The translations under genes and the position numbers were made by a program. The notes under the pieces are model-generated. The model did no database searches. It worked only from the letters and a program-made list of their open reading frames with translations, and was not told the DNA's origin. Shown in pieces: positions 1 through 64,000 of a stretch of 64,000 nucleotides of DNA. This stretch comes from a bacterium. GTDB lineage: Bacteria; Bacillota; Sulfobacillia; UBA995. The stretch covers positions 1 through 64,000 of the forward strand of contig JAVHLP010000001.1 of the NCBI GenBank assembly GCA_031082145.1, read 5' to 3'. The stretch's first letter is position 1; every line of letters begins with the position of its first letter.

Positions 1-1
1 G

Positions 2-913
2 AACGATGAGATGAAGGGCCGGATCATTGGTCGCGAGGGGCGGAACATCCGCACCCTCGAGAATCTGACCGGAGTTGACGTGATCATTGACGACACCCCG
101 GAGGCGGTAGTAATATCGGCCTTCGATCCCATCCGCCGTGAGGTGGCCCGCGTCGCGCTGGAGAAACTGGTGGTGGACGGGCGGATCCACCCGGCCCGGA
201 TTGAGGAGATGGTTGATAAGGCGCAGAAGGAAGTCGAAGACCGGATTCGCCAGGAGGGTGAGCAGGCCGCGCTGGAGACCGGGGTTCATGGTCTCCACCC
301 CGAACTCGTCAAGCTGCTGGGCAGGTTGAGATTCCGCTCCAGCTACGGCCAGAACGTGCTCCGGCACTCGCTCGAGGTGTCCTTCCTGGCCGGCATCATG
401 GCGGCCGAGTTGGGCGCCGACGTGGCGGTTGCGCGTCGGGCCGGCCTGATCCACGACATCGGCAAAGCAGTTGACCACGAAGTAGAGGGTACCCACACCC
501 AGATCGGGATCGACCTGGCCCGCAAGTACCGCGAGTCGGCGGAGGTGATCCAGGCCATCGCCGCCCACCACGGCGAGGTGGAAGCCGGGAGCGTGGAGGC
601 GGTGCTGGTGGCGGCGGGGGACGCCCTGTCCGCCGCTCGTCCGGGAGCCCGGCGGGAGACCCTGGAGGCCTATGTCAAGCGCCTGCAGAAACTGGAAGGT
701 CTGGCCGATTCCTTTGACGGGGTGGATAAGGCCTACGCGATCCAGGCCGGCCGCGAGGTCCGCATCATCGTCAAGCCGGAGCGGATCGATGATCTGGCCG
801 CCGCCCGGCTGGCCAGGGACATCGTCAAGCGGATCGAGGCTGAACTGGAGTATCCCGGTCAGATCAAGGTGACCGTGCTGAGGGAGACCCGGGCGGTGGA
901 ATACGCCCGCTAG
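2..913 (+). CDS. rny: Ribonuclease Y, 5'-truncated by the window edge
   Basis: Endoribonuclease Y starts mRNA decay at the inner face of the membrane. Only the KH and HD parts are here; the N-terminal membrane anchor and coiled coil lie before the window. The reading frame is open from base 2 and begins with NDE followed by the KH motif [12 protein letters not shown]. The HD domain shows RHSLEVS, the metal-binding [10 protein letters not shown] and AAHHGEVE, which are diagnostic of the family. The C-terminus ends in the usual IKVTVLRE segment. The downstream order (conserved unknown, ymdB, spoVS) matches sporulating Bacillota. The ATG at 11 is an internal methionine, not the start. Identification is firm. 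Confidence 0.96.
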
Positions 914-987
914 AGGCAAATTCCGGGTGAAGGATTTGGGCCGTCGCCGTTGAAGGAGGCTAGAACCGCTACCTGGGTGGTGAAGGG

Positions 988-1506
988 ATGAACCGGCTCC
1001 GCACGGGGGCAGCGCGCGCGACCAATAGCGTCAGCCTACTAATCTCCATTCTGGTGCGCTACCCCGAGGTGGCCAGCGTGACCTACAATCCCGAGGCGAC
1101 CCTCCTCAAGTTCACCTTCTTGCTGGCCCGGTCCATCTCCGGGCGGCGTTTCCGGCGGGTCGACCATCAGCTCCGCAAGAGCCTGGATGCGTATGGCCGG
1201 CTGGAAGGCCATCCAGCGCCCGGGGTGCAGTTGAGCGCAACCACCCATGGTGGGGTTAGCGTGCTGGAGATGCGCCATGACGCCCATTCGCTGTCCCGCG
1301 AGATGCTCTCCCTGATGATCGAGGTCGTGCGGGCCGAACTCGGCGATCTCCTGGCGATCGAGCCCAACCCATCGCTTCTGGAAGAAGACCTCGCCGTTCA
1401 GGAGGAGGTCATCGAGGAAATGCTGGAGGATCTCCGGGAGTCCGGCCAGGACAGGAACCTGATCGCCTTCCGGGAGGAGGGCCGGGTGCTCGTCTTCAAC
1501 CGCTGA
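988..1506 (+). CDS. Conserved protein of unknown function between rny and ymdB
   Basis: A 172-residue cytoplasmic protein with no motif I can name. The N-terminal half (residues 10-60) looks like mixed alpha/beta sequence with a hydrophobic strand around LLKFTFLL. The C-terminal third is acidic and helical (EEDLAVQEEVIEEMLEDL) and could form a short coiled coil. There is no signal peptide or membrane segment. The ATG is preceded only by GAAGGG. An in-frame stop at 961 limits any upstream extension to a CTG at 973. It ends 13 bases before ymdB, so co-transcription with rny and ymdB is likely. Its position suggests a link to RNA turnover or biofilm/sporulation control, but that is inference only. 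Confidence 0.8.
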   Translation: MNRLRTGAARATNSVSLLISILVRYPEVASVTYNPEATLLKFTFLLARSISGRRFRRVDHQLRKSLDAYGRLEGHPAPGVQLSATTHGGVSVLEMRHDAHSLSREMLSLMIEVVRAELGDLLAIEPNPSLLEEDLAVQEEVIEEMLEDLRESGQDRNLIAFREEGRVLVFNR

Positions 1507-1519
1507 GGAGGCCGGTGCC

Positions 1520-2302
1520 TTGCGCATCCTCTTGATCGGGGACATTGTCGGGCGGCCGGGCCGGAATGTCGTCCGCGAGTTACTGCCCCGACTGATCCGG
1601 GAGCACCGGCTGGACCTGGTAGTCGCCAACGGTGAGAACGCCGCCGGCGGCATCGGCATCACCCGGCAGGTAGGCGATGAACTCTTGGCCTGCGGTATCG
1701 ATGTTCTCACCATGGGCAACCACGCCTGGGGCAAAAAGGACAGCTACGCCTATCTGGACGAGACACCGCGCGTGGTGCGGCCGGCCAACTACCCCCAAGG
1801 CGCCCCGGGAAGGGGATCCGTCGTGGTCAAGGCAGCCAACGGCAAGTCGGCGGGTATCCTGAACCTGGGTGGTCGGGTCTTCTTCCCTACCGACCTGGAA
1901 TGCCCGTTCCGCGGCGGCGAGCGTGAAGCCCTGCGGCTGCGTCAGCAGACGCCGGTGGTGATCGTCGACTTTCACGCCGAGGCTACCTCCGAGAAGGTGG
2001 CCCTGGGTTACCATTTGGACGGGTTGGTCAGCGTACTTGCCGGCACGCACACGCACGTTCAGACGGCGGACGAGCGTATCCTGCCGGGGGGCACCGCCTA
2101 CATAACCGATCTGGGCATGACCGGGCCGGTCAACGGCGTCATCGGCATCTGCAGGGAACTGGCCCTGGAGCGCTTCTTGACCCAGCTTCCCGTACGCTTC
2201 GAGGTCGAGACGGGGCCCGGCGCGCTGTGCGGGCTGGTGGCGGAGATCGATGACGACTCGGGGCAGGCCCACGAGGTTTTCCGGATCCAGGAACACTGCT
2301 GA
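1520..2302 (+). CDS. ymdB: YmdB-type metallophosphoesterase (cyclic nucleotide phosphodiesterase)
   Basis: A 260-residue calcineurin-like phosphoesterase of the YmdB family, which in Bacillus hydrolyses 2',3'-cyclic nucleotides and affects biofilm and motility choices. Visible metal motifs are GDIVGRPGR at the N-terminus, GENAAGG, TMGNHAW, the DFHAEATSEK segment and GTHTHVQTAD. The end of the catalytic core reads YITDLGMTGP. The start is the TTG at 1520, chosen because GGAGG at 1507-1511 lies exactly 8 bases upstream. Length is normal for the family. It follows the unknown gene closely and precedes spoVS, a gene order seen widely in sporulating Bacillota. Confidence 0.95.
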   Translation: MRILLIGDIVGRPGRNVVRELLPRLIREHRLDLVVANGENAAGGIGITRQVGDELLACGIDVLTMGNHAWGKKDSYAYLDETPRVVRPANYPQGAPGRGSVVVKAANGKSAGILNLGGRVFFPTDLECPFRGGEREALRLRQQTPVVIVDFHAEATSEKVALGYHLDGLVSVLAGTHTHVQTADERILPGGTAYITDLGMTGPVNGVIGICRELALERFLTQLPVRFEVETGPGALCGLVAEIDDDSGQAHEVFRIQEHC

Positions 2303-2477
2303 ACGCCCCTCTTCAGTCTGAGCACACCTTCCTTATCTGGCAGGAACGGTCCCTTTGGCCGGAGAAGCCCCTGTAAGCGCCTGGTGCCCGGCAGCCAACG
2401 CACATCTGCCGTTTTCTGGAGGAAACAGGCGGCCCCCTGTCGTATGAAAGACCGAGAACACGGGAGGGGGAGCCCAT

Positions 2478-2750
2478 TTGGCGGAAGTGCTGAGGGTTTC
2501 CGCGAAGTCAGCTCCAAATGCGGTAGCAGGTGCGTTGGCGGGGGTCATCCGCCAGCAGGGCGCGGCTGAGGTGCAGGCGATTGGGGCCGGAGCCTTGAAC
2601 CAGGCGATCAAGGCGGTTGCCATCGCTCGTGGGTTTGTCGCTCCGAGCGGGGTGGATCTGATTTGTGTCCCTGCCTTCACCGATGTCCAGATCAACGGGG
2701 AACTGAGGACGGCCATCAAGCTGATCGTGGAACCCCGGCAGCGGCCGTAG
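2478..2750 (+). CDS. spoVS: Stage V sporulation protein S
   Basis: A 90-residue SpoVS/Alba-like protein that acts in coat assembly and septation during sporulation. The first 85 residues carry the family signature: LRVSAKSAPNAVAGALAG, the AIGAGALNQAIKAVAIARG stretch and VDLICVPAFTDVQINGE. The start is TTG at 2478 behind a purine-rich GGGAGGGGGAG tract. It is followed by a strong hairpin terminator at 2773-2802. Bacillus spoVS is transcribed by sigma-H, but I could not find a convincing sigma-H promoter in the 175 bases upstream. Identification is firm. Confidence 0.96.
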   Translation: MAEVLRVSAKSAPNAVAGALAGVIRQQGAAEVQAIGAGALNQAIKAVAIARGFVAPSGVDLICVPAFTDVQINGELRTAIKLIVEPRQRP

Positions 2751-2772
2751 CCACCTGGCACGGCGAGAAGAG

Positions 2773-2802
2773 GGGAGGCGGAAAGGGTTCCGCCTCCCTT
2801 TT
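2773..2802 (+). terminator. Intrinsic terminator after spoVS
   Basis: An 11-bp perfect stem (GGGAGGCGGAA pairing with TTCCGCCTCCC) around an AGGG loop is followed by TTTT at 2799-2802. It ends only about 20 bases before the next start codon. The downstream acyl-CoA dehydrogenase is therefore either fed by read-through or has a promoter inside this segment. Confidence 0.85.
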
Positions 2803-2823
2803 CGTCCCGAGGAGGAGATGGGA

Positions 2824-4029
2824 GTGCACTTCGAACTGACCGAGGAACAGAAGATGGTACGCAAGCTCGCCCGCGACTTCGCGGAGCGGGAAGTCCTGCC
2901 GCGGATAGCGGAACTGGACGCGGCTGCGCGCTTCGACAAGGGCATCCTGCGGCGCATGGCCGACCTGGGGCTGTTGGGGATCCCGATTCCCGAGAAGTAC
3001 GGGGGTGGTGGTTCGGACTACGTGAGCTTCGGACTCGCTTGCGAAGAGCTGGAGCGCGTGGACACTTTCCTCCGGGTGATCCTGTCCGTGCACACCGGGC
3101 TGGTGAGCCTGGGCCTCCTGCAATGGGCCGATGAGGAGCAGAAGGCGCGCTACCTGGTACCGTTGGCCCGGGGCGAGCGGATCGGGGCTTTTGGACTCAC
3201 CGAGCCCAACGCGGGTACCGATGTTGCGGCCCTTGAGGCCAAGGCGGTCCGCGACGGCGACGGCTACGTGCTGGACGGCGAGAAGACGTGGATCTCCCTG
3301 GCCGACGAGGCCGACACCTTTCTGGTGTTCGCCAACCTGGATCGCTCCCGGGCACACCGCGGGATCACCGCCTTCATCGTCGAACGAGAGACGCCGGGTT
3401 TGGCCTCTAGCTCAATCCACGGGAAGCTCGGGGTGCGGGCCGGGAACACCGGATCCTTCACCCTGACCGGCTGCCGGGTGCCTGCCGCCAACCGGGTGGG
3501 GGAGGAGGGCGAGGGGTTCAAGATAGCCATGTCCTGCCTGGACAACGGCCGCTACACGGTGGCGGCGGGGGCTACCGGCTTGATCCAGGCTTGTCTGGAG
3601 GCCAGCGTACGTTATGCCAACCAGCGTCACACCTTTGGCGCCCCGGTGGGCAGGCACCAGCTGGTCCAGCGGATGATCGGGCACATGGTCCTCCAGGCGG
3701 AGAGTTCGCGACTGCTGTACCTGCGTGCGGGCTGGATGAAGAACCGGGGGCTGCGCAACACAAGGGAGACCGCGCTGGCCAAGTGGGCGGCGACCGAAGC
3801 GTCCTTCCGGGCGGCGGCCGACGCGGTGCAGATCCACGGCGCCTACGGCTACTCCAACGAGTACCCGGTTGAGCGTTACCTCCGGAACGCCAAGGGAGCG
3901 GTCATCTACGAGGGGACGAGGGAGATCATGGAGATCATGCAAGGCGAGTACGCACTGGGTTACCGCCAGGACCGCCCGTTGTCGCGGGAGCTGCCACCCT
4001 GGCCCTCGGACGGGGCGGGGGGAGCTTGA
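2824..4029 (+). CDS. Acyl-CoA dehydrogenase
   Basis: A FAD-dependent acyl-CoA dehydrogenase of about 401 residues, oxidising an acyl-CoA to the trans-2-enoyl-CoA. The N-terminal helical domain starts FELTEEQKMVRKLARDFAE. The central beta domain holds AFGLTEPNAGTD and the C-terminal domain RHTFGAPVGRHQLVQ. The terminal signature GAYGYSNEYPVERYLRNAK and IYEGTREIMEIMQ are as in short/branched-chain and glutaryl-type members; the substrate cannot be assigned. GTG at 2824 is preferred over ATG at 2818 because GGAGG (2811-2815) is 8 bases away rather than 2. It overlaps the dipeptidase start (TTGA), so the two are translationally coupled. Confidence 0.93.
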   Translation: MHFELTEEQKMVRKLARDFAEREVLPRIAELDAAARFDKGILRRMADLGLLGIPIPEKYGGGGSDYVSFGLACEELERVDTFLRVILSVHTGLVSLGLLQWADEEQKARYLVPLARGERIGAFGLTEPNAGTDVAALEAKAVRDGDGYVLDGEKTWISLADEADTFLVFANLDRSRAHRGITAFIVERETPGLASSSIHGKLGVRAGNTGSFTLTGCRVPAANRVGEEGEGFKIAMSCLDNGRYTVAAGATGLIQACLEASVRYANQRHTFGAPVGRHQLVQRMIGHMVLQAESSRLLYLRAGWMKNRGLRNTRETALAKWAATEASFRAAADAVQIHGAYGYSNEYPVERYLRNAKGAVIYEGTREIMEIMQGEYALGYRQDRPLSRELPPWPSDGAGGA

Positions 4030-5006
4030 TCGGGGAGGATATCCTGGCCTTCCACCACCGGGTGACGGTAGTGGACGCACACTGCGATACGGTCCTCTCC
4101 TTGGCCGACACCGGCCGGCGGTTGGGACCCCGGAGCGATCAGGGCCAGGTGGATCTGGACCGGCTGGCCGAGGGCGGGGTTGACGTCCAGTTCTTCGCCG
4201 TCTGCACCCAACCCCGGATCCGACCCGAAGGCAGCCTGCTACTGGCCGTCAGACTCCTGGAACGACTGCTGGCGGAGATCGATTCCCACGCCACCCGCGT
4301 GGGAGTGGCGCGATCGGCCGCCGACCTTGAGGCTCTGGCCGTCGCCGGCCGCCTGGCTGCCGTCCTGGCCCTGGAAGGAGGAGAGCCGCTCCAGGGGGAT
4401 CTGGCCGTGCTGAACGCCTTTCACCGCCTGGGTGTCCGCGCCATCACGTTGACCTGGAATCTCCGCAATGACCTGGCCGACGGGGTCATGGAGCGATCGG
4501 GCTCTGGGCTGACCGGGTTCGGACTCGAGGTGGTGGAGGAGATGAAGCGGCTGGGGATGCTGGTCGACGTCTCCCACCTGTGTGTGCGTGCCTTCTGGGA
4601 TGTCCTGGAACGAGAACCACCCGTTATCGCGTCCCACTCCGCCGCCTCGGCTCTCTGCCCCCACCCCCGCAATCTCACCGATGACCAGTTGCGGGGCTTG
4701 GCGGCTCAGGGCGGGGTGGTGGGGGTTACCTTCATGCCCGCCCTCATCGACTCCGACCCCGCCCGGGCCGATCTGGATCGGGTGGCAGACCACATCCTTC
4801 ACATCGCCGCGGTGGCCGGGCCCGAGCACGTCGGGTTGGGATCGGACTTTGACGGCATGGGCCGGGGACCGCGGGGCTTGGAGGACGCGACGTGCTTCCC
4901 GGCGCTCACGGCCCGTCTGTTCGAACGCGGTCTCAACCACCGCGAGGTGGAGGGCATCCTGGGGGGAAACTTCTTGCGGGCGCTACAGCAGATCCGGGAA
5001 GGGTGA
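4026..5006 (+). CDS. Membrane-dipeptidase family (M19) zinc peptidase
   Basis: A 326-residue renal-dipeptidase-type amidohydrolase that splits dipeptides, often with relaxed stereospecificity. Zinc ligands are visible: VDAHCDTV near the N-terminus, the bridging Glu in ALEGGEPL, the histidines of VDVSHLC and IASHSAAS, and the late GLGSDFDGM. There is no signal peptide or membrane segment, so it is probably cytosolic. The TTG start overlaps the stop of the acyl-CoA dehydrogenase in a TTGA junction behind a G-rich tract. Together with the PHP gene that follows by 7 bases it forms a short catabolic-looking operon. Confidence 0.92.
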   Translation: MIGEDILAFHHRVTVVDAHCDTVLSLADTGRRLGPRSDQGQVDLDRLAEGGVDVQFFAVCTQPRIRPEGSLLLAVRLLERLLAEIDSHATRVGVARSAADLEALAVAGRLAAVLALEGGEPLQGDLAVLNAFHRLGVRAITLTWNLRNDLADGVMERSGSGLTGFGLEVVEEMKRLGMLVDVSHLCVRAFWDVLEREPPVIASHSAASALCPHPRNLTDDQLRGLAAQGGVVGVTFMPALIDSDPARADLDRVADHILHIAAVAGPEHVGLGSDFDGMGRGPRGLEDATCFPALTARLFERGLNHREVEGILGGNFLRALQQIREG

Positions 5007-5013
5007 TGGCCCG

Positions 5014-5862
5014 GTGGGCGGGCAGGCGGATCTACACGTACACACGCGAGCCTCGGACGGCACGGCCACCCCGGAGGAGGTCGTGCGGCAAGCCCTCGCC
5101 CTTGGGCTTGGCGCGTTGGGCATCGCCGACCACGACACCACCGCCGCCGTAGCACCGGCCCTGGCGGCGGCCCGGGGAACGGCGCTGGAGGTAGTCCCCG
5201 GCGTGGAGATCAACACCGACTACGGGACCACCGAGGCGCATGTCCTGGGCTACTACATCCGGCCGGACGCCCCCCAACTGGAGGACCGCTTGGCGGCTCT
5301 CCGCCGGGGACGCCTGACCCGCATCGAGACCATCGTCCGGCGGCTAGATGGTCTGGGCCTGCCGGTCGGGCTGGACAGGGTGCTGGAGTTGGCCGGGACA
5401 GGATCGGTCGGGCGTCCCCACGTCGCCCGGGCTCTGGTAGAGAGAGGGTATGTCCGCGATACCGTCGAGGCCTTTGAACGCTTCCTGGCCGCCGGGAAAC
5501 CTGCGTACGTCGAGAGGACTCGGTTCACCCCCGCCGAGGCAGTGGCCCTGATCCTGGCTGCCGGCGGGGTGCCCGTCCTTGCCCATCCGGGGCCGGCAAA
5601 CGACTCCCTCATCGATCAACTGGTGGGAACTGGTCTCGCCGGGATCGAGGTCTACCACCCCGACCATTCTCCCGAGGTCGTGGTCCATCTCCTGCGTCTG
5701 GCGGCCCGGCGGGACCTTCTGGTGACGGGAGGGTCCGACTACCATGCCCCGGCGAGTTCCTGTGGCGCGACCATCGGATCGGTCACCGTGTCAACGGTGG
5801 TGGTTGACCAACTCCGCCGGCTGGCGGGCTCCATCGCTGGACGGGCCTCGGGGGAGGCATAA
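5014..5862 (+). CDS. PHP-domain phosphoesterase
   Basis: A PHP-family metal-dependent phosphoesterase of about 282 residues, resembling the YciV/RNase AM type that removes phosphate from nucleotide 3',5'-bisphosphates or degrades short RNA. Metal motifs appear in order: ADLHVHTRASDG, IADHDTT, GVEINTDY, VLAHPGP and GGSDYHAP. GTG at 5014 is chosen because it begins immediately before the first metal motif and follows GGGAAGGG by about 10 bases. The frame is open much further upstream, but that part lies antisense in codon use and inside the dipeptidase gene. The exact substrate is uncertain. Confidence 0.9.
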   Translation: MGGQADLHVHTRASDGTATPEEVVRQALALGLGALGIADHDTTAAVAPALAAARGTALEVVPGVEINTDYGTTEAHVLGYYIRPDAPQLEDRLAALRRGRLTRIETIVRRLDGLGLPVGLDRVLELAGTGSVGRPHVARALVERGYVRDTVEAFERFLAAGKPAYVERTRFTPAEAVALILAAGGVPVLAHPGPANDSLIDQLVGTGLAGIEVYHPDHSPEVVVHLLRLAARRDLLVTGGSDYHAPASSCGATIGSVTVSTVVVDQLRRLAGSIAGRASGEA

Positions 5863-5876
5863 CCCATGGCCGGCGC

Positions 5877-5902
5877 TGGTATGATCTCCTCGGGAGAGGA
5901 GG
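5877..5902 (+). promoter_or_regulatory. Extended -10 promoter and hairpin over the ribosome site
   Basis: TGG-TATGAT at 5877-5885 fits an extended -10 sigma-A element with no recognisable -35. The expected RNA start is near 5892, just before GGAGG at 5898-5902. CTCCTC (5886-5891) and GAGGAG (5896-5901) could pair and mask the ribosome site if the transcript starts a little earlier. The same TGGTATRAT element occurs before rocD, hflX and lexA. Confidence 0.5.
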
Positions 5903-5908
5903 TCTGGC

Positions 5909-6199
5909 CTGATCGGCAGAGAGAGTGAACTGGAGGCCCGCCTGCTGCAGATGGAGGCGAAACTGCAGTCGGTGCGGCTCAGCCGCCGGGTGCTGATGAA
6001 CTTGCTGGGCTCCCTGGAGCGATCGCGGCGGGAGGAGATCTCGCGCTTGCGGGCGGCCAACCGCCGTCTCCGGGGAGAGAACCGTCGCTACGCGGGAGCG
6101 CTGGTCGAACGCGACCGGCGCATCGGCCACCTGGAGGGAATGCTGGAACCAGGACCCGGCCGCGAGGAGACTCGGGGCCGGGTCCCATCCCCGGCCTGA
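5909..6199 (+). CDS. Small coiled-coil protein, probable CTG start
   Basis: A charged protein of about 96 residues, almost entirely helical: ELEARLLQMEAKL then SRRVLMNLLGSLERSRREEISRLRAANRRLRGENRR shows clear heptad spacing, with a basic middle and a proline-rich tail. I do not recognise a named family. ATG at 5951 is poorly placed (14 bases after a weak site). The frame stays open upstream, and CTG at 5909 sits 6 bases after a perfect GGAGG. Starting there adds 14 residues that continue the coiled coil. It has its own promoter and lies just ahead of pxpA, but no functional link is known. Confidence 0.65.
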   Translation: MIGRESELEARLLQMEAKLQSVRLSRRVLMNLLGSLERSRREEISRLRAANRRLRGENRRYAGALVERDRRIGHLEGMLEPGPGREETRGRVPSPA

Positions 6200-6243
6200 G
6201 CCCGGCAGAAGGACCCGACCTGCCCCCGGGCGAATCCAACCCC

Positions 6244-7014
6244 ATGGCCTCACGCGTTGACTTGAACGCCGATCTGGGCGAGGGCTTTGGAAGGTGGCGC
6301 TTGGGTGAGGAAGAACGGCTCCTACCCTGGATCACCTCGGCCAGCGTTGCTTGTGGGTTCCACGCCGGCGATCCTCGCACGATTCGGCGTACTCTCGCCT
6401 TGGCCCGCCGTTACGGCGTCGCCGTGGGGGCCCACCCGGGATACCCGGACCTGGTTGGCTTCGGCCGCCGGGACCTGGAGATGGACCCGGAGGACCTCGA
6501 GGCCGCCGTCGTCTACCAGGTGGGCGCGCTCCAGGGCCTGGCCGCGACAGAAGGACTCACCCTGCAGCATGTGAAGGCGCATGGCGCTCTCTACAACCGG
6601 GCGGCGCGCGATCCGGGGGCGGCGGCGGCAGTGGTGCGGGCGGTGCAGGCCGTCTGCCCCGAGGCCATCCTGTTGGGCCCCCCCGGCTCGGTCTTGCTGG
6701 AGCAGGCCCGCGCGGGAGGCCTTACCACGGCGGCGGAGGGTTTCGCCGACCGCGCCTACCGCGCTGACGGGAGTCTGGCCGGCCGCGCCCTGGCAGGGGC
6801 GGTGCTGGAGGACCCGCGACATGTCGCGGAACAGGCCCTGCGGCTGGTGGCCGAGGGGAGGGTGGCCACCCTGGACGGCGACGACCTCCGTCTCGAGGTG
6901 CAGAGCTTGTGTGTTCACGGCGATACGCCGGGCGCCCCGACCCTGGCCCGAGCGGTCCGGGAGGCACTCCAGGCGGCGGGGGTGGAAGTGCGCCGGCTGG
7001 GGGAAACGGGGTGA
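6244..7014 (+). CDS. pxpA: 5-oxoprolinase subunit A (LamB/YcsF family)
   Basis: A 256-residue PxpA protein. With PxpB and PxpC it hydrolyses 5-oxoproline (pyroglutamate) to glutamate at the cost of ATP, clearing a spontaneous damage product of glutamine. Family marks are VDLNADLGEGFGRW at the N-terminus, SVACGFHAGDP, GAHPGYPDLVGFGRR, VKAHGALYN and the late SLCVHGDTPGA. The ATG at 6244 has a poor ribosome site (CCAACCCC precedes it), but the conserved N-terminus begins right after it. Its stop overlaps the GTG of the fused pxpBC gene (GTGA), so stoichiometric coupled synthesis is likely. Confidence 0.95.
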   Translation: MASRVDLNADLGEGFGRWRLGEEERLLPWITSASVACGFHAGDPRTIRRTLALARRYGVAVGAHPGYPDLVGFGRRDLEMDPEDLEAAVVYQVGALQGLAATEGLTLQHVKAHGALYNRAARDPGAAAAVVRAVQAVCPEAILLGPPGSVLLEQARAGGLTTAAEGFADRAYRADGSLAGRALAGAVLEDPRHVAEQALRLVAEGRVATLDGDDLRLEVQSLCVHGDTPGAPTLARAVREALQAAGVEVRRLGETG

Positions 7015-8753
7015 GCGAGCCGGCCCTGCTGCCCGCCGGCGAAGGGGCCGTGATGGTAGACTACGGTGGGGTCATCGCCCCGGAGGTCAACGATCGCGTC
7101 AGAAGGCTGCACCGTCGCCTACAAGCCGAGCGGCCGCCAGGCTTCCGGGAGTCGATCCCCGCATTCAGCTCGGTTCTAGTCTATTTCGATCCCCTGGCTC
7201 CCGATCCCGCTGAGTTCCTGGCGGCTCTGGCCGGTCTGGTCCGAGAAGCGGGGGAGGGGCCGCTCCGGCCCGGGCGGTTGCTGGAGGTGCCGGCCGTCTA
7301 CGGCAAGGAGTTCGGCCCCGACCTGGCGGAAGTCGCCGCCCGGGCGGGTCTACGAGAGGACGAGGCGGCGGCCGTTCACGCCGGGCAGACCTACCGGGTA
7401 TACATGATCGGCTTCCTGGTCGGGTTTCCGTACCTGGCTCCGGTCCCCGACCGCATCGCCACTCCGCGTCGCGCCGACCCCCGGCTCGAGGTGCCGGCGG
7501 GATCTATCGGCATCGCCGGCCGGCAGACGGGCATATATCCCATCGCCGCCCCCGGCGGCTGGCAACTGGTGGCCAGGACTCAGGCGTGCCTGTGGGATCC
7601 GGCTCGCCACCCCCCGGCCGCCCTGCAACCGGGCGACCGCGTCCGCTTTCGAGCCCTGCCGCACGCCGGGTTCGGCACCGGATCGGCCGATCTGCCCTGG
7701 CCCGAAGGGGAGGCCGCGCACCCCGTCTCCAGAGCATCCCGATCCGGCCGCGAGGTCCTACGCGTGCTGGCAGGCGGTCTTCTGACTACCATCCAGGATC
7801 GGGGCCGCCCCGGTTACCAGGAGTACGGGGTCCCACCCGGGGGCGCCCTGGACGACGTCAGTCTCCGGGTGGCCAACCGGCTGGTGGGGAATGCGGAGTC
7901 CGCTGCTGCCCTGGAGGTGACCGGAGGCGGTCTCCGGGTGGAAGCCCTGGATCGGGTGCGGGTAGCCCTGGCCGGCGCCGACCTGGACGCCCGGGTCAAC
8001 GAAGACGCCTTTCTCCCCTCTTGCCAGCGAGTTCTGCAACCGGGTGACCGGCTCAGTTTCGGGTCCCCCCGGCAGGGCCTCCGGAGCTATCTGGCCGTGG
8101 CGGGAGGGGTGGCGGTTGGGCCGGTGCTCGGCAGCCGTTCCACCTGCCTCGCGGCCGGGTTCGGGGGATTGAGCGGCCGGGCCCTGCGGGCGGGTGATGT
8201 CGTCGCCACCGGCGAGGGCCGGCAGCTTGAGCCGCCGGTCACCCCTGTGCCGCCTGGCCTGCATCCGGCCGTGGACGGCGTCGTTACCCTCCGGCTGACC
8301 CACGGACCCCAGGCCGGCTGGCTTCCCCGGCAAGGGTGGGAGACCCTCCTGGGAGAGGCTTACACCGTAAGCGGGGCCTCCGACCGGATGGGTCTCCGGC
8401 TGGAGGGCTGCCCGCCGGCCGGACCCGCCCTCCGGGAGCTGGTTTCCGAAGGCGTTCCCCCGGGTGCCGTGCAGATCCCACCAAGTGGGCAACCGATACT
8501 GCTCCTGGCCGACCGCCAGACGACAGGGGGCTACCCAAAGCCGGCGGTGCTGGCCGCGGTGGACCTCCCACTGGCCGCGCAGCTGCTACCCGGAACCCGG
8601 GTTCGTTTCTGCCTGATCGAGATCGGGGAGGCCCGGCGGCTGCTGGCCGCGAGAGAGCGGCTGCTGGCGGCCTGGTCGGGCCGGGCCCGGGACTTCCGAT
8701 TCACGGTGAGCGGGCGGTCGTACCTGGTGACGGTGGAAGAGCTTGATCGCTAG
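7011..8753 (+). CDS. pxpBC: Fused 5-oxoprolinase subunits B and C
   Basis: A 580-residue fusion of what are usually two proteins. Residues 1 to about 222 match PxpB/KipI (allophanate hydrolase subunit 1 fold): GEGAVMVDYG, IPAFSSVLVYFDP, FLVGFPYLAPVPD and VPAGSIGIAGRQTGIYP. After a short linker, residues from about 245 match PxpC/KipA (subunit 2 fold): GLLTTIQDRGRPGYQEYGV, PPGGALDDVSLRVANRLVGN, RSYLAVAGGV and the late TTGGYPKPA. The GTG at 7011 overlaps the pxpA stop. In B. subtilis the KipI half is also an inhibitor of KinA, so a sporulation role is possible, but the presence of all three activities points to pyroglutamate hydrolysis. Confidence 0.94.
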   Translation: MSEPALLPAGEGAVMVDYGGVIAPEVNDRVRRLHRRLQAERPPGFRESIPAFSSVLVYFDPLAPDPAEFLAALAGLVREAGEGPLRPGRLLEVPAVYGKEFGPDLAEVAARAGLREDEAAAVHAGQTYRVYMIGFLVGFPYLAPVPDRIATPRRADPRLEVPAGSIGIAGRQTGIYPIAAPGGWQLVARTQACLWDPARHPPAALQPGDRVRFRALPHAGFGTGSADLPWPEGEAAHPVSRASRSGREVLRVLAGGLLTTIQDRGRPGYQEYGVPPGGALDDVSLRVANRLVGNAESAAALEVTGGGLRVEALDRVRVALAGADLDARVNEDAFLPSCQRVLQPGDRLSFGSPRQGLRSYLAVAGGVAVGPVLGSRSTCLAAGFGGLSGRALRAGDVVATGEGRQLEPPVTPVPPGLHPAVDGVVTLRLTHGPQAGWLPRQGWETLLGEAYTVSGASDRMGLRLEGCPPAGPALRELVSEGVPPGAVQIPPSGQPILLLADRQTTGGYPKPAVLAAVDLPLAAQLLPGTRVRFCLIEIGEARRLLAARERLLAAWSGRARDFRFTVSGRSYLVTVEELDR

Positions 8754-8818
8754 CTGGCTGGCAGGGCAAGGCCTTCCTGGTCGGCAGCCGCCTGGAGGCG
8801 ACGATCGAAGGTGAGGTT

Positions 8819-9847
8819 TTAGTCCCGTCGCAGCGCCTCGCTGAGAAAGGGCCAGGTCTCCGGCTCCTCGAAGCCCAGCCGCCAGAGAACCACCCCGCCC
8901 AGCCTCAGTTCCCGGGCCAAGGCGGCCCGCTGGCGGATGCTGTGGGCGTTCTGGTACCACACCTCATGTTCAGTTCCCTCGTTGGTGTAGCGGAAGTAGG
9001 GCTGCTGGCTGGCTTCGTCCCATCGCACCGGTACCCGGTGAGCCCTTGCTATGGCGCGCAATTCGCGCGCGGGCAGGAAGTCAACCCTGGCCTCGCCATT
9101 CTCAAGCGGCCAATCATAACCGTAGGCCCCCACGACAAGGAGAATCCGGTCGCGAGGGACGCCCGCACGGGCCAGTGTCTCGGCGGTCTGCCTGACCCAG
9201 AGCAGGGGAGCGATGGGGCCGGGAGGGGTTCCCGGCCAGTGGTTGTCCACCGCCATGAGCAACAGGAAGTCCGCTTGCCGGGCCAGTTCCCGGTAGTCGT
9301 AAGCGTTGCCCCGGGGGTAAACGGCAACTCCCAGGCGCAATCCCCGAGACCGGAGGGCCGGTCCCAGCTCGTCTACCAGCATTGTCAGGGGATCGCGGTC
9401 CCTCTCTTCCAGTCCCACGAAATCGAGGAGCAACCCCCCGTAAGGATGCCGGCCGACCAGGCCCAGGAGCTCGCGGATGGCCCTGGCCCGGGCCTTGGCA
9501 TCCCGCAGGACCCGGCCGGCTTCCACGCCCGGGCGCCGCAGGTTGTTGACAAGGGGTAGAAGATCTATTCGGCGCTCTTGGACGAAGTCGATGACCTCGT
9601 CCCGGCGACGCTCTTTGACCAGCGACCCGTCCACCTCCAGCGAATACCAGAACGGAAACACCAGGTCGATGCGGTCGAATCGCCGGCGGAGGTGGGGGAA
9701 CGAGTCGTCGAAGATGTCACCCCGGCCGTTCTCAAACACCACCCCCAGGAGATGGGCGGGGGCGGGGGAGAGCCGGCGGGCGGCGGGGCATCCTGCGGCC
9801 AGGAATGCGAGCCCCAGCGCCAGGGCGGCGACCGCCCTGCGCTTCAT
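8819..9847 (-). CDS. GH18-like lipoprotein with degenerate catalytic motif
   Basis: A 342-residue predicted lipoprotein: basic start, hydrophobic stretch and lipobox LAAGC (Cys20). The rest resembles the glycoside hydrolase 18 fold of spore-cortex YaaH/YdhD-type proteins without their LysM repeats: FPFWYSLEVDGSL, LLPLVNN, LRLGVAVYPRGNAYDY, LLLMAVDNHW and the C-terminal GGVVLWRLGFEEPETW. The usual catalytic box ends DxDxE; here the matching stretch reads GGLLLDFVGLEE, so the acid/base Glu appears replaced by Val144 (Glu147/148 follow two or three residues later). It may bind peptidoglycan without cleaving it. A good GGGAGGG site precedes the ATG. Confidence 0.75.
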   Translation of the reverse strand: MKRRAVAALALGLAFLAAGCPAARRLSPAPAHLLGVVFENGRGDIFDDSFPHLRRRFDRIDLVFPFWYSLEVDGSLVKERRRDEVIDFVQERRIDLLPLVNNLRRPGVEAGRVLRDAKARARAIRELLGLVGRHPYGGLLLDFVGLEERDRDPLTMLVDELGPALRSRGLRLGVAVYPRGNAYDYRELARQADFLLLMAVDNHWPGTPPGPIAPLLWVRQTAETLARAGVPRDRILLVVGAYGYDWPLENGEARVDFLPARELRAIARAHRVPVRWDEASQQPYFRYTNEGTEHEVWYQNAHSIRQRAALARELRLGGVVLWRLGFEEPETWPFLSEALRRD

Positions 9848-9875
9848 CCAGAACCCTCCCGCCGGCCCCTTCCGG

Positions 9876-10229
9876 TCACTCGCCCGGAGACCGCTGCGGG
9901 CCCGCCAGGCTCTGCTCGGCCAGGTGAATCATGCGGCGGACCATGTGACCACCGATCTGGCCTCCCAGCCGTCCACCCACCGCGCCGTTGGCCCGTGACG
10001 GGAGATCGGCCCAACCCCGGGTCTGAATGACCGGGGTTAGTCCCAGTTCATCGGCTATCTCGTACTTGGCCCGATCCAGCAACTGCCGGTAGCTAGCAGG
10101 ATCGGTTACCTGGGTAGCCGTTTCCGGTCGACGGGCGATCCCGAACTCTCTTGCCACCTGGAGCTTGAGGGCATCCAGACCCTGGCGGGAGCCCGGAACC
10201 AGGCTTTCTTGCGTGCGTCTGCGCGCCAT
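9876..10229 (-). CDS. Alpha/beta-type small acid-soluble spore protein, enlarged
   Basis: A 117-residue SASP, a DNA-coating protein of the forespore. The C-terminal half is canonical: LLDRAKYEIADELGL (cleavage region of the germination protease), then GAVGGRLGGQIGGHMVRRMI. Unusually, an earlier segment (residues 18-31, GLDALKLQVAREFGI) repeats the same helix with a degenerate protease site, making the protein about 40 residues longer than normal. ATG at 10229 is chosen because GGAGGTG lies just upstream; an in-frame start 7 codons earlier has no such site. A sigma-G-like promoter is visible at 10263-10292. Confidence 0.88.
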   Translation of the reverse strand: MARRRTQESLVPGSRQGLDALKLQVAREFGIARRPETATQVTDPASYRQLLDRAKYEIADELGLTPVIQTRGWADLPSRANGAVGGRLGGQIGGHMVRRMIHLAEQSLAGPQRSPGE

Positions 10230-10262
10230 GCGGTTCACCTCCCAGCGCAACCGGCTCAGTGT

Positions 10263-10292
10263 TATGATGACGGGAACAGGGCCGGCGCATGA
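10263..10292 (-). promoter_or_regulatory. Sigma-G-like promoter for the SASP gene
   Basis: On the minus strand TCATG (10292-10288) and CATCATA (10269-10263) are separated by 18 bases. The established forespore sigma-G pattern is GHATR, 17-18 bases, CATNHTA, so the -10 is perfect and the -35 matches 4 of 5. It lies 34 bases before the start codon. The second SASP gene has an almost identical element. Confidence 0.55.
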
Positions 10293-10330
10293 GCGGCAAC
10301 TTTTGCGTCAGACGGCCGCGGGAGGCGGCA

Positions 10331-10400
10331 ATGGCGACCCTTGCCATGGTATAATCACTCCTATCAGAGACGCTCACGGCCTGTCCCCTTGACGGGACGG
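10331..10400 (+). promoter_or_regulatory. rocD promoter and leader
   Basis: An extended -10, TGG-TATAAT, lies at 10347-10355, with no good -35. ATGGC (10331-10335) and GCCAT (10343-10347) form an inverted repeat with a 7-base spacer that touches the promoter and could be an operator. In the leader, CTGTCCC (10381-10387) can pair with GGGACGG (10394-10400) just ahead of the ribosome site. Confidence 0.5.
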
Positions 10401-10415
10401 AGGAAAGGAGGAGCG

Positions 10416-11609
10416 ATGAACGGCACTCGGGAGATCATCAGCCTCACCGAGAGGTATGGCGCCCGGAACTACCACCCCCTACCGGTGGTCATCGCCCGCG
10501 GTGAGGGAGTGTGGGTGTGGGATCCGGAGGGCAAACGGTACATGGACATGTTGAGCGCCTACTCCGCGCTGAACCAGGGACACCGGCACCCGCGCATCGT
10601 TCAGGCCCTCTGCGAACAGGCCGGCCGGGTCACCGTTACCTCCCGGGCCTTTCACAACGATCAGCTGGGCCGGTTCTACGAGGCGGTCGCGGCAATAACC
10701 GGCAAGCAGAAGGTCCTGCCCATGAACTCCGGCGTGGAGGCGGTGGAGACGGCCGTCAAGGCCGCCCGGCGCTGGGCTTACCGGGTCAAGGGGGTTCCCT
10801 CCGGGCAGGCCGAGATAGTTGGCTGCGAAGGCAATTTCCACGGCCGGACCATGACCGCCGTCTCACTCTCCTCGGATCCGCTCTACCGTGCCGACTACGG
10901 GCCGTTCCTGCCGGGTCTCCCGCTCGTACCCTATGGCGACATCGATGCCCTGGAGCGGGCGATCAACCCCAACACGGCCGCTTTTCTGGTTGAACCGCTG
11001 CAGGGTGAGGCCGGAGTGCGGATTCCTCCGGACGGGTATCTCGGGCAGGTCCGGGCTCTCTGCCGCGAGCACCGGGTGCTGCTACTGGCCGACGAGATCC
11101 AGACCGGCCTGGGGCGCACGGGGAGAATGTACGGCTGTGACTGGGAAGACGTGGTCCCTGACGTCTACATCCTTGGCAAGGCCCTGGGAGGTGGGGTCTA
11201 CCCCGTCTCGGCGGTGGCGGCCGATGAGGATATCCTGGGCGTCTTCGAGCCGGGCTCGCATGGCTCCACTTTCGGTGGCAATCCCCTGGCGGCGGCAGTT
11301 GGAACGGCGTCCCTGGCCGTCATCAAGGAGGAGGGACTGGTGGAGAACTCGCTGCGCCTGGGTGAGTACCTGCTATCCCGGCTCAAGCAGATGAGCATCC
11401 CCAGGCTGCGGGACCTCCGGGGACGGGGGTTGTTCGTCGGCGTTGAACTCGACACCGACGCCCGTCCGTACTGCGAGGCCTTGATGGGGGAGGGTATCCT
11501 GGCCAAGGAGACGCACGTCAACGTCATCCGGCTGGCGCCGCCGCTGGTGGTTACGCAGGAAGACTTGGACTGGGCTCTCGAGCGGATTGCCCGGGTCCTG
11601 GCGGCCTGA
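10416..11609 (+). CDS. rocD: Ornithine aminotransferase
   Basis: A 397-residue class-III PLP aminotransferase converting ornithine and 2-oxoglutarate to glutamate-5-semialdehyde and glutamate. Family features are the N-terminal [51 protein letters not shown], the PLP-pocket [14 protein letters not shown] and the Schiff-base lysine in [15 protein letters not shown], then [13 protein letters not shown]. These specifically resemble RocD rather than ArgD. ATG at 10416 lies 4 bases after GGAGG. No other arginine-catabolic gene is adjacent. It converges on the response regulator gene, 26 bases away. Confidence 0.95.
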
Positions 11610-11635
11610 TAAGGCCACCCGGCCTCGGGCGCCCG

Positions 11636-12286
11636 TCACCGGAGCCTCAGCCAGCCCTGCCGGATGGCGGTGGTGACCGCCTCCGTGCGATCGCTCACCC
11701 CCAGCTTGGCGAAGAGGTTGGCAAGGTGAGTTTTGACGGTGCTCTCGGCAATGCCCAGCCGGGCGGCGATCTCCCGGTTGCTGAGCCCGTCGGACAGGCA
11801 ATGTAGAGCTTCCCGCTCTCGCTGGGACAGGGGGCTGGGGGCTGCAGCCGCGGCCGGGCCAGCCGTCGCGTGTTCCACTACCTGGGCTGCCACGCTCGGG
11901 TGGAGCACCGTCTCGCCACGGTGAACGCCCTCGATGGCGCGGAAGATGTCCTCCCGCGGCGAGTCCTTGAGAAGGTAACCGGCGGCGCCAGCTCGCAGGC
12001 CGGCCAGAACCAGCTCGTCCTGATCATAGGTGGTGAGCACCAGCACTCGTGCCTGGGGGCACTCCTCCCGCACGCGGCGGGTTGCCTCAACACCGTCCAT
12101 CCGGGGCAGCCGCAGGTCCATCAGTATCACATCCGGCTTGAGCCGCCGGGCTTGCTCGAGGGCTTCCCAGCCGTCGGCCGCCTGCCCGACCACGGCCAGG
12201 TTGGGCCGGCGGCCCAGCATCAGTTCGAGACCCTCGCGGACAACAGGATGGTCGTCAACGATCAGCACCCGGATCGCCCGGGCCAT
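11636..12286 (-). CDS. NarL/FixJ-type response regulator
   Basis: A 216-residue two-component regulator. The receiver domain (about 5-120) has the acidic pocket VDDHP, the phosphoacceptor Asp in VILMDLRLPRMDG, the Thr of VLVLTTYD and the Lys of YLLKDSP. The C-terminal LuxR-type helix-turn-helix (about 150-212) contains LSQREREALHCLSDGLSNREIAARLGIAESTVKTHL. ATG at 12286 is preferred since AAGG lies 8 bases upstream; GTG at 12295 is an alternative. It overlaps the end of the sensor kinase gene and is clearly its partner. Target genes cannot be told. Confidence 0.94.
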   Translation of the reverse strand: MARAIRVLIVDDHPVVREGLELMLGRRPNLAVVGQAADGWEALEQARRLKPDVILMDLRLPRMDGVEATRRVREECPQARVLVLTTYDQDELVLAGLRAGAAGYLLKDSPREDIFRAIEGVHRGETVLHPSVAAQVVEHATAGPAAAAAPSPLSQREREALHCLSDGLSNREIAARLGIAESTVKTHLANLFAKLGVSDRTEAVTTAIRQGWLRLR

Positions 12287-14270
12287 CGCCGTCACCTTCT
12301 TCCAGCGGGACTAGGGCAAGCACCCGGGTCCCCTCCCCGGGGGAACTAGCTACCGTCAACTGCCCGCCCACCGTCTCGGCCCGCTCGCGCATCGCCCAGA
12401 GCCCGAACCCGCCGCCGGGGCGCAAGGTCGCCTGGGCGGCGAACCCCTGCCCGTTGTCGGTGATACTGAGCTCAACGTTCCTGGCTCCCTTGGCCAGCAC
12501 CAGGTCGACGTGGGTGGCCCTGCTGTGCCGCCGGACGTTGGCGACCGCTTCTTGCGCGATCCGGTACAGGGCCTCAGCCACCGGTGGCGGCGGATCGAGA
12601 TCGGCCAGCGTCAGGTTAGCCCGGACGCCGTCGGCCTCGAGCTGAAGAGCCAGGGACCCAAGGGCGGGAACTAGACCACCCATCGCCAGGGCCTGGGGCC
12701 GCAGGTTCCAGACCGAGCGACGGGCTTCCTGCAGGCTGTCGCGGGCCAGTTCGCGAGCCCGCAGGACCCGGGAACGGACTTCATCCAGGTCTTCTCCCAG
12801 GGTATCCTCGGCGGCCTCCAGTTGCAGCACCATCGCGGTCAGCCCTTGGGCCAGAGTATCGTGGATCTCGCGGGCCAGCCGGTTGCGCTCCTCGAGTATG
12901 GCTATCTCCCGCGCCCGGAGTGCCCGTTGACGTTCCTCGCCCGCTTCGCGGGCCGCCTCGACGGCTTCCCGCCGGGAGGACTGCAGTTGCTCGGCCATCC
13001 GGTTCAGGGCCCGGGCGAGATCGGCCAGTTCATCCCGGCCCGTCTCGGGCAGCCGGTGGGACAGATCCTCGCCCAGGCGCCGGGTTTCTTCGACTAGCCG
13101 GCCTATGGGTCGCGTCAGGGCTAGAGTTGCGAGATGAGCGGACACCCCGACCCCGAGCAGGATCCCCACCAGCGCCCATTCCCACCGGCGCAGTAGCAGG
13201 GCCTCGGCGGCCCGGATCTCGGCTCGCACCGCCCAGGCCGAGGCCTCCATGGTGGCGGACGGGGCCAGGACGCCCAGGAGCCAGCCGGCCTCGGGTAGGC
13301 GGGCCAGGGCAAGGTAGGCGGGCGAACCCGGATCCTCCAGCCGGATCAGCTGCCCGGTGTGATCCACGGCGGCCACCCGGCCGGCCAGATCTGGCCGGTT
13401 ATCCAGGAGCGATCCCCTCTCCAGGCCCAGGCCGTTGGGCGGAGCGGTGACCAGGCGGCCTCCGGGGTCGGCCAGGAAGGTCTGGAAAGCGGGGTCCTTG
13501 GCCGTCACCCGGTCCTCAGCCATGATCTCCCCGAGCACCACATCCACACCGGCGATGGCGAGCAACTCCCCCTCCGGGCCGCGAACGGGGGCAACTGCGG
13601 AGATGAGCTCGGCGCCGTTGGGGTGGGAATACGGCGGGGACCAGACGGCGCGCGAGCCGGAGCCGGCCTCACCGGTCGCAGCCTGGAACGGCGCCCAATC
13701 CCGCGGGTCGTCGCCGGGCCCAACTGGGGACCCTGGATGACCAAAGCCCGGATTGGGGTAGACACGGAGGATCCCGCTGGCGGTGATGACCCAGGCCCCG
13801 GCGGCATCCGGGGGCCTGTCGGCGCTGGCCGCCAAGAAGGGGTCTACCTGGGAGAGTAGTCCGTTCTCGCCCCAGCGGGCGGCCGTCATCTCCACCGTTC
13901 GGGGGATGAAAACCCCGACCTCCGTCCCGGCGGCATTCAGCCAGTGTCCCTCGCCGGCACGCTCCAGCGGGCTGCCTCCGGGCAGGAAAGGCGGGTAGTA
14001 GCCGGGGTGATGATAGAGCCATTGCACGTAATCGGCGAGAGCTTCCGCCCGCCGGTGGACCTGGCCGAAGAAGGTGTCATGGGCGTGGGCCAGGTCAACC
14101 GCGCGGGCCACCAGGCGGCGGCGGGCTTCCTGCTCGACCGCGACCCGGGAGTGTTCTCCCGCCGTGCTGGCCATGTTCCTTACCACGCCCAGGCTCAAGC
14201 CGGCTAGAGTCAAGGCCGGCACCAGGGCCACCAGGGCCAGGAGCAAGAGTACCTTGGTGCCGGCGCGCAC
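12255..14270 (-). CDS. Membrane sensor histidine kinase with extracellular Cache-like domain
   Basis: A 671-residue NarL-partner kinase. Layout: a membrane helix (about 7-28); an extracellular region of some 330 residues resembling a double Cache sensor, with SAVAPVRGPEGELLAIAGVDV typical of the fold; a second helix (WALVGILLGVGVSAHLATL); HAMP (LTRPIGRLVEETRRLGEDLSHRL); HisKA_3 with the phosphorylated His in LAREIHDTLAQGLTAM; and an ATPase domain with IAQEAVANVRRHS, ITDNGQGF and GGGFGLWAMRERA. GTG at 14270 has GGAGG exactly 8 bases upstream. It follows the deacetylase gene by 12 bases and overlaps the regulator gene. Confidence 0.94.
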   Translation of the reverse strand: MRAGTKVLLLLALVALVPALTLAGLSLGVVRNMASTAGEHSRVAVEQEARRRLVARAVDLAHAHDTFFGQVHRRAEALADYVQWLYHHPGYYPPFLPGGSPLERAGEGHWLNAAGTEVGVFIPRTVEMTAARWGENGLLSQVDPFLAASADRPPDAAGAWVITASGILRVYPNPGFGHPGSPVGPGDDPRDWAPFQAATGEAGSGSRAVWSPPYSHPNGAELISAVAPVRGPEGELLAIAGVDVVLGEIMAEDRVTAKDPAFQTFLADPGGRLVTAPPNGLGLERGSLLDNRPDLAGRVAAVDHTGQLIRLEDPGSPAYLALARLPEAGWLLGVLAPSATMEASAWAVRAEIRAAEALLLRRWEWALVGILLGVGVSAHLATLALTRPIGRLVEETRRLGEDLSHRLPETGRDELADLARALNRMAEQLQSSRREAVEAAREAGEERQRALRAREIAILEERNRLAREIHDTLAQGLTAMVLQLEAAEDTLGEDLDEVRSRVLRARELARDSLQEARRSVWNLRPQALAMGGLVPALGSLALQLEADGVRANLTLADLDPPPPVAEALYRIAQEAVANVRRHSRATHVDLVLAKGARNVELSITDNGQGFAAQATLRPGGGFGLWAMRERAETVGGQLTVASSPGEGTRVLALVPLEEGDGDGPGDPGADR

Positions 14271-14282
14271 TGGAATCGCCTC

Positions 14283-15104
14283 CTACCGCGGGGGGAACAA
14301 GCCGGGCAGCTCGGCCGGATCTCGCCAGTCGATGGCGAAGCGAGGAATGCCCTGGGGTTCACCCCGCCCGGCAAACCCATCCACGGCCAGGAATACCAGG
14401 TCATAGCGGTCGGCAGCCGCCGCCGCGGCGGCGGGTGTGCTCGCCCCGTAGGGCCAGGCCAGCGCGACCGGTACGGCCCCGGTCAGGCCGCTGAGGATGC
14501 TCCTGGATGTGTCCAGATCCTTTGCCACGACGTCGACGGAAACCTTCATCACCAGCGGCTTGCCATCAACTTCCCGGTGCAGGTCGTGGGTGTGGTCGGC
14601 GAAGGTGACGAGACCCTCGGCGGCAACGGCCACCACCTGGGCGGCTGAGATGGCCGGCGGCCCATCCACCCCGCCGGGCCGGCCCAGCCTCCCCGTGAGC
14701 AAGAACTGAACCGCCGGGACCTCCAGCGCCCGGAGCACCGGGTAGCCGTGCTCGGCCCAGCCGAGGTAACCGTCATCAAAGGTCAGGAGCATGCAGTCGC
14801 CGCTCAGCTCAAGGTCGCCGGCCATCCAGAGCGCGAATTCGGCCAGAGTGAGCGGCTGCCAACCCTGTCCCAGGAACCAGCGGAGGTCGCCGGCGAGGCG
14901 TTCGGGGGTGACGCAGTACTCATTGTAGGGCTCTGGATGCACGTCATGGTAGATCAGGACGGCCACCCGGGCCTCCTCGGAGGGCGTCTCGGCGGCATCG
15001 ATCTTGGCCTCGGCGACCACAGGAAGAGTGGGCACCGTAGGGGGCAGAGCGGTGAGGATCAGGGAGACAAAAACCACTGCCGCCGGAATAGCCCGTCGTG
15101 TCAC
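14283..15104 (-). CDS. Exported polysaccharide deacetylase
   Basis: A carbohydrate esterase 4 (NodB-fold) protein of about 273 residues with an N-terminal signal sequence (basic start, then AIPAAVVFVSLILTAL). Motifs: VLIYHDV, the metal Asp pair in LLTFDDGYLG, a histidine motif FADHTHDLH, and LAWPYGAST. It probably removes acetyl groups from peptidoglycan or another polymer outside the membrane. GTG at 15104 (AGGAA 9 bases upstream) is slightly preferred over GTG at 15110. It is the first gene of an operon with the sensor kinase and response regulator, an unusual partnership suggesting envelope sensing. Confidence 0.88.
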   Translation of the reverse strand: MTRRAIPAAVVFVSLILTALPPTVPTLPVVAEAKIDAAETPSEEARVAVLIYHDVHPEPYNEYCVTPERLAGDLRWFLGQGWQPLTLAEFALWMAGDLELSGDCMLLTFDDGYLGWAEHGYPVLRALEVPAVQFLLTGRLGRPGGVDGPPAISAAQVVAVAAEGLVTFADHTHDLHREVDGKPLVMKVSVDVVAKDLDTSRSILSGLTGAVPVALAWPYGASTPAAAAAAADRYDLVFLAVDGFAGRGEPQGIPRFAIDWRDPAELPGLFPPR

Positions 15105-15180
15105 GACCACCAGTTCCTTTGCCGTGATCGTGCGGCACCGGTACGGCGACAGGTATCGGCCAGGGGGTTGATCTCCGCGT

Positions 15181-15208
15181 CATGCCTCCTCCTTCCGGGG
15201 GAGGCATG
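15181..15208. repeat. Inverted repeat between divergent genes
   Basis: CATGCCTCC (15181-15189) is exactly complementary to GGAGGCATG (15200-15208) around a 10-base loop. There is no T-run on either side, so a plain terminator is unlikely. It lies between the deacetylase operon (minus) and the secreted repeat protein (plus) and could be an operator or an RNA leader hairpin. Confidence 0.45.
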
Positions 15209-15349
15209 AGGACCCGGGGTATGAACGCGGGCGAAGAACGGCGGCCGCTTGCGAGCCGGACGAGTGCACCTTTCACAGCTTCTTCACCGTGAGGGCACCG
15301 GATCTCCACGCCCCAGGGGTAGGCTGTGGTCAGAGAGGAGGTGATGGAC

Positions 15350-15931
15350 TTGGGCAAGAAAGTCGCGATCGGCCTGCTGCTGGTTCTTATACTGGCCATT
15401 CCCGTGGCTGTAGCGCAGGCCGAGGATGGGGGCGTGCAGGCCCGGATCCTCCAGTTGAGGAGCCAGATCCGGGAGCTCCGCCAGCAGTTGGTCCGAGAGC
15501 AGTTGGGCGCCGGCCTGATCACCGAGGAGCAGGCCGCCCGCAGGCTGGCCAGGCTGGACACCGACCCTGCGCAGAGGGCCGAACTGGCCGCCGCCCACCA
15601 GGCGGCTCACCGTGAGCGCGTGCGTCAGATCATCGGGGAAAGGTTGGCCGCCGGTCTGATCACAGAAGAGCACGCCGCCCGCTGCCTGGAGATGCTGGAG
15701 GTCGCTCCCGAGGTGCGGGCCGAACTGGCCGCCGCCCATCGCGAGGCGCAGCTGGAGCAGATGCGGCAGCTGCTTGCGGAGAAGGTTGCCGCCGGTCTGA
15801 TCACCCAAGAGCAGGCCGACCTGATGCTCCAGCGGATGCAGGCCGGTGGGGGATTGCCCGGTGGGCGAGGGCGAGGGCCATGCCCCCGGCCCTTCTGGAG
15901 AGGGATCCCGCCCGGCAACGGTTCCGACTGA
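15350..15931 (+). CDS. Secreted helical repeat protein (DUF2680-like)
   Basis: About 193 residues. A signal peptide (KKVAIGLLLVLILAIPVAVAQA) is followed by three tandem copies of a roughly 47-residue unit. Each has a core AGLITEEQAARRL or close variant, and the first two are followed by xxRAELAAAHxxA and a charged helix. The core resembles the short DUF2680 motif (LITQEQAD) of secreted Bacillota proteins. The last 30 residues are Gly/Pro/Arg-rich with one Cys. TTG at 15350 is chosen because GGAGG (15337-15341) is 8 bases upstream; ATG at 15344 is only 2 away. Function unknown; possibly an envelope protein. Confidence 0.82.
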   Translation: MGKKVAIGLLLVLILAIPVAVAQAEDGGVQARILQLRSQIRELRQQLVREQLGAGLITEEQAARRLARLDTDPAQRAELAAAHQAAHRERVRQIIGERLAAGLITEEHAARCLEMLEVAPEVRAELAAAHREAQLEQMRQLLAEKVAAGLITQEQADLMLQRMQAGGGLPGGRGRGPCPRPFWRGIPPGNGSD

Positions 15932-15953
15932 CCGGAGTGGCTGGCCGAGACAG

Positions 15954-15981
15954 AGAGGCCCGCAGATCGTTGCGGGCCTCT
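15954..15981. terminator. Shared hairpin between convergent genes
   Basis: AGAGGCCCGCA (15954-15964) pairs perfectly with TGCGGGCCTCT (15971-15981) around GATCGT. It lies between the repeat protein (plus) and the SpoIIP gene (minus), touching the latter's stop codon. No clear U-run follows on either strand. Similar hairpins sit between other convergent pairs in this window. Confidence 0.6.
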
Positions 15982-16910
15982 CAACGTGCCGGCCCGAGGG
16001 CCCGGGAGATCACCTCGCCCATGAGCATCGCCGCCCCGTCGGCCTCTTCCCGCGGCTGATAGGCGGTGCCGATCTCCAGCAGCAGCAGTCCCGGATCAAG
16101 GTGCTGATTGTAGTTGCCGCGAGCCACGAAAACGCCCTTGATCAACCCCGGGTATATCTCGTCGCCGACCGCCTTCAGCCGCTTGGCCAGTCTCAGGTTT
16201 GCCGCTCGCAGGGGGTTCTGGCGGCCCACGACCAGAAGCACCCGGGCCACAACCTGGCCGTCAATGCGGGTCCGGTAGGCTTTGGCGGGGACCGCGTCGC
16301 GATGGACGTCGAACAGGACCTGGGGCCGGTAGGTGAGGTTGGCGACTACCGTACGCGATGACCGGAGGTAGGCCAGAGCGTCATGGGGATCATGGCGCGT
16401 GCGGTCGTGAATGGCCACGAAACTCTCCCGCTCAAGGCTGGCGGCCAGGATACGGCCCACCTCGAGGATACTGCCCTTGCCGGGGATGAACGCCGCCCCG
16501 TCGGTGGGGTAGTAGGCCTCATCGGAGTGGCTGTGGTAGACCACCGCCAGCGGCCTGGCCGCCCCCAGGGGGATCGCCTGGTAGGGGGTTGCCAGGGCCG
16601 GTGCTCCATCGCCGTCCGGGCGGAGCTCCCGGGCGTGAGCCCGTCGTCCCCAGACCCGGACGACTTCGTAGCGGCGATCACCATCGCCCACAAAGAGGTC
16701 GCCGGTGGAAAAAGGATGGGCCGTCTCCAGCAGCACTTGGCGGTCGGGCCCGTAAAGCGTATGGAAGCCGTGGCTCTCCTCCCGTCCCTCGTACGAGGCA
16801 AAGCGGGGAATGGCCCCAAACCGGTCCGGTTCCGCATGCCAGAGGGCGCCCAGCAGAACCACACCCAGGATGGCCACCAGGCCCCCGATAAGCCGCAGCT
16901 TCAGTGGCAT
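15981..16910 (-). CDS. spoIIP: SpoIIP-type peptidoglycan amidase
   Basis: A 309-residue membrane-anchored protein of the SpoIIP family, the cell-wall hydrolase of the engulfment complex DMP. One N-terminal membrane helix (LIGGLVAILGVVLLGAL) is followed by a linker and the catalytic domain: VVYHSHSDEAYYP (zinc His and Glu), LFDVHRDAVP, RGNYNQHLDPG and LLLEIGTAYQ. The C-terminus is complete. No ribosome site stands before ATG at 16910, so a later start or an unusual leader is possible. SpoIID and SpoIIM are not adjacent. It could also be one of several SpoIIP paralogues. Confidence 0.9.
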   Translation of the reverse strand: MPLKLRLIGGLVAILGVVLLGALWHAEPDRFGAIPRFASYEGREESHGFHTLYGPDRQVLLETAHPFSTGDLFVGDGDRRYEVVRVWGRRAHARELRPDGDGAPALATPYQAIPLGAARPLAVVYHSHSDEAYYPTDGAAFIPGKGSILEVGRILAASLERESFVAIHDRTRHDPHDALAYLRSSRTVVANLTYRPQVLFDVHRDAVPAKAYRTRIDGQVVARVLLVVGRQNPLRAANLRLAKRLKAVGDEIYPGLIKGVFVARGNYNQHLDPGLLLLEIGTAYQPREEADGAAMLMGEVISRALGPAR

Positions 16911-16998
16911 CAGGGGTTAGGCTGCCCCCGGCGCCGCCCCGGCATGCGGCAGGAAAAGGTGGCCAGCCGTAGAACCAAGGCCGGGGGAGGTAAGGCTC

Positions 16999-17508
16999 TT
17001 GGCCATTCCGAGCGACCGCTTCTTCTCCCTCCAGGAGATATGCGTGCTCTTGAACATTGCACCCAAGACTTTCCGCCAGCTGCTGCGGGAGTACGGGGAG
17101 TTCCTGGAATGGGAGTTGCCGGACACGGCGGAGCCGCCCCGTGGCCTTCCCGGTGAGGTCTTCGACCGCCTACGTACCATCGTCACCCTGCGTGCCAAGG
17201 GCGACAGCGACGAGTCTATCCGCCGTGCCCTGACCGTGGCGTCGACCGGCACCGAGGCTCCCGGTGTGCCGCTCCGGGTTGCCGAGGAGAAGGATGTCGC
17301 CAACTCGGTGGTGGTGGCCCTGTTGCGCGAGATCGGCGAGGACGTCAAGCGGGTGGAAGACCGCTGGCAGGAAGAGCGAGAGAAGATCCTGACCGCCCTC
17401 ATCCGGGTCCAGCAAGAGCTACAGACCCTCCGCTACGAACTGAGCACGCAGTCTTCCCGGCGCAGCCGCAAGCGGAAGGCTTTCTGGGCCTCGCTGTTCG
17501 GTCCTTAG
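16999..17508 (+). CDS. MerR-like putative DNA-binding protein with coiled-coil tail
   Basis: A 169-residue protein. The first 75 residues (FFSLQEICVLLNIAPKTFRQLLREYGEF ... LRTIVTLRAKGDSDESIRRAL) resemble a MerR-type winged helix with the alpha-5 segment. The rest is a long charged helix (DVKRVEDRWQEEREKILTALIRVQQELQTLRYEL) likely to dimerise, ending in a basic patch RRSRKRK. No effector-binding domain is visible. TTG at 16999 has GGAGG 8 bases upstream. It is divergent from spoIIP and its stop overlaps that of the CBS gene. The exact family is not recognised; it may regulate its neighbour. Confidence 0.75.
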   Translation: MAIPSDRFFSLQEICVLLNIAPKTFRQLLREYGEFLEWELPDTAEPPRGLPGEVFDRLRTIVTLRAKGDSDESIRRALTVASTGTEAPGVPLRVAEEKDVANSVVVALLREIGEDVKRVEDRWQEEREKILTALIRVQQELQTLRYELSTQSSRRSRKRKAFWASLFGP

Positions 17509-18122
17509 GCCCACACCTGCGATACCTCGGTCACCCGGAAACCCGCTGTCATCAAGTCGTCCACCAGGGCCTTGGCTTCGGTGGTCTGAACCCGCAGCAC
17601 CACGTTAGCCCGTGCCTGTCGCGGGGGGAGAGTGGCGATGCTGGCGATGCCAATGCCGTGGCGCTGGACTATCGCCGTGATGGCGGCCAGTTGGCCTACC
17701 CGGTCGGGCACCAGGAGGGCGATCCGGGTACCCGGGCTCTCCAACCCCATCATGGCGACGAAAGCACGGAAGAGATCGTTCTTGGTGATGACCCCGATCA
17801 CGCGGTCGTTCCGGTCCAGCACCGGCAGGAAGTCAAAGTCGTGACGGTGGAGGAGGAAGGCGGCCGCTTCCAGGAGTTCGTCCTCGCCCACACTGACCGG
17901 GTCGCCCACCAGGAGGGCGGATACGGTGGCCCCGGCTTCCGGCGACCGCTCCATAACCGTCTTGAGCACGTCCCAGGGAGTCACCACGCCGACGAGAAAG
18001 CCGTCGCGGGTGACGGGCAACCCTTCGAATCCCGTTTCCCGCATCAGCCGGTACACGTCAGCCACCGGGGTGCCGGGCTCGATGGACACAGGCTGTCGGG
18101 TCATCCACTCGCCGACCTTCAT
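17505..18122 (-). CDS. CBS-pair and ACT domain protein
   Basis: A 205-residue cytosolic protein with two CBS motifs (MKVGEWMTRQPVSIEPGTPVADVYRLM ... GVVTPWDVL; VSALLVGDPVSVGEDE ... VIGVITKNDLFRAF) and a C-terminal ACT-like domain (IALLVPDRVGQLAAITAIVQRHGIGIASIAT). This layout matches AcuB-like regulators, which sense adenine nucleotides or small ligands. ATG at 18122 has GGAGG 7 bases upstream. It ends over the stop codon of the MerR-like gene and is divergent from miaB. The ligand and partner are not evident. Confidence 0.9.
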   Translation of the reverse strand: MKVGEWMTRQPVSIEPGTPVADVYRLMRETGFEGLPVTRDGFLVGVVTPWDVLKTVMERSPEAGATVSALLVGDPVSVGEDELLEAAAFLLHRHDFDFLPVLDRNDRVIGVITKNDLFRAFVAMMGLESPGTRIALLVPDRVGQLAAITAIVQRHGIGIASIATLPPRQARANVVLRVQTTEAKALVDDLMTAGFRVTEVSQVWA

Positions 18123-18186
18123 CGATCTCCCTCCAGTGCTCAGGGAGTACGACGCGGGGGGCGGCAACACCTCTCCCGCGGCCGGC

Positions 18187-18216
18187 TTGGCTGGGCGCCT
18201 GTCCCGGCGGTATAAT
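18187..18216 (+). promoter_or_regulatory. Sigma-A promoter for miaB-mutS-mutL-miaA-hfq
   Basis: TTGGCT (18187-18192) and TATAAT (18211-18216) are separated by 18 bases, a near-consensus sigma-A promoter. It is 30 bases before the miaB start and could drive the whole tightly spaced run to hfq. Confidence 0.65.
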
Positions 18217-18245
18217 GGCCCTGACCCGGAAGGGAGGACTTGGCG

Positions 18246-19553
18246 GTGAAGTTCCACCTGGTGACCCATGGCTGCCAGATGAACGCCCACGAGACGGAGA
18301 TCCTGGCCGGGCTGTTGGAGGAGGCGGCCTGGGAACCTGCCGCTGGGCCCGAGGACGCCGACCTCATCGTTCTGGTCACCTGCGCCGTCCGCGACAGCGC
18401 CGAGCGGAGGGCCCGGGGAAAGCTCGGCGAGCTGAAGCGCTGGAAGCAGGCCCGCCCCGGACGCTTGCTCGCCGTAGGAGGTTGCGTGCCGCAGCAGCCG
18501 GAGGTGGCCGATAGCCTGGCGGAGGACTTCCCGCACGTCGACGTCGTCTTTGGTCCCGCCAACCTCGCCCGCTTGCCGGTGCTCCTCGAGGAGGCCCGCC
18601 GGGGCGGGCGGGCCGTGGAGATCCTCGCCGCCCCCGCCGACACCCCCGACTCCCTGCCGGTGCGGCGCGGTGAGGGCGTGCGGGCCTGGGTCACCATCAT
18701 GCACGGGTGCGACCACTTCTGCGCCTACTGCATCGTTCCCTACGTGCGGGGCCGGGAGCGCAGCCGGCCGCCGGCGGCCATCCTGGCCGAACTGGAGCAA
18801 CTTGCCGGGCAAGGCTTCCGGGAAGCTGTGCTCCTGGGTCAGAACGTGAACAACTACGGCCGCGATGGCGACGACATCGACTTCGGTGAGCTGTTGGAAC
18901 GGGCCGACGGCATTACCGGCCTGGCCCGCATAAGGTTCACCACCTCCCATCCCGCCAACTTCGCCGCCCGCTTCCTGGCCGTGATGGCCCGCGCGACGCG
19001 CGTCTGCGAGCACCTTCACCTGCCGGTGCAGTCCGGGTCTGACCGCATACTCGCCGCCATGCGGCGGGGCTACACCCAATCCGGCTACCTGGAACTGCTG
19101 GCGAGAGCCCGCCGGGCCTTGCCCGGGGTGTCCATCACTACCGACATCATCGTGGGCTTCCCCGGCGAGACGGACGGGGACTTCGCCCAGACCCTGCAGT
19201 TAGTGGAGGAGGCCCGCTTTGACGCCGCCTTCACCTTCCTGTACTCCGACCGCAGGGGTACCCTGGCGGCCAGCCTCGAGGGTAAGCTCCCGCTGGCGGT
19301 ACGCAAGGAGCGACTGGCACAACTGAACGATGTCCAGAACCGGATCGGCCTTGAGATCAACCGTTCGCTCGTCGGTCAGCGCCGGGAGATTCTGGTGGAG
19401 GGATCGAGCGCGAAGAATCCCCACCGGCTGGCAGGCAGAACCCGCACCAACAAGCTCGTGACCTTCAGCGCCGACCGGCAGGCAGGCGACCTGGTCACGG
19501 TGAAGATAACCGGAGCCCACACCTGGACGCTGGAGGGCCTGGCGGAGGAGTGA
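18246..19553 (+). CDS. miaB: tRNA-2-methylthio-N6-dimethylallyladenosine synthase
   Basis: MiaB, 435 residues, adds the methylthio group to i6A37 in tRNA. Domains in order: the UPF0004 domain with the first cluster (HGCQMN, TCAVRD, GGCVPQQ); the radical-SAM domain with CDHFCAYCIVPYVRGRERSR; and a C-terminal TRAM domain (RREILVEGSS ... VTVKITGAHTWTLEG). GTG at 18246 is chosen because GGAGG is 8 bases upstream; TTG at 18240 overlaps it too closely. It lies directly before mutS, with a 4-base or shorter junction, and works in the same tRNA position as MiaA four genes on. Confidence 0.96.
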   Translation: MKFHLVTHGCQMNAHETEILAGLLEEAAWEPAAGPEDADLIVLVTCAVRDSAERRARGKLGELKRWKQARPGRLLAVGGCVPQQPEVADSLAEDFPHVDVVFGPANLARLPVLLEEARRGGRAVEILAAPADTPDSLPVRRGEGVRAWVTIMHGCDHFCAYCIVPYVRGRERSRPPAAILAELEQLAGQGFREAVLLGQNVNNYGRDGDDIDFGELLERADGITGLARIRFTTSHPANFAARFLAVMARATRVCEHLHLPVQSGSDRILAAMRRGYTQSGYLELLARARRALPGVSITTDIIVGFPGETDGDFAQTLQLVEEARFDAAFTFLYSDRRGTLAASLEGKLPLAVRKERLAQLNDVQNRIGLEINRSLVGQRREILVEGSSAKNPHRLAGRTRTNKLVTFSADRQAGDLVTVKITGAHTWTLEGLAEE

Positions 19554-19555
19554 CG

Positions 19556-22171
19556 GTGAAACTGAGCGGCGGCCCGACCCCCATGATGACCCAGTACCGT
19601 GAGATCAAGTCCCGCCACCCGGACAAGATCCTCTTCTTCCGGCTGGGCGACTTCTACGAGATGTTCCTGGAAGACGCGGAGGTGGCCGCCAGGGAGTTGG
19701 GGATCACCCTCACATCACGCGAGGTCGGCAAGGGGCAGGGAAGGGTCCCCATGGCCGGCGTTCCCCATCATGCGGCCGATGGCTACCTGGCCACCCTGCT
19801 GGAGAAAGGTTATCGAGTGGCCATCTGTGAGCAGGTGGAGGACCCCCGATCGGCCCGCGGCCTCGTGCGCCGGGAGGTGGTCCGGGTGGTTACTCCTGGC
19901 ACCGTGCTGGACACCCGTTCCCTCAAGGAGAAGCAGAACAACTACCTGGTGCTGATCACCGCGGGGGAGCGGCCCCCGGCCTACGGTCTGGCGGTACTGG
20001 ACTTCTCCACCGGTGAGTTCCGGGTGAGCGAACTGCGCGGTCCCCGGCCCCGGGAAGCCCTCCTGGACGAACTGGCTCGGCTGGAGCCAGCCGAGATCCT
20101 GCTGGAGGGGGTGGGACAGCTGGCCGGGGACCTGGAGCGGCTATACCCGGGCCGGCTGGCACCGGCTCCTCGCATTGCCGGTTCCTACACGGCGGCCGAG
20201 ATGGTCCTGCGAGAGCACTTCGCCTGCCCGTCCCTGGAGCCTTTCGGCTGCCAGGGGATGCCGCTCGCCGTGGCTGCCGCCGGGGCCTTGCTGGCCTACG
20301 CCAAGGAAACCAGCCTGTGCGGGGCGACACAGGTTACCCGGCTGGTGACCCGGCCCACTGCCGCCCACATGCTGCTGGATGCGGCGACCTGCCGGAATCT
20401 GGAACTGGTGCGTACCCTGCGGGACGGAGGCCGGAAGGGCACCCTGCTCTGGGTATTGGACCAGACCCTGACCGGCCCCGGCGGGCGGCGCCTGCGGCAG
20501 TGGCTCCTGCAGCCGCTGGTGGACCGGGCCGAGATAGGCGCCCGCCATGACGCCGTCGCCGAACTGGTGGCCGGGTCGTTGCTGCGCGGCCGCCTGCGCG
20601 AGATCTTGAGCCAGGTTCAAGACCTGGAGCGCCTGGCCGGCCGGGTAGCCGGGGCGGAGGCCAACGCCCGCGATCTGGTCAGCCTGGCCGCAACCCTCGA
20701 GTTGTTGCCCGATCTTGGGTCCCTGCTGGTCCGAGCGACATCGCCCCGGTTGGCGGCCCTGGGCAACGATCTGCCGGACCTGGGTGGACTGGCCCGGCTC
20801 CTGAAGGGAGCGCTGGTTGACTCGCCCCCTGTGGCCGTGAAAGAGGGCGGGGTGATCCGGGACGGCTACAACGCCGGGGTTGACCGCCTGCGGGAGGTGG
20901 CCGGCGGCGGCAAGGACTGGGTGGCAGCCCTCGAAGCGCGTGAGCGCGAGCGCACGGGGATCAAGTCACTCAAGGTGGGCTTCAACCGGGTCTTCGGCTA
21001 CTATCTGGAGGTTACCCGCCCCAACCTGGCCCAAGTCCCTGCCGACTTCGAGCGGCGTCAGACCCTGGCCGGGGCAGAACGCTTTGTGACGCCCGAGTTG
21101 AAGGAGCGGGAAGCACTCATCCTGGACGCCGAAGAGCGGTTGGCTACCCTGGAGTATGAGCTGTTTCTGGAACTCCGCCAGGCAGTGGTAGACCAATGCG
21201 CCGCCATCCAGGCCGCGGCGAGCTCGGTTGCCGAGGCCGACGCGCTGGCGACGCTGGCCGACGTGGCGGTGAGCAACGGCTATGTGCGTCCCGAGATCGT
21301 CGACCGGTCTGAGGTGACGATCGTGGAAGGACGTCACCCGGTGGTGGAGCGGCTGCTGCCGGGGCGCTTCGTGCCGAACGACGTGCGGCTGGACGGGGAA
21401 GGGGAGCGGCTGGTGGTCCTGACCGGTCCCAACATGGCCGGTAAGAGCACCTACTGCCGGATGACGGCCCTCATCTGCGTGATGGCGCAGATGGGAGGGT
21501 TCGTCCCGGCTGCCTCGGCCCGACTGGGGCCGGTGGATCGCATCTTCACGCGCATTGGCGCGACCGATGACCTGGTCATGGGCCAGAGCACTTTCATGAT
21601 CGAGATGCAGGAGGTCGCTAACATCCTCTCCAACGCCACGCCCCGGAGCCTGGCCATCCTGGATGAGATCGGACGCGGGACCAGCACGTTCGACGGCTTG
21701 AGCATCGCCTGGGCAGTGGCCGAGCATCTCCTGGCAGAGGCGCCCCTCACCCTGTTCGCCACGCACTACCACGAATTGACGGGCTTGGAGGGCACGGTTC
21801 CGGGTGCGGCCAATTACTCGGTCGCCGTGCGGGAGTCGGGCGATGAGGTCGTCTTTCTTTACCGGGTGGTCCGTGGTGGAGCCGACCGCAGCTATGGCAT
21901 ACACGTGGCCCGGCTGGCGGGGCTGCCCCCGGCGGTCAGGGAGCGAGCGCGATCCATCCTGGAGTCCCTGGAGGCCAGCCGCGAACACGAGGAGGCCCGC
22001 CGCCAAGCGGCCGCCTCCCGCCCGCGCACCGTAACGCAGTTCCAGTTGTTCGAGGGCCGCCGCTGCGCTGTTCGGGAAGAACTGAAAGGGCTCAACATCC
22101 TGGCCCTCAGCCCGCTGGAGGCGCTGAACCTCCTCTACCGGCTACAGGAGCGGGCCAGAGCCGAGGACTGA
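19556..22171 (+). CDS. mutS: DNA mismatch recognition protein MutS
   Basis: MutS, about 871 residues, binds mispairs and starts mismatch repair with MutL. Visible marks are the mismatch-binding FFRLGDFYEMF near the N-terminus, the connector and lever/clamp domains, Walker A TGPNMAGKST, the MGQSTFMIEM segment, Walker B LAILDEIGRGTSTFDG and the signature histidine loop FATHYHELT. The C-terminus is short after the ATPase, with an FQLFE motif of the type that can contact the beta clamp. GTG at 19556 has GGAGG 7 bases upstream; GTG at 19550 would overlap the miaB stop. Confidence 0.97.
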   Translation: MKLSGGPTPMMTQYREIKSRHPDKILFFRLGDFYEMFLEDAEVAARELGITLTSREVGKGQGRVPMAGVPHHAADGYLATLLEKGYRVAICEQVEDPRSARGLVRREVVRVVTPGTVLDTRSLKEKQNNYLVLITAGERPPAYGLAVLDFSTGEFRVSELRGPRPREALLDELARLEPAEILLEGVGQLAGDLERLYPGRLAPAPRIAGSYTAAEMVLREHFACPSLEPFGCQGMPLAVAAAGALLAYAKETSLCGATQVTRLVTRPTAAHMLLDAATCRNLELVRTLRDGGRKGTLLWVLDQTLTGPGGRRLRQWLLQPLVDRAEIGARHDAVAELVAGSLLRGRLREILSQVQDLERLAGRVAGAEANARDLVSLAATLELLPDLGSLLVRATSPRLAALGNDLPDLGGLARLLKGALVDSPPVAVKEGGVIRDGYNAGVDRLREVAGGGKDWVAALEARERERTGIKSLKVGFNRVFGYYLEVTRPNLAQVPADFERRQTLAGAERFVTPELKEREALILDAEERLATLEYELFLELRQAVVDQCAAIQAAASSVAEADALATLADVAVSNGYVRPEIVDRSEVTIVEGRHPVVERLLPGRFVPNDVRLDGEGERLVVLTGPNMAGKSTYCRMTALICVMAQMGGFVPAASARLGPVDRIFTRIGATDDLVMGQSTFMIEMQEVANILSNATPRSLAILDEIGRGTSTFDGLSIAWAVAEHLLAEAPLTLFATHYHELTGLEGTVPGAANYSVAVRESGDEVVFLYRVVRGGADRSYGIHVARLAGLPPAVRERARSILESLEASREHEEARRQAAASRPRTVTQFQLFEGRRCAVREELKGLNILALSPLEALNLLYRLQERARAED

Positions 22172-22186
22172 GGGGAGAAGGAGAAC

Positions 22187-23842
22187 TTGGGTAAGATCCG
22201 CACGCTGGATGCCGATACCGTGGGTAAGATCGCCGCCGGCGAGATAGTGGAGGGCCCCAGTTCGGTCGTCAAGGAACTGGTAGAGAACGCCGTGGACGCC
22301 GGGGCCCGGCGAGTAGCGGTGGCCGTGCGGGAAGGAGGGGCGGCTGCGATCACGGTTGTGGACGACGGCTGCGGGATGGACCCAGACGATGTGGAACTCG
22401 CTTTTCAGCGTCACACTACCAGCAAGATAACTCGCGCGGAGGACCTGGCGGCGGTCGCCACCATGGGGTTCCGGGGAGAGGCGCTCCCGGTGATCGCCGC
22501 CGTAAGCCGCGTAACCCTGGTCACCCGCCCTCCCGGCGGGGACCGCGGAACTGAGATCTGCCTGGAAGGGGGCCGGATCCTATCGGTCAAAGAGGCGGGC
22601 TGCCCTCCGGGTACTACCGTAACCGTTGAGGACCTCTTCTTCAACCTGCTCCCGCGCCGCAAGAGCCTCCGCTCACCGCGGGCCGAGGCTTCCCGGGTGG
22701 CCAGGGTCGTCTCCTGGCTTATCCTCGCCCGTCCGGAGGTGGCCTTTCGCCTGCAGTCGGGAGAACGCGAGGTCCTCGGTAGCCCGGGAAGCGGTCGCCC
22801 GCTCGACGCACTGGTCGCGGTGGTCGGAGTCGGCGACGCAGCGCTCATGCTGGGAGTGGACCGTCCGCCGGTCACCGGCTACCTGGGTGAGCCGGATCTG
22901 CACAGCCGCCTGCGCAGCGCCCTGGTGACGGTGGTGAACGGGCGACCGGTTCGCGATCGGGTGGTGGCGGCGGCGGTCGAGGACGCCTACCGCGCCCTGC
23001 TACCGGTGGGTCGCTACCCGGTAGGAGCCGTCTGGCTGGAGCTGGCTGGCGAGGAGGTGGACGTCAACGTCCATCCTGCCAAGCTGACGGTAGCCCATCG
23101 CGATCCCCAGGCGGTGCGTCGCGCGGTCACCGCGGCGGTCCTCGAGGCCCTCGATCGGGTCCCTCGAGCGCGACGCTTGTGGCCCAGCCCGCTACCGCCC
23201 CAGGTGGCCGAGGAGCCGATCTCCTACGGTCGCCCGGTACAGCAAGCGATCTGGGAGGAGGGAGCGGGCGGTGTTGATGCCGGGGCCTGGGACTTCCGGG
23301 TCATCGGCCAAGCCCACCGCAGCTACCTTGTGCTGGAGGGTCCGGACGGGGTGTACCTGGTGGATCAGCATGCGGCGCACGAGCGCGTGACCTACGAGCA
23401 GCTGGCCGAGAATCCCGCTCCGCGGGAAGGGACGCAGCTATTGGCCATCCCCGAAGTGGTACGGCTGCGACCGGAGGATAGGGGAAGCAGCGATGAACTC
23501 TTGGAGCTGCTCGAGCGAGCCGGGTTTGTCCTGGAGCCCTTCGGCGGAGACTCACTGCTGGTGCGGGGAGTGCCGGCCCCGGTGGCTGACGTCGCCGGCG
23601 CGCAGTACCTCCGGGAGGTGCTGGAGAACCTGGAGGGCGGAGCCGATCCCGACGCCCTGCGCCGGGCCATGGCCGCCTGCCGGGCCTCACTGAAGGCACG
23701 GACGATTCTGAGTGGGGAGGAGATGGAGGCCTTGGTGCGGCAGCTGGGCGCAACGCGGCGGCCTCAGACCTGCGCCCACGGCCGCCCCACGCTCCTGAAG
23801 GTGGGTCTGGATGAACTGGAGCGACGCTTCGGCCGGGCCTGA
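22187..23842 (+). CDS. mutL: DNA mismatch repair protein MutL
   Basis: MutL, 551 residues, a GHKL ATPase linking MutS to strand cutting. The N-terminal part has EIVEGPSSVVKELVENAVDAG, VVDDGCGM, HTTSKI and FRGEALPVIAAVS. The C-terminal part keeps the endonuclease motif DQHAAHERVTYE and the late CAHGRPT, so this MutL should nick DNA itself, as expected in an organism lacking MutH. TTG at 22187 lies behind AGGGGAGAAGGAG. The end overlaps miaA by 32 bases. It is a little shorter than the Bacillus protein because of a short linker. Confidence 0.97.
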   Translation: MGKIRTLDADTVGKIAAGEIVEGPSSVVKELVENAVDAGARRVAVAVREGGAAAITVVDDGCGMDPDDVELAFQRHTTSKITRAEDLAAVATMGFRGEALPVIAAVSRVTLVTRPPGGDRGTEICLEGGRILSVKEAGCPPGTTVTVEDLFFNLLPRRKSLRSPRAEASRVARVVSWLILARPEVAFRLQSGEREVLGSPGSGRPLDALVAVVGVGDAALMLGVDRPPVTGYLGEPDLHSRLRSALVTVVNGRPVRDRVVAAAVEDAYRALLPVGRYPVGAVWLELAGEEVDVNVHPAKLTVAHRDPQAVRRAVTAAVLEALDRVPRARRLWPSPLPPQVAEEPISYGRPVQQAIWEEGAGGVDAGAWDFRVIGQAHRSYLVLEGPDGVYLVDQHAAHERVTYEQLAENPAPREGTQLLAIPEVVRLRPEDRGSSDELLELLERAGFVLEPFGGDSLLVRGVPAPVADVAGAQYLREVLENLEGGADPDALRRAMAACRASLKARTILSGEEMEALVRQLGATRRPQTCAHGRPTLLKVGLDELERRFGRA

Positions 23843-24755
23843 CGGCGGGTTACTGGTGGTGCTGGCCGGCCCGACGGCCGTCGGCAAGAGCGACGTCGCC
23901 CTGGCGGTTGCCCTCCGGGTGGGCGGCGAGATCGTGGCCGCGGACTCCATGACGGTGTACCGGGGCCTCGACCGGGGAACGGCCAAGCCGTCAGCGGAAG
24001 ACCGCCGGCTGGTCCCGCATCACCTGATCGACGTTGTCGGGGCCGGGGAGCCCTTCAGCGTGGCCCGCTACCAGACCCTGGCCCGGGCGGCGGTGGCCGG
24101 CGTGCATCGCCGGGGCCGGGTTCCCCTGCTAGTGGGAGGAACGGGCCTTTACGTGAGCGCGGTCATCGACTACCCGGATTTCCCCCCGGCGCCGCCAAGC
24201 CCTGCCCTGCGGGCTCTCCTGGCCGGTGAGGAACCTGCCTCGCTCCACCGCCGGCTCCACAGCCTCGCCCCGGAGGCCGCCGCCCGGATCCACCCCGCTG
24301 ACCGCCGGAGGTTGATCCGGGCGCTGGAGGTCCTGTCTCACGGGCCGTCCCCTGCCGGCGCGCCCCCGCGACACGACCTGCTGATGTTCGGCCTGCGCCG
24401 GGAGCGACATGAGCTGTACCGGCGGATCGAGGCGAGGGTCGACCTGATGTTCCGGCGAGGCCTGGTGGAAGAAGTGGCCATCTTGCGCGCCGCCGGTCTC
24501 ACCCGTGATGCACAGTCCATGCAGGCCTTGGGCTACAAGCAGGTCTTCGCCCACCTGGAGGGCGAATGCTCTCTGGAACACGCGATCTCGCTGGTGAAGC
24601 GGGACACCCGGCGCTACGCCAAACGCCAGTTGACCTGGTTCCGGCGCGACCGCCGCATAGCCTGGATAACTCTGGGTGAGGATAGGGGAACCGGGGCCGC
24701 CGCCGCCGATATCGCGGGGCAGGTTGCGGCGCGCTGGGGCCGCATAGTAGAATGA
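23811..24755 (+). CDS. miaA: tRNA dimethylallyltransferase
   Basis: MiaA, 314 residues, transfers the dimethylallyl group to A37 of tRNA, creating the substrate of MiaB encoded at the head of this operon. Motifs: P-loop LAGPTAVGKSDVA, AADSMTVYRGLDRGTAKP, HHLIDVV, GGTGLYV and the late QSMQALGYKQ and DTRRYAKRQLTWFRRD. The ATG at 23811 overlaps the mutL C-terminus by 32 bases; no better-placed start is seen before the P-loop. Confidence 0.96.
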   Translation: MNWSDASAGPDGGLLVVLAGPTAVGKSDVALAVALRVGGEIVAADSMTVYRGLDRGTAKPSAEDRRLVPHHLIDVVGAGEPFSVARYQTLARAAVAGVHRRGRVPLLVGGTGLYVSAVIDYPDFPPAPPSPALRALLAGEEPASLHRRLHSLAPEAAARIHPADRRRLIRALEVLSHGPSPAGAPPRHDLLMFGLRRERHELYRRIEARVDLMFRRGLVEEVAILRAAGLTRDAQSMQALGYKQVFAHLEGECSLEHAISLVKRDTRRYAKRQLTWFRRDRRIAWITLGEDRGTGAAAADIAGQVAARWGRIVE

Positions 24756-24784
24756 GTTAGCGCCCGCGGCGCCGGGGGTGGCTT

Positions 24785-25033
24785 ATGAAGAACCAGGTCA
24801 ACCTACAGGACAGCTTCCTGAACCAGGTTCGCAAGGACAACGTCCCCGTCACCGTGTTCCTGGTCAACGGCGTCCAGCTGAAGGGCTTGGTGCGGGGCTT
24901 CGACAACTTCACGGTGGTCCTGGACTCCGACGGCCGCCAGCAGATGGTATACAAGCACGCCATCTCCACCGTTCAGCCCACCCGACCCGTCAGCGCCGCG
25001 CCGGAGACGAAGCCGCGGCCGGCGGAGACCTGA
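24785..25033 (+). CDS. hfq: RNA chaperone Hfq
   Basis: An Hfq hexamer subunit of 82 residues. The Sm1 motif ([23 protein letters not shown] then [18 protein letters not shown]) and Sm2 motif (YKHAISTV) are intact. The tail is short and Pro/Ala-rich. The ribosome site is only GGGGGTGGC. It is 29 bases after miaA, an order conserved in many bacteria, and closes the operon before a hairpin at 25090-25115. Confidence 0.96.
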
Positions 25034-25082
25034 TGGCGGCGTCGGGTTAACGATAAATAGGGTTATGTAAACGCCTGAGCCG

Positions 25083-25115
25083 ACAAGAAAGCCGGGTAGT
25101 TGGAGCTACCCGGCT
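25083..25115 (-). terminator. Terminator serving the minus-strand gene (possibly both)
   Basis: AGCCGGGTAG (25090-25099) pairs with CTACCCGGCT (25106-25115) around TTGGAG. Read on the minus strand, the stem is followed by TTTCTTGTC, a reasonable U-rich tail, so it should end transcripts of the TIM-barrel-like gene. On the plus strand the tail is poor, though the hairpin may still protect the hfq transcript end. Confidence 0.7.
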
Positions 25116-25122
25116 CGTCGCT

Positions 25123-26055
25123 TCAGGCCCGGGGCAGGGCCAGATCGGACGGACCGTGGGCCGAACCCTGCACTTGCCCCTCGGAGCGCCCGATGAGTTC
25201 CTGGATTACGGCCGCGTTGCGGACCTTCTCCCGGATGGTGAAGGCGAGGGCGTCCGGTGCCACCCAGGGTTTGTAGAGCGCTCCAACCGACGCTCCGGGC
25301 TCGATCTTGAAATAGCATGGCGCGGCGACCCGGGCGAGTTCCGCCGTCTCCCAGAAGCGGTTCTGCCCACCGAAGGACTCGAACAGGTATACGTGGAGGT
25401 CCATGGGGAACCGCACCACGGCCCGGATCGACGCCAACTGGGGAAGGGTCAGATCCACGACGGGGTTGAAGGTGTTCGCCCCCATGCGCTCCAGCATTCT
25501 GGCCCCGGCGGGATTGGCGTGCCCGGCGAAGATGGACACCTTGAAGACGACGTCCGCAGGCAGTTCTCCCTTGTCCCGGAGCTGGTTGAGGATGTCTAGA
25601 ACGCCCTCGTCCCAGACCAGGAAGCCCCGGAAGCCGGCGTCCACACAGCGTTCGATGTCCGCCAGAAGGTACCGGAGATTGTCGACGCCGCGGATCCGCA
25701 AGCCCGAGACGGCGCCCTCGGGGGTGGCGATCTGCTTGCCCAGATCCCACTGCGGTCGCGGCCCAGGGGTCATGATGACCTCCAGCCGGGCTTGGGCTGC
25801 CACCCGGGCGAACTCGCGGAGCTCGCCCGCCGTGAGCAGGGTAGCTCCCATGACCGTGCAGATGAGCCGGTGGACCGGGGTATCGAGTTTCTCAATCTCA
25901 TCGATCAGCGCTTCCAGGGTGGAGAGACGCTCCACGCCGGAGATCTCGATCCGGTAGTGAGCGCCATCGGGGAAGCGGTGGGGCGAATCAGGAAGCCCGT
26001 AGGCGTCCCGCTCCGGCAGTCCCACGGCCCGGAGCCAGCGGCCAGCCTTGGTCAC
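25123..26055 (-). CDS. TIM-barrel-like protein, resembling the peptidase U32 group
   Basis: About 310 residues, no signal peptide. Repeating beta-alpha pattern (YRIEISGVERLSTLEALIDEIEK, LICTVMGATLLTAGELREFARVA, GFRGFLVWDEGVLDIL, VVFKVSIFAGHANPAGARMLERMGAN, CYFKIEPGASVGALY) suggests an (alpha/beta)8 barrel. The general look recalls U32-type proteins, but their signature is not clearly present, so the name is tentative. GTG at 26055 has GGAGG 7 bases upstream; ATG at 26061 would overlap the panB stop. It is last in the minus-strand cluster with panB. Function not known to me. Confidence 0.6.
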   Translation of the reverse strand: MTKAGRWLRAVGLPERDAYGLPDSPHRFPDGAHYRIEISGVERLSTLEALIDEIEKLDTPVHRLICTVMGATLLTAGELREFARVAAQARLEVIMTPGPRPQWDLGKQIATPEGAVSGLRIRGVDNLRYLLADIERCVDAGFRGFLVWDEGVLDILNQLRDKGELPADVVFKVSIFAGHANPAGARMLERMGANTFNPVVDLTLPQLASIRAVVRFPMDLHVYLFESFGGQNRFWETAELARVAAPCYFKIEPGASVGALYKPWVAPDALAFTIREKVRNAAVIQELIGRSEGQVQGSAHGPSDLALPRA

Positions 26056-26057
26056 GA

Positions 26058-26933
26058 TCATACCTCCTCTGGGGTTGTGGGGGGTCCGGCTGCTATCAGC
26101 TGCCTGAGTCGCTCCCACTCGCCCTTCTTCATGGGGTAGCAGTGTTCGGGGGCGGGGAAGCGCCCCGAGGCCACGTCGTCCAGATAAGCCTGGAACGCCT
26201 CCAGGATCGCGCTGTTCAGGTCGGCGTACTTCTTGACGAAGCGGGGGGTGAAGGCTTCGAAGAACCCGAGCATGTCATGGACGATGAGCAACTGGCCATC
26301 GCAGCCGGGCCCGGCGCCGATGGAGATAATGGGAATGGCGGCGCGGGAGGTCACCTCCCGGCCCACCTCGGGTGGCACCGCCTCCAGCAGAATGGCGAAG
26401 GCGCCCGCCCCCTCAAGGATAGCCCCATCCTCCACGACCCGGGCCGCCGCTGCCGCATCCCGGCCCTGGGCCCGGAAGCCGCCCAGCATCGCCAGTGACT
26501 GGGGCGTCAGGCCCAGGTGTCCCATCACCGGGATGCCGGCCCCGGTGATAGCCCGGACCACCGGGGCCATCGTCCGGCCGCCCTCCAGCTTCACGGCGTC
26601 GCAGGCCGCCTCCTGCATGAAGCGTCCCGCGTGGCGAATGGCCTCCTCCACGCTCACCTGGTAAGAGAGGAACGGCATGTCCCCTATGAGAAACGCGCCC
26701 GGCGCGCCCCGCCGCACCGCTTGGGCGTGCACCACCATCATGTCCATGGTGACCGGTAGAGTGCTGGGATAGCCGTAGACGGTCATGCCCACCGAGTCAC
26801 CCACCAGGATTATGTCCACGCCGGCCTTCTCCTGGAGCAAGGCCATGGGATAGTCATAGCAGGTCAACATGGTGATAGGCTGGCCTCTGGCCCGCTTGTC
26901 CATGAGATAGGGTATGGTCACCTTGTCTCGCAT
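26058..26933 (-). CDS. panB: 3-methyl-2-oxobutanoate hydroxymethyltransferase
   Basis: PanB, 291 residues, makes ketopantoate from 2-oxoisovalerate and methylene-THF, the first step of pantothenate and CoA synthesis. Signatures: MLTCYDYPMALLQEKAG, LVGDSVGM, VVHAQAVRRG, GDMPFLSY, VKLEGG, GHLGLTPQ and IGAGPGCDGQLL. GGAGG is 7 bases before ATG; CTGTC-AGAG-GACAG just before it can form a small hairpin (26947-26960). panC and panD are not here, so this panB stands alone among unrelated catabolic genes. It could serve a related aldol reaction, though all visible signatures are those of true PanB. Confidence 0.95.
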   Translation of the reverse strand: MRDKVTIPYLMDKRARGQPITMLTCYDYPMALLQEKAGVDIILVGDSVGMTVYGYPSTLPVTMDMMVVHAQAVRRGAPGAFLIGDMPFLSYQVSVEEAIRHAGRFMQEAACDAVKLEGGRTMAPVVRAITGAGIPVMGHLGLTPQSLAMLGGFRAQGRDAAAAARVVEDGAILEGAGAFAILLEAVPPEVGREVTSRAAIPIISIGAGPGCDGQLLIVHDMLGFFEAFTPRFVKKYADLNSAILEAFQAYLDDVASGRFPAPEHCYPMKKGEWERLRQLIAAGPPTTPEEV

Positions 26934-27035
26934 GCCGGTTCCTCCTCTGTCCTCTGACAGCTATTGGCCTGCCTCTGAGAAGTACCCGCAGTAGGGGCCA
27001 AATCCTCCCGGGGGGCGAAAAAAACGACCGTCGGG

Positions 27036-29405
27036 CTAGCGCGGCCGGAACACGGTAGTGGCCACCACGTGGTCCTTTGCCTGCTTGCCGTATAGCAACG
27101 GCTTGTACTCGCCCTTGAGCCACAGCACCATCTGGTCGTCGTAGTGGACGCTGAAGGGGTGGCCGGACACGCCTATGGCGGCGATGTCGAGCCCTCGCAA
27201 ATCGCCCAGGTCCACCAGGTAGCGCCAGGGGGCTGAGGAGGTGACGGCAAAGGGAGTGGCCAGATCGAAGGAAGCGGCCCCGGGGGTGACGTGGCTGCCG
27301 CCCAGAGCGTGGGGACCGCGGTCGAAGATGAGATGCAGGGGCTTCTGGCTGCCGAGAGGATGCCCGAAGGTGATGGTGTGGATCTGCCCCCACTCCCAGC
27401 GGGTGGGATCCCGGCCCAGGGTGGCTTCCAGTTCGGCCACCGCCATCCGGAAACCGTCCCGCACCACGGAGCCAAGATCGGCGAACCACGGTGAACGCCC
27501 TTCTCTTAGCATGCGGTCAAAGCTGTTGATCGCACCGCCATGGTGGAGAAAGGCCCTGTAGAGATCCTCTCCCAGCTCGTCCAGGAAGACCGCAGCCAGC
27601 ATCTTCAGGTACAACGTGTGGAAGATGGCCGGTCCCGCCGCCTCCGGGTCGTCCCGGGGGTCCTGCAGCCACCGCTCCAGTTCATCCCTGGCGGCTGCCT
27701 CGACTTCCTGCAATTCCCCGCGACTGAGCTCTCCGAGCAGGATCGGGCCCAGCTCGGCTGCTTGCCGGTTGGCCCAGCTGTTCTGGATGGGGATCATGTC
27801 CTCCAGGGTGAGCTCGTGCCGTCCCTCAAGCTCCTGGATGATTGTCCGGGCACGGTAGGGAGGGGCCCACTGGTGGGACAGAAAAAAGGGGTAGTCAGGG
27901 CCCGTTACCCGGTTATTGGCGGTCACGATGTAGTCCTCAGCCGGGTTGTAGAGCTGCGGCAGCTCGTCTTCCGGTACGAACCCGACCCACTCGTAGTCGC
28001 CGGTCCATCCGGGCACGGGCACCAGCCCATCGCCCGCGCGGCGAACGGGGAAGCGCCCGGCGGCCAGGTAGCCGATGTTGCCAGCCCGGTCGGCGAACAC
28101 GAAGTTCTGAGCGGGGGCGGCGAAACCACTCAAAGCCTGGCGGAAACCGTCCCAGTCCCGGACGTCGGCCAGTCCCAGTACGGCTGACGCCTCGCCCGTG
28201 GCCTCCAGCGCGGTCCAGCGCAGGCTGGCGGGCACGTCCAGGCCCGTCACGACGTCGCTGATCAGGGGGCCATGCCTGGTGATGTGGACCTCAAAGGAGA
28301 CCGGGTCGGGCTGACCCTTCACCCGGATCTGGTGCCGCTCCACCACTGCCCGGTACCATTCTCCCTCATACTCGAACTGACCGGGGTCCTCGGGGTGGCG
28401 CCGTTCCAGATACAGGTCTTGCACGTCCGGCCCGAGGTTCGTCACCCCCCAGGCGATGTGGCCGTTGTGTCCCACGATCACTCCGGGCACACCGGGGAAA
28501 ATCACCCCGGTGACGTCAAACCGGCCCTGGACTACCAGGCGGTTCTGGTACCAGATGGAGGGAGCCCCCATCCCGAGGTGCATGTCGTTGGCGAGAATCG
28601 GCCGGCCCGAGGCTGTCATGCTCCCCGCCAGTACCCAGCTGTTGGACCCCTTGAACTGCCCCGGCGCGGCTCCCTCGGTGACCTCTTGCAGTCGTGCCAG
28701 TCCCTCCGCGACACCGGGGCCGGCGGGGAGGGACCGCAGGCGGGAGATGATGACCGGACCATCTTCGGGGTAAGTGGGGAACAGGGTGGCCGCGCGCTCC
28801 GGACCCACTCGTAAGGCCAACTGCCAGTAGAAGATCTCGCTCATCATGTTGGCGCCCAGATCCCAGGCCATGTACTTGCCGATGCCCAGGGAGTCGGTCG
28901 GATGCCAGGGGCCGGGGGAGTACCCCAGCAGGGTGAACTCCAGCGGCAGGCGATCCTGGTGGCCCTGTATGAACGCGTTGACGCCGGCGGCGTAAGCATG
29001 GAGAGCGGCCCGGTTCGCCGGCGACAGCCCAGCCTCCGACTCCACCGCGGCCCTCAACAACCCCAAGGTGCGCAGGAACTTATCCGCTTCCAGCAGGTCG
29101 GGGCCGAAGATCTCGGCCAGCCGGCCGGCGGCCGCTCGCCGGCTGAGGTCCATCTGGAAGAGACGATCCTGAGCGTGGAGATAGCCCTGGACGAACAGGA
29201 GATCCTCGATGTTAACGGCGTGGATGTGGGGAACACCGCAGCCGTCACGGTCCACGGTGACGAGAGAGGTGACGGCGACGGCTAACTGGCCCTCCAAGGG
29301 GGGCAGGCTCCTCCGGACGAACCACAGGGCACCGGCAATGGAGCCGCCCAGCAGGAGGGTCAGCAGGAGTATAGCGCCGATGAGGACCTTGGTCGTGCGC
29401 GCCAT
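27036..29405 (-). CDS. Penicillin acylase family Ntn-hydrolase
   Basis: A 789-residue penicillin/cephalosporin/quorum-lactone acylase-type precursor. An N-terminal membrane helix or signal (TKVLIGAILLLTLLLGGSIAGALW) directs it to the envelope. The alpha part begins VTVDRDGCGVPHIHA and FVQGYLHAQDRLFQMD; the beta part would start at the nucleophile Ser254 in KGSNSWVLAG, created by self-cleavage. Later IAWGVTNLGPDVQDLYLE and NRVTGPDYP are typical. It cleaves an amide of unknown substrate. It follows the 4-hydroxybutyryl-CoA-dehydratase-like gene by 25 bases; panB is 102 bases downstream. Confidence 0.92.
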   Translation of the reverse strand: MARTTKVLIGAILLLTLLLGGSIAGALWFVRRSLPPLEGQLAVAVTSLVTVDRDGCGVPHIHAVNIEDLLFVQGYLHAQDRLFQMDLSRRAAAGRLAEIFGPDLLEADKFLRTLGLLRAAVESEAGLSPANRAALHAYAAGVNAFIQGHQDRLPLEFTLLGYSPGPWHPTDSLGIGKYMAWDLGANMMSEIFYWQLALRVGPERAATLFPTYPEDGPVIISRLRSLPAGPGVAEGLARLQEVTEGAAPGQFKGSNSWVLAGSMTASGRPILANDMHLGMGAPSIWYQNRLVVQGRFDVTGVIFPGVPGVIVGHNGHIAWGVTNLGPDVQDLYLERRHPEDPGQFEYEGEWYRAVVERHQIRVKGQPDPVSFEVHITRHGPLISDVVTGLDVPASLRWTALEATGEASAVLGLADVRDWDGFRQALSGFAAPAQNFVFADRAGNIGYLAAGRFPVRRAGDGLVPVPGWTGDYEWVGFVPEDELPQLYNPAEDYIVTANNRVTGPDYPFFLSHQWAPPYRARTIIQELEGRHELTLEDMIPIQNSWANRQAAELGPILLGELSRGELQEVEAAARDELERWLQDPRDDPEAAGPAIFHTLYLKMLAAVFLDELGEDLYRAFLHHGGAINSFDRMLREGRSPWFADLGSVVRDGFRMAVAELEATLGRDPTRWEWGQIHTITFGHPLGSQKPLHLIFDRGPHALGGSHVTPGAASFDLATPFAVTSSAPWRYLVDLGDLRGLDIAAIGVSGHPFSVHYDDQMVLWLKGEYKPLLYGKQAKDHVVATTVFRPR

Positions 29406-29430
29406 GGCCTCTCACCTCCTGGCGGGGCTA

Positions 29431-30960
29431 TCACATCTCCTGGCGGAAGAGAGCCCGGTATCGCTCCAGCACCTTGCGAGGGGTAACCGACGCCCGCTCG
29501 TACCGCGGGAGCTCGGGCTCAATGCCGGCCAGGTACTTGGCGATGCCCTTGAGGGCCTCCACGTCGTAGCGGTGCATCATGGTGATGGTCTCCATCTGGG
29601 GCGACCCCCCGCCGTGCAAGCCGGCCACCTGCATGACTCCGGCCAAGTCTGAGACGAGCGTGGTCTCGATCAGGCGGAAACAGCGATGCACATGCTCGGC
29701 CGGGATCGCCGGGTTGCGCATGATGTACTTGTGCAGGAGTTCTCCCGTCTCGGGGGCATAGAAGTCGCCTTCCAGCGGCAGGGTGGCGGCCAGTCCCCCC
29801 GCCAGGTCGGCCAGGATCCGGAACTCGTTGTAGACTTCCTCGCCGGCCAGCTTCCGCCCGGCGTTGGTCAGGATCTCGTCGGGGATATAGACGCCCGCCG
29901 TCGAGCGCTCGGCCCGGTAGGCGCTGGCCTGTCCGGCTGCGTAGACCAGCTCGGCCACGGTGATCAAGTGGGCCAGCTTCTCGCGCACATGGCCGGCCTG
30001 TTCAATGCCATTGTACTCGGCCACCAAGGCGGACTGGCTGGCCAGGATCTCGGTGGCGGCCGGCTTGCAGCCGGTATAGGAGTGCCGGTGGTAGTGGGCA
30101 AAGAGGAGGGCCAGGAAGCCCGCGTAAGGGATCACCCGCGGATCCGCCCGGCCGTCCATGAACACCCGGTCCCGGGGCACCAGGACGTCGTCGAAGATGG
30201 TGAAGGACTCGGCGTCACCCATCGCCGCGGCCGGGGCCTCGAGTCGGAGCCGCCGGAAGGGGGCCGCCGTCCGCACCACGAGCTTGACCCCTTCCCAGTC
30301 GGCCGGCAGGGCGAAGGCCACGGCGTAGTCGCCGTCCCGCTCGGTCATGAACCGGGTCGGTAGCACGATAATCTCGTCGGCATAGGGCGCGATGGTATTG
30401 TGCAGCTTCGCTCCCCGCACCACGATGCCGTCATCCCTTGATTCAACTATCCTCAAGTACAGGTCGGGATCGGATTGCTCGTGGGGGCGTCGCAGCCTAT
30501 CACCCTTGGCGTCGGTCTGGGCGCAGTTGGCGCAGAGGTCGTTGGCCTGGAAGTATCTCAGGTAGTCCTCGAATCGAGCATGATAACCGGTTCCCAGGGC
30601 CTCGTCCATCTCTGCCGTGACCACGGCCAGTGCATTGAGGGCGTCGGTGCCCATGCAACGTTGAATGCAGCCTCCGACCCGGTGACAGAGCAGGCGAGTC
30701 ATCCGCTGCTTCCGGAGTAGATCGTCCACGCTGCGATGGAGGTGGCAGAAGCGGTTGATCGGCTCTTCGGTCAGGTGGGAGATGGCGGTGCACACGTCGG
30801 CGTAGGCCGGATCGTCGGCCCGGGCGTACGTCTCGCCAATGACGTTGATCCCGGGCGCCAGGCGGTCATCATCCCGGCCCAGCGTCTGTCCGCCCATGTA
30901 GACGTTCGGGCGCATCCGGCGGAGTCGTTGCCGGTACCTCTCAAAGCTCCCTCCGCCCAT
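29431..30960 (-). CDS. 4-hydroxybutyryl-CoA dehydratase-like flavo-iron-sulfur protein
   Basis: A 509-residue member of the HpaB/AbfD family. In the Clostridium enzyme, which dehydrates 4-hydroxybutyryl-CoA by a ketyl-radical route, the [4Fe-4S] ligands are two Cys four residues apart, then a His and a Cys seven apart. Here Cys98 and Cys102 (CIQRC) and His291 and Cys298 (HRHSYTGC) keep the same spacing. Plain HpaB-type monooxygenases lack this set. Also shared are NRFCHLH, DPDLYLRIVE, DGIVVRGAK and HGGGSPQ. ATG at 30960 has AGAGGAGG about 7 bases upstream. No succinate or 4-hydroxybutyrate genes are nearby, so the true substrate is open. Confidence 0.88.
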   Translation of the reverse strand: MGGGSFERYRQRLRRMRPNVYMGGQTLGRDDDRLAPGINVIGETYARADDPAYADVCTAISHLTEEPINRFCHLHRSVDDLLRKQRMTRLLCHRVGGCIQRCMGTDALNALAVVTAEMDEALGTGYHARFEDYLRYFQANDLCANCAQTDAKGDRLRRPHEQSDPDLYLRIVESRDDGIVVRGAKLHNTIAPYADEIIVLPTRFMTERDGDYAVAFALPADWEGVKLVVRTAAPFRRLRLEAPAAAMGDAESFTIFDDVLVPRDRVFMDGRADPRVIPYAGFLALLFAHYHRHSYTGCKPAATEILASQSALVAEYNGIEQAGHVREKLAHLITVAELVYAAGQASAYRAERSTAGVYIPDEILTNAGRKLAGEEVYNEFRILADLAGGLAATLPLEGDFYAPETGELLHKYIMRNPAIPAEHVHRCFRLIETTLVSDLAGVMQVAGLHGGGSPQMETITMMHRYDVEALKGIAKYLAGIEPELPRYERASVTPRKVLERYRALFRQEM

Positions 30961-31020
30961 CGGCTCACCTCCTCTTCCCAGTAAACGCCATTCGCTCCCA
31001 TCCGGGGATTCCCTGCCCGG

Positions 31021-31053
31021 CACCTGCCGGCGTAGTTCTTCATCCGGCAGGTG
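31021..31053. promoter_or_regulatory. Inverted repeat in the divergent control region
   Basis: CACCTGCCGG (31021-31030) and CCGGCAGGTG (31044-31053) are perfectly complementary with a 13-base gap. It lies 61 bases upstream of the dehydratase-like gene and about 95 upstream of the permease gene. This could be an operator for either. Confidence 0.45.
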
Positions 31054-31146
31054 GGACCGGCGGGGGAGGCGAAACATGGCCGGTCCACAGCTTTCGCCAG
31101 AGGGAGTTGAGCCCAACTGCCTGGGCGCACCGCTCAGCAGCGCTGG

Positions 31147-32109
31147 TTGGGGATCGGCCATCACCTGGCGCTGCTCTTGGGCGGCAGCCTCTGGGGCCTG
31201 GGGGCCTTGCTCATACGCTGCCTGGGCAGCCGGGGATGGGCCGTCCTGGACATTGCCCCCATCCGCGGGACGGTCTCCTTCGTCCTGCTCGCCGGACTGG
31301 TGCTCGCCACCCGGCCGGGAATGCTCGCCATAAGACCGCAAGATCGCCGGTACCTGGTGCTGGCCGGGATCTTGGGCCCGGGACTGACCGGACCCCTCTT
31401 CATGCTGTGTATCATGGGGGCCCCGCTCGGCATCGCCGTCCTCCTTAACTACGGCGCTCCCGTCTACGCTGCCATCCTGTCCTGGCCGCTCTTGGGCGAG
31501 AGGCCGGACCGCCGCAAGGTCTTCGCCCTGACCCTGCTGATGTTGGGGCTGCTGCTGGTCACCGGCTTGCTGGAGGGTGCCGCCGGGGAGGCTGTCCGTC
31601 CCCGGACCGGGGCCCTGCTGGCCGGGTTCTGTTCGGGGCTAACCTTCGCCCTCTACCTGGTGACCACGCGGCGGGTGGCCACCAGTTGTGACCCGGCCGC
31701 CATGCAGGTCTGGAAGTTCGGCGCGGGATTGCCGGTTCTCTGGGGGATGAGAGTGCTCTGGGGCGGCCCGCCATCCCTCCCGCCTCTCGACCTGCCCGCG
31801 GTCGGGCTCCTCCTGCTGCTGGCGCTGGGCCCCCACATCGCCGGCCACCTGCTCGTGAACTATGGACTGGCGCGGGTGCAGGCCGCGCCAGGGTCCATAC
31901 TGCTCACGACCGAACCCCTCATGGCGATGGCCCTCGGCTGGGCGGTCCTCGGCGAGCGAGCGACCATCCCGCAGCTGGCGGGAATGGGGTTGATCCTGGC
32001 GGCCATCGGGGCGGCCAGCAGCAGCCGGCCGCGGCCAGGCCCGGTTTCAACACCTTGTATGTTGTCGCCCCGGGGTAGCTGCCAGGTGCCGCGGAGCGAC
32101 TGCCGGTGA
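31147..32109 (+). CDS. EamA/DMT-family permease
   Basis: About 320 residues with ten hydrophobic segments in two EamA repeats: the first begins LALLLGGSLWGLGALLIR, the second GALLAGFCSGLTFALYLVTTR. The repeat ends YGAPVYAAILSWPLLGER and LLTTEPLMAMALGWAVLGER are typical of drug/metabolite exporters. The C-terminal 25 residues after the last helix are Pro/Ser-rich. The start is uncertain: TTG at 31147 has no good ribosome site, and CTG at 31117 is the only other option after an upstream stop. Substrate unknown; divergent from the dehydratase-like gene. Confidence 0.85.
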   Translation: MGIGHHLALLLGGSLWGLGALLIRCLGSRGWAVLDIAPIRGTVSFVLLAGLVLATRPGMLAIRPQDRRYLVLAGILGPGLTGPLFMLCIMGAPLGIAVLLNYGAPVYAAILSWPLLGERPDRRKVFALTLLMLGLLLVTGLLEGAAGEAVRPRTGALLAGFCSGLTFALYLVTTRRVATSCDPAAMQVWKFGAGLPVLWGMRVLWGGPPSLPPLDLPAVGLLLLLALGPHIAGHLLVNYGLARVQAAPGSILLTTEPLMAMALGWAVLGERATIPQLAGMGLILAAIGAASSSRPRPGPVSTPCMLSPRGSCQVPRSDCR

Positions 32110-32124
32110 CCGTCGCCCGCTATC

Positions 32125-32376
32125 TCAGCCCTCCACCCGGTAGACCCGGTCGCCCTTGCGGGCGCGCTCACGCACCTTGAGGGCGATCTGTTCTCCCTTC
32201 TTGCCGCGGGCCACCTCCTGATGGTCGATCTGCATGGAGTCTACCTGCTGCTGGAAGTCGGTACGGGGTCCGCGGAAGGCGACTTGATCGCCGCGCTCCA
32301 GGCCCTGCGTTAGCTCCACCACGGCCACCGCGATGCGGTCGAAGAAGTGAACCACCCTCCCCACCTCGCGCTCCAC
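32125..32376 (-). CDS. Small EF-Tu-domain-2-like protein
   Basis: An 83-residue all-beta protein: VGRVVHFFDRIAVAVVELTQGLERGDQVAFRG followed by QQVDSMQIDHQEVARGKKGEQIALKV and RARKGDRVYRV. This is the translation-elongation-factor-like barrel often found beside, or as the tail of, U32-type peptidases. GTG at 32376 is chosen because it begins just before the conserved fold and follows GGGAGGGGG by about 10 bases. It is a single gene between the permease and spoVK. A role with RNA or protein hydroxylation partners is only inferred. Confidence 0.8.
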   Translation of the reverse strand: MEREVGRVVHFFDRIAVAVVELTQGLERGDQVAFRGPRTDFQQQVDSMQIDHQEVARGKKGEQIALKVRERARKGDRVYRVEG

Positions 32377-32493
32377 CGGCGCACCCCCTCCCGTCAAGTG
32401 GTGCCGTCTTCCCCGCGACGGGACGGGATCCCTTCCCCCCGGGGCACCTGGGACCTCCGTCACGTATACTGGTACGTCACGGAGAGGCGGGCG

Positions 32494-33468
32494 GTGCCCC
32501 TGAACCGGCGGCCCCCGGTAGCCAAGCCACCCAGCCCGGAGCAAGTCCTCGAACTCCTGGAGCGGGGCGAGATCAGCCCCACCGAGGCCTTCGCCCTCTG
32601 GCGCCGGCTGGACCGGCCGGAAGCCCTCGAGCCGGCCCCATCCCCGGCGCCCAGGGTTGAGGAGATCATGCGCGAACTCGACGCCCTGGTGGGGCTAGGC
32701 CAGGTGAAGCGCCTGGTAAGAGAGATCCAGGCTTTCGTGAGCATCCAGGCCCGGCGGGCAAGGGAGGGTCTAGTCTCGGAGCCCATGGTCCTCCACATGA
32801 TCTTCCGGGGCAACCCGGGGACCGGCAAGACCACGGTGGCCCGTCTACTGGGCAAGATCCTCCGCGAGAGCGGGGTCCTGGAGAAAGGCCACGTGGTGGA
32901 AGTCGAACGGGCCGACCTGGTGGGCGAGTACATCGGGCACACCGCCCAGAAGACCCGCGAGCAGCTGAGGCGGGCGCTGGGAGGAATCCTGTTCATCGAC
33001 GAAGCTTACTCCCTGGCCCGGGGCGGCGACAAGGACTTCGGCCGGGAAGCCATTGACACCCTCGTAAAGGCCATGGAAGACCAGAAACGGGACCTCATCC
33101 TGATCCTGGCCGGCTACCAGCGCGAGATGTCAGGCTTCCTGCATGCCAACCCCGGCCTGCGCTCCCGCTTCCCGCTGCACCTCGACTTCCCCGACTACAC
33201 CGTGGAGGAGCTGCTGGCCATCGCCGACCTCATGCTGCGGCAGCGCCAGTACCGGCTGGACGCGGAAGCCCGGCGCCAGCTAGCCCGGCGGGTAGAGGAA
33301 GAGCGGGCCAACCCCTTCACGGCCGACAACTCGGGCAACGCCCGGCTGGTGCGCAATCTCATCGAGCGGGGGATGCGCCGCCAGGCCAGCCGGCTGGTGG
33401 AAGAGGGTGACCTGACCCGGGACCAGCTCATGACCATTGTCCCGGCCGACCTCGAGGGAGACGACTGA
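32494..33468 (+). CDS. spoVK: Stage V sporulation protein K (AAA ATPase)
   Basis: A 324-residue CbbX/SpoVK-type AAA protein needed for spore maturation in Bacillus. Visible: ELDALVGLGQVKRLVREI, Walker A FRGNPGTGKTTVARLLG, VERADLVGEYIGHTAQKT, Walker B GILFIDEAYSLA, the sensor ILAGYQREM and arginine fingers in NPGLRSRFP. Its place upstream of hflX and ynbB matches the Bacillus order, which supports SpoVK over a rubisco activase. GTG at 32494 follows GGAGAGG by 6 bases. A TATACT at 32465-32470 might be its -10 but lacks a -35. Confidence 0.92.
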   Translation: MPLNRRPPVAKPPSPEQVLELLERGEISPTEAFALWRRLDRPEALEPAPSPAPRVEEIMRELDALVGLGQVKRLVREIQAFVSIQARRAREGLVSEPMVLHMIFRGNPGTGKTTVARLLGKILRESGVLEKGHVVEVERADLVGEYIGHTAQKTREQLRRALGGILFIDEAYSLARGGDKDFGREAIDTLVKAMEDQKRDLILILAGYQREMSGFLHANPGLRSRFPLHLDFPDYTVEELLAIADLMLRQRQYRLDAEARRQLARRVEEERANPFTADNSGNARLVRNLIERGMRRQASRLVEEGDLTRDQLMTIVPADLEGDD

Positions 33469-33471
33469 GAG

Positions 33472-34053
33472 ATGCGGGAGTGCCTGATCATCGGCAAACC
33501 CAATGCCGGCAAGACTCTCTTCTTCCTCAACTTCGCCCAGTACCTGGGCTTGCGTCACCTCTGGCTGGCCGCCGGAGGCCCGTCCCTGCCCCTGGATCGG
33601 GCCCGGCGGGAGTTGGTTGACGATCGCCCCCATCGCACCCTGGACCTCAACCGGGTTGTGGTGCGGGTTCCCGCCGGCAAGGGCCGCAAGTCAACCGTGC
33701 TCACCGATACCGCCGGTCTCGGTGACGACATCAACGCCGACCCGGCCATCCGCCAGGCCATGGCGCGAACCCTGCGGGCTATCCGCGAGGCCGAGCTCAT
33801 CCTGCACCTGGTCGATGTGGCCGCCCTGCCGGGCTCGGTCAGCGCCCCCGGGCCGGTCGACCGCGAGGTGGCGGCGTTCGCCCGCCACCGCGGTGGCTAC
33901 GCGGTGCTGGCCAACAAGATGGACCTTCCCGAAGCGCGGGATGGTCTCTCGCGGCTGGGCGAGGTCCTTCCCGGCGAGCCGGTCATACCCATCTCCGCCC
34001 GGCTGGGAACCGGGTTTCCCCGGGTCCGGGCCTTCGTCCGCCGATGGCTTTAG
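33472..34053 (+). CDS. Small GTPase of the Era/EngB-like group
   Basis: A 193-residue GTP-binding protein with all G motifs: GKPNAGKT (G1), DTAGL (G3), NKMD (G4) and ISA (G5). It starts within a few residues of G1 and has no KH or other RNA-binding tail, so it is not Era itself. It begins 3 bases after spoVK and overlaps the next membrane gene by 10, so it is part of one transcription unit with them. Function is unknown; a role with the membrane proteins that follow is inferred. Confidence 0.88.
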   Translation: MRECLIIGKPNAGKTLFFLNFAQYLGLRHLWLAAGGPSLPLDRARRELVDDRPHRTLDLNRVVVRVPAGKGRKSTVLTDTAGLGDDINADPAIRQAMARTLRAIREAELILHLVDVAALPGSVSAPGPVDREVAAFARHRGGYAVLANKMDLPEARDGLSRLGEVLPGEPVIPISARLGTGFPRVRAFVRRWL

Positions 34054-34631
34054 CCGTCGCCGCCGGCGTGCTACGGCAGGGCCTGGCTCTGTTCCTGGCC
34101 GGACTGGTACTGAAACTCCTGGACGATCACCTGGACGCCGGCGAGGATTCCGGTCCGTCTCCGGTGGCCGGTTGGGGACGGGCCACCGCTCCTTACCTGC
34201 TGGCCCTGTTCTGCCTGGCCGCCCTGGCCGATCCGGGCGGGGCCCTGCCGGTCTTCGCCGCCGGCTACGCCATCGGCATGGCCAACGAGGGGGGACGCCG
34301 CCTGCCCTCCGGCCTGACCGCCGGCTGGGAAGGTGGCCTTCTGCTCGGAGCGGTCGCCCTGCTGGCCGGTCCGCTAACGGCGATCTGGGCGGCGGCCCTG
34401 CTCTGGTCGGTGCAGGCCGCCGATGACTACCTGGACCGGGCGGGTGACCGCCTGATGGGCAAGCCCACGCTGATAACCCGGTTGGGAGAGACGGAGACCC
34501 TCGCCCTGGCCGCCGGCGCGGCCCTGCTGGCGGCTGCCGTGGACCCGATCCGCACGGGCCTGGCCGGCCTGGCCTTCGTCGCCCTGCAGGCTCTGGAAGG
34601 GCGTTGGAAGGCCGCGCGGGGGACCCGGTGA
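34044..34631 (+). CDS. Membrane protein with two UbiA-like aspartate motifs
   Basis: A 195-residue hydrophobic protein with about six membrane segments. Two loops carry the same pattern, DDxxDxxxD: DDHLDAGED (Asp27-Asp35) and DDYLDRAGD (Asp127-Asp135), exactly 100 residues apart. UbiA prenyltransferases use NDxxDxxxD and a second Asp-rich motif to bind magnesium diphosphate. The protein is much shorter than usual UbiA enzymes (about 290), so it may be a reduced relative or an independent family. It overlaps the GTPase gene and the following small gene (GTGA), so it is tightly coupled. Catalysis is inference only. Confidence 0.7.
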   Translation: MALAVAAGVLRQGLALFLAGLVLKLLDDHLDAGEDSGPSPVAGWGRATAPYLLALFCLAALADPGGALPVFAAGYAIGMANEGGRRLPSGLTAGWEGGLLLGAVALLAGPLTAIWAAALLWSVQAADDYLDRAGDRLMGKPTLITRLGETETLALAAGAALLAAAVDPIRTGLAGLAFVALQALEGRWKAARGTR

Positions 34632-34828
34632 ACCTCGTCTACGGGGTCTGCCGCCTGGCCCTGGCCGCCCTGGCCTTCCTGTTCCTGATCACCCTGGCCG
34701 CCTATGAAGGAGGGAAGCGGGCTGGACGGGCCCACGGCCTCAGCCAGGGGAGGGCCCTGGCCCGCCTGGAAGCCCGGGAGGAGGCGCTGGAGCGAGGTCG
34801 TTGCCCTCTCTGCGGGAAGCCCGGCTGA
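34628..34828 (+). CDS. Small membrane protein with CPLC zinc-knuckle half
   Basis: A 66-residue peptide: one membrane helix (LALAALAFLFLITLAAYEGG), a charged helix, and a C-terminal RCPLCGKPG resembling half of a zinc ribbon; dimerisation would complete a four-Cys site. GTG at 34628 overlaps the preceding stop (GTGA), which makes translation likely in spite of the size. No family name known. Probably a partner of the UbiA-motif protein and GTPase. Confidence 0.68.
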   Translation: MNLVYGVCRLALAALAFLFLITLAAYEGGKRAGRAHGLSQGRALARLEAREEALERGRCPLCGKPG

Positions 34829-34867
34829 TGGCATAGGTATAGCTGGGCAGGAGGGCCCCAGAGAGGG

Positions 34868-35371
34868 ATGCTCTTGGCGGCGGCGAAGCTGTCTTCTATG
34901 GGATCATCCCTCTTGAAGCGCCTGCTCATGGCCTGCTTCCGCAGGATGCCGGAGCCACTACAGTGGTGTCTGCAGCGGCTCATCCTCCCATCGTTTCTGG
35001 TGGGAGTCGTGGGAGTCGTCCCCCGCGAGGACGGCATGGTTCTGGTGTGCCGCCACACTTATCGCAGGCAGCCCTGGGGCCTTCCTTCGGGCTGGCTGCG
35101 GCCGGGGGAGTCGGCAGAGGACTGCATTTGCCGAGAAGTCGCCGAGGAGACAGGCCTGGCGATTGAGGCCGACGGCGTCCGCTGGGTCGGCTCCGACGCC
35201 CGGCGCCGGAGAGTGGACATCGTGATCCAGTGCCGGGTCGTGGGGCACCGGGCTTTTCGCCCTAGCCATGAGGTTGACTCTGTGCGCTGGATCGGCCCTC
35301 CCGACCTGCGGGACGCAGGCCTGCACCAGGCCACGCGCAGGGTGCTACGAGACTTCTGGGCAGAAGACTAG
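34868..35371 (+). CDS. NUDIX hydrolase
   Basis: About 167 residues with a complete Nudix box: GWLRPGESAEDCICREVAEETGLAI fits G-x5-E-x7-REUxEExGU. The N-terminal 40 residues are basic and hydrophobic and might touch the membrane. The box favours nucleoside diphosphate derivatives, but the substrate is unknown. The start is ATG at 34868 or TTG at 34874 (7 bases after AGAGG). It is followed 31 bases on by the methyltransferase gene. Confidence 0.88.
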   Translation: MLLAAAKLSSMGSSLLKRLLMACFRRMPEPLQWCLQRLILPSFLVGVVGVVPREDGMVLVCRHTYRRQPWGLPSGWLRPGESAEDCICREVAEETGLAIEADGVRWVGSDARRRRVDIVIQCRVVGHRAFRPSHEVDSVRWIGPPDLRDAGLHQATRRVLRDFWAED

Positions 35372-35402
35372 CTTCCGCAGGGAGAAGAGAGGAGCCAGAG
35401 CT

Positions 35403-36155
35403 ATGCAGGTGCCTAACGCCGGCCCAGAACCCCGTCTTTACAGCGATCTCGCCCGATGGTGGCCCCTCTTGTCGCCTCCCTCGCACTACACGGAGGAAGC
35501 CAATCACCTGTTCTCGGTCCTCCGGACCGCAACCGAGCCGCCACCCAGAACGCTCTTGGAGTTGGGAGCCGGCGGCGGCAGCCTGGCCTTCCACCTCAAG
35601 CAGGAACTCGTGCTCACGCTCAGCGACTGCTCTTCCCGAATGCTGGAGGTGAGCCAGAATGTGAACCCCGAGTGTGAGCACGTGCTCGGTGACATGCGGT
35701 GGCTGCGCCTGGGCCGGGAGTTCGACGCCGTGCTGATCCACGACGCCATCATGTACATGACCGACGCCGCGTCGGTCAGGAAAGCCCTGCAGACCGCCCG
35801 CGAGCACTGCCGCGACGGCGGGGTGGTGGTCCTCGTCCCCGACCACGTGCGGGAGACGTTCACAGCGGGCACCTCCACCGGGGGTGAGGACGCCCCCGAC
35901 GGGCGAGGCCTGCGTTACGTCGAATGGCGCTGGGACCCGGACCCGCTTGACACGACCTATGAGCTGGCCTTTGCCTTCCTGCTCCGGGAAGCCGACGGCA
36001 CGGTCAAGGCGGACGCCGACTGGCACCGGCTCGGCCTGTTCCCTCGCCAGCAGTGGCTTGAATGGCTGGGCGAGGCGGGCTTCTCGCCTCGGGTGACGGC
36101 CGACCCCTGGGACCGGAGCATCTTCGTCGGCCTCCGCACCGATCGGCCGGCCTGA
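35403..36155 (+). CDS. Class I SAM-dependent methyltransferase
   Basis: A 250-residue methyltransferase. Motif I is LLELGAGGGSLAFHL, the acidic loop TLSDCSSRML, and motif IV-like FDAVLIHDAIMYM. The C-terminal part (RYVEWRWDPDPLDTTYELAFAFLLRE) resembles small-molecule methyltransferases of the methyltransferase-25 type. The upstream frame is open but without coding look; ATG at 35403 follows a GAGAGGAG site. Substrate not assignable. The gene ends before the hflX promoter. Confidence 0.88.
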   Translation: MQVPNAGPEPRLYSDLARWWPLLSPPSHYTEEANHLFSVLRTATEPPPRTLLELGAGGGSLAFHLKQELVLTLSDCSSRMLEVSQNVNPECEHVLGDMRWLRLGREFDAVLIHDAIMYMTDAASVRKALQTAREHCRDGGVVVLVPDHVRETFTAGTSTGGEDAPDGRGLRYVEWRWDPDPLDTTYELAFAFLLREADGTVKADADWHRLGLFPRQQWLEWLGEAGFSPRVTADPWDRSIFVGLRTDRPA

Positions 36156-36202
36156 GCTCCCGCGTCCCGTCGCGACCGCCGGCGCCCGTGCGGTCCCCGC
36201 CG

Positions 36203-36234
36203 TGGTATAATCAAGCCGCAGTCCCTCGCGGAGG
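36203..36234 (+). promoter_or_regulatory. Extended -10 promoter before hflX
   Basis: TGG-TATAAT at 36203-36211 with no -35 of note; expected start of RNA near 36218 and GGAGG at 36230-36234. The geometry mirrors the lexA and 5.9-kb promoters. Confidence 0.6.
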
Positions 36235-36242
36235 TGGCGGAT

Positions 36243-37544
36243 CTGAGCGGCGACCGGCGGACCTGGCAAGAAGAAGGAGAGGCCTTCTTCGAAGGCGGCA
36301 AGCAGCGGGTGTTCCTGGTAGGGATCGAGAAGGCCGGCAGTGCCTGGCCGGCAGCCGATTCGCTGGAGGAGCTGGCTGAGCTCTGCCGCACCCTGGGCGC
36401 CGAGGTAGCCGGATCGGCGGTCGCCCGCCGGGCGGCCGCCGGCCAGATGGTGGGGGAGGGCAAGCTGCGCGAGTTCGGCCAGGAGGCAGGCGAACTCGGA
36501 GCGCCGATCATCGTCTTCGACACTGAACTGACCGGCTCTCAGCAGAGGAAGCTCGAGGCAGCCACCGGCCGCCAGGTCCTTGACCGGACCCAGGTCATCC
36601 TGGATATCTTCGCCCACCGCGCCCGCACCCGGGAAGGCAAGCTACAGGTCGAGCTGGCCCGCCTCAGCTACCTCCTACCCCGCCTGGCAGGGCGCTGGCC
36701 CGAACTCTCCCGGCTGGGAGGCGGTATCGGGACCCGGGGCCCCGGCGAGGCCAAGCTCGAAGTGGAGCGCCGGCGCTTGCGGCGGCGTCTTGGCGAACTG
36801 CGGCGCGAGATCGATCAGGTCCGCCGGCACCGGGAACTGCTCCGGGCCGGCCGGCGGGCGGTGCCGTTCCCCTTGCTGGTCCTGATCGGCTACACCAACG
36901 CCGGCAAGTCAACCCTCTTTAACGGGCTCACCGCGGCCGCCGTGGCCGTTGAAGATCGCCTGTTTGCGACTCTAGACCCCACTACCCGGGCGGTGGTGCT
37001 TCCCAACCGCCAGCGAGTGTTGCTGACCGATACGGTGGGCTTCATCCAGCGACTGCCGACCCAACTGGTAGCCGCCTTCCGGGCCACCCTGGAGGAGGTG
37101 CGCGAGGGGGACCTCCTGCTGCATGTGATCGACGCCAGCCATCCTCGCTGGCTTGAACAGGCCGCCACCGTGAAGGAAATCCTCGCCGAGCTAGGAGCGG
37201 CTGACCGGCCAGTGCTACGGGTGCTGAACAAGACGGACCGCGTACCCCTGGACGAGCATCACCTGGCCGCCCTGGAGACCGACAGGCAGGCGGTTGCCGT
37301 CTCCGCCCTCACCGGTCGCGGCCTGGACCGTCTGCTGGAGCAGGTGGCGGTCGAGCTGGCGGCTACCCGCTGCCGGCTGGCAGTGAGCATACCTTACCAC
37401 CAGGGGGATCTCCTCACCCTGGTACACGACAAGGGCCAGGTGCTCCGGGAGGACTACGGCGAGGAGAGCGTCGCCGTGGAGGTGGAGATCGAGAGCGTAT
37501 GGGCGGAGCGGGTCAAGCGCCGTCTCAGGGAGGTCCCGGGCTAG
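36243..37544 (+). CDS. hflX: Ribosome-associated GTPase HflX
   Basis: HflX, about 433 residues, a GTPase that splits stalled 70S ribosomes under heat or other stress. The N-terminal domain includes GQMVGEGKLREF, TGSQQRKLE, VLDRTQVILDIFAHRARTREGKLQVELA and the GGGIGTRGPGEAKLE segment. The G domain has IGYTNAGKSTLFN, LFATLDPTTR, DTVGFIQRLP and NKTDR. GTG at 36234 overlaps the GGAGG itself, so CTG at 36243, 8 bases after it, is the probable start. It is the ynbA gene of the spoVK-ynbA-ynbB-glnR order. Confidence 0.93.
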   Translation: MSGDRRTWQEEGEAFFEGGKQRVFLVGIEKAGSAWPAADSLEELAELCRTLGAEVAGSAVARRAAAGQMVGEGKLREFGQEAGELGAPIIVFDTELTGSQQRKLEAATGRQVLDRTQVILDIFAHRARTREGKLQVELARLSYLLPRLAGRWPELSRLGGGIGTRGPGEAKLEVERRRLRRRLGELRREIDQVRRHRELLRAGRRAVPFPLLVLIGYTNAGKSTLFNGLTAAAVAVEDRLFATLDPTTRAVVLPNRQRVLLTDTVGFIQRLPTQLVAAFRATLEEVREGDLLLHVIDASHPRWLEQAATVKEILAELGAADRPVLRVLNKTDRVPLDEHHLAALETDRQAVAVSALTGRGLDRLLEQVAVELAATRCRLAVSIPYHQGDLLTLVHDKGQVLREDYGEESVAVEVEIESVWAERVKRRLREVPG

Positions 37545-38803
37545 CCGCCTTCGGCATCGCACCCGGACTGGTGGAGCTCGCCCGGTCGGTGGAAGCGGAG
37601 ATCCAGGGCATCCTGCTCCGGATCCGCTCCATCCAGGCCGGCAACCAGTTGAAGGTGTTGGCCGCGTTCCAGGCAGCCCGGATCAGCCCCTTCCACTTCG
37701 CCGAGACCACGGGCTACGGCCTCGATGATCCGGGCCGGGCGGCCCTGGAAGACGTCTTCCGGCGGGTCTTCGGCACCGAAGCCGCGCTGGTGCGCCCCGG
37801 CATCGTCTCCGGCACCCACGCCATCGCCCTCTGCCTGTTTGGCATCTTGCGTCCCGGCGACCGCCTGGTCTCTCTGACCGGGCGCCCGTACGATACCTTG
37901 CTGGGGGTCATCGGGCCGGGCACTCCCGGTTCCCTGGCGCACCTGGGGGTGGAGTACCGGGAGGGCTCGTGCCTGGTCGACGGACGGCCTGACGGCGCCC
38001 TCCTGGCCCGGCTGCTGGACGCGCCGGCAGACACCCGTGTGCTGGCCTTCATCCAGCGCTCCGGCGGTTATGGCCCCGGTCCGGGGGTCGATCCCCGGCA
38101 GGCGGGTGAACTCGCCCGGCTGGCGGCCGCGATCCGGCCGGGCACCGTCACCCTGGTGGACAACTGCTACGGCGAGTTCACCGAGCTACAGGAGCCCACC
38201 GAGACCGGCGCCTCGCTGGTGGCCGGCTCCCTTATCAAGAACCCGGGGGGAGGACTGGCTCCCGCCGGGGGATACGTCGCGGGCCCCCGGGAACTCGTGG
38301 AACTGGCGGCTGTCCGCCTCACCGCCCCCGGGCTGGGATCGGCCGTCGGCGCCAGCCCCCCGGGAGCACGCTTGCTCTTCCAGGGGCTCTACCTCGCCCC
38401 CACCATGGTGGGAACCGCCCTTGCCAACGCCGTCTTCGCCGCCCGCTTCTTCGAGCGACTGGGGCTGCCCACCCGGCCCGCCTGGAATCACCCCCGCACC
38501 GATATCGTGCAGGAGATAACCCTCGGCTCACGGCCACAGGTGCTGGCTTTCCTGCGAGGTATACAACAGTCGTCGCCGGTGGACGCCGCGGCGGCCCCCG
38601 AGCCAGGCCCGCTGCCTGGGTACGCCGATCCGGTGGCCATGGCCGCCGGCACCTTCGTCCAGGGGGCCACCCTGGAACTGAGCGCCGACTCCCCCTTGCG
38701 CCCGCCGTTCAACGTGTACCTGCAGGGGGGCCTGGTACGGGAACAGGCCAGCCTGGCCTGCATGCTCGCCGCCCAGGAGATGGGTCTTGGAGGCCCGGCG
38801 TGA
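37499..38803 (+). CDS. ynbB: YnbB-type PLP protein (methionine gamma-lyase-like family)
   Basis: About 434 residues, a fold-type-I PLP protein of the family long labelled aluminium resistance or cystathionine-beta-lyase-like. Signatures: SPFHFAETTGYGLDDPGR, RPGIVSGTHAIALCLFGILRPGD, VDNCYGEFTE and the PLP lysine in AGSLIKNPGGG. The true role is unproven in any species. The start is uncertain: ATG at 37499 lies inside hflX with a poor site, while a perfect GGAGG (37529-37533) points to codon CTA at 37541, which is not a normal start; GTG at 37571 is another option. Gene order matches Bacillus. Confidence 0.9.
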   Translation: MGGAGQAPSQGGPGLAAFGIAPGLVELARSVEAEIQGILLRIRSIQAGNQLKVLAAFQAARISPFHFAETTGYGLDDPGRAALEDVFRRVFGTEAALVRPGIVSGTHAIALCLFGILRPGDRLVSLTGRPYDTLLGVIGPGTPGSLAHLGVEYREGSCLVDGRPDGALLARLLDAPADTRVLAFIQRSGGYGPGPGVDPRQAGELARLAAAIRPGTVTLVDNCYGEFTELQEPTETGASLVAGSLIKNPGGGLAPAGGYVAGPRELVELAAVRLTAPGLGSAVGASPPGARLLFQGLYLAPTMVGTALANAVFAARFFERLGLPTRPAWNHPRTDIVQEITLGSRPQVLAFLRGIQQSSPVDAAAAPEPGPLPGYADPVAMAAGTFVQGATLELSADSPLRPPFNVYLQGGLVREQASLACMLAAQEMGLGGPA

Positions 38804-39279
38804 AGGTAGCGCTTCTGATCGGCTGCCTGATCTTGATGCTGGCGGGGATAGCGGGAACCGCGATCCCCGGCATGCCGGGGATGCCACTGGTCCTCCTGGG
38901 TGTACTCGTCTATGCCGCCACTCGGGGTTTGGCTACGGTGGGCCTGGACCTGTTGATCCTGACCATCGTGCTGACGGTTCTCACGCTGGTCCTGGACCAC
39001 CTTGCCATTGCTCTGGGGGCAGGCCGGGCCCGGGCCTCCCCGATGGGCCTGCTCGGAGCGGCTGTCGGCGGCATCCTGGGGGTCGTCCTGGGCGGCTTCC
39101 TCGGCCTGGTGGCCGGCCCCCCGCTGGGGGCAATCCTGGGCGAGGTCAGCTCCGGGCGAACGCTCCGGCAGGGCGTCCGGGTGGCCGTGGCGACGGTGAT
39201 CGGCCTGGCCGCCACCGCCGTGCTCAAGTTCGGGCTGGCGGTGGGGGTCGTCGTTATGTTCCTGATGCGGGTTACATAA
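38800..39279 (+). CDS. DUF456 family membrane protein
   Basis: A 159-residue hydrophobic protein with about four or five membrane helices rich in Gly and Ala, including PGMPGMPLVLLGVLVYA and a repeated glycine-zipper look (GAAVGGILGVVLGGFLGLVAGPPLGAILGE), which is characteristic of DUF456. GTG at 38800 overlaps the ynbB stop (GTGA) and is 6 bases after GGAGG. Function unknown; the glycine-zipper part suggests tight helix packing. Confidence 0.85.
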   Translation: MKVALLIGCLILMLAGIAGTAIPGMPGMPLVLLGVLVYAATRGLATVGLDLLILTIVLTVLTLVLDHLAIALGAGRARASPMGLLGAAVGGILGVVLGGFLGLVAGPPLGAILGEVSSGRTLRQGVRVAVATVIGLAATAVLKFGLAVGVVVMFLMRVT

Positions 39280-39293
39280 TGCGGAATACCTGA

Positions 39294-39330
39294 CAACATG
39301 TTGACATAGTAGCGCTGCCAGCGTTATCCT
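39294..39330 (+). promoter_or_regulatory. glnR promoter with overlapping palindrome
   Basis: TTGACA (39301-39306), 18 bases, TATCCT (39325-39330) makes a good sigma-A promoter. The perfect palindrome CAACATGTTG (39294-39303) overlaps its -35. It does not match the Bacillus GlnR box TGTNA-N7-TNACA, so if it is the autoregulatory site the specificity has changed. Confidence 0.55.
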
Positions 39331-39386
39331 GAGGGCGCAAGGCTCTCGGTCCTGACGGCGCCTTGACAGGAAGGGAGGTGAGGAAG

Positions 39387-39782
39387 GTGACGGGAGCGGA
39401 GATCGATCGCCCAGTCTACCCCATAGGGGTGGTCCAGAAGCTCACCGGCCTTACCGGCCGCCGCATCCGCTATTACGAGCAGCTGGGCCTGGTGACACCG
39501 GCCCGTTCGGCGGGCCGGCAGCGGCTCTACTCCCCGGACGACGTCAGGATCCTGCTCGAGATCAAGGAAGCCCTCGCGGCCGGCCAGAGCCTGGCTTCTC
39601 TGCGGGAGCGCGAGCGCCGGCCCGCCCCGGAGGACCGCCGGGCCCGGTTCGTCGAGCTCGACGACCTGGAAGCGGTGCGCAACTACTTTGAGGAGAGCCG
39701 CGGGCCCACGTCCCTGTACCCCATCCAGCAACGGGCACAACTCATCCGCACCATTGACCAACTCAGGTTGAAGCGATCTTAG
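39387..39782 (+). CDS. glnR: MerR-family nitrogen regulator GlnR
   Basis: A 131-residue GlnR-type regulator. The MerR winged helix is plain: PIGVVQKLTGLTGRRIRYYEQLGLVTPARSAGRQRLYSPDDVRILLEIK. The C-terminal 50 residues, including EDRRARFVELDDLEAVRNYF and the basic tail QLRLKRS, correspond to the region that senses feedback-inhibited glutamine synthetase in Bacillus. GTG at 39387 has GGAGG 8 bases upstream. It sits directly ahead of glnA, as in Bacillus, and should repress the pair when nitrogen is plentiful. Confidence 0.92.
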   Translation: MTGAEIDRPVYPIGVVQKLTGLTGRRIRYYEQLGLVTPARSAGRQRLYSPDDVRILLEIKEALAAGQSLASLRERERRPAPEDRRARFVELDDLEAVRNYFEESRGPTSLYPIQQRAQLIRTIDQLRLKRS

Positions 39783-39819
39783 GGACGGGCGAGCGGGGAA
39801 GGGGAGACGTGCTCACATC

Positions 39820-41160
39820 GTGACCTCTGACAACTATGATAGCCGGGATCTGACCGCCCTGGTAAGGGAGCATGAGGTCAGCTCCATCCGGCTTCAGTTC
39901 ACCGACATCCTGGGTATCATCAAGAACGTGGCCATACCGGCCAGCCAGCTGCCCAAGGCTCTGGATGGCCAGATCATGTTCGACGGCTCTTCCATCGAGG
40001 GTTTCGTCCGCATTGAGGAGTCGGACATGTTCCTCCGCCCCGACCCGGCGAGTTTCGCCCTCCTGCCCTGGCGGTCGCCGGAAGGGGGGGCCAGCGCCCG
40101 GCTGATCTGCGACGTCTACACCCCGGAAGGGGAACCCTTCGAGGGCTGCCCCCGGTGTGCCCTGAAGCGGGTGACGGCCCGCGCCGCCCGAATGGGCTTT
40201 GAGATGATGGCCGGCATGGAGGCCGAGTTCTTCCTGTTCCTCCGTGATGAACAAGGACGGGCCACCACCCGCACCCACGACCAGGGGAGCTACTACGATC
40301 TGGCCCCGGTGGATCGCGGTGAGCAGGCCCGCCAGCAGATGGTGGAGGCCCTCACCCGGATGGGCTTCGAGATCGAGACCTCCCACCACGAGTCCGCCCC
40401 CGGCCAGCACGAGATCGACTTCCGGTACGCCGAGGCGGTCACCACGGCCGACAACATAGCCACCTTCCGTTATGTCGTGCGGGTGATGGCCCGGGATCAC
40501 GGGCTGCACGCAACCTTCATGCCCAAGCCGGTCTACGGCGTCAACGGTTCGGGGATGCATACGCACCAGTCCCTGTTCCGCAACGGGCAGAATGCCTTCG
40601 CCGATCCGTCCGGCCGCTGGGGGCTGTCCGCCACCGCCCTGAACTACCTGGCTGGCCTCATCGGCCACGCCCGGGAGTTCACCGCCATCACCAACCCCCT
40701 GGTGAACTCCTACAAGCGCCTGATCCCCGGCTATGAGGCCCCGGTCTACATAGCCTGGTCGGAGCGCAACCGGAGCCCGTTTATCCGCGTCCCCTCCAAG
40801 CGGGGAGGCAGCAGTCGCCTGGAGATTCGCAGCCCCGACCCTTCCTGTAACCCCTACCTGGCCCTGGCGGTGATGCTGCAGGCGGGCCTCGACGGCGTCG
40901 AGAGACGGATGCCCGCCCCGGAGCCGGTCAACCGGAACCTCTACCGCCTCAGCGAACGGGAGCGGGTGGAACTGGGGGTGGAGAGCCTTCCCGGCAGCCT
41001 GCGGGAAGCCCTCCAGGAGATGAGCCAGAGCGAGCTCGTCCACAACGCCCTGGGCGATCACATCTTCCAGCGTTTCCTGGAGGCCAAGCAGATCGAGTAC
41101 TCCATCTACCGGTCGCAGGTTCACCAGTGGGAAGTGGAGCAGTACCTCTCGGTCTTCTGA
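39820..41160 (+). CDS. glnA: Glutamine synthetase type I
   Basis: GlnA, 446 residues, makes glutamine from glutamate and ammonia. Signatures: QFTDILGIIKNVAIP, MFDGSSIEGF, metal ligands in MEAEFFLF and HHESAPGQHEIDFRYAEA, the ammonium-site VNGSGMHTHQSLF, and NSYKRLIPGYEAPVYIAWSERNRS. It is the short GSI-alpha type found in Bacillota, controlled by GlnR rather than adenylylation. GTG at 39820 has no close ribosome site (GGGGAG 13 bases off), so it may depend on coupling to glnR, which ends 37 bases before. Confidence 0.97.
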   Translation: MTSDNYDSRDLTALVREHEVSSIRLQFTDILGIIKNVAIPASQLPKALDGQIMFDGSSIEGFVRIEESDMFLRPDPASFALLPWRSPEGGASARLICDVYTPEGEPFEGCPRCALKRVTARAARMGFEMMAGMEAEFFLFLRDEQGRATTRTHDQGSYYDLAPVDRGEQARQQMVEALTRMGFEIETSHHESAPGQHEIDFRYAEAVTTADNIATFRYVVRVMARDHGLHATFMPKPVYGVNGSGMHTHQSLFRNGQNAFADPSGRWGLSATALNYLAGLIGHAREFTAITNPLVNSYKRLIPGYEAPVYIAWSERNRSPFIRVPSKRGGSSRLEIRSPDPSCNPYLALAVMLQAGLDGVERRMPAPEPVNRNLYRLSERERVELGVESLPGSLREALQEMSQSELVHNALGDHIFQRFLEAKQIEYSIYRSQVHQWEVEQYLSVF

Positions 41161-41166
41161 GCCGCG

Positions 41167-41192
41167 GCCGGGAAGACCCCCATCTTCCCGGC
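41167..41192. terminator. Shared hairpin between glnA and lexA
   Basis: GCCGGGAAGA (41167-41176) pairs perfectly with TCTTCCCGGC (41183-41192) around CCCCCA. It lies 6 bases after the glnA stop and touches the lexA stop. No U-run on either strand. Confidence 0.6.
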
Positions 41193-41788
41193 TACAGTCT
41201 CCGGATCAGGCCTATCACCTTGCCCAGGATGGCGACGTCGGACACCAGTAGCGGGCGGTGAGCCGGGTTCTCCGGCTGCAGGCGGAAGTGGTCCCGCTCC
41301 CGGTAGAACCGTTTCACCGTCGCCTCGTCCTCCAGCAGGGCGACCACTATGTCGCCGTTCTCGGCCGTGCTCTGCCGCCGGACCAGCACGTGATCGCCGT
41401 CGGCGATGCCCGCGCCCTCCATGCTGTCGCCCCTGACCCGGAGCATGAAGACGTCCTCCGCCCGCACCAGGTCGAAAGGAAGGGAATAGGTCTCCTCCAG
41501 GTTCTCCTCGGCCAGGATGGGCCGGCCGGCGGTGACCCGCCCGACCAGCGGCACGGCGACCATTCGCTGCCTCGGTTCCAGGACTTCCATGGCCCGGGGT
41601 TTGGCGGCTTCCCGCCGAACCAGCCCGCGCTCCTCGAGGCCGGTCAGGTAGCCATGCACCGTGGAGGGGGACCGGAGGCCCACCGCCCGGCATATCTCTC
41701 GCACCGAGGGAGGATAGCCTTTTTCCTGCAGTTCACGCTTGATGAAAGCCAGGATCTCACGCTGCTTGGGGGTCAGCTCCTGGTCCAG
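41192..41788 (-). CDS. lexA: SOS repressor LexA, probable CTG start
   Basis: LexA, about 198 residues. The N-terminal winged helix reads [44 protein letters not shown]. Self-cleavage would occur at Ala87-Gly88 (VTAGRP), with Ser122 (GDSMEGAGI) and Lys159 (EATVKRF) as the catalytic pair. CTG at 41788 is exactly 8 bases after GGAGG and places the N-terminus where LexA proteins begin; GTG at 41797 overlaps the ribosome site. A LexA box and extended -10 promoter lie just upstream, so it is autoregulated. It converges on glnA. Confidence 0.95.
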
Positions 41789-41812
41789 GCTGCCCACCTC
41801 CCTTTGGACCTG

Positions 41813-41852
41813 ATTATACCAGGGTCGGGCGGGATATGCAAACACTCGTTCG
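41813..41852 (-). promoter_or_regulatory. lexA promoter with LexA (SOS) box
   Basis: On the minus strand the extended -10 TGG-TATAAT (41821-41813) stands about 7 bases before the likely RNA start. CGAAC-GAGT-GTTTG (41852-41839) matches the Gram-positive LexA box CGAAC-N4-GTTCG with one mismatch and overlaps the -35 region. This is the expected autoregulatory site. Confidence 0.75.
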
Positions 41853-41856
41853 CTTT

Positions 41857-43017
41857 CTACCCCGGGGCCGGTAGCCGGTCCACCGGGCTGCGCGCGAGGA
41901 GGCCGGCCGCCGCCATGCTGAGGACAGCTCCCCAGGTGAAGGCCGCCGGGGGACCTAGCCGGTCCCACAAGAGGCCGGCGGCGACTCCTCCGGCCAGAGC
42001 GGCCAGTCCCGACAAGGTGTGAAACAACCCCATGGTCGTCCCCCGGCTGGCCGCGGGACTGAGGTCACCGAGGTAGGCCCGGAAGTTACCCTCCACCATG
42101 CCGTGGGCCAGGCCTAACAGGCCCAAGGACAGGGCCAGCGTTAAGACCGACGACGACAGGCCCATTCCAACGCAACTGATCGCGAAGGTCGCCAGACCGG
42201 CGACCAGTACCGGGCGGCGCCCCTTGCGATCAGACCAGTGGCCGGCGGGCATGGAAGTCAGCGTGTAGACCACGTTGAAACCGAGATAGAGGAGCAGGGG
42301 GCCCACCGCCGCCATCTGCCCGATGAAATGGCCCGAGGCCCTCAACAGGTAGAACATGTAGCTGACGCGTCCCAGAGCAAAGACCGCGGAGACCAGTAGC
42401 AGCCGCCGCGCCGGCCCCGGCAGGGAAGAAACCTGCCAGGCAAGGCTGCGCCTGACGGGAGCCCGCCGCTCCTCCTGCACCAGGAACAGCAGCGGCAGGG
42501 CGGCGAAGGCGAGGGCGGCGCCGACCATGAGCGCCGTGCGGATGGGCAGCCCCAAGCCCCAGATCAGGAGCAGTCCGGCGCAGGTTCCGGCGATGGCGCC
42601 GGCCGTGTCCATCGCCCGGTGAAAGCCGAAGGCCCGGCCCCTGAGCTCGGGCCCCGCCAGGTCGGTTATGATCGCGTCCCGCGGGGCCGAGCGCAAGCCC
42701 TTGCCGATCCGTTCCAAGGGTCGGAAGAGCAGGAACTGCTGCCACGAGACGGCGAGAGGGAACAGCAACTTTGCGAAGGAGGACAGAGTGTAACCGGCTA
42801 TGACCAGGGGTTTCTTCCTTCCCAGCCGATCGGCGGTGTACCCGGCGAAGACCTTCAAGAGATCGCCGGCAGCATCGCCCAAGCCACCCACCAGGCCCAC
42901 GGCCGTTCCGGCAGCGCCCAATGCAGCCAGGTGCAGGGGAAGCAGGGGAAGGATGATCTCGCTGGAGAGGTCGGTGAGGAAACTCACCACGGCCAACAGG
43001 ATGATCCCGGAATGCAT
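41857..43017 (-). CDS. MFS transporter
   Basis: A 386-residue permease with 12 predicted membrane helices. The loop signature [14 protein letters not shown] after helix 2 and [13 protein letters not shown] after helix 8 mark the two halves; the N-terminus ([21 protein letters not shown]) is of the type seen in exporters with [14 protein letters not shown]. Substrate unknown. It lies between lexA and the YneA-like gene; its start region faces the two SOS boxes at 43094-43135, so damage control is possible but not shown. ATG at 43017 follows GGAAGGAG by about 10 bases. Confidence 0.9.
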
Positions 43018-43086
43018 CGGCGTTCGCTCCTTCCGCTAGTACATTCGACGACGGTTCGTCGCCACCAGAAGGTTGTCCTTCCCCCC

Positions 43087-43135
43087 TTGACGGGGAACAC
43101 ATGTTCGCTTACAATGAGAGGCGAACACAGGTTCG
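43087..43135 (+). promoter_or_regulatory. SOS promoter with two LexA boxes for the YneA-like gene
   Basis: TTGACG (43087-43092), 17 bases, TACAAT (43110-43115). Box 1, GGAAC-ACAT-GTTCG (43094-43107), fills the spacer. Box 2, CGAAC-ACAG-GTTCG (43122-43135), is a perfect match to the Gram-positive consensus and covers the expected RNA start. This is one of the clearest control regions in the window. Confidence 0.85.
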
Positions 43136-43149
43136 GCGGAGGGGTTACG

Positions 43150-43461
43150 ATGGTGACCCATCGACGCTGGAGGCTAGTCCGGGCGGGACGCCTGGCGGCC
43201 GCGCTGCTGGTGCTCCTGGCGGCCCTGCTAGCCCTGGTGGGAGGGCTCAGCGGGGCCCTCCGGGCGGAGGGTGCCGGCCGCGAGGAAGCTCTACCGGCCT
43301 ACCATGTCGTGCAGCCCGGGGACACTCTCTGGCAGATATCGGTCAGGCTCGGAGGACCGTCCACCGACCCCCGCCGTCTGGCCTGGACCATCCAGAAGCA
43401 CAACGGCCTGGCCAGTCCGGTCATCTTCCCGGGGCAGATCCTGGAACTACCTCCGTTCTGA
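43150..43461 (+). CDS. yneA: YneA-like LysM protein, SOS-induced division inhibitor candidate
   Basis: A 103-residue protein: basic start, one membrane helix (about 13-35), then a LysM domain (YHVVQPGDTLWQISVRLGG ... LAWTIQKHNGLASPVIFPGQILELP). Size, layout, location beside lexA and the double LexA box match YneA, which halts division during the Bacillus SOS response. ATG at 43150 has GGAGG 7 bases upstream. The LysM part could bind peptidoglycan at the septum. Sequence identity with YneA cannot be measured here, so the symbol is by analogy. Confidence 0.85.
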   Translation: MVTHRRWRLVRAGRLAAALLVLLAALLALVGGLSGALRAEGAGREEALPAYHVVQPGDTLWQISVRLGGPSTDPRRLAWTIQKHNGLASPVIFPGQILELPPF

Positions 43462-43580
43462 ACCCGATCCATCCTCGCTCATGCCTCCCGCAGTCGCGGG
43501 CCTGGCTTCCGCATACGCCGCGATCATGAGCAGGGGAGTGGGGGTCCGATCCAGAAACAGGATAACGCCCTGAGAGCGGA

Positions 43581-43781
43581 GTGAGGCCAGTGTCCAGACA
43601 GGCTCTGAGCACCCGCTTGCGCGCTTTTCCCTGGTGGGCTATCGTGCTGGCTGTCCTACTGGCAAGGCGCCCTCGCAGCGACTGGGACTGGTGGTTCTGG
43701 AGTGGAATCGCCGCAATAGCTATCACCCTCGGCATATACGTGTGGGGCCTGCTGGCCATGAGGCGCAAGCCCCCGGCCTAG
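43581..43781 (+). CDS. Small two-helix membrane protein
   Basis: A peptide of 63-66 residues: WWAIVLAVLLA and a Trp-rich second hydrophobic stretch (WWFWSGIAAIAITLGIYVWGLLAM) ending in RRKPP. GTG at 43581 or 43590 (9 bases after GGAG) are the possible starts. It follows the YneA-like gene by about 120 bases and converges on the recombinase gene 1 base away. I do not recognise it; composition supports a real membrane peptide. Confidence 0.55.
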   Translation: MRPVSRQALSTRLRAFPWWAIVLAVLLARRPRSDWDWWFWSGIAAIAITLGIYVWGLLAMRRKPPA

Positions 43782-43782
43782 C

Positions 43783-44850
43783 CTAGCGTCGCCGCCGCCG
43801 GTGGCGGGCGAAGCGGTTCAGCCGGGCCGCCTGCTCCTTCTGCCGGTCGCTGACGTGGGTGTAGATCTGGGTGGTGGCGATGCTCTCATGCCCCAGCAGG
43901 GCCTGCAGGGTGCGCAGGTCGCCCCCCTCCTGGAAGATCTCGGTGGCGTAGGAGTGCCGCAGTTTGTGCGGAGTCACCCGGGAGCCGTCGGTGCTGGTGA
44001 GTTCCAGACCCTGGACCCACAGCTTCACCCGCTGCTGCACCGCCCGGGCCGTGATGCGGGTCCGCTGGGAGGACAGGAACAGGGCCAGCCGGTCTTCCGG
44101 GCGGGCGGCCGCCGGGCGGACCGCCTTGTAGGCCATGACCGCCTCAATGATGGCAGGGGAGAGAGGGACGTCCCGCTCCTTGCGTCCCTTGCCCTTCACC
44201 CGGAGGTAGTCCTTGCCGGGGAGGATATCGGGGAGATCCAGGCCCACGACCTCCGACACGCGGAGCCCCGTCGCCAGCATCAAGAGGCACATGGCATAGT
44301 CCCGTTCCCCGAACTCCCCCCGAATGCCTCCCAGCAGCCGGTTGCCGTCCTCATAACTCAGGTACACCGGGAGCGTCCGTCCCTGCCGGGCGCTCTCCAG
44401 CACCTCGGCCGGATTCTCGGCGAGATAGCCTCGGCGATGCAGGAATCGGAAGAGGGACCGCACGGCGCTGAACTTGCGGTTGCGGGTGGCGGGCCGGTTG
44501 CGGCGGACCTGGGCGAGATAGCTGCCGAAGCCGTGCAGGTGCTCGCGCCGCACCCGGGCGAGGTCCAGGAAGGCCTCGAACACCTCTTCCCTGGTCATCC
44601 CCGCTTCGTCCACCCGGGCGAACTCCTGGCGGAAACGCGTCGCCGTCGGCGCCGGTCCGGAGGCTGGGCTGGGCGGGGCGCTTCGTTCGTCGCGCCGTGG
44701 CGTCCCGGAGTGGATCTCGGGGCAGTAGAGCAGCAGGTACCGCTTGAACTGAAAGAGATCGATGGCATAAGCCTCCTGGCTCCGGGGGGAGGCCTCGCGG
44801 GCGGCCCGGTGGTCCAGGAACAAGGTGGCGGCCCGGTTGAAGTCGAGCAA
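43783..44850 (-). CDS. Xer-type tyrosine recombinase
   Basis: About 355 residues. The C-terminal catalytic domain has all six residues: Arg in ATGLRVSEVVGLD, Lys in RVKGKGRKERDVPL, His-x-x-Arg in PHKLRHSYATEIF, and His/Tyr in LLGHESIATTQIYTHV. The N-terminal SAM-like domain is split by about 50 extra Pro/Ala/Arg-rich residues (from IHSGTPRRDER), making it longer than XerC/XerD (about 300). TTG at 44850 has GGAGG exactly 8 bases upstream; ATG at 44856 is only 2 away. A dif-like site lies 64-91 bases upstream. Probably resolves chromosome dimers, though an element integrase cannot be excluded. Confidence 0.9.
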   Translation of the reverse strand: MLDFNRAATLFLDHRAAREASPRSQEAYAIDLFQFKRYLLLYCPEIHSGTPRRDERSAPPSPASGPAPTATRFRQEFARVDEAGMTREEVFEAFLDLARVRREHLHGFGSYLAQVRRNRPATRNRKFSAVRSLFRFLHRRGYLAENPAEVLESARQGRTLPVYLSYEDGNRLLGGIRGEFGERDYAMCLLMLATGLRVSEVVGLDLPDILPGKDYLRVKGKGRKERDVPLSPAIIEAVMAYKAVRPAAARPEDRLALFLSSQRTRITARAVQQRVKLWVQGLELTSTDGSRVTPHKLRHSYATEIFQEGGDLRTLQALLGHESIATTQIYTHVSDRQKEQAARLNRFARHRRRRR

Positions 44851-44889
44851 CGTCATAGCCTCCTTCGCGAGCGCTATTCGCGCCGCCGC

Positions 44890-44905
44890 GGGGAGGTTCC
44901 TCCCC
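44890..44905. repeat. Palindrome beside the dif-like site
   Basis: GGGGAGG-TT-CCTCCCC is a perfect palindrome lying 2 bases from the larger inverted repeat. It might be an accessory or operator site for the recombinase gene, or chance in GC-rich DNA. Confidence 0.35.
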
Positions 44906-44907
44906 CG

Positions 44908-44947
44908 CCTGGCATTTCGCATAATCGCTATTTAGCGAAGTGCCAGG
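44908..44947. other. dif-like Xer recombination site
   Basis: CCTGGCATTTCGC (44908-44920) and GCGAAGTGCCAGG (44935-44947) are inverted repeats with one G-T wobble. Inside, the minus strand of 44914-44941 has dif layout: ACTTCGCTAAA, a 6-base centre TAGCGA, then TTATGCGAAAT. The second arm matches the E. coli XerD arm TTATGTTAAAT at 9 of 11 positions and the B. subtilis arm TTATGTAAACT at 8; the first arm matches the B. subtilis arm ACTTCCTAGAA at 7 (reference sites from memory). It lies just upstream of a Xer recombinase and at a gene-orientation switch. A plain operator hairpin is the alternative. Confidence 0.6.
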
Positions 44948-45080
44948 GGAGGGCTAACTGCGGCTAGCTGATGGGGGGCTCGTCAGAGATCTGCGCCCCG
45001 GGCCGCTGCCCGCCGGTGCGACATAAAGGGCCGACAAGTGAACCCCGGTGAGGGCTCTTCTGAGAGTCGCCGATTCATCG

Positions 45081-45563
45081 TCACGGCCGACCGCGCTTGG
45101 CGGCCAAGCGCAGGGCCAGGGCCACCGCTTCGGTCGCGCCTTGGGCGCGGTGCAAGGGCACCTGCTCCCCGACCGGCGACACTGCTTCCCAGGTGCCAAC
45201 GCCAACCACCGGCAGTCCTTCTTTCAGGGCCATGGCGATCTCCGACAGGGTCCCGAACCCTCCTGCGACGGCAATGACGACGTCTGCCGCCTTGATGACC
45301 AGGGCGTTGCGGGCGATCCCCAGGCCAGTCGGCAGGGCGACGGTGAGATAGGAGTTGGCATCGGAGCGATCATCCCCCGGCAGCAGGCCCACGGTGACCC
45401 CTCCCCTGCCCCGGGCGCCGCGGCACGCGGCTTCCATCACGCCACCACGGCCTCCGGTGATGAGCACCGCCCCGGCGTCCGCCAGCGCGGCTCCGACCTG
45501 CTCGGCCAGTGCTGCCGTAGCCAGCCCGCAGGAGGCCGCTCCCACCACCGCCACGTTGATCAT
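45081..45563 (-). CDS. TIGR00725/LOG-like Rossmann protein
   Basis: A 160-residue nucleotide-binding-type protein of the group annotated TIGR00725, related to LOG and Moco-carrier proteins. Visible: VAVVGAASCG, VLITGGRGGVMEAACRGA and the phosphate-loop signature AGGFGTLSEIAMAL. LOG enzymes release cytokinin-like bases from nucleotides, but the short form here often binds cofactors. ATG overlaps the stop of the beta-lactamase-fold gene (ATGA), so it is the last gene of an operon with a MoaD-like carrier, which favours a link to sulfur or molybdopterin chemistry. Confidence 0.88.
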   Translation of the reverse strand: MINVAVVGAASCGLATAALAEQVGAALADAGAVLITGGRGGVMEAACRGARGRGGVTVGLLPGDDRSDANSYLTVALPTGLGIARNALVIKAADVVIAVAGGFGTLSEIAMALKEGLPVVGVGTWEAVSPVGEQVPLHRAQGATEAVALALRLAAKRGRP

Positions 45564-46471
45564 CTGCCGCAGACCTCCCAGCGGGGCACGTTGTCGTCCC
45601 CGACGCCGACGGCAGCCACGCCCGTGTCAACGAGGTGGGTCAGGTAGGCCAGCACGGCCGCCCGGCACAGCAGGTAATGGCCGAGGTCACGGCAACGAAT
45701 CCCCAACCGGTGGAGCAGCGAAGCCACCACGGTCTCGGTGGGTATCCCCTCCCCCGCTCCGGCCAGGAGCTCCAGTGCGTGATTCAGGCCCTGCCGTAGG
45801 GCTCGCCGGTTGGCATCCAGGGACGGCCGGGGGTCGTCCACCGGTCTGCCGTGGGATGGGATCACCAGGCCAGCGGTCAGACTCTCCAGGCGGTCCAGTG
45901 TGGCGAGGGATTCCTGCACGGCGGCGAAATACGGCAGGCCGTGTTTCTCGAGGACCGGGGGATCGAAGTAGGCGTCGGCCGCGAACAGCACATTTCCCAC
46001 CAGAACCCCCAGTTGTCCCGGTGAGTGCCCGGGGAGGGGCACCAATTCCAGGGACCGGCCCTCGAACTCGACCGGTCCAGGTTCCAGTACCAGATCCACG
46101 GGACCGGCGGCGGCCATCAGGAACTTGGAGCGGGCTGGGGCCGGCGGGTAGGCACCGCCAAAGAGATAGAGGGGTTCCCACGCTGGGGCGCGCAGCAGGG
46201 AGGCCTCGACGGCCGGGGCGGCTACCCGGCAGCCGGTGCGCTGAACCAGGAAGGCATTGCCACCGATATGATCGGCGTGGGAATGGGTGCTGAGGATGAC
46301 CGTGAGCCGGCGGCCGCTCTCCTGGAGGGCTCGCAGGAGCTTGCGGGCGGCCGACTCGTCCAGGCCGGAATCGATGGCCAGCGCTCGCCCACCGGCGAGG
46401 TCAACCACTCCCAGGTTCGTGGAGCCGGGCAAGAGGTGAACCCCATCGGCAAGTTCGCAGAGCTTGCTCAC
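45560..46471 (-). CDS. Metallo-beta-lactamase-fold hydrolase
   Basis: A 303-residue MBL-fold protein. The zinc motif is STHSHADHIGGN, with later ligands in VPLPGHSPGQLGV, LFAADAYF and IPSHGRP. A C-terminal helical region (about 230-295, LHRLGIRCRDLGHYLLCRAAVLAYLTHL) follows the core, as in a subgroup where it helps dimerisation or DNA contact. Substrate unknown. GTG at 46471 follows GGGAGG; it begins 3 bases after the MoaD-like gene and overlaps the TIGR00725 gene, so the three are one operon. Confidence 0.92.
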   Translation of the reverse strand: MSKLCELADGVHLLPGSTNLGVVDLAGGRALAIDSGLDESAARKLLRALQESGRRLTVILSTHSHADHIGGNAFLVQRTGCRVAAPAVEASLLRAPAWEPLYLFGGAYPPAPARSKFLMAAAGPVDLVLEPGPVEFEGRSLELVPLPGHSPGQLGVLVGNVLFAADAYFDPPVLEKHGLPYFAAVQESLATLDRLESLTAGLVIPSHGRPVDDPRPSLDANRRALRQGLNHALELLAGAGEGIPTETVVASLLHRLGIRCRDLGHYLLCRAAVLAYLTHLVDTGVAAVGVGDDNVPRWEVCGR

Positions 46472-46474
46472 CTG

Positions 46475-46708
46475 CTACCCTCCCGCCGCGGGCGAGATCA
46501 GCACAATGCTGGCGCCGTCAGGGGGCACCCGGTCCAGCGAGGAGGGCTCACCGTCCACCAGGGCCCTCAGGATGAGTTGGGGATCGGCACCTAGAAGGCG
46601 GATGATGGCTTCCAGCGGCAGCGCCTCGGGAACGTCCAGGGTGTGGGTTCGGCCTCCCTGGGGGAAATAGGCGGCGGTATGTCCCATGACCGTCACCGTT
46701 ACCCGCAT
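46475..46708 (-). CDS. MoaD/ThiS-like sulfur carrier
   Basis: A 77-residue ubiquitin-fold protein: MRVTVTVMGHTAAYF, LPLEAIIRLLGADPQLILRALVDGE, then the edge strand DGASIVLISPAAGG. The C-terminal GG, needed for adenylation and thiocarboxylation, is intact. It could serve molybdopterin, tungstopterin, thiamine or another sulfur-transfer route; no E1-like partner is nearby. It lies between an unknown gene and an MBL hydrolase on the same strand with gaps of 3 bases. Confidence 0.85.
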   Translation of the reverse strand: MRVTVTVMGHTAAYFPQGGRTHTLDVPEALPLEAIIRLLGADPQLILRALVDGEPSSLDRVPPDGASIVLISPAAGG

Positions 46709-46711
46709 CCT

Positions 46712-47095
46712 CTAGGCCCCGCGGCGCCGCCGGCGGGGGGTCCGGGTGGCGGCCACCGGCTCCTTGCCCACCAGGTACTCCAGGTGACGGACCACCGTGT
46801 CGGTGCTCTCGGGTCCCGTATACAGGAGGGGCTGGCAAGGTAGATTGGCCAGGAAGCGGGAGGTGTCCTTGGACAGGCGCACAATGGTGCGCAGGGCCCG
46901 CGTGATCTCGTCTTGCGCTGAAGGTGGCTCGCCGTCCTCGGCCAGCCGGGCAAGGAACCGCCGGCGGGCGGTCTCGTCCATGTCCACCAGGGCAGCGGCA
47001 AACTCGCCGGCCCGGGCGATCTGAGCCAGGCGTTCTTCGATGAAACCGACCCTGAGGAACCGGCTCAGGCCCCTCCCCTCCCCTCGCGACAGCAT
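46712..47095 (-). CDS. Unknown protein at the head of the sulfur-carrier operon
   Basis: About 127 residues (118 if it starts at the CTG at 47068 after GGGGAGGGG). Mostly helical: GFIEERLAQIARAGEFAAALVDMDETARRRFLARLAEDG and DEITRALRTIVRLSKDTSRFLANL. It ends in a very basic tail TRTPRRRRRG that may bind nucleic acid. No membrane segment and no family I recognise. It lies 3 bases from the MoaD-like gene, so it should share its transcript. The frame is open for another 900 bases upstream, but this overlaps a real SASP gene on the other strand. Confidence 0.6.
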   Translation of the reverse strand: MLSRGEGRGLSRFLRVGFIEERLAQIARAGEFAAALVDMDETARRRFLARLAEDGEPPSAQDEITRALRTIVRLSKDTSRFLANLPCQPLLYTGPESTDTVVRHLEYLVGKEPVAATRTPRRRRRGA

Positions 47096-47157
47096 TTCTC
47101 GCCGGTGGCGGGTTTTTCCTCTCGCTGTCGATTGCCGGTCCTGCCAGCGTTCAACGG

Positions 47158-47186
47158 TCATATGCCTGCCGCTGGGGGACATAATA
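47158..47186 (+). promoter_or_regulatory. Sigma-G-like promoter for the second SASP gene
   Basis: TCATA (47158-47162), 17 bases, CATAATA (47180-47186) fits the sigma-G pattern with a perfect -10 and a -35 matching 4 of 5. It has the same T-for-G change as the promoter of the first SASP gene and lies 41 bases before the TTG start. Confidence 0.6.
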
Positions 47187-47227
47187 AGAAAACACCAGCT
47201 AGCCAGCGTCAGGGGGAGGTGAGGAGA

Positions 47228-47458
47228 TTGGCCGAATTCGTCAAGAGCGGAAAGCTGCTGCCACGGCCGAGCCTGGATCGTTTCAAGTATGAGGTGGCCG
47301 CGGAGCTGGGGCTGCTGGATGACGTTAGAGGGCGTGGCTGGGGTGAGATGTCCTCCAGGGACTGTGGCGCCGTTGGCGGCCGGATCGGCGGCAACATGGT
47401 CAAGGTGATGATCCGCCGGGCCGAGGAAGAACTGGCCCGGGGCAGACCAGGCCCCTGA
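47228..47458 (+). CDS. Alpha/beta-type small acid-soluble spore protein
   Basis: A 76-residue SASP: RPSLDRFKYEVAAELGLLDDV (germination-protease region), RGRGWGEMSSRDCGAVGGRIGGNMVKVMIRRAEEEL (DNA-binding signature). It coats forespore DNA against UV and heat. TTG at 47228 has GGAGG exactly 8 bases upstream. One Cys is present in the conserved SRDCGAVGG loop, unusual for a SASP. A sigma-G-like promoter and a hairpin terminator flank it, so it is a single-gene unit. Confidence 0.92.
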   Translation: MAEFVKSGKLLPRPSLDRFKYEVAAELGLLDDVRGRGWGEMSSRDCGAVGGRIGGNMVKVMIRRAEEELARGRPGP

Positions 47459-47466
47459 CGGCAGCC

Positions 47467-47489
47467 GGGGCAAGGCGCTGCCTTGCCCC
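47467..47489. terminator. Shared hairpin after the second SASP gene
   Basis: GGGGCAAGGC (47467-47476) pairs with GCCTTGCCCC (47480-47489) around a 3-base loop. It lies 8 bases after the SASP stop and 1 base before the stop of the convergent membrane gene. Tail TCTAGCTT is only weakly U-rich. Confidence 0.65.
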
Positions 47490-47490
47490 T

Positions 47491-47889
47491 CTAGCTTATG
47501 TTTACCCCCACCGTGCCGCCAATCGCGCCCAAGGCGAAACCCAGGCCAAGGCGAGCCATGCTGGGCACAAGGGCCTGGCTTCCCGGCAAGAGGAGGCTCG
47601 CCAGGACCAGACCGATAATCACGTACCCCAGTCCGGTGAGCCCGCCGTGGGCCCAGCCCAGAGTGCCGGCATGGCGGGCCCCGAACAACCCCCCGGCCGC
47701 CATTCCCGCGTACGAGACCACGCTCATGATCACGGTCACGGTGGGATCGGGTATGCGGATCCGGAACATGATGAAGCCGATAAGGGCAGCCGCCACTACC
47801 GCGAACGCATAGGCCGCGGCGATCCCCACCAGGATGGAGGCCGGCTGTAAGCGGGGACCCGCTTCCTTCACCTTCACCTGCGCCCTCAT
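47491..47889 (-). CDS. TIGR04086-type membrane protein
   Basis: A 132-residue protein with four hydrophobic segments (ILVGIAAAYAFAVVAAALIGFIMF, VTVIMSVVSYAGMAAGGLFGARHAG, GLTGLGYVIIGLVLASLLL, LGLGFALGAIGGTVGVN). The pattern, with GARHAGTLGWAHGGLTGLGYV in the middle, is that of the TIGR04086/YrzE family common in spore formers. Function unknown. ATG at 47889 follows GGGAGGG. It is bounded by hairpins on both sides, suggesting a single-gene transcript. Confidence 0.82.
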   Translation of the reverse strand: MRAQVKVKEAGPRLQPASILVGIAAAYAFAVVAAALIGFIMFRIRIPDPTVTVIMSVVSYAGMAAGGLFGARHAGTLGWAHGGLTGLGYVIIGLVLASLLLPGSQALVPSMARLGLGFALGAIGGTVGVNIS

Positions 47890-47959
47890 GCCCCAACCCT
47901 CCCCGCTCTCCTCTGTGGCATCCTACGCGAGGGGGTTGCCGCAATATGCGCGAGTTAGA

Positions 47960-47983
47960 GGGGAGGGCCCGAGGGCCCTCCCC
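47960..47983 (-). terminator. Hairpin after the third SASP gene
   Basis: GGGGAGGGC (47960-47968) pairs with GCCCTCCCC (47975-47983). It lies 23 bases downstream of the SASP stop on the minus strand. The tail TCTAAC is not U-rich, as with other GC-rich hairpins here. Confidence 0.55.
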
Positions 47984-48006
47984 AGAGGACATCCTGCTGC
48001 CGGTTG

Positions 48007-48258
48007 TCACGGCCGCGGAACGCGCCTGCGTTCGGGCACCGGGCGGGGTGGAGCCTCCCGGGCCAGATCCTCTTCGGCGCCCCGCACCATACGGCGAACC
48101 ATATGGCCGCCGATGGTCCCAACCTCGCGGGTGGTCATCTCTTCCCAGCCGCGCCGGCGGACGTCGTCATCCAGACCCAAATCCTCCGCCACCTCATGCT
48201 TGAGCCGGTCAAGACCTTCCTCGGCTCGAGGCAATAGCGGTCGTCGGCGTCTGGGCAT
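48007..48258 (-). CDS. Alpha/beta-type small acid-soluble spore protein
   Basis: An 83-residue SASP: EEGLDRLKHEVAEDLGL (protease region), RRRGWEEMTTREVGTIGGHMVRRMV (DNA-binding part). The ends are unusually Arg- and Pro-rich (MPRRRRPLLPR at the start, RPVPERRRVPRP at the end). The GG motif is shortened to one pair (IGGHMV), as in classic SASPs. A GAGGAGGTG site is about 9 bases before the ATG. No convincing sigma-G promoter was found upstream (CATAACC is the nearest). Confidence 0.9.
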   Translation of the reverse strand: MPRRRRPLLPRAEEGLDRLKHEVAEDLGLDDDVRRRGWEEMTTREVGTIGGHMVRRMVRGAEEDLAREAPPRPVPERRRVPRP

Positions 48259-48362
48259 CTCTTGTCCACCTCCTCGTGACTTGACCTGCAGCTAGCTTTC
48301 CCCGCAGCCAGTTGGTTATGTCAAGCAAGATAAGGTTCGCACGGGCCGGGCCAAGCAGTGAA

Positions 48363-49430
48363 CTAGCTGGAGAGTGACGGCCAGTGTTTGGCATGCAGTT
48401 TTCTGACTTGTTCGATACGTTGGCGGGCCTCCGGAGGCATGCCCTCACCAGGGCCGGGGGCCCCCTCCACATCGCCGAGATCCAGTTCGAGCCCACCCAG
48501 GGCGTCCAGCACCGCCAGCAGGCTCCAACCCAGGGCCGCTTCGTTGTAGCCGCCCTCCATGATCGCCACGATCCTGCCCCCGGCCGTCTCCCGGGCCAGG
48601 TCAACCAGGTGCGCGGCCAGCCGGCGGTAGCCGCGGGCGGTCACCTGCATGCTGCCCAGGGGATCCGCGAAGTGGGCGTCGTGGCCGGACGATACCAGCA
48701 CGAGCTCGGGGGCGTAGTCCCGGGCGATGGGGACGAACAACCGGGTGAAGGCCTGCTCGAAAGCTTCGTCACCCGCCCCGGGAGGGAAGGGCAGGTTGAC
48801 GTTGTACCCCTCCCCTTCCCCCTCACCTACATCGGTTAGCCAACCGGTGCCAGGATAGCAGGGACTCTGGTGCACCGACTGGTAGAGCACGTCGGAGCGG
48901 GAGTAGAACACGGCTTCCGTCCCATTGCCGTGGTGCAGGTCCCAGTCCACCACCAGCACCCGCCTCAGGGAGTGTTCGGCCAGAGCGTGGGCGGCGGCCA
49001 GGGCGACGTTGTTAAGCAGGCAAAACCCCATCCCGCGGCCGGGCATGGCGTGATGACCCGGAGGTCGTACCAGGCACAGTGATGCCACGGGCCCTTCCGC
49101 AGAGCAGGCCGCGTCCACGGCAGCCAGGCAGCCGCCCGCCGCCAGGACGGCGACCTCATAGCTGCGGGCGGTTACGATCGTGTCCAGATCCAGGTAGCCG
49201 CCGTTGCGATGGGCCAACTGGTGTAGACTGGTGAGATACTGGGGGGTGTGCACTAACTCCAGCTCCCGCCTGGTGGCCGGTCGGGGCCGGATGGGTTGTG
49301 TCCGCTCGGCGACTCCAGCCGCCCGGAAGCGCTCAAGGACCGCCTGCAGCCGCTCCGGACTCTCCGGCCAGTTGCCCGGAGCGTGCTGGAGGTAGTCGGG
49401 ATGGGTCACCAGGCCGGGTCCTATGGGCAA
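48363..49430 (-). CDS. Histone-deacetylase-family hydrolase
   Basis: A 355-residue zinc amidohydrolase of the HDAC/AcuC/acetylpolyamine group. Catalytic parts: RPPGHHAMPGRGMGFCLLNNVA (His pair), VVDWDLHHGNG (zinc Asp/His), SSGHDAHFADPLG (second Asp) and MEGGYN. It should remove acetyl groups from lysine, polyamine or acetoin-pathway proteins; the choice among these is open. The TTG start overlaps the end of the upstream MFS gene by 10 bases, so the two are coupled. speD lies about 9 kb away, but no direct link is shown. Confidence 0.92.
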   Translation of the reverse strand: MPIGPGLVTHPDYLQHAPGNWPESPERLQAVLERFRAAGVAERTQPIRPRPATRRELELVHTPQYLTSLHQLAHRNGGYLDLDTIVTARSYEVAVLAAGGCLAAVDAACSAEGPVASLCLVRPPGHHAMPGRGMGFCLLNNVALAAAHALAEHSLRRVLVVDWDLHHGNGTEAVFYSRSDVLYQSVHQSPCYPGTGWLTDVGEGEGEGYNVNLPFPPGAGDEAFEQAFTRLFVPIARDYAPELVLVSSGHDAHFADPLGSMQVTARGYRRLAAHLVDLARETAGGRIVAIMEGGYNEAALGWSLLAVLDALGGLELDLGDVEGAPGPGEGMPPEARQRIEQVRKLHAKHWPSLSS

Positions 49431-50752
49431 TCCGCGACCGCCCCCCCGGTTGGCTTCTCGGCCGCCCCCACCCGATCCTGCCGGGGTTCTCGCAGGGCCA
49501 GGCTCCGGCTTCCGGCCACCACCAGCACCAGCGCCGAGAGACCGAACAACACCTTGTAGCCCACCACGTCAACAACCAGGCCTCCCGCAGCCGGCAGGAG
49601 GCTGGCCGGCCCCGCCAGGGTGTTCAGGAGGCCCAGATAACTGGGGCGCCTGGCGGCGGGCACCAATTCCAGCAGGTAGTTGGTGAAACCGATCCACGCC
49701 CCGGCGTAGGTAAGCCCGAGGAACACGAAAACCAGCATAAACAGGGTTGCCGGCGGTAACCCCGCGTACCCCTGGCCCGCCGCCAGGGCCAGGGCCGGGC
49801 TGGCGATCGCGCACAGGCAGACCAGGCGGATCACGGCCCGGTTACCGCGACTGTCGCCGAGGCGACCCCACAGCAAACCGCCGCCGACGTTGCCGGCCAT
49901 CTGGCAGGCAATGTAGAGTCCCACCACGCCTGGCCCGAGTCCCAACGCCTGTACCGAGTACAGGACGTAGAAGGGGGCGGGCAGGTGGCTGAACCCCAGG
50001 AGCACCCGGCAGACGGCCAGCCGGGCGAAGTCAGGGCTCGACCGCCACAGCCCGGGCAGCCGACCGAGGAATCCGGCCAGCGACGGACGGGGCGAATCGT
50101 CAACCGCCAGGACGGGCTCCCGCACCAGGAGGAAGGCTGCGTAGGACCCGGCATAGGCCACGGCGGTGAGAGCGAACAGGAGAGCGTAGTTCCCCGGATA
50201 GGGCAACCGGGGGTGGGTGAGAATGCGGTGCACTCCATAACCGGCGGCAAAGGCCAGGAGTCCACCCCACGACTGCATGCGGCCGTAGAGGCGTCCCCGG
50301 CGCAGGGGGTGCACCGACTTGGCCAGGATGTCGGTCCAGGGAACCGCGTTCACCCCTTCACTGACACAGGCGATCATGTAAAGAGCCACGAACCAGCCCA
50401 GGACCAGCGAGGGAGACGCCAGGGCGTGACGGAGGACGAGGAGGGCGATGGCCAGCAGGGCCAGCCGTTGGACCAGAGAATTCACAACGACCAGCGGCTT
50501 TTTTCGTTGCCATCGCTCCACATAGTGGGCGACCGCCAACTGGGGCAGGAGGTAGCCTCCGGTGCGGAACCCGGTCAACAGGCCGATGAGAGCGTTGGAG
50601 CCTCCGAGCTGGCTCAGGAACGCGGGAAGGACGGTGGCGGCATCCGTAAAGGCCGTACCGACCCACCAGCACACACCGTCAATGGTGTAGAGCTTGGCAT
50701 TGCGCGGTTCGTCGCGGCGGACCTGCTCCTCGGGGGTAGGTAGCCGGGTCAT
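49421..50752 (-). CDS. MFS transporter
   Basis: About 443 residues with 12 membrane segments, beginning YTIDGVCWWVGTAFTDAATVLPAFLSQLGGSNALIGLLTG, then ERWQRKKPLVVVNSLVQR and RRGRLYGRMQSWGG in loops, and a long fourth-to-sixth loop region with DDSPRPSLAGFLGRL. The general type is a family of MFS proteins of unknown cargo in Bacillota. The start at 50752 is uncertain since no good ribosome site precedes it; ATG at 50830 is possible. Coupled to the HDAC-like gene, suggesting a cargo related to its substrate. Confidence 0.85.
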   Translation of the reverse strand: MTRLPTPEEQVRRDEPRNAKLYTIDGVCWWVGTAFTDAATVLPAFLSQLGGSNALIGLLTGFRTGGYLLPQLAVAHYVERWQRKKPLVVVNSLVQRLALLAIALLVLRHALASPSLVLGWFVALYMIACVSEGVNAVPWTDILAKSVHPLRRGRLYGRMQSWGGLLAFAAGYGVHRILTHPRLPYPGNYALLFALTAVAYAGSYAAFLLVREPVLAVDDSPRPSLAGFLGRLPGLWRSSPDFARLAVCRVLLGFSHLPAPFYVLYSVQALGLGPGVVGLYIACQMAGNVGGGLLWGRLGDSRGNRAVIRLVCLCAIASPALALAAGQGYAGLPPATLFMLVFVFLGLTYAGAWIGFTNYLLELVPAARRPSYLGLLNTLAGPASLLPAAGGLVVDVVGYKVLFGLSALVLVVAGSRSLALREPRQDRVGAAEKPTGGAVADCP

Positions 50753-50955
50753 GGCCGGCCGGGTGCCATCAGCTACCCGCCGCAGGCGACAGCCGGGTGG
50801 GGTACCCCGGGGGTCAATCCAACTCCTCATAGCGCCTATCCCCCCGCTTCCTCCGTGGCCGGTCTCAGCTTCCTCCCTCGCCCCACCTTTCCCTGCCACA
50901 AGCCTGGGAGGACCCCCGACGGGGGCCGCCGAACCACCGGCTGGGAGGCGTCAAC

Positions 50956-52965
50956 GTGCTGAAGACGATCATCGAGAGGCTTTCCCCCGAGGTGTCTGGC
51001 TCGCGGGCATACCATCAGGTGGAGGAAGTCGCCCGTCACCACCGAATCCAGGCCAGCCCCGGCTACCGCCAAGCGGCTCGCCACTGCCTCGGATTCCTGA
51101 CCCGGGCCGGCCTCCAGTCGGAGCTGGTTGCCTATCGGGCCGACGGGCAGGCCACTTACTGGGGTCACCCTTCCTTCAGGGAATGGCACGCGGAATCCGC
51201 CAGCCTCTGGCAGACGGAGCCCGAAAGGCGCAGGCTGGCCGACTACGAGGAGTGCCCGCTGTCGCTCATCCAGCGCAGTGACTCCACCCCGCCCGGAGGG
51301 TTCGAGGCCGAGCTGGCGGTGGTGGACGATGCGGACCGCGCCGAGAGCTACCACGGGCGCGATGTTGCCGGGAAACTCGTGCTCATCACGGGGCAGGCTG
51401 GACTGGCGCGGCATCTGGCGGTAGAGCGACACGGGGCGGCGGGCCTGCTGGTGGACCAGATCCCGGAGCTGCCGCCGGTTCGCCGGCTCATGGACCTGCC
51501 CGACGCCAGGGTCTACACCTCTTTTTGGGAGACGGGGGGGTACACCCGGCCGTGCTCGGGCTTTGTGGTCACACCACGAGAAGGCGCCCGCCTGCGCCGG
51601 CTGGCTGGCCGGGGAACGGTGGTCCGTCTTCGGGCGGAGGTGCGGTCCCGGTTCACCGAGGGGACGCTGGAGAACGTGGAGGGGTTCCTGCCCGGCCTGA
51701 CCGGGGAGGAGGTCCTCGTGGTAGCCCATCTCTGCCACCCCCGACCATCGGCCAATGACAACGCCTCAGGAGCCGGAGCCCTGCTTGAATCGGCCCGAGC
51801 GCTGGCCGCAGTCTTGAGGCGAGGCGACTTGCCGGCCCCCCAACGAGGTATCCGTTTCCTCCTGGTCCCCGAGATGACGGGGACCGTCGCCTATCTCTCC
51901 GGTCGCGAGGACCGCATTCCCCTGACGGTGGCAGCGCTCAACCTGGACATGGTTGGCCAGCGACAGGACCTCTGCGGCAGTTCTCTCCAGGTCGAGCGCG
52001 AACCCCGGGCGACTCCCGGCTTTGCCGGTGATCTGGCCGCCGCCATCCTGTCCGCGCTGGCCGCCGACGGGCGGAACTTCTCCGGTTCGTCCCGCTACGG
52101 GTTGTTCTGCCACACCGTCACCGCCTTCTCCGGGGGGAGCGACCACTACATCCTGTCCGACCCGTCGGTGGGGGTTCCCTGCCCCATGGTGATCCAGTTC
52201 CCCGATCGCTTCTACCATACCAGTGAGGATACGTTGGACAAGGTGGACCCGGCCATGCTCGAACGCGTCGCCCTGCTGGCAGCAGTCTACGCGTACTGGG
52301 TGGCTGCGGCGGGAGAGGTGGAAGCGGCCTGGCTGGCCTCGCTGATGACGGCAGGATTCGCCGCTGAGCTCCAGGCCGCACCCGGCGAGGGTTTCGAAGC
52401 GGCCCTGGCCGGGGCCGGGGAAAAGCAGATAGCTACCGAGCTGGCTTTCGCGCGGCGTCGGGCCAGCTTTCTGCTGGAACGGAAGTCGGCCGACCTCCGC
52501 TCCCTGGCGCGGCTGGCGGGGCCGGAGGGGGTGCGCTTCGCAGAGCAGCGAGTGGGCGAACTGGAGCGGCAGGCCGGGTCCTACCGGGAGAGCCTGGCCG
52601 ATCTAGCCGCGATCGCTGCCGGGCCGCCGGGGTCGGAGGATAGCCCGTCGGCCGTCGACACCGGTGGTGTCTGGGAAGAACGGGCCCGGAAGATGGTACC
52701 CCGGCGCCGGTTTCGCGGCCCGGCAGAACCCTGGTATTGCCTGGCCCGGATACCTCCGGGGGATGAGCAGGACCAGTGGCTGGCGTTTGAGCGCGATCAC
52801 CGCAACTCCGGGCTGCTCCGAACGCTTGCCCTGTACTGGGCGGATGGCTGCCGCAGCCTGGCCGACATCGCCGACCGGGTGGAACTGGAGACGGGACGCC
52901 GGGAGACGGAGTACCTGGTCCGGTCAATGGAGCTTCTGGCCCGGCTGGAGCTTGTGGACCTCTAG
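50956..52965 (+). CDS. M28-type aminopeptidase-like protein (DUF4910 group)
   Basis: A 669-residue protein. A PA-like insert (GRDVAGKLVLITGQAGLARHLAVERHGAAGLLV) is followed by an M28-like metal core: VVAHLCHPRPSANDNASGAGALLESARAL, LVPEMTGTVAYL, LNLDMVGQRQ and FSGGSDHYILSD, then PDRFYHTSEDTLDKVD. The C-terminus (LRTLALYWADGCRSLADIADRVELETGRRETEYLVRSMELL) resembles the winged-helix tail of the DUF4910 group. Probably a cytosolic peptidase with a sensing or substrate-binding tail. GTG at 50956 has GGAGG 7 bases upstream. Its stop codon interlocks with that of the MATE gene (CTAG). Confidence 0.88.
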   Translation: MLKTIIERLSPEVSGSRAYHQVEEVARHHRIQASPGYRQAARHCLGFLTRAGLQSELVAYRADGQATYWGHPSFREWHAESASLWQTEPERRRLADYEECPLSLIQRSDSTPPGGFEAELAVVDDADRAESYHGRDVAGKLVLITGQAGLARHLAVERHGAAGLLVDQIPELPPVRRLMDLPDARVYTSFWETGGYTRPCSGFVVTPREGARLRRLAGRGTVVRLRAEVRSRFTEGTLENVEGFLPGLTGEEVLVVAHLCHPRPSANDNASGAGALLESARALAAVLRRGDLPAPQRGIRFLLVPEMTGTVAYLSGREDRIPLTVAALNLDMVGQRQDLCGSSLQVEREPRATPGFAGDLAAAILSALAADGRNFSGSSRYGLFCHTVTAFSGGSDHYILSDPSVGVPCPMVIQFPDRFYHTSEDTLDKVDPAMLERVALLAAVYAYWVAAAGEVEAAWLASLMTAGFAAELQAAPGEGFEAALAGAGEKQIATELAFARRRASFLLERKSADLRSLARLAGPEGVRFAEQRVGELERQAGSYRESLADLAAIAAGPPGSEDSPSAVDTGGVWEERARKMVPRRRFRGPAEPWYCLARIPPGDEQDQWLAFERDHRNSGLLRTLALYWADGCRSLADIADRVELETGRRETEYLVRSMELLARLELVDL

Positions 52966-54347
52966 ACGGTGATGTTCTTCCAGCGGCCGGCCCGGAAGCG
53001 CAGGCTGAGGACGGTGGCCCTGGTCGCCTGGTCGATGGCCATACCCGCCCAAGCCCCGGCCAGCCCGAACCCGGCGACGACGCCCAGGAGGTAGCCTACG
53101 GTGAGCCGCACCCCCCACATGCCGGCGGCGGTGGCATAGAGCGGCCAGCGAGTGTCGCCGGCCCCCCGCAAAGCGCCCGCCGTAATGAAGTTGACGGCCA
53201 TGAAGGGCTGGGTCAGGGCCATGATGCGGAGCGCGAGGGCTCCCATGGCCACCACCTGGCCGTCATCGGAGTAGAGGCTCACAATGTGTTTGCCGAAGAA
53301 GAAGAGTCCAGCCCCGACCCCCAGCATCACCAGGACGCCCAGCCGGCGCGTCTCGTAGGCCGTCTTCTCCGACCAGGCGGGCCGCCCCGCACCCAGACCC
53401 TGGCCCACCAGGGTGGTGGCGGCCATACCGAACCCGAAAGCGGGCATGAAGGCCAGCGACTCGACCGACATGGCCACCTGGTGGGCCGCCAGCACGGTGG
53501 TGCCCAGGCTGGCGACAATCCGGACGAACATGAGCTGGCCGCCCCGCATCACGAGCTGCTCGGCGGCGGCCGGTACGCCGATCTTGAAGAGGCGTCGCAA
53601 GAGGTCCAGCTGGGGGCGGAAGCTGTCGCCGAGCGAGAAGCGCACCGGCAGGCGGCCGCGCAGGATCAGCCCCAGCAAGATGAGGCTGGCCAGGCAGCGG
53701 GCAACGCTGGTGGCGACGGCGGCCCCGGCTACCCCCAGGGCGGGGAAGCCCAGGTGCCCGAAGATGAGCACGTAATTGCCGGCAACGTTCAGGACGTTGG
53801 CCAGAGCGTTTACCTTCATCGGCGTCCGGGTGTCGCCGGCCCCGCGGAGAACCGCCCCCAGCACGAAGGCCATGGCCATCAGGGGCAAGGGCGCCATCAC
53901 TATCCGGAAGTAGTTGCCGGCTACCGCCTGCACCACCGGTTCCGCGCCCATGAGGCGAGGGACGGCCGGGGCGATGGCGACCCCCAGGGTGGCCGCGACG
54001 GCGCCCATGACGACGGTGCTGGTGACCGCCTGGCGAGTCACGGCGCTGGCTTCCTCCTGGTTGCCGGCTCCCACCGCTCTGGCTACCAGGGCGGTGCTGC
54101 CGACGGCCAGGGCCTGAAATAGCCCGAGGACCAGGAACATTGGCTGTACGCAGATGCCGACGGCGGCGATGGCAGCCGGGCCAAGCCGGCCCACCATCAT
54201 CATGTCGACCATGTGGGTGAGGGTCATGAGCAGCATCTCGGCGATGGCCGGGCCGGCCAGGCGGCCGACCTGATGGCGGACGGCGGTGGGTACGGCAGCC
54301 CCCGGGGTCGCGAGGGAGATCGCCGGTGAGCCGTCGGCCGGAGTCAA
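52962..54347 (-). CDS. MATE-family efflux transporter
   Basis: A 461-residue multidrug/toxin exporter with 12 helices. Typical parts: PAIAEMLLMTLTHMVDMMMVGRLGPAAIAAVGI, VARAVGAGNQEEA, GAVLRGAGDTRTPMKVN, the second-half QHQ-like ALGTTVLAAHQVAMSVESLAFMPAFGFGMAATTLVGQGLGAG and GALRGAGDTRWPL. TTG at 54347 overlaps the stop of the marR gene (TTGA), giving the usual MATE length; the longer frame upstream is antisense-like. Control by the coupled MarR regulator is expected. Confidence 0.94.
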   Translation of the reverse strand: MTPADGSPAISLATPGAAVPTAVRHQVGRLAGPAIAEMLLMTLTHMVDMMMVGRLGPAAIAAVGICVQPMFLVLGLFQALAVGSTALVARAVGAGNQEEASAVTRQAVTSTVVMGAVAATLGVAIAPAVPRLMGAEPVVQAVAGNYFRIVMAPLPLMAMAFVLGAVLRGAGDTRTPMKVNALANVLNVAGNYVLIFGHLGFPALGVAGAAVATSVARCLASLILLGLILRGRLPVRFSLGDSFRPQLDLLRRLFKIGVPAAAEQLVMRGGQLMFVRIVASLGTTVLAAHQVAMSVESLAFMPAFGFGMAATTLVGQGLGAGRPAWSEKTAYETRRLGVLVMLGVGAGLFFFGKHIVSLYSDDGQVVAMGALALRIMALTQPFMAVNFITAGALRGAGDTRWPLYATAAGMWGVRLTVGYLLGVVAGFGLAGAWAGMAIDQATRATVLSLRFRAGRWKNITV

Positions 54348-54799
54348 GGAGTTGCGCTCCCCCCCGCGGGAGTCCGGAGCAACCCGTGAAGCTGCCGGAG
54401 CGAGTCCAGCAGGCGTTCCTGATCGCCGGGCGACATGCTCTCCAGCAAGGAGTCCAGCTTGGCCAGGCGGGTCCGCAGCATCTCGTCCACCACCCGCCGC
54501 CCTCGGTCCGTGAGCTGGAGTCTGACCACCCGGCGGTCTTCGTGGCACCTCTCCCGAGCCACGTAGCCGCCTTTCTCCATCCGGTCAACCAGGTCGGTCA
54601 CCGTACTCGAAGCCAGCAGCATGCGGTCACAGAGATCGCCCATGGTCAGCTGGCCGGCGCGACTGAGCAGTAGTAGGGCGTGGTACTGCAGCGGCGTCAC
54701 CTCGAACCCGGCCAGAACCTGGCGGCTCATGGCCCGGAAGTCGGCCGCCAGATCTCGGAGCAGTGCATCCAGTTCGTAGGAGCCTTTGGGCCGGGTCAC
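54344..54799 (-). CDS. MarR-family regulator
   Basis: A 151-residue winged-helix repressor: VTPLQYHALLLLSRAGQLTMGDLCDRMLLASSTVTDLVDRMEKGGYVARERCHEDRRVVRLQLTDRGRRV. The wing residues (DRRVVRLQLT) are typical. GTG at 54799 has GGAGG 6 bases upstream. It is translationally coupled to the MATE exporter and probably represses both until a ligand binds. I found no clear palindrome in the 110 bases upstream. Confidence 0.94.
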   Translation of the reverse strand: MTRPKGSYELDALLRDLAADFRAMSRQVLAGFEVTPLQYHALLLLSRAGQLTMGDLCDRMLLASSTVTDLVDRMEKGGYVARERCHEDRRVVRLQLTDRGRRVVDEMLRTRLAKLDSLLESMSPGDQERLLDSLRQLHGLLRTPAGGSATP

Positions 54800-54910
54800 G
54801 TCGCTCCTCCCAACTACTTCGCCTGGCTAGAATTACCGGATACAAAGCAAGAGTAACACGCTGTTCTGGCCACCGTCAAGGGCCGGTGGAGGGGATGCCG
54901 GCCAGGACAC

Positions 54911-55696
54911 CTAGCTACTCGCTTCGAACAGGAGGCCCTGCAAATCCCGGGCGTTGACGGCGGCCTGGCCGGCATGGCAGTTGTTGAAGATGGCGTAGGT
55001 GATCGCCACCTTGCTGTCGAGATCCCGGAGCTTGGGCAGCCACTCGCCCAGTTCTTCTCTGCCGTAGAGGTAATCGTAACGCTCCCAGGCGTGGTCGTGC
55101 TTCCACCAGCGGGCGGCGTTCCGCCCATGGAAGCGCACGTAGCCCAGATCGGTGGTTGCCAGCGCCACTCGAGGCATGAGGCCGCGCAAGCGCGGTTCGT
55201 CCACGCAGCAGAAGCCCAAGCCCTCCCGGCGGAGCAGTTCGAGGACTCCGGGCTCGACCCAGGAGGCATTGCGGAACTCCACCACCAAGTTCAGGTCAGC
55301 GAGCCCCTCCCTCAGCGTGAGGAGGTAGTCGCGGCTGGCCGGCTCGTTCTTGAACTTCCAGGGAAACTGGGCGAGGACGCACCCCAGCTTGCCGGCGTCC
55401 ACCAGGGGCGCGAGGGCCTCGCGGTACTGCCGGAAAAGGGTGGTCACCTCGTCTGGAGTCACCTCGTGGGTGAGGCCCCGGTAGGTTTTCACCAGGAAGC
55501 GAAATCCCCCCGGGGTTTTCCGCTCCATTCCGGCCATGGTGCGGGCGGTGGGCATCCGGTAGTAGGTGTAGTCGACCTCCACCGCCGGGAAGTGCCGAGC
55601 ATAGTACGCTAAGCGGTCCGGTGGCCGCAAGTCCTGCGGGTAGAAGGGCCCATGCCAGTCGTCGTAGCTGAAGCCGGCCGTTCCCACCACGATCAT
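54911..55696 (-). CDS. DUF72 family protein
   Basis: A 261-residue TIM-barrel-like protein of the DUF72 (YecE) family: VGTAGFSYDDWHGPFYPQDL at the start, FPAVEVDYTYYRMP, FRFLVKTYRGLTHE, VLAQFPWKFKNEPASRDYLL, EFRNASWVEPGVLELLRREG and the late NNCHAGQAAVNARDL. Biochemical role not established in the literature I know, though some link it to iron-sulfur or nuclease functions. ATG at 55696. Separate from the marR operon by a 111-base gap. Confidence 0.92.
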   Translation of the reverse strand: MIVVGTAGFSYDDWHGPFYPQDLRPPDRLAYYARHFPAVEVDYTYYRMPTARTMAGMERKTPGGFRFLVKTYRGLTHEVTPDEVTTLFRQYREALAPLVDAGKLGCVLAQFPWKFKNEPASRDYLLTLREGLADLNLVVEFRNASWVEPGVLELLRREGLGFCCVDEPRLRGLMPRVALATTDLGYVRFHGRNAARWWKHDHAWERYDYLYGREELGEWLPKLRDLDSKVAITYAIFNNCHAGQAAVNARDLQGLLFEASS

Positions 55697-55789
55697 CCTG
55701 CTTCACCTCTCCAGGTGCGCCGGCCCGCCTCCGGACCGCCAGTTCTCCGAGCGACGGGGGAAGAATAGGGCGGTGAGGAGGGATGCTCC

Positions 55790-56518
55790 ATGGGCCCCGC
55801 CATTCTGGCCAGTCTGCTGGTGGGAGCGTGCATCGCCCTCGGCGGCGCCGTGAGCAGCCTGGTGGCCGGCCGGCAGCCGCGGTCGCTCGCGGCCCTGCTC
55901 GGATTCCCCGGAGGACTGGTCCTGGGGATCGCCGGGCTGGAAGCGATGCCTTCGGCGGTGGCCATCGCCGGGCTGGGCTGGGCCTCCCTAGGCTTCCTGG
56001 CCGGTACCGGCGCCATGGTCATCCTGCACCGGCTTCTTCACCACCGGCAGCGGTCCTCCCCCGCCGCCCACGCGCAACAACGCTGGCTCCGGGCGGGCTT
56101 ACTGGCCGGAGCGGGCGTCGTACTGCATAACGTGATGGACGGTGTAGGGATCGGCGCCGGCTTCGCCCACGAGGCTCATCTTGGCTGGGTCATGGCCGCC
56201 GCCGTACTGCTACACAACCTCCCCGTGGGTCTCCTGATCGGCTTACCGCTCTGCCTTGGCCGGGTAGCGCCGGGTCGGGTCATGGCTTATACCCTGCTGG
56301 CCGGCTTGATTACACCGGTGGGGGCCTTGCTGGGGAGCGTTGTGTCCCTTGGCTCGCCGGCCGGGTTGACCCTTGGTCTCTCGCTGGCGGCCGGCAGCCT
56401 TTTCTACATCATCAGCCGCGAACTCCTGCCCTTGGCCCTCGCCCAGCACCGCCTGCTGGCGGCGACGGCGACCCTGCTGGGCCTGGCCGCCGCCGCCGCC
56501 GGGAAACTATGGCTCTAG
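55790..56518 (+). CDS. ZIP-like metal transporter
   Basis: A 242-residue membrane protein with about eight helices. Two motifs face each other as in ZIP permeases: VVLHNVMDGVGIGAGF and AVLLHNLPVGLLIGLPL. Classic ZIPs have HNxPEG in the first and E or H in the second; here the usual Glu is Asp in one and Val in the other, so metal choice or activity may differ. A His-rich loop (LHRLLHHRQR) lies between helices 3 and 4. ATG follows GGAGGG by about 8 bases. Substrate unknown. Confidence 0.85.
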   Translation: MGPAILASLLVGACIALGGAVSSLVAGRQPRSLAALLGFPGGLVLGIAGLEAMPSAVAIAGLGWASLGFLAGTGAMVILHRLLHHRQRSSPAAHAQQRWLRAGLLAGAGVVLHNVMDGVGIGAGFAHEAHLGWVMAAAVLLHNLPVGLLIGLPLCLGRVAPGRVMAYTLLAGLITPVGALLGSVVSLGSPAGLTLGLSLAAGSLFYIISRELLPLALAQHRLLAATATLLGLAAAAAGKLWL

Positions 56519-56525
56519 GCTTGAG

Positions 56526-57104
56526 CTACTGCAGGTCGGCCCTCTGGTAGGCTACTAGCCCGCCCTCGGGGAACCAGTGTCTGATCTCGTGCTCGACCTC
56601 TTCCGGGGTGCTCGAAGCGTGGATCAGGTTACGAATAGCCCGCTTCTCGGCATTGGCCAGGATAGGTGACTCGCTGGAGTAGGCTCCCCGGATGGTCCCC
56701 GGGTCGGCGAAGAGGGGAATGGTACTGCCGCACAGCTTGCGGACGACCTCAATAGCGTGTGGCCCTTCCAGCACCGCCGCCACCACCGGCCCGGAAGACA
56801 GGTATTCCACGTTCCACTCCTTCACCATCTCGCCGATCTCCATGGGATCGCTGGTGCCAACCTCAGCCACCGGGTCCACCCCATACTCGCGGTAGGTCTT
56901 GAGCGTCTTCTCTCCCATGCCCCGGATCCATTCCGGGGTGTTGGGGTAGTGGCGGCGGGCAAACGCCGGAGCGGGATGCACCATCTTGAGGGCTACCAGC
57001 TTGAGGCCTGCCGCCTCCAGGCGGGCCAGGATGGCGGCGGCAAGCCCCCGGCGGACGCCGTCCGGCTTCACGAGCACGAGCGTTCTCTGGGTAAGGGCGA
57101 GCAT
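56526..57104 (-). CDS. ndk: Nucleoside-diphosphate kinase with a large insert
   Basis: A 192-residue NDK. Core motifs are present: TLVLVKPDGVRRGL (Lys13), GPVVAAVLEGPHAI, GTIRGAY and the phosphohistidine in RNLIHAS (His162). Normal bacterial NDKs are about 135-150 residues. Here, between about 52 and 98 the Kpn/helix region holds an extra charged stretch (EWIRGMGEKTLKTYREYGVDP ... EVGTSDPMEIGEMVKEWN). The usual NxxHxSD loop reads NLIHASST. It overlaps the M42 peptidase stop by one base. Likely still balances NTP pools. Confidence 0.9.
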   Translation of the reverse strand: MLALTQRTLVLVKPDGVRRGLAAAILARLEAAGLKLVALKMVHPAPAFARRHYPNTPEWIRGMGEKTLKTYREYGVDPVAEVGTSDPMEIGEMVKEWNVEYLSSGPVVAAVLEGPHAIEVVRKLCGSTIPLFADPGTIRGAYSSESPILANAEKRAIRNLIHASSTPEEVEHEIRHWFPEGGLVAYQRADLQ

Positions 57105-58195
57105 CAGCAGTCACTCCAAGCGGTTAGCCCGGCCACCGTCGGCTCATCCAAGCGGCGGACCAAAGCAACTAGCAGGCGGACGGCGTTGTCGTAGTCGTCC
57201 AAGTGGACGATCCCGGTGTGACTGTGGATATAGCGACAGGGCACTCCCAGCACCAGGCTGGGCACGCCCCCGGCGTGGAACTGAATCGCCCCGGCGTCGG
57301 TGCCACCACCCGCCATGGCGGCGAACTGGTACGGGATCCCATCGGCCTCCGCCGTCTCGATGGCGAGGTCCCGCAACCGCCGGTTGGGGATCAGCGACCC
57401 ATCGTAGACAAGGATACTCGGGCCCTTGCCCAGTCGCCCCTGCGCCTCTTCGGGCTTGATACCGGGGGTGTCGCCAGCGATGGCAACCTCCAACGCGAAG
57501 GCGACATCCGGCTTGACCAACTCCACCGAAGCCCGGGCGCCGCGAAGGCCCACCTCTTCCTGAACCGTTCCCACGCCGTACACGGTGTTGGGATGGTCGC
57601 CGGCGAGTTCCCGCATCACGTCAACCACCAGCGCGCAGCCGACGCGGTCATCCCAGGCCTTGGCCATGGCCAGGCGCGGGTTGGCCATCAGGCGGAAGGA
57701 GCTCTCGGGGATGACGGGGTCGCCCGGTCTCAGACCGAACACGTCTGCAGCCTCGGCTTCGCCGGCGGCGCCAACGTCAATGTACATATCGCGCTTCTCC
57801 ACCATCTTCTTCCGGTCGTCAAGCGATAGGATGTGCGGGGGACGTGAGCCTATGATCCCCGGAAGGTCTCCCTTTCTCGTCTTGACGATGACCCGCTGGG
57901 CCAGCATCACCTGATCCCACCAACCCCCCAGGGCCTGGAACTTGACATACCCCTCGGGAGTGATGTGGGTCACCATGAAACCGATCTCATCCATGTGCCC
58001 GGCGAGCATGATACGGGGGCGTTCCACTCTTCCCGGCAAGCGACAGACCAGGCTTCCCAACCCGTCGGTGGAGAACTCGGCCAGGGTTCCGAGCTCCTCC
58101 CTCATGACTGCCCGGACCTCATCCTCATTTCCTGGCACGCCGGAAGCCTCGGTAAGCCGTCTCAGCAGTCGCAAGCGGGGACTTTCTTGCTGCAA
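57104..58195 (-). CDS. M42-family metallo-aminopeptidase
   Basis: About 363 residues, of the PepA/FrvX/TET type that forms large dodecamers and trims peptides. Metal and catalytic parts: IMLAGHMDEIGFMVTHI, KAWDDRVGCALVVDVM, GTVQEEVGLRGARAS, ALEVAIAGDTPG, GGGTDAGAIQFHAGGVPSLVLGVPCRYIHS. TTG at 58195 is chosen because GGAGG lies exactly 8 bases upstream; GTG at 58204 overlaps it. Followed by ndk with a one-base overlap. Confidence 0.95.
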   Translation of the reverse strand: MQQESPRLRLLRRLTEASGVPGNEDEVRAVMREELGTLAEFSTDGLGSLVCRLPGRVERPRIMLAGHMDEIGFMVTHITPEGYVKFQALGGWWDQVMLAQRVIVKTRKGDLPGIIGSRPPHILSLDDRKKMVEKRDMYIDVGAAGEAEAADVFGLRPGDPVIPESSFRLMANPRLAMAKAWDDRVGCALVVDVMRELAGDHPNTVYGVGTVQEEVGLRGARASVELVKPDVAFALEVAIAGDTPGIKPEEAQGRLGKGPSILVYDGSLIPNRRLRDLAIETAEADGIPYQFAAMAGGGTDAGAIQFHAGGVPSLVLGVPCRYIHSHTGIVHLDDYDNAVRLLVALVRRLDEPTVAGLTAWSDC

Positions 58196-58267
58196 AGCCG
58201 CCACCTCCAGGCAAGTGACTTGCGGCCAGACTTTCGAGGGGCGAGAGACGAGTTCCTTCGTGGGACG

Positions 58268-58297
58268 AAAAAAAGCGCCCGGCTCCCGGCCGGGCGC
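58268..58297 (-). terminator. Intrinsic terminator after speD
   Basis: GCGCCCGGC and GCCGGGCGC (58275-58283 and 58289-58297) form a 9-bp perfect stem with a 5-base loop; on the minus strand it is followed by seven T residues (58274-58268). A textbook terminator, one of the few here with a full U-run. Confidence 0.92.
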
Positions 58298-58353
58298 GCT
58301 CTTGTGGTCTGTGCTATCGGGCCGAAAGGCAACTCAGGTGCCAGCGGTGACTC

Positions 58354-58773
58354 TCACATCGCGGCCTGTTCCTGGTTCACGAGGAACATGCCCCGGCGCA
58401 TCTCCGTGGCTTGCACCTGCTTGGCGTCGAACTTCTTCACGATGCGGTTGCATGCGTCCCAGGGGTTCACCCGATCACCGCAAGTGAAGACGTCAACGGC
58501 TGCGTACCCATACTCTGGCCAGGTATGAATGGCCAAGTGGGATTCGGAGATGACTACCACTCCGCTAATCCCCTGCGGGCTGAACTTGTGGAAGGCTACT
58601 TGCCTGACCTCCGCGCCGGCTTCCACCGCCGCCTGGACGAGGATCTTCTCAACGCCTTCGACATCATCCAGGATGCGCGGGTCACAGCCGTAGATCTCGG
58701 CCAGCACGTGCCGCCCCAGAGCGTTCACCCCGACCAGCCCCCTTTCGGCCGTATGCAGTTTTGTGGCTTTCAT
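58354..58773 (-). CDS. speD: S-adenosylmethionine decarboxylase proenzyme
   Basis: A 139-residue SpeH-type AdoMet decarboxylase that supplies aminopropyl groups for spermidine. Self-cleavage at Glu77-Ser78 ([15 protein letters not shown]) would form the pyruvoyl group; His83 and Cys98 (VFTCGD) are the usual catalytic partners. ATG at 58773 is chosen because the -10 of a strong promoter overlaps the only upstream start. It has its own promoter and terminator, so it is a single-gene unit; no speE is next to it. The C-terminus is about 15 residues longer than the Bacillus enzyme. Confidence 0.95.
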
Positions 58774-58787
58774 TCCCACCCCGCTTG

Positions 58788-58846
58788 GTTGACTTCGGTC
58801 AACTCGGCCAAGCTTCATTCTAGTGCAGATTCGAATTCCATGTCAA
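58788..58846 (-). promoter_or_regulatory. speD promoter and leader hairpin
   Basis: On the minus strand TTGACA (58846-58841), 18 bases, TAGAAT (58822-58817) is a strong sigma-A promoter. The leader contains GTTGAC-CGAA-GTCAAC (58803-58788), a perfect 6-bp palindrome with a 4-base centre, about 15 bases before the start codon. It could be an operator just below the RNA start or a hairpin near the ribosome site. Confidence 0.75.
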
Positions 58847-58886
58847 GCAACGGCGGGGACGGGCCGGTGGCCCGCCGGAGACGAGG

Positions 58887-59552
58887 TCACCTTCCAGAGA
58901 GGGGTTGCCCGGCTGCCCTCTGCTGGCCATGGGCTAGGCCGGCGCTGATTCCACTCCAGAGGAGATAGGCGGCTATCGCGACCGATCCCAGGATGTCAAG
59001 GTACCGGGTCGTGACGCGAGATGGGTCGACGGCCACGGCGGCAAGAGCCACCACGACGCATAGATCGGCGAAGGTCTTCGCCCGGTACAACCGGCTCTGA
59101 CCGTCGATTATCGAGCTATACTGCTCACGGGCCAACGCCGAGTAGCGCCGCCAGAACCACGAGTTCGTGATCAGACCTAGTCCCCCGACTATAAGCCCGG
59201 GATACACGTTTCCTCCCGGCTGGAAACCGGAGACGCGGGACAGGGCCAGTCCTATCATCACCAGGCCCGAGCAGCAAAGGGCGGCGGCAACGGCGAGATT
59301 GGCCGTCCTCTCCAGCGTTGCCCTCTTCTCCGGGTCGCACTGCCCTCTCCTTTCGAGGCGGCGGAACACCCACCAGGCGGTGAAGAGGGCCGCTAGTTCC
59401 ACGGTGCGGCGGACGAAGTCGGCCACCTGGGTTGTTGAACGGCTCAGAACCACTCCGAGACCGGTAGCCAGAGGTGCCCAGGCGCTCAGCAGGAGGGCGG
59501 CCAACAGGGTTCTCTCTCGGCGACCGGCCTGTTCTTGAGAGAGGGCGTTCAC
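58887..59552 (-). CDS. Membrane protein resembling cation diffusion facilitators
   Basis: A 221-residue protein with about six membrane segments. The end DILGSVAIAAYLLWSGISAG and the general order of helices recall the CDF transporters, but the paired His/Asp metal sites of CDFs are not evident: helix 2 reads TTQVADFVRRTVELAALFTAWWVF. There is no cytosolic C-terminal domain. It might be a diverged CDF fold with another role. GTG at 59552 starts 1 base after the lipid-kinase-like gene, so it is the third gene in a MarR-led operon. Confidence 0.65.
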   Translation of the reverse strand: MNALSQEQAGRRERTLLAALLLSAWAPLATGLGVVLSRSTTQVADFVRRTVELAALFTAWWVFRRLERRGQCDPEKRATLERTANLAVAAALCCSGLVMIGLALSRVSGFQPGGNVYPGLIVGGLGLITNSWFWRRYSALAREQYSSIIDGQSRLYRAKTFADLCVVVALAAVAVDPSRVTTRYLDILGSVAIAAYLLWSGISAGLAHGQQRAAGQPLSGR

Positions 59553-59553
59553 G

Positions 59554-60285
59554 CTACCACCCCCACAACGAGAACAAGAGCACCAGAGGAAGGATCAAGG
59601 CGGCAGCCGAGAGAGGTACGGTGAGGGTGTCGGTGCCTCGCCGCGAGAACAGCTCCACCACTCCGCAGACCGGCGCCACCACGGCCGAGATGAGAAGGCT
59701 CGTGTACCAGGGCTTGCCGGCATACAACAGCAAGGTGAGAAAGAGGGCCAGACCGCCGACCAGTATCATCGCCAGCGTGCCTTCCCGGGTCTTGGCCCCT
59801 TCGATCCAACGATGGAGGAATCGCCGGCGACCGAACGCCTTGCCCACGAGGGCGGCCGCCGCGTCACCGAAACCCCAGGCCATGACGGCCACCCCGATGG
59901 CCCAGGGCCACCTGGTCCCCAGCACCCCCCAGAAGACGGCTATCAGGATGGCGAAAGAGAGTTGGACATAGAGCAGCTGCTTTCTCAGTTCACCACCCCG
60001 CTCCGCCCGGTCAACAGAGAGTCTCCGGTAAAGGGAGGTCCTCTCCAAGGCCGCGAGAACTGGAAAGGCGATGAGAACGAGCAGCAGCGAGGCTCCAATC
60101 GCAGCGTACCAAGTACTGAAGCAGCGCAGCAATATGAACACGGACAGGCTGTAGGCCACGTGCTGGGTCTTGCGAATCAGCTCGGTGGGCACCCTCCGCC
60201 AGGCCCTGAGCAGGGTGGGCAGCACACCGCAGGCCACCAGGTAGTAGGCTAGCAGTATTCCCGCTCCGATGAGATCGGTCAGCAT
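59554..60285 (-). CDS. Polyprenol/diacylglycerol kinase-like membrane protein (SEC59 group)
   Basis: A 243-residue membrane protein with about seven helices. Conserved stretches RKTQHVAYSLSVFILLRCF, MAWGFGDAAAALVGKAFGRRRF, EGAKTREGTLAMILVGG and SRRGTDTLTVPL match the dolichol-kinase/phytol-kinase and CTP-transferase-like COG0170 group, which phosphorylate lipid alcohols using CTP. Actual substrate unknown. ATG at 60285 overlaps the stop of the marR gene by 7 bases. Probably regulated by that MarR. Confidence 0.82.
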   Translation of the reverse strand: MLTDLIGAGILLAYYLVACGVLPTLLRAWRRVPTELIRKTQHVAYSLSVFILLRCFSTWYAAIGASLLLVLIAFPVLAALERTSLYRRLSVDRAERGGELRKQLLYVQLSFAILIAVFWGVLGTRWPWAIGVAVMAWGFGDAAAALVGKAFGRRRFLHRWIEGAKTREGTLAMILVGGLALFLTLLLYAGKPWYTSLLISAVVAPVCGVVELFSRRGTDTLTVPLSAAALILPLVLLFSLWGW

Positions 60286-60746
60286 GATCCCGCCCGCCAC
60301 CGGCCCCTCTTCTCCGCCAGGGCCGTGGAGAAGCTCTCGGATACCCGGCCGAACAGCTCGATGAACTCCTCGACCTCCTGTTCCGACAGAACCCGGGTGG
60401 CGGTGAAGTAGGCCTCGTTGTATATCCGCTCCACACGGGGGCCGATGGCCCGGGCCTTCTCGGTAAGCAGGATCCGGCTGGCCCGCCTGTCCGCGGGGTC
60501 TTTCTCGCGCGTCACATAGCCCTTCCCGGCCAGGGAGGCAATGGCCCGGGACACGGCGGGCTTGCTGACATCTAGCTGCTCCCCGATGTCCTCCTGCCGG
60601 TAGGTCTGTTTCTGCGTCAGAATGTGGAGCAACACGTTCCCCTCCGCGCTGCTGAGATCCAGGGACTGCAAGTCCTCGTTCACCATCTGCCTGGCCGAGC
60701 GGATGATGTTGTTGGCGTACAGCCAGATGTCCCGGATGCCGGACAT
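60279..60746 (-). CDS. MarR-family regulator of the lipid-kinase operon
   Basis: A 155-residue winged-helix protein: LDLSSAEGNVLLHILTQKQTYRQEDIGEQLDVSKPAVSRAIASLAGKGYVTREKDPADRRASRILLTEKARAIG. The wing (DRRASRILLT) is typical for MarR. GGAGG lies 6 bases before ATG. Two perfect palindromes occur in its promoter region, so autoregulation is very likely, extending to the two membrane genes that follow. Confidence 0.94.
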   Translation of the reverse strand: MSGIRDIWLYANNIIRSARQMVNEDLQSLDLSSAEGNVLLHILTQKQTYRQEDIGEQLDVSKPAVSRAIASLAGKGYVTREKDPADRRASRILLTEKARAIGPRVERIYNEAYFTATRVLSEQEVEEFIELFGRVSESFSTALAEKRGRWRAGSC

Positions 60747-60761
60747 CGTTGTCCTCCTTGA

Positions 60762-60806
60762 TTAACAGGTTAACCTTATTGTACGACCAATTGGTGAACA
60801 TGTAAA
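60762..60806 (-). promoter_or_regulatory. MarR operon promoter with two palindromes
   Basis: On the minus strand TTTACA (60806-60801), 17 bases, TACAAT (60783-60778). ACCAATTGGT (60786-60795) is a perfect 10-bp palindrome within the spacer, and TTAAC-AG-GTTAA (60762-60773) is a second, less than perfect in its 2-base centre, at about the RNA start. Both are candidate MarR operators. Confidence 0.75.
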
Positions 60807-60831
60807 CTACTCTGCCTGCCAAGCCTGTGAA

Positions 60832-62994
60832 TCAGGTCTGGGGCTGTTCCAGGGTCAGGTAGGCCAGGGTAGCCGTTGCGTAGATCATGGTCGTGGCCGC
60901 GGCCACCACCCCCGAGTCGTTGACGGCCAGGGCGACAAACGCCCCCAGCAGCACTCCGGTGAACCCACAGGCGAGCGCCGGGTGCTGGCCCAGTAGCCGC
61001 CTGACCACTCCCGGCGGCCGGCAGAACAGGAGGGCGAAGCCCGCCAGGGAGCTGACCAGCACCCGGCTCCAGATGGTGTAGCGGATGAGCCGCACGTTGA
61101 TGGCGAGCTTCCGTTCGAGGATGGGCAACAGTCCGGCCACGCCGTGGCCGAGTACCTCCCGACCTGCCATCCCGAGGTGCGACTGCAGGGAAGGTGGCCG
61201 GCCCAGCACATCCAGACCTGTCGCTAGCAGCGCCACGGCCACTCCGGTGCTCAGAGCCAAGGTGGCCCGGCGGGTCGCGGTGGCCGTGCCCTTGAGCGAG
61301 GACAGGGTCCAACTGAAGGCGATAGCGGCGGTGAGGGCACCCCCCAGGTTGGCGCCCAGAGTAGGTGCAGCGAGCACCGCCGTGGCCACTCCCAGGCCTA
61401 CGGCGCAGGTCAAGAAACCCCATCGCCCCCCGCGGTCGGCCAGGCCGGTGAAGCCCACCAGGCACGCTCCCACGTAGACACCCATGAACTCGTTCCCCAG
61501 GCCGTAGAAGCGGAAGGCGCCCACCGGCGAGTACCCCAGCGGTGAGAACCGGATGAGGCGGCAGCCTCCGGCCACGTCGGCGGTCAGGGCCAACACGGTG
61601 GCCAGGGTGATGAGCACAAAGGGTAACCCACCCCGTTGCCGGCGGCCGAGCAGGAGACCGGGTGCGAGGCTGAAGGCGACCACCGCTGTCGCCGACGTGA
61701 CCGGTGACCACAGAGGGACGGCGCCCAGCAGCAGAAAACCCAGGGGGACAGCCGGAAGGGCCAGGAGAAATGGGCGCAGCAGGGAAGCCAAGGGAAGGGC
61801 CAGGCAGACGGCCGCCAACATGCCGGCCACCACAGCGATCTGCGCCAGCACATATCCCCTGAGTAGGGGTGCCCGCCGGTCCTCATTGGCGGCAAGCCTG
61901 GCCTCCAACTCCGCCCAGGCCTCAACATGGCCGGGGGCCGGCACGCCCCTGATCGGTCTGCCGACCATTCCCGGGGCCCCTGAACCCCCCAGATGCCCGA
62001 GGATGGTGGGCGCCAGATCGGTGGCGGCGACGACTCCCGGCCAGCGAGTCGCCGGCGAGATCAGCAGGCCGGGACCGAAGCCGGGCCCCTCCACAACTAC
62101 GGCTGTCATGGCCTGCCGCGGCGGCTGTTCCTGACCGCCGGGGGGGGCGGGCACCACCAGCACCAAGAGGTCACGCCGGCTGTCGAGCAGGTCCAGCAAC
62201 CCGCCCAGGAAGGCGTCGAACTCGAGTAAGGATCGCTTCTTGAGGGCGGCAGCCTGGGCGGGGGCGCAGAAGCGGGCATACTCATCGGCTCGCAGGGTCT
62301 GTCCGGTGTCTACGACCACCAGCGACGCTCGCTCAAGGGCGCGGGCCGTGCTGTCGAGCAGGACCTCCCAGGCCGCGGTCACCCCGTAAGCCCCGTCCGG
62401 CTGCGGAGACACGAAGTCCGGGCCGACACCGCCGTAGTCGATCAAACCACTGCCGTCGGCAGCGATCAGGCTGGCCCATCGCCTTACCTCGCCCGGCCGG
62501 TCGGCATTGCCTACCAGTGCCGTGGCGAGCCCCAGAAGCTTGACCGCCGCGCCCAATCCCCCGGGCCGGGCGCCGGGAGAGCCGTGGCCGGCCGCCCGCA
62601 GGATCTCCGGCCAGGACGGGATCACGATCCTCCCGTCAATGCCCTCCCCGCCCCACCTACGCCGGTACAAGCGCCCCGCCGGCGTACCGCCGCACAATTC
62701 GTCCACCTCAAAGGCGGGACCGCCGCGGCCGCCGAGAGCCACGCGAGCTCCCGCACCCAGGGTGGCATAGGCGGAGGCCGCGTCACGATCGGCCGCCCCC
62801 GCGCACATCAGCCCCAGCCCTCCCCGCCCCAGGAGGCCGGCCAGGTGGGGAGTGTCCTCACCCCTGAGCTCGGCGACGGATAGACGGTCGGCCACCAGGA
62901 GAATAACCCTGGGTCCTGCGCCGGCCTGCGTCCCCCCCGGCGCCAGCAGGAGAGCACAGGCAAGCAAGGCGACGCGAACCCGCTTGTTCGACAA
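60832..62994 (-). CDS. Alkaline-phosphatase-fold and polytopic membrane fusion protein
   Basis: About 720 residues. A signal sequence is followed by some 340 extracellular residues resembling an alkaline-phosphatase-like fold (RVILLVADRLSVAELRGEDTPHLAGLLGRG, SLVVVDTGQTLRADEY, VAATDLAPTILGHLGG), though the nucleophile Ser/Thr and metal ligands are only partly recognisable. The second half has about ten membrane helices. A FYGLGNEFMGVYVGACLVGF segment is striking. A similar combination occurs in lipid-linked phosphotransferases, but function is not known to me. TTG at 62994 is 5 bases after GGAGG; GTG at 63000 overlaps it. Confidence 0.78.
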   Translation of the reverse strand: MSNKRVRVALLACALLLAPGGTQAGAGPRVILLVADRLSVAELRGEDTPHLAGLLGRGGLGLMCAGAADRDAASAYATLGAGARVALGGRGGPAFEVDELCGGTPAGRLYRRRWGGEGIDGRIVIPSWPEILRAAGHGSPGARPGGLGAAVKLLGLATALVGNADRPGEVRRWASLIAADGSGLIDYGGVGPDFVSPQPDGAYGVTAAWEVLLDSTARALERASLVVVDTGQTLRADEYARFCAPAQAAALKKRSLLEFDAFLGGLLDLLDSRRDLLVLVVPAPPGGQEQPPRQAMTAVVVEGPGFGPGLLISPATRWPGVVAATDLAPTILGHLGGSGAPGMVGRPIRGVPAPGHVEAWAELEARLAANEDRRAPLLRGYVLAQIAVVAGMLAAVCLALPLASLLRPFLLALPAVPLGFLLLGAVPLWSPVTSATAVVAFSLAPGLLLGRRQRGGLPFVLITLATVLALTADVAGGCRLIRFSPLGYSPVGAFRFYGLGNEFMGVYVGACLVGFTGLADRGGRWGFLTCAVGLGVATAVLAAPTLGANLGGALTAAIAFSWTLSSLKGTATATRRATLALSTGVAVALLATGLDVLGRPPSLQSHLGMAGREVLGHGVAGLLPILERKLAINVRLIRYTIWSRVLVSSLAGFALLFCRPPGVVRRLLGQHPALACGFTGVLLGAFVALAVNDSGVVAAATTMIYATATLAYLTLEQPQT

Positions 62995-63198
62995 AGTCAC
63001 CTCCCCGGCAGCTATTATGGCCGGGCAGAGGTTTGGCGCCCCATGCCCGCGGAGCCATAGCCACTTGTTCCCATCCGCGAGCTAAGAGGCGTCTAGCTGC
63101 CCTTTACCTTGATACCGGTGCAAGGACGCCGTCCGCTTGGGCCACGCTGGAGGAACCGGACGTTAACGGGGCGAACCGCGCTCCGGGAGGTGCCTGAG

Positions 63199-64000
63199 TT
63201 GAGGACAGGATGGTGTCACCCTCTGGCCGCAGCCCGAACGTGCCTCTTGGTGCTCATATCGTCGTCCGTCCTGGTGGGTGTCCCCGCATCGGCCGCCCCG
63301 CGCGTATACGTGGACGGGCGGCGGCTGTCGCTGGACTCCCCGGTGGTCACCGTCGACGACCGGGCCCTGGTGCCCGCCCGGGCAGTCTTCGAGGCCCTCG
63401 GAGCCAGGGTTGAGTGGGATCCCCGCGACCACCGGGTCACCATCACCGCCGACGAGCGTCGGATCGAGCTCTGGGTGGGTTTGAACCTGGCCCGGGTCAA
63501 CGGCGTGGGGATCCCCGTGCACCCGGCGCCCATCCTGGTGGGAGGCAGGGTCGCGGTGCCCGTCCGCTTCGTGCAGGAGAGCCTGGGCATGAGGGTGGAG
63601 TGGGACGACCGGGCGCGCGCCATTCGCCTCTACAGCGGTGGCCCAGTCGCGGAGGAAGCGCGGGCCACCCTGGCCTTCGCCGGAGACGTCCTCCTGGGCT
63701 ACGGGGCGGTGGCCGCCATGATCGAGAAATACGGTGTGCATCACCCCTGGGACCACGTGCGCGCCGTCCTCACCGGGGCCGACTACACCCTGGCGAACCT
63801 GGAGTGCGCCATCTCCACCCGGGGTCAGCCGCAGCCGGGAAAGCAGTGGACTTTCCGGGGCAAGCCGGAGACCCTGGAGGGAATGCGCGCCGGCGGCGTC
63901 GACCTTGTTAACCTGGCCAATAACCATGTGCTGGACTACGGGATGGACGCCTTTCTGGATACCCTGGATCATCTGGACGCCTACGGCATTGCCAGGGTGG
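63199..64000 (+). CDS. CapA-type protein with N-terminal copper-amine-oxidase-like domain, 3'-truncated
   Basis: The frame is open from TTG at 63199 to the window end (about 267 residues seen). A signal sequence (CLLVLISSSVLVGVPASA) is followed by an amine-oxidase-N-like domain (VYVDGRRLSLDSPVVTVDDRALVPARAVFEALGARVEWD, then a second RVAVPVRFVQESLGMRVEWDD), common in Bacillota envelope proteins. A CapA/PgsA metallophosphoesterase-like domain begins TLAFAGDVLLG with NLECAIS and LANNHVLDYG. It could act in polyglutamate or cell-wall polymer handling. GGAGG is 8 bases before the TTG; GTG at 63190 overlaps it. Confidence 0.9.
   Translation, partial: MRTGWCHPLAAARTCLLVLISSSVLVGVPASAAPRVYVDGRRLSLDSPVVTVDDRALVPARAVFEALGARVEWDPRDHRVTITADERRIELWVGLNLARVNGVGIPVHPAPILVGGRVAVPVRFVQESLGMRVEWDDRARAIRLYSGGPVAEEARATLAFAGDVLLGYGAVAAMIEKYGVHHPWDHVRAVLTGADYTLANLECAISTRGQPQPGKQWTFRGKPETLEGMRAGGVDLVNLANNHVLDYGMDAFLDTLDHLDAYGIARV

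Follow-up and report, generated by a model that had tools for sequence, protein, structure and literature searches.

The 28-bp sequence at positions 44,914 to 44,941 of the window (the whole stretch of 64,000 nucleotides that was analysed) is very probably the dif site of the tyrosine recombinase encoded next to it. The most likely reading is that gene and site form a compact module of chromosome dimer resolution at the replication terminus, in which one Xer protein would occupy both arms. This reading draws on the observed conservation and uniqueness of the site, its position at the terminus, the clade of its recombinase and the palindromes found in that clade. A compact recombinase-plus-site module had been proposed in an earlier note on this DNA, and the proposal is supported by the recurrence of the gene-plus-site unit in distant Bacillota. 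The parts of the module are given below.

44914..44941, no strand assigned: predicted dif-type recombination site, unique in the genome, its arms kept in genomes G001 and G003 with other hexamers
44914..44924, 44925..44930 and 44931..44941, plus strand: arm ATTTCGCATAA, hexamer TCGCTA and arm TTTAGCGAAGT of the site
44908..44947, no strand assigned: longer imperfect inverted repeat enclosing the site (CCTGGCAyTTCGC...), its outer extension found in this genome (G000) only
43783..44850, minus strand: Xer-type tyrosine recombinase of about 355 aa, third Xer clade, TTG start at 44850 (ATG at 44856 possible)

Read on the minus strand from 44941 to 44914, the site is ACTTCGCTAAA-TAGCGA-TTATGCGAAAT. 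The earlier note had described this 11-6-11 layout within a longer inverted repeat, and the sequence is exactly as it was written there. The 28-mer has a G+C content of 36% versus 68% in the window, and it is the sole AT-rich 11-6-11 sequence with at least 8/11 symmetry in the 64 kb. A degenerate dif pattern gave a single match, the 28-mer itself, against a chance expectation of 0.02. It occurs once in the 2.34-Mb genome with up to three mismatches allowed, and the check for uniqueness found one copy each in G000, G001 and G003. The site thus shares general properties of dif, namely a length of 28 bp, the 11-6-11 layout, a partly palindromic and AT-rich sequence, an intergenic location and one copy per chromosome.

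Close orthologues of the recombinase were found only in two other genomes of its family, f1, with 69% identity in G001 and 66% in G003, and the search for related loci gave UBA8125 as its only useful match, on the same contig as that of G003. The site was expected upstream of the orthologous genes, and both have it. In G003 it reads ACTTCGCTAAA-TATATC-TTATGCGAAGT and lies about 80 bp ahead of the coding match; in G001 it reads ACTTCGCTAAA-TTACCA-TTATGCGAACT and lies about 490 bp upstream of the recombinase. The pattern ACTTCGCTAAA-N6-TTATGCGAA[C/G]T is found once in each with 0 or 1 mismatch, on the recombinase's own contig. One arm is invariant among the f1 sites and the other varies at one position, whereas the central hexamer and the flanks are variable and the longer inverted repeat of G000 is kept in neither G001 nor G003. 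Nearly invariant arms around a variable centre and within variable flanks are what one would expect a recombination site to show. Nothing can be learned from G002, the fourth f1 genome, whose contig breaks off 468 bp after lexA; a true loss of gene and site was rejected in favour of this assembly break. Some matches elsewhere were taken as chance, which include a 2-mismatch match on contig G035:C322, far from any recombinase in a genome with a perfect canonical dif elsewhere, and two exact arm matches in viral contigs, which fall within phage structural-type genes or on their margin.

The TTG at 44850, which has GGAGG 8 nt upstream, is likely the start codon of the recombinase, and the orthologues start with MLDF or MLEF. 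The distance between site and gene is therefore 64 bases, in agreement with the earlier reading. The predicted catalytic residues are R197, K221, H295, R298, H321 and Y330; the N-terminal domain has an insertion of about 50 aa, and the C-terminus lacks the HPR motif that XerC and XerD have. All NCBIfam equivalog scores are below their cut-offs (XerC, 212.3 vs 335.15; XerD, 194.1 vs 329.6; XerS, 130.5 vs 267). Judged by its sequence and these cut-offs, the linked recombinase is neither canonical XerC nor canonical XerD. Among PDB chains it scored 121 bits with XerD 1a0p and 53 bits with XerH 5jjv, the latter ranking below XerD, XerA and others. An AlphaFold model gave a two-domain Xer fold (mean pLDDT 83; pTM 0.57, with uncertain domain placement), and its best PDB matches, which were XerA, XerD, XerH and integrases, leave the family undecided. 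A canonical XerD is also encoded in this genome (379 bits, cut-off 329.6) and is retained in G001 and G003, while canonical XerC was not found in the f1 genomes. In f2, the sister family, both are present. FtsK gamma domains are encoded by 8/8 genomes of f1 and f2.

The position of the site was examined on contig C11 (587,826 bp). Its GC skew changes in a sustained way only once, and the cumulative skew peaks at 30,818. Polar octamers that had been selected more than 120 kb away show their switch at 41,075. The site, at 44,914, lies 14 kb from the sole GC-skew switch and 4 kb from the octamer switch, as anticipated for a dif at the skew switch, on this one contig with only 45 kb of sequence to the left of the site. 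The cumulative-skew maximum near the site is the terminus side. Two neighbouring genes place the site in a wider context.

41192..41968, minus strand: lexA (TIGR00498, 232.7 bits, cut-off 110.95; synteny), which adjoins dif in several families of the class
45081..45563, minus strand: TIGR00725 family protein on the far side of dif, likewise found beyond the canonical dif in G035

Canonical dif sites of the class, for example ACTTCCGATAA-N6-TTATGTNAACT, usually occur once per genome. At the loci where it is visible, the canonical dif lies about 0.5-1.5 kb upstream of lexA (G004:C4, G005:C130, G017:C11, G030:C1, G035:C1, G049:C1 and G059:C45). The order glnA-lexA-dif-TIGR00725 in G035 is the same as here but without an adjacent recombinase gene; in f1 this gene separates lexA from the site. 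With up to three mismatches allowed, the canonical dif pattern had no further match in the f1 genomes. The location of dif upstream of lexA in relatives, together with the f1 order, implies that the f1 site occupies the place of dif. The dif-lexA neighbourhood is conserved across several families of the class, and no description of it was found. Near lexA there is also an ORF on the plus strand (42619-43461), ending in a LysM-like stretch, YHVVQPGDTLWQISVRLG, seen by eye. This is reminiscent of the lexA-yneA arrangement of B. subtilis.

The earlier note had counted 9/11 agreements of one arm with the E. coli XerD arm and 7/11 of the other with the B. subtilis XerC arm, and labelled the arms accordingly. 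These counts are correct against the reference sites used there, but the labels are doubtful, since the lexA-side dif of relatives points the opposite way. In canonical sites of the class the XerC arm is always nearer lexA; by this rule, the f1 site would be read ATTTCGCATAA-TCGCTA-TTTAGCGAAGT. The arm on the XerC side would then be A.TTCGCATAA, the reverse reading of the former 'XerD arm', and in G003 the arm so assigned is identical to the XerC arm of G010, G016 and G017. The class profile, on the other hand, gives a tie in G003 and mildly favours the earlier orientation in G000 and G001. As rule and profile do not settle the matter, the labels are doubtful rather than disproved. In either orientation the canonical XerD arm TTATGTNAACT is absent, its place being taken by TTATGCGAAAT or TTTAGCGAAGT. 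The outer seven bases of the two arms agree at 6-7/7 positions in f1 versus a mean of 2.35/7 in 40 canonical sites of the class. The f1 arms are not fully identical (8-9/11), which leaves room for XerD on one of them.

The recombinase has relatives well beyond the class. A search of 398 genomes across the phylum found 36 others with a better relative of it than almost all class members have. The 20 of these loci that were read, of which 8 adjoin lexA, are not 20 independent cases, as they come from few families (7 from f130 and 4 from f112). The clade proteins and the f1 proteins stand together apart from the XerC and XerD clades (support 100/98), in a tree whose long branches call for caution. 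Within the clade the f1 proteins join those of G530, G431, G168 and G472 (91/90). Base composition is unlikely to drive this grouping, because the GC-rich f1 proteins cluster with AT-rich ones. XerS, being outside the tree, may be a distant branch of the third clade.

Palindromes with 11-6-11 spacing are found in most of these loci. In the 400 bp upstream of the match, symmetry of at least 9/11 is present in 17/20 loci and perfect 11/11 symmetry in 15/20, whereas 1,086 random control windows from the same loci gave 8.9% and 0.46%, respectively. Upstream of 26 XerC or XerD genes of the class, symmetry was at most 7/11. Examples include ATTATACGAAA-N6-TTTCGTATAAT in f112, ATTGCACAAAA-N6-TTTTGTGCAAT in f130, ACTTCGCTAAA-TGTAAA-TTTAGCGAAGT in G499 and ACTTCGTAAAA-N6-TTTTACGAAGT in G453. 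Most clade sites lie within a few hundred bp of the gene, and here, at 64 bp, the gene is likewise adjacent to its own site, as in the working type 'single-recombinase linked Xer/dif module'. In complete genomes from three families the site is close to the cumulative GC-skew maximum (G270, 1.8 kb; G301, 5.4 kb; G453, 0.6 kb). Matches to canonical dif with up to two mismatches occur in 6/20 clade genomes, fewer than the 12/20 that match a reversed control pattern; in the whole set they occur in 14/37 genomes with such a relative versus 230/361 without.

Other Xer-like loci were seen during this survey. The lexA-side recombinase of G007, an f2 genome, joined the f1 protein only on long branches and was dropped as a clade member. 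This different Xer-like gene beside lexA has, just past its 3' end (L118:5780-5807 on G007:C5), a 9/11 palindrome seen by eye, ATGACGCAAAA-CAGGCA-TTTGGCGTCAC; canonical dif was not found in this 81% complete genome. In G517 (L181:4456-6005), two Xer-like genes lie side by side in opposite orientation, with a palindromic site upstream of one. In G472 (L185), an 8/11 site, ATTCCTGATAA-TGTTGA-TTTCCGGGAAT, lies 121 bp upstream of the matched region and may be the diverged dif of this clade member.

XerD-type half-sites are found in the window apart from the dif.

48316..48326, plus strand: lone XerD-type half-site TTATGTCAAGC, 3.4 kb from dif, with TTATGTAAACC in the same intergenic slot of G001 (L106:14006)
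25063..25073, plus strand: second XerD-type half-site TTATGTAAACG, 20 kb from dif

The slot shared by G000 and G001, about 3.3-3.4 kb from dif, has the consensus TTATGT[CA]AA[GA]C, and G003 has only a degenerate form of the 48316 half-site. The sequence TTATGTNAA occurs three times on the 588-kb contig, and two of these copies are no more than 20 kb from dif. XerD unloads SMC complexes at the B. subtilis terminus (Karaboja et al., 2021, as cited in PMC10945525), and the half-site at 48316-48326 is suggestive of a candidate XerD site for SMC unloading. The second half-site is part of a dif-like sequence at 25046-25073, GTTAACGATAA-ATAGGG-TTATGTAAACG, whose XerD half is good, indeed better than that of the site reported here, and whose left half is poor.

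The site could instead be the dif of a normal two-recombinase system, the linked protein being a fast-evolved replacement of XerC on one arm with canonical XerD on the other. The retention of XerD together with the missing canonical XerC in f1 would fit, as would the inner asymmetry kept in the arms, the identity of the left arm ACTTCGCATAA with the XerC arms of G010 and G017, and a class-only tree in which grouping with the XerC of f2 was not rejected (p-AU 0.31). However, the arm expected for XerD is without TTATGT, which is invariant in 40/40 listed sites (themselves found with that pattern), and yet XerD sits on its ordinary branch. The outer arm bases nearly agree here, unlike those of the two halves of a canonical dif; perfect palindromes in the same clade offer two enzymes no sequence distinction; and the TTATGTNAA half-sites stand apart from dif. 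We consider this explanation unlikely, though by no means negligible.

Quite improbable is a decayed mobile element, an integrase with its attachment site, inserted at an ancestral dif while true dimer resolution takes place elsewhere, for example at 25046-25073. Such an origin would suit the integrase-next-to-att layout and the insertion between lexA and dif, and the 25-kb site does have the XerD half TTATGTAAACG, but its left half is poor, and the module is a single copy conserved vertically in f1 with the same neighbours. No other mobile genes were noticed, and complete genomes from three families have the clade's site at the terminus. The least probable of the alternatives makes the palindrome a control element of the recombinase gene, either a regulatory operator or a transcription terminator, and no recombination site at all. 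It does lie just upstream of the gene, and some clade palindromes run well past 11 bp (e.g., G270). Against this, no terminator-like match was found in the region, the arms are kept with fixed 11-6-11 spacing while centre and flanks vary, and the distance to the gene reaches about 490 bp in G001 and about 870 bp from the match start in G530. Moreover, in four genomes site and replication terminus coincide, and the site resembles and replaces canonical dif.

The near-identical arms in f1 and the identical arms in much of the clade make one protein on both arms the simplest reading. On the sequence evidence, it is likely that one recombinase works alone at the site; as the genome keeps a canonical XerD, we infer a single-Xer system for the action at this site only. 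The linked recombinase would be the cognate Xer of this dif, the two together resolving chromosome dimers at the terminus. One type of recombinase would bind both near-identical arms, two bound sites would pair in antiparallel, and the catalytic tyrosines would presumably cut at the borders of the six-base centre. The direction and order of strand exchange may be set by the asymmetric centre plus the small arm differences, and in XerH bound to difH a small arm asymmetry orders the strand exchanges (PMC5241119). FtsK, in view of the encoded gamma domain, may bring the sites together at the septum. The retained canonical XerD probably has another role, such as SMC release at separate half-sites.

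Several known systems resemble this module in part. XerS/difSL of streptococci and lactococci (PMC5357621) likewise has one Xer of about 356 aa with its gene beside the site, a terminus location and imperfect mirror arms. However, difSL is 31 bp with an 11-bp centre versus 28 bp with a 6-bp centre here, the XerS score of the protein here is 130 bits with a cut-off of 267, and canonical XerD is kept. XerH/difH of Helicobacter and Campylobacter (PMC2731167; PMC5241119) shares the linked gene and site, the near-identical arms with small asymmetry and a long N-terminal domain (XerH, a protein of 354-362 aa, has its specific helices B and C), but the low similarity (53 bits to 5jjv) and an arm sequence unlike difH speak against a close relationship. 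XerL/dif of Legionellales (PMC9765430) has a single recombinase and uninterrupted inverted-repeat arms, whereas XerL and dif are more than 400 kb apart in L. pneumophila and adjacent here. With XerCD/dif of Bacillota the site shares the 28-bp length, the 11-6-11 layout, the locus upstream of lexA in the class and the terminus position; it differs in a recombinase below both the XerC and XerD cut-offs, in near-identical arms and in gene-site linkage. By analogy, the best reading is that the module works like XerS/difSL or XerH/difH; membership in either is not claimed.

Reviews name XerS/difSL and XerH/difH as linked single-recombinase systems, along with XerA in archaea and the unlinked XerL (PMC5357621; PMC2731167; PMC9765430). 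In the open literature, apart from the original XerS paper and the supplement of PMC3025954, no report of a linked or palindromic dif in these Bacillota was found. On balance, we lean towards an undescribed third Xer family across Bacillota, distinct from XerC, XerD, XerS and XerH. Dimer resolution would have passed to it, at a linked 28-bp dif of its own that lies beside lexA and is often a perfect palindrome, with XerD kept for another job at the terminus such as SMC unloading at lone half-sites.

Linked single-enzyme Xer/dif modules have so far been reported only from streptococci and lactococci and from one group of epsilon-proteobacteria. A separate Bacillota-wide clade, with some complete genomes that have a sharp skew switch, would, if true, mean that the two-enzyme route to dimer resolution was replaced more frequently than has been assumed. 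As XerD seems to be uncoupled from dif here, these bacteria would offer a natural case in which its SMC-unloading role is testable by itself. The gene-site linkage eases the finding of sites, and the perfect palindromes would be clean substrates for studies of strand order.
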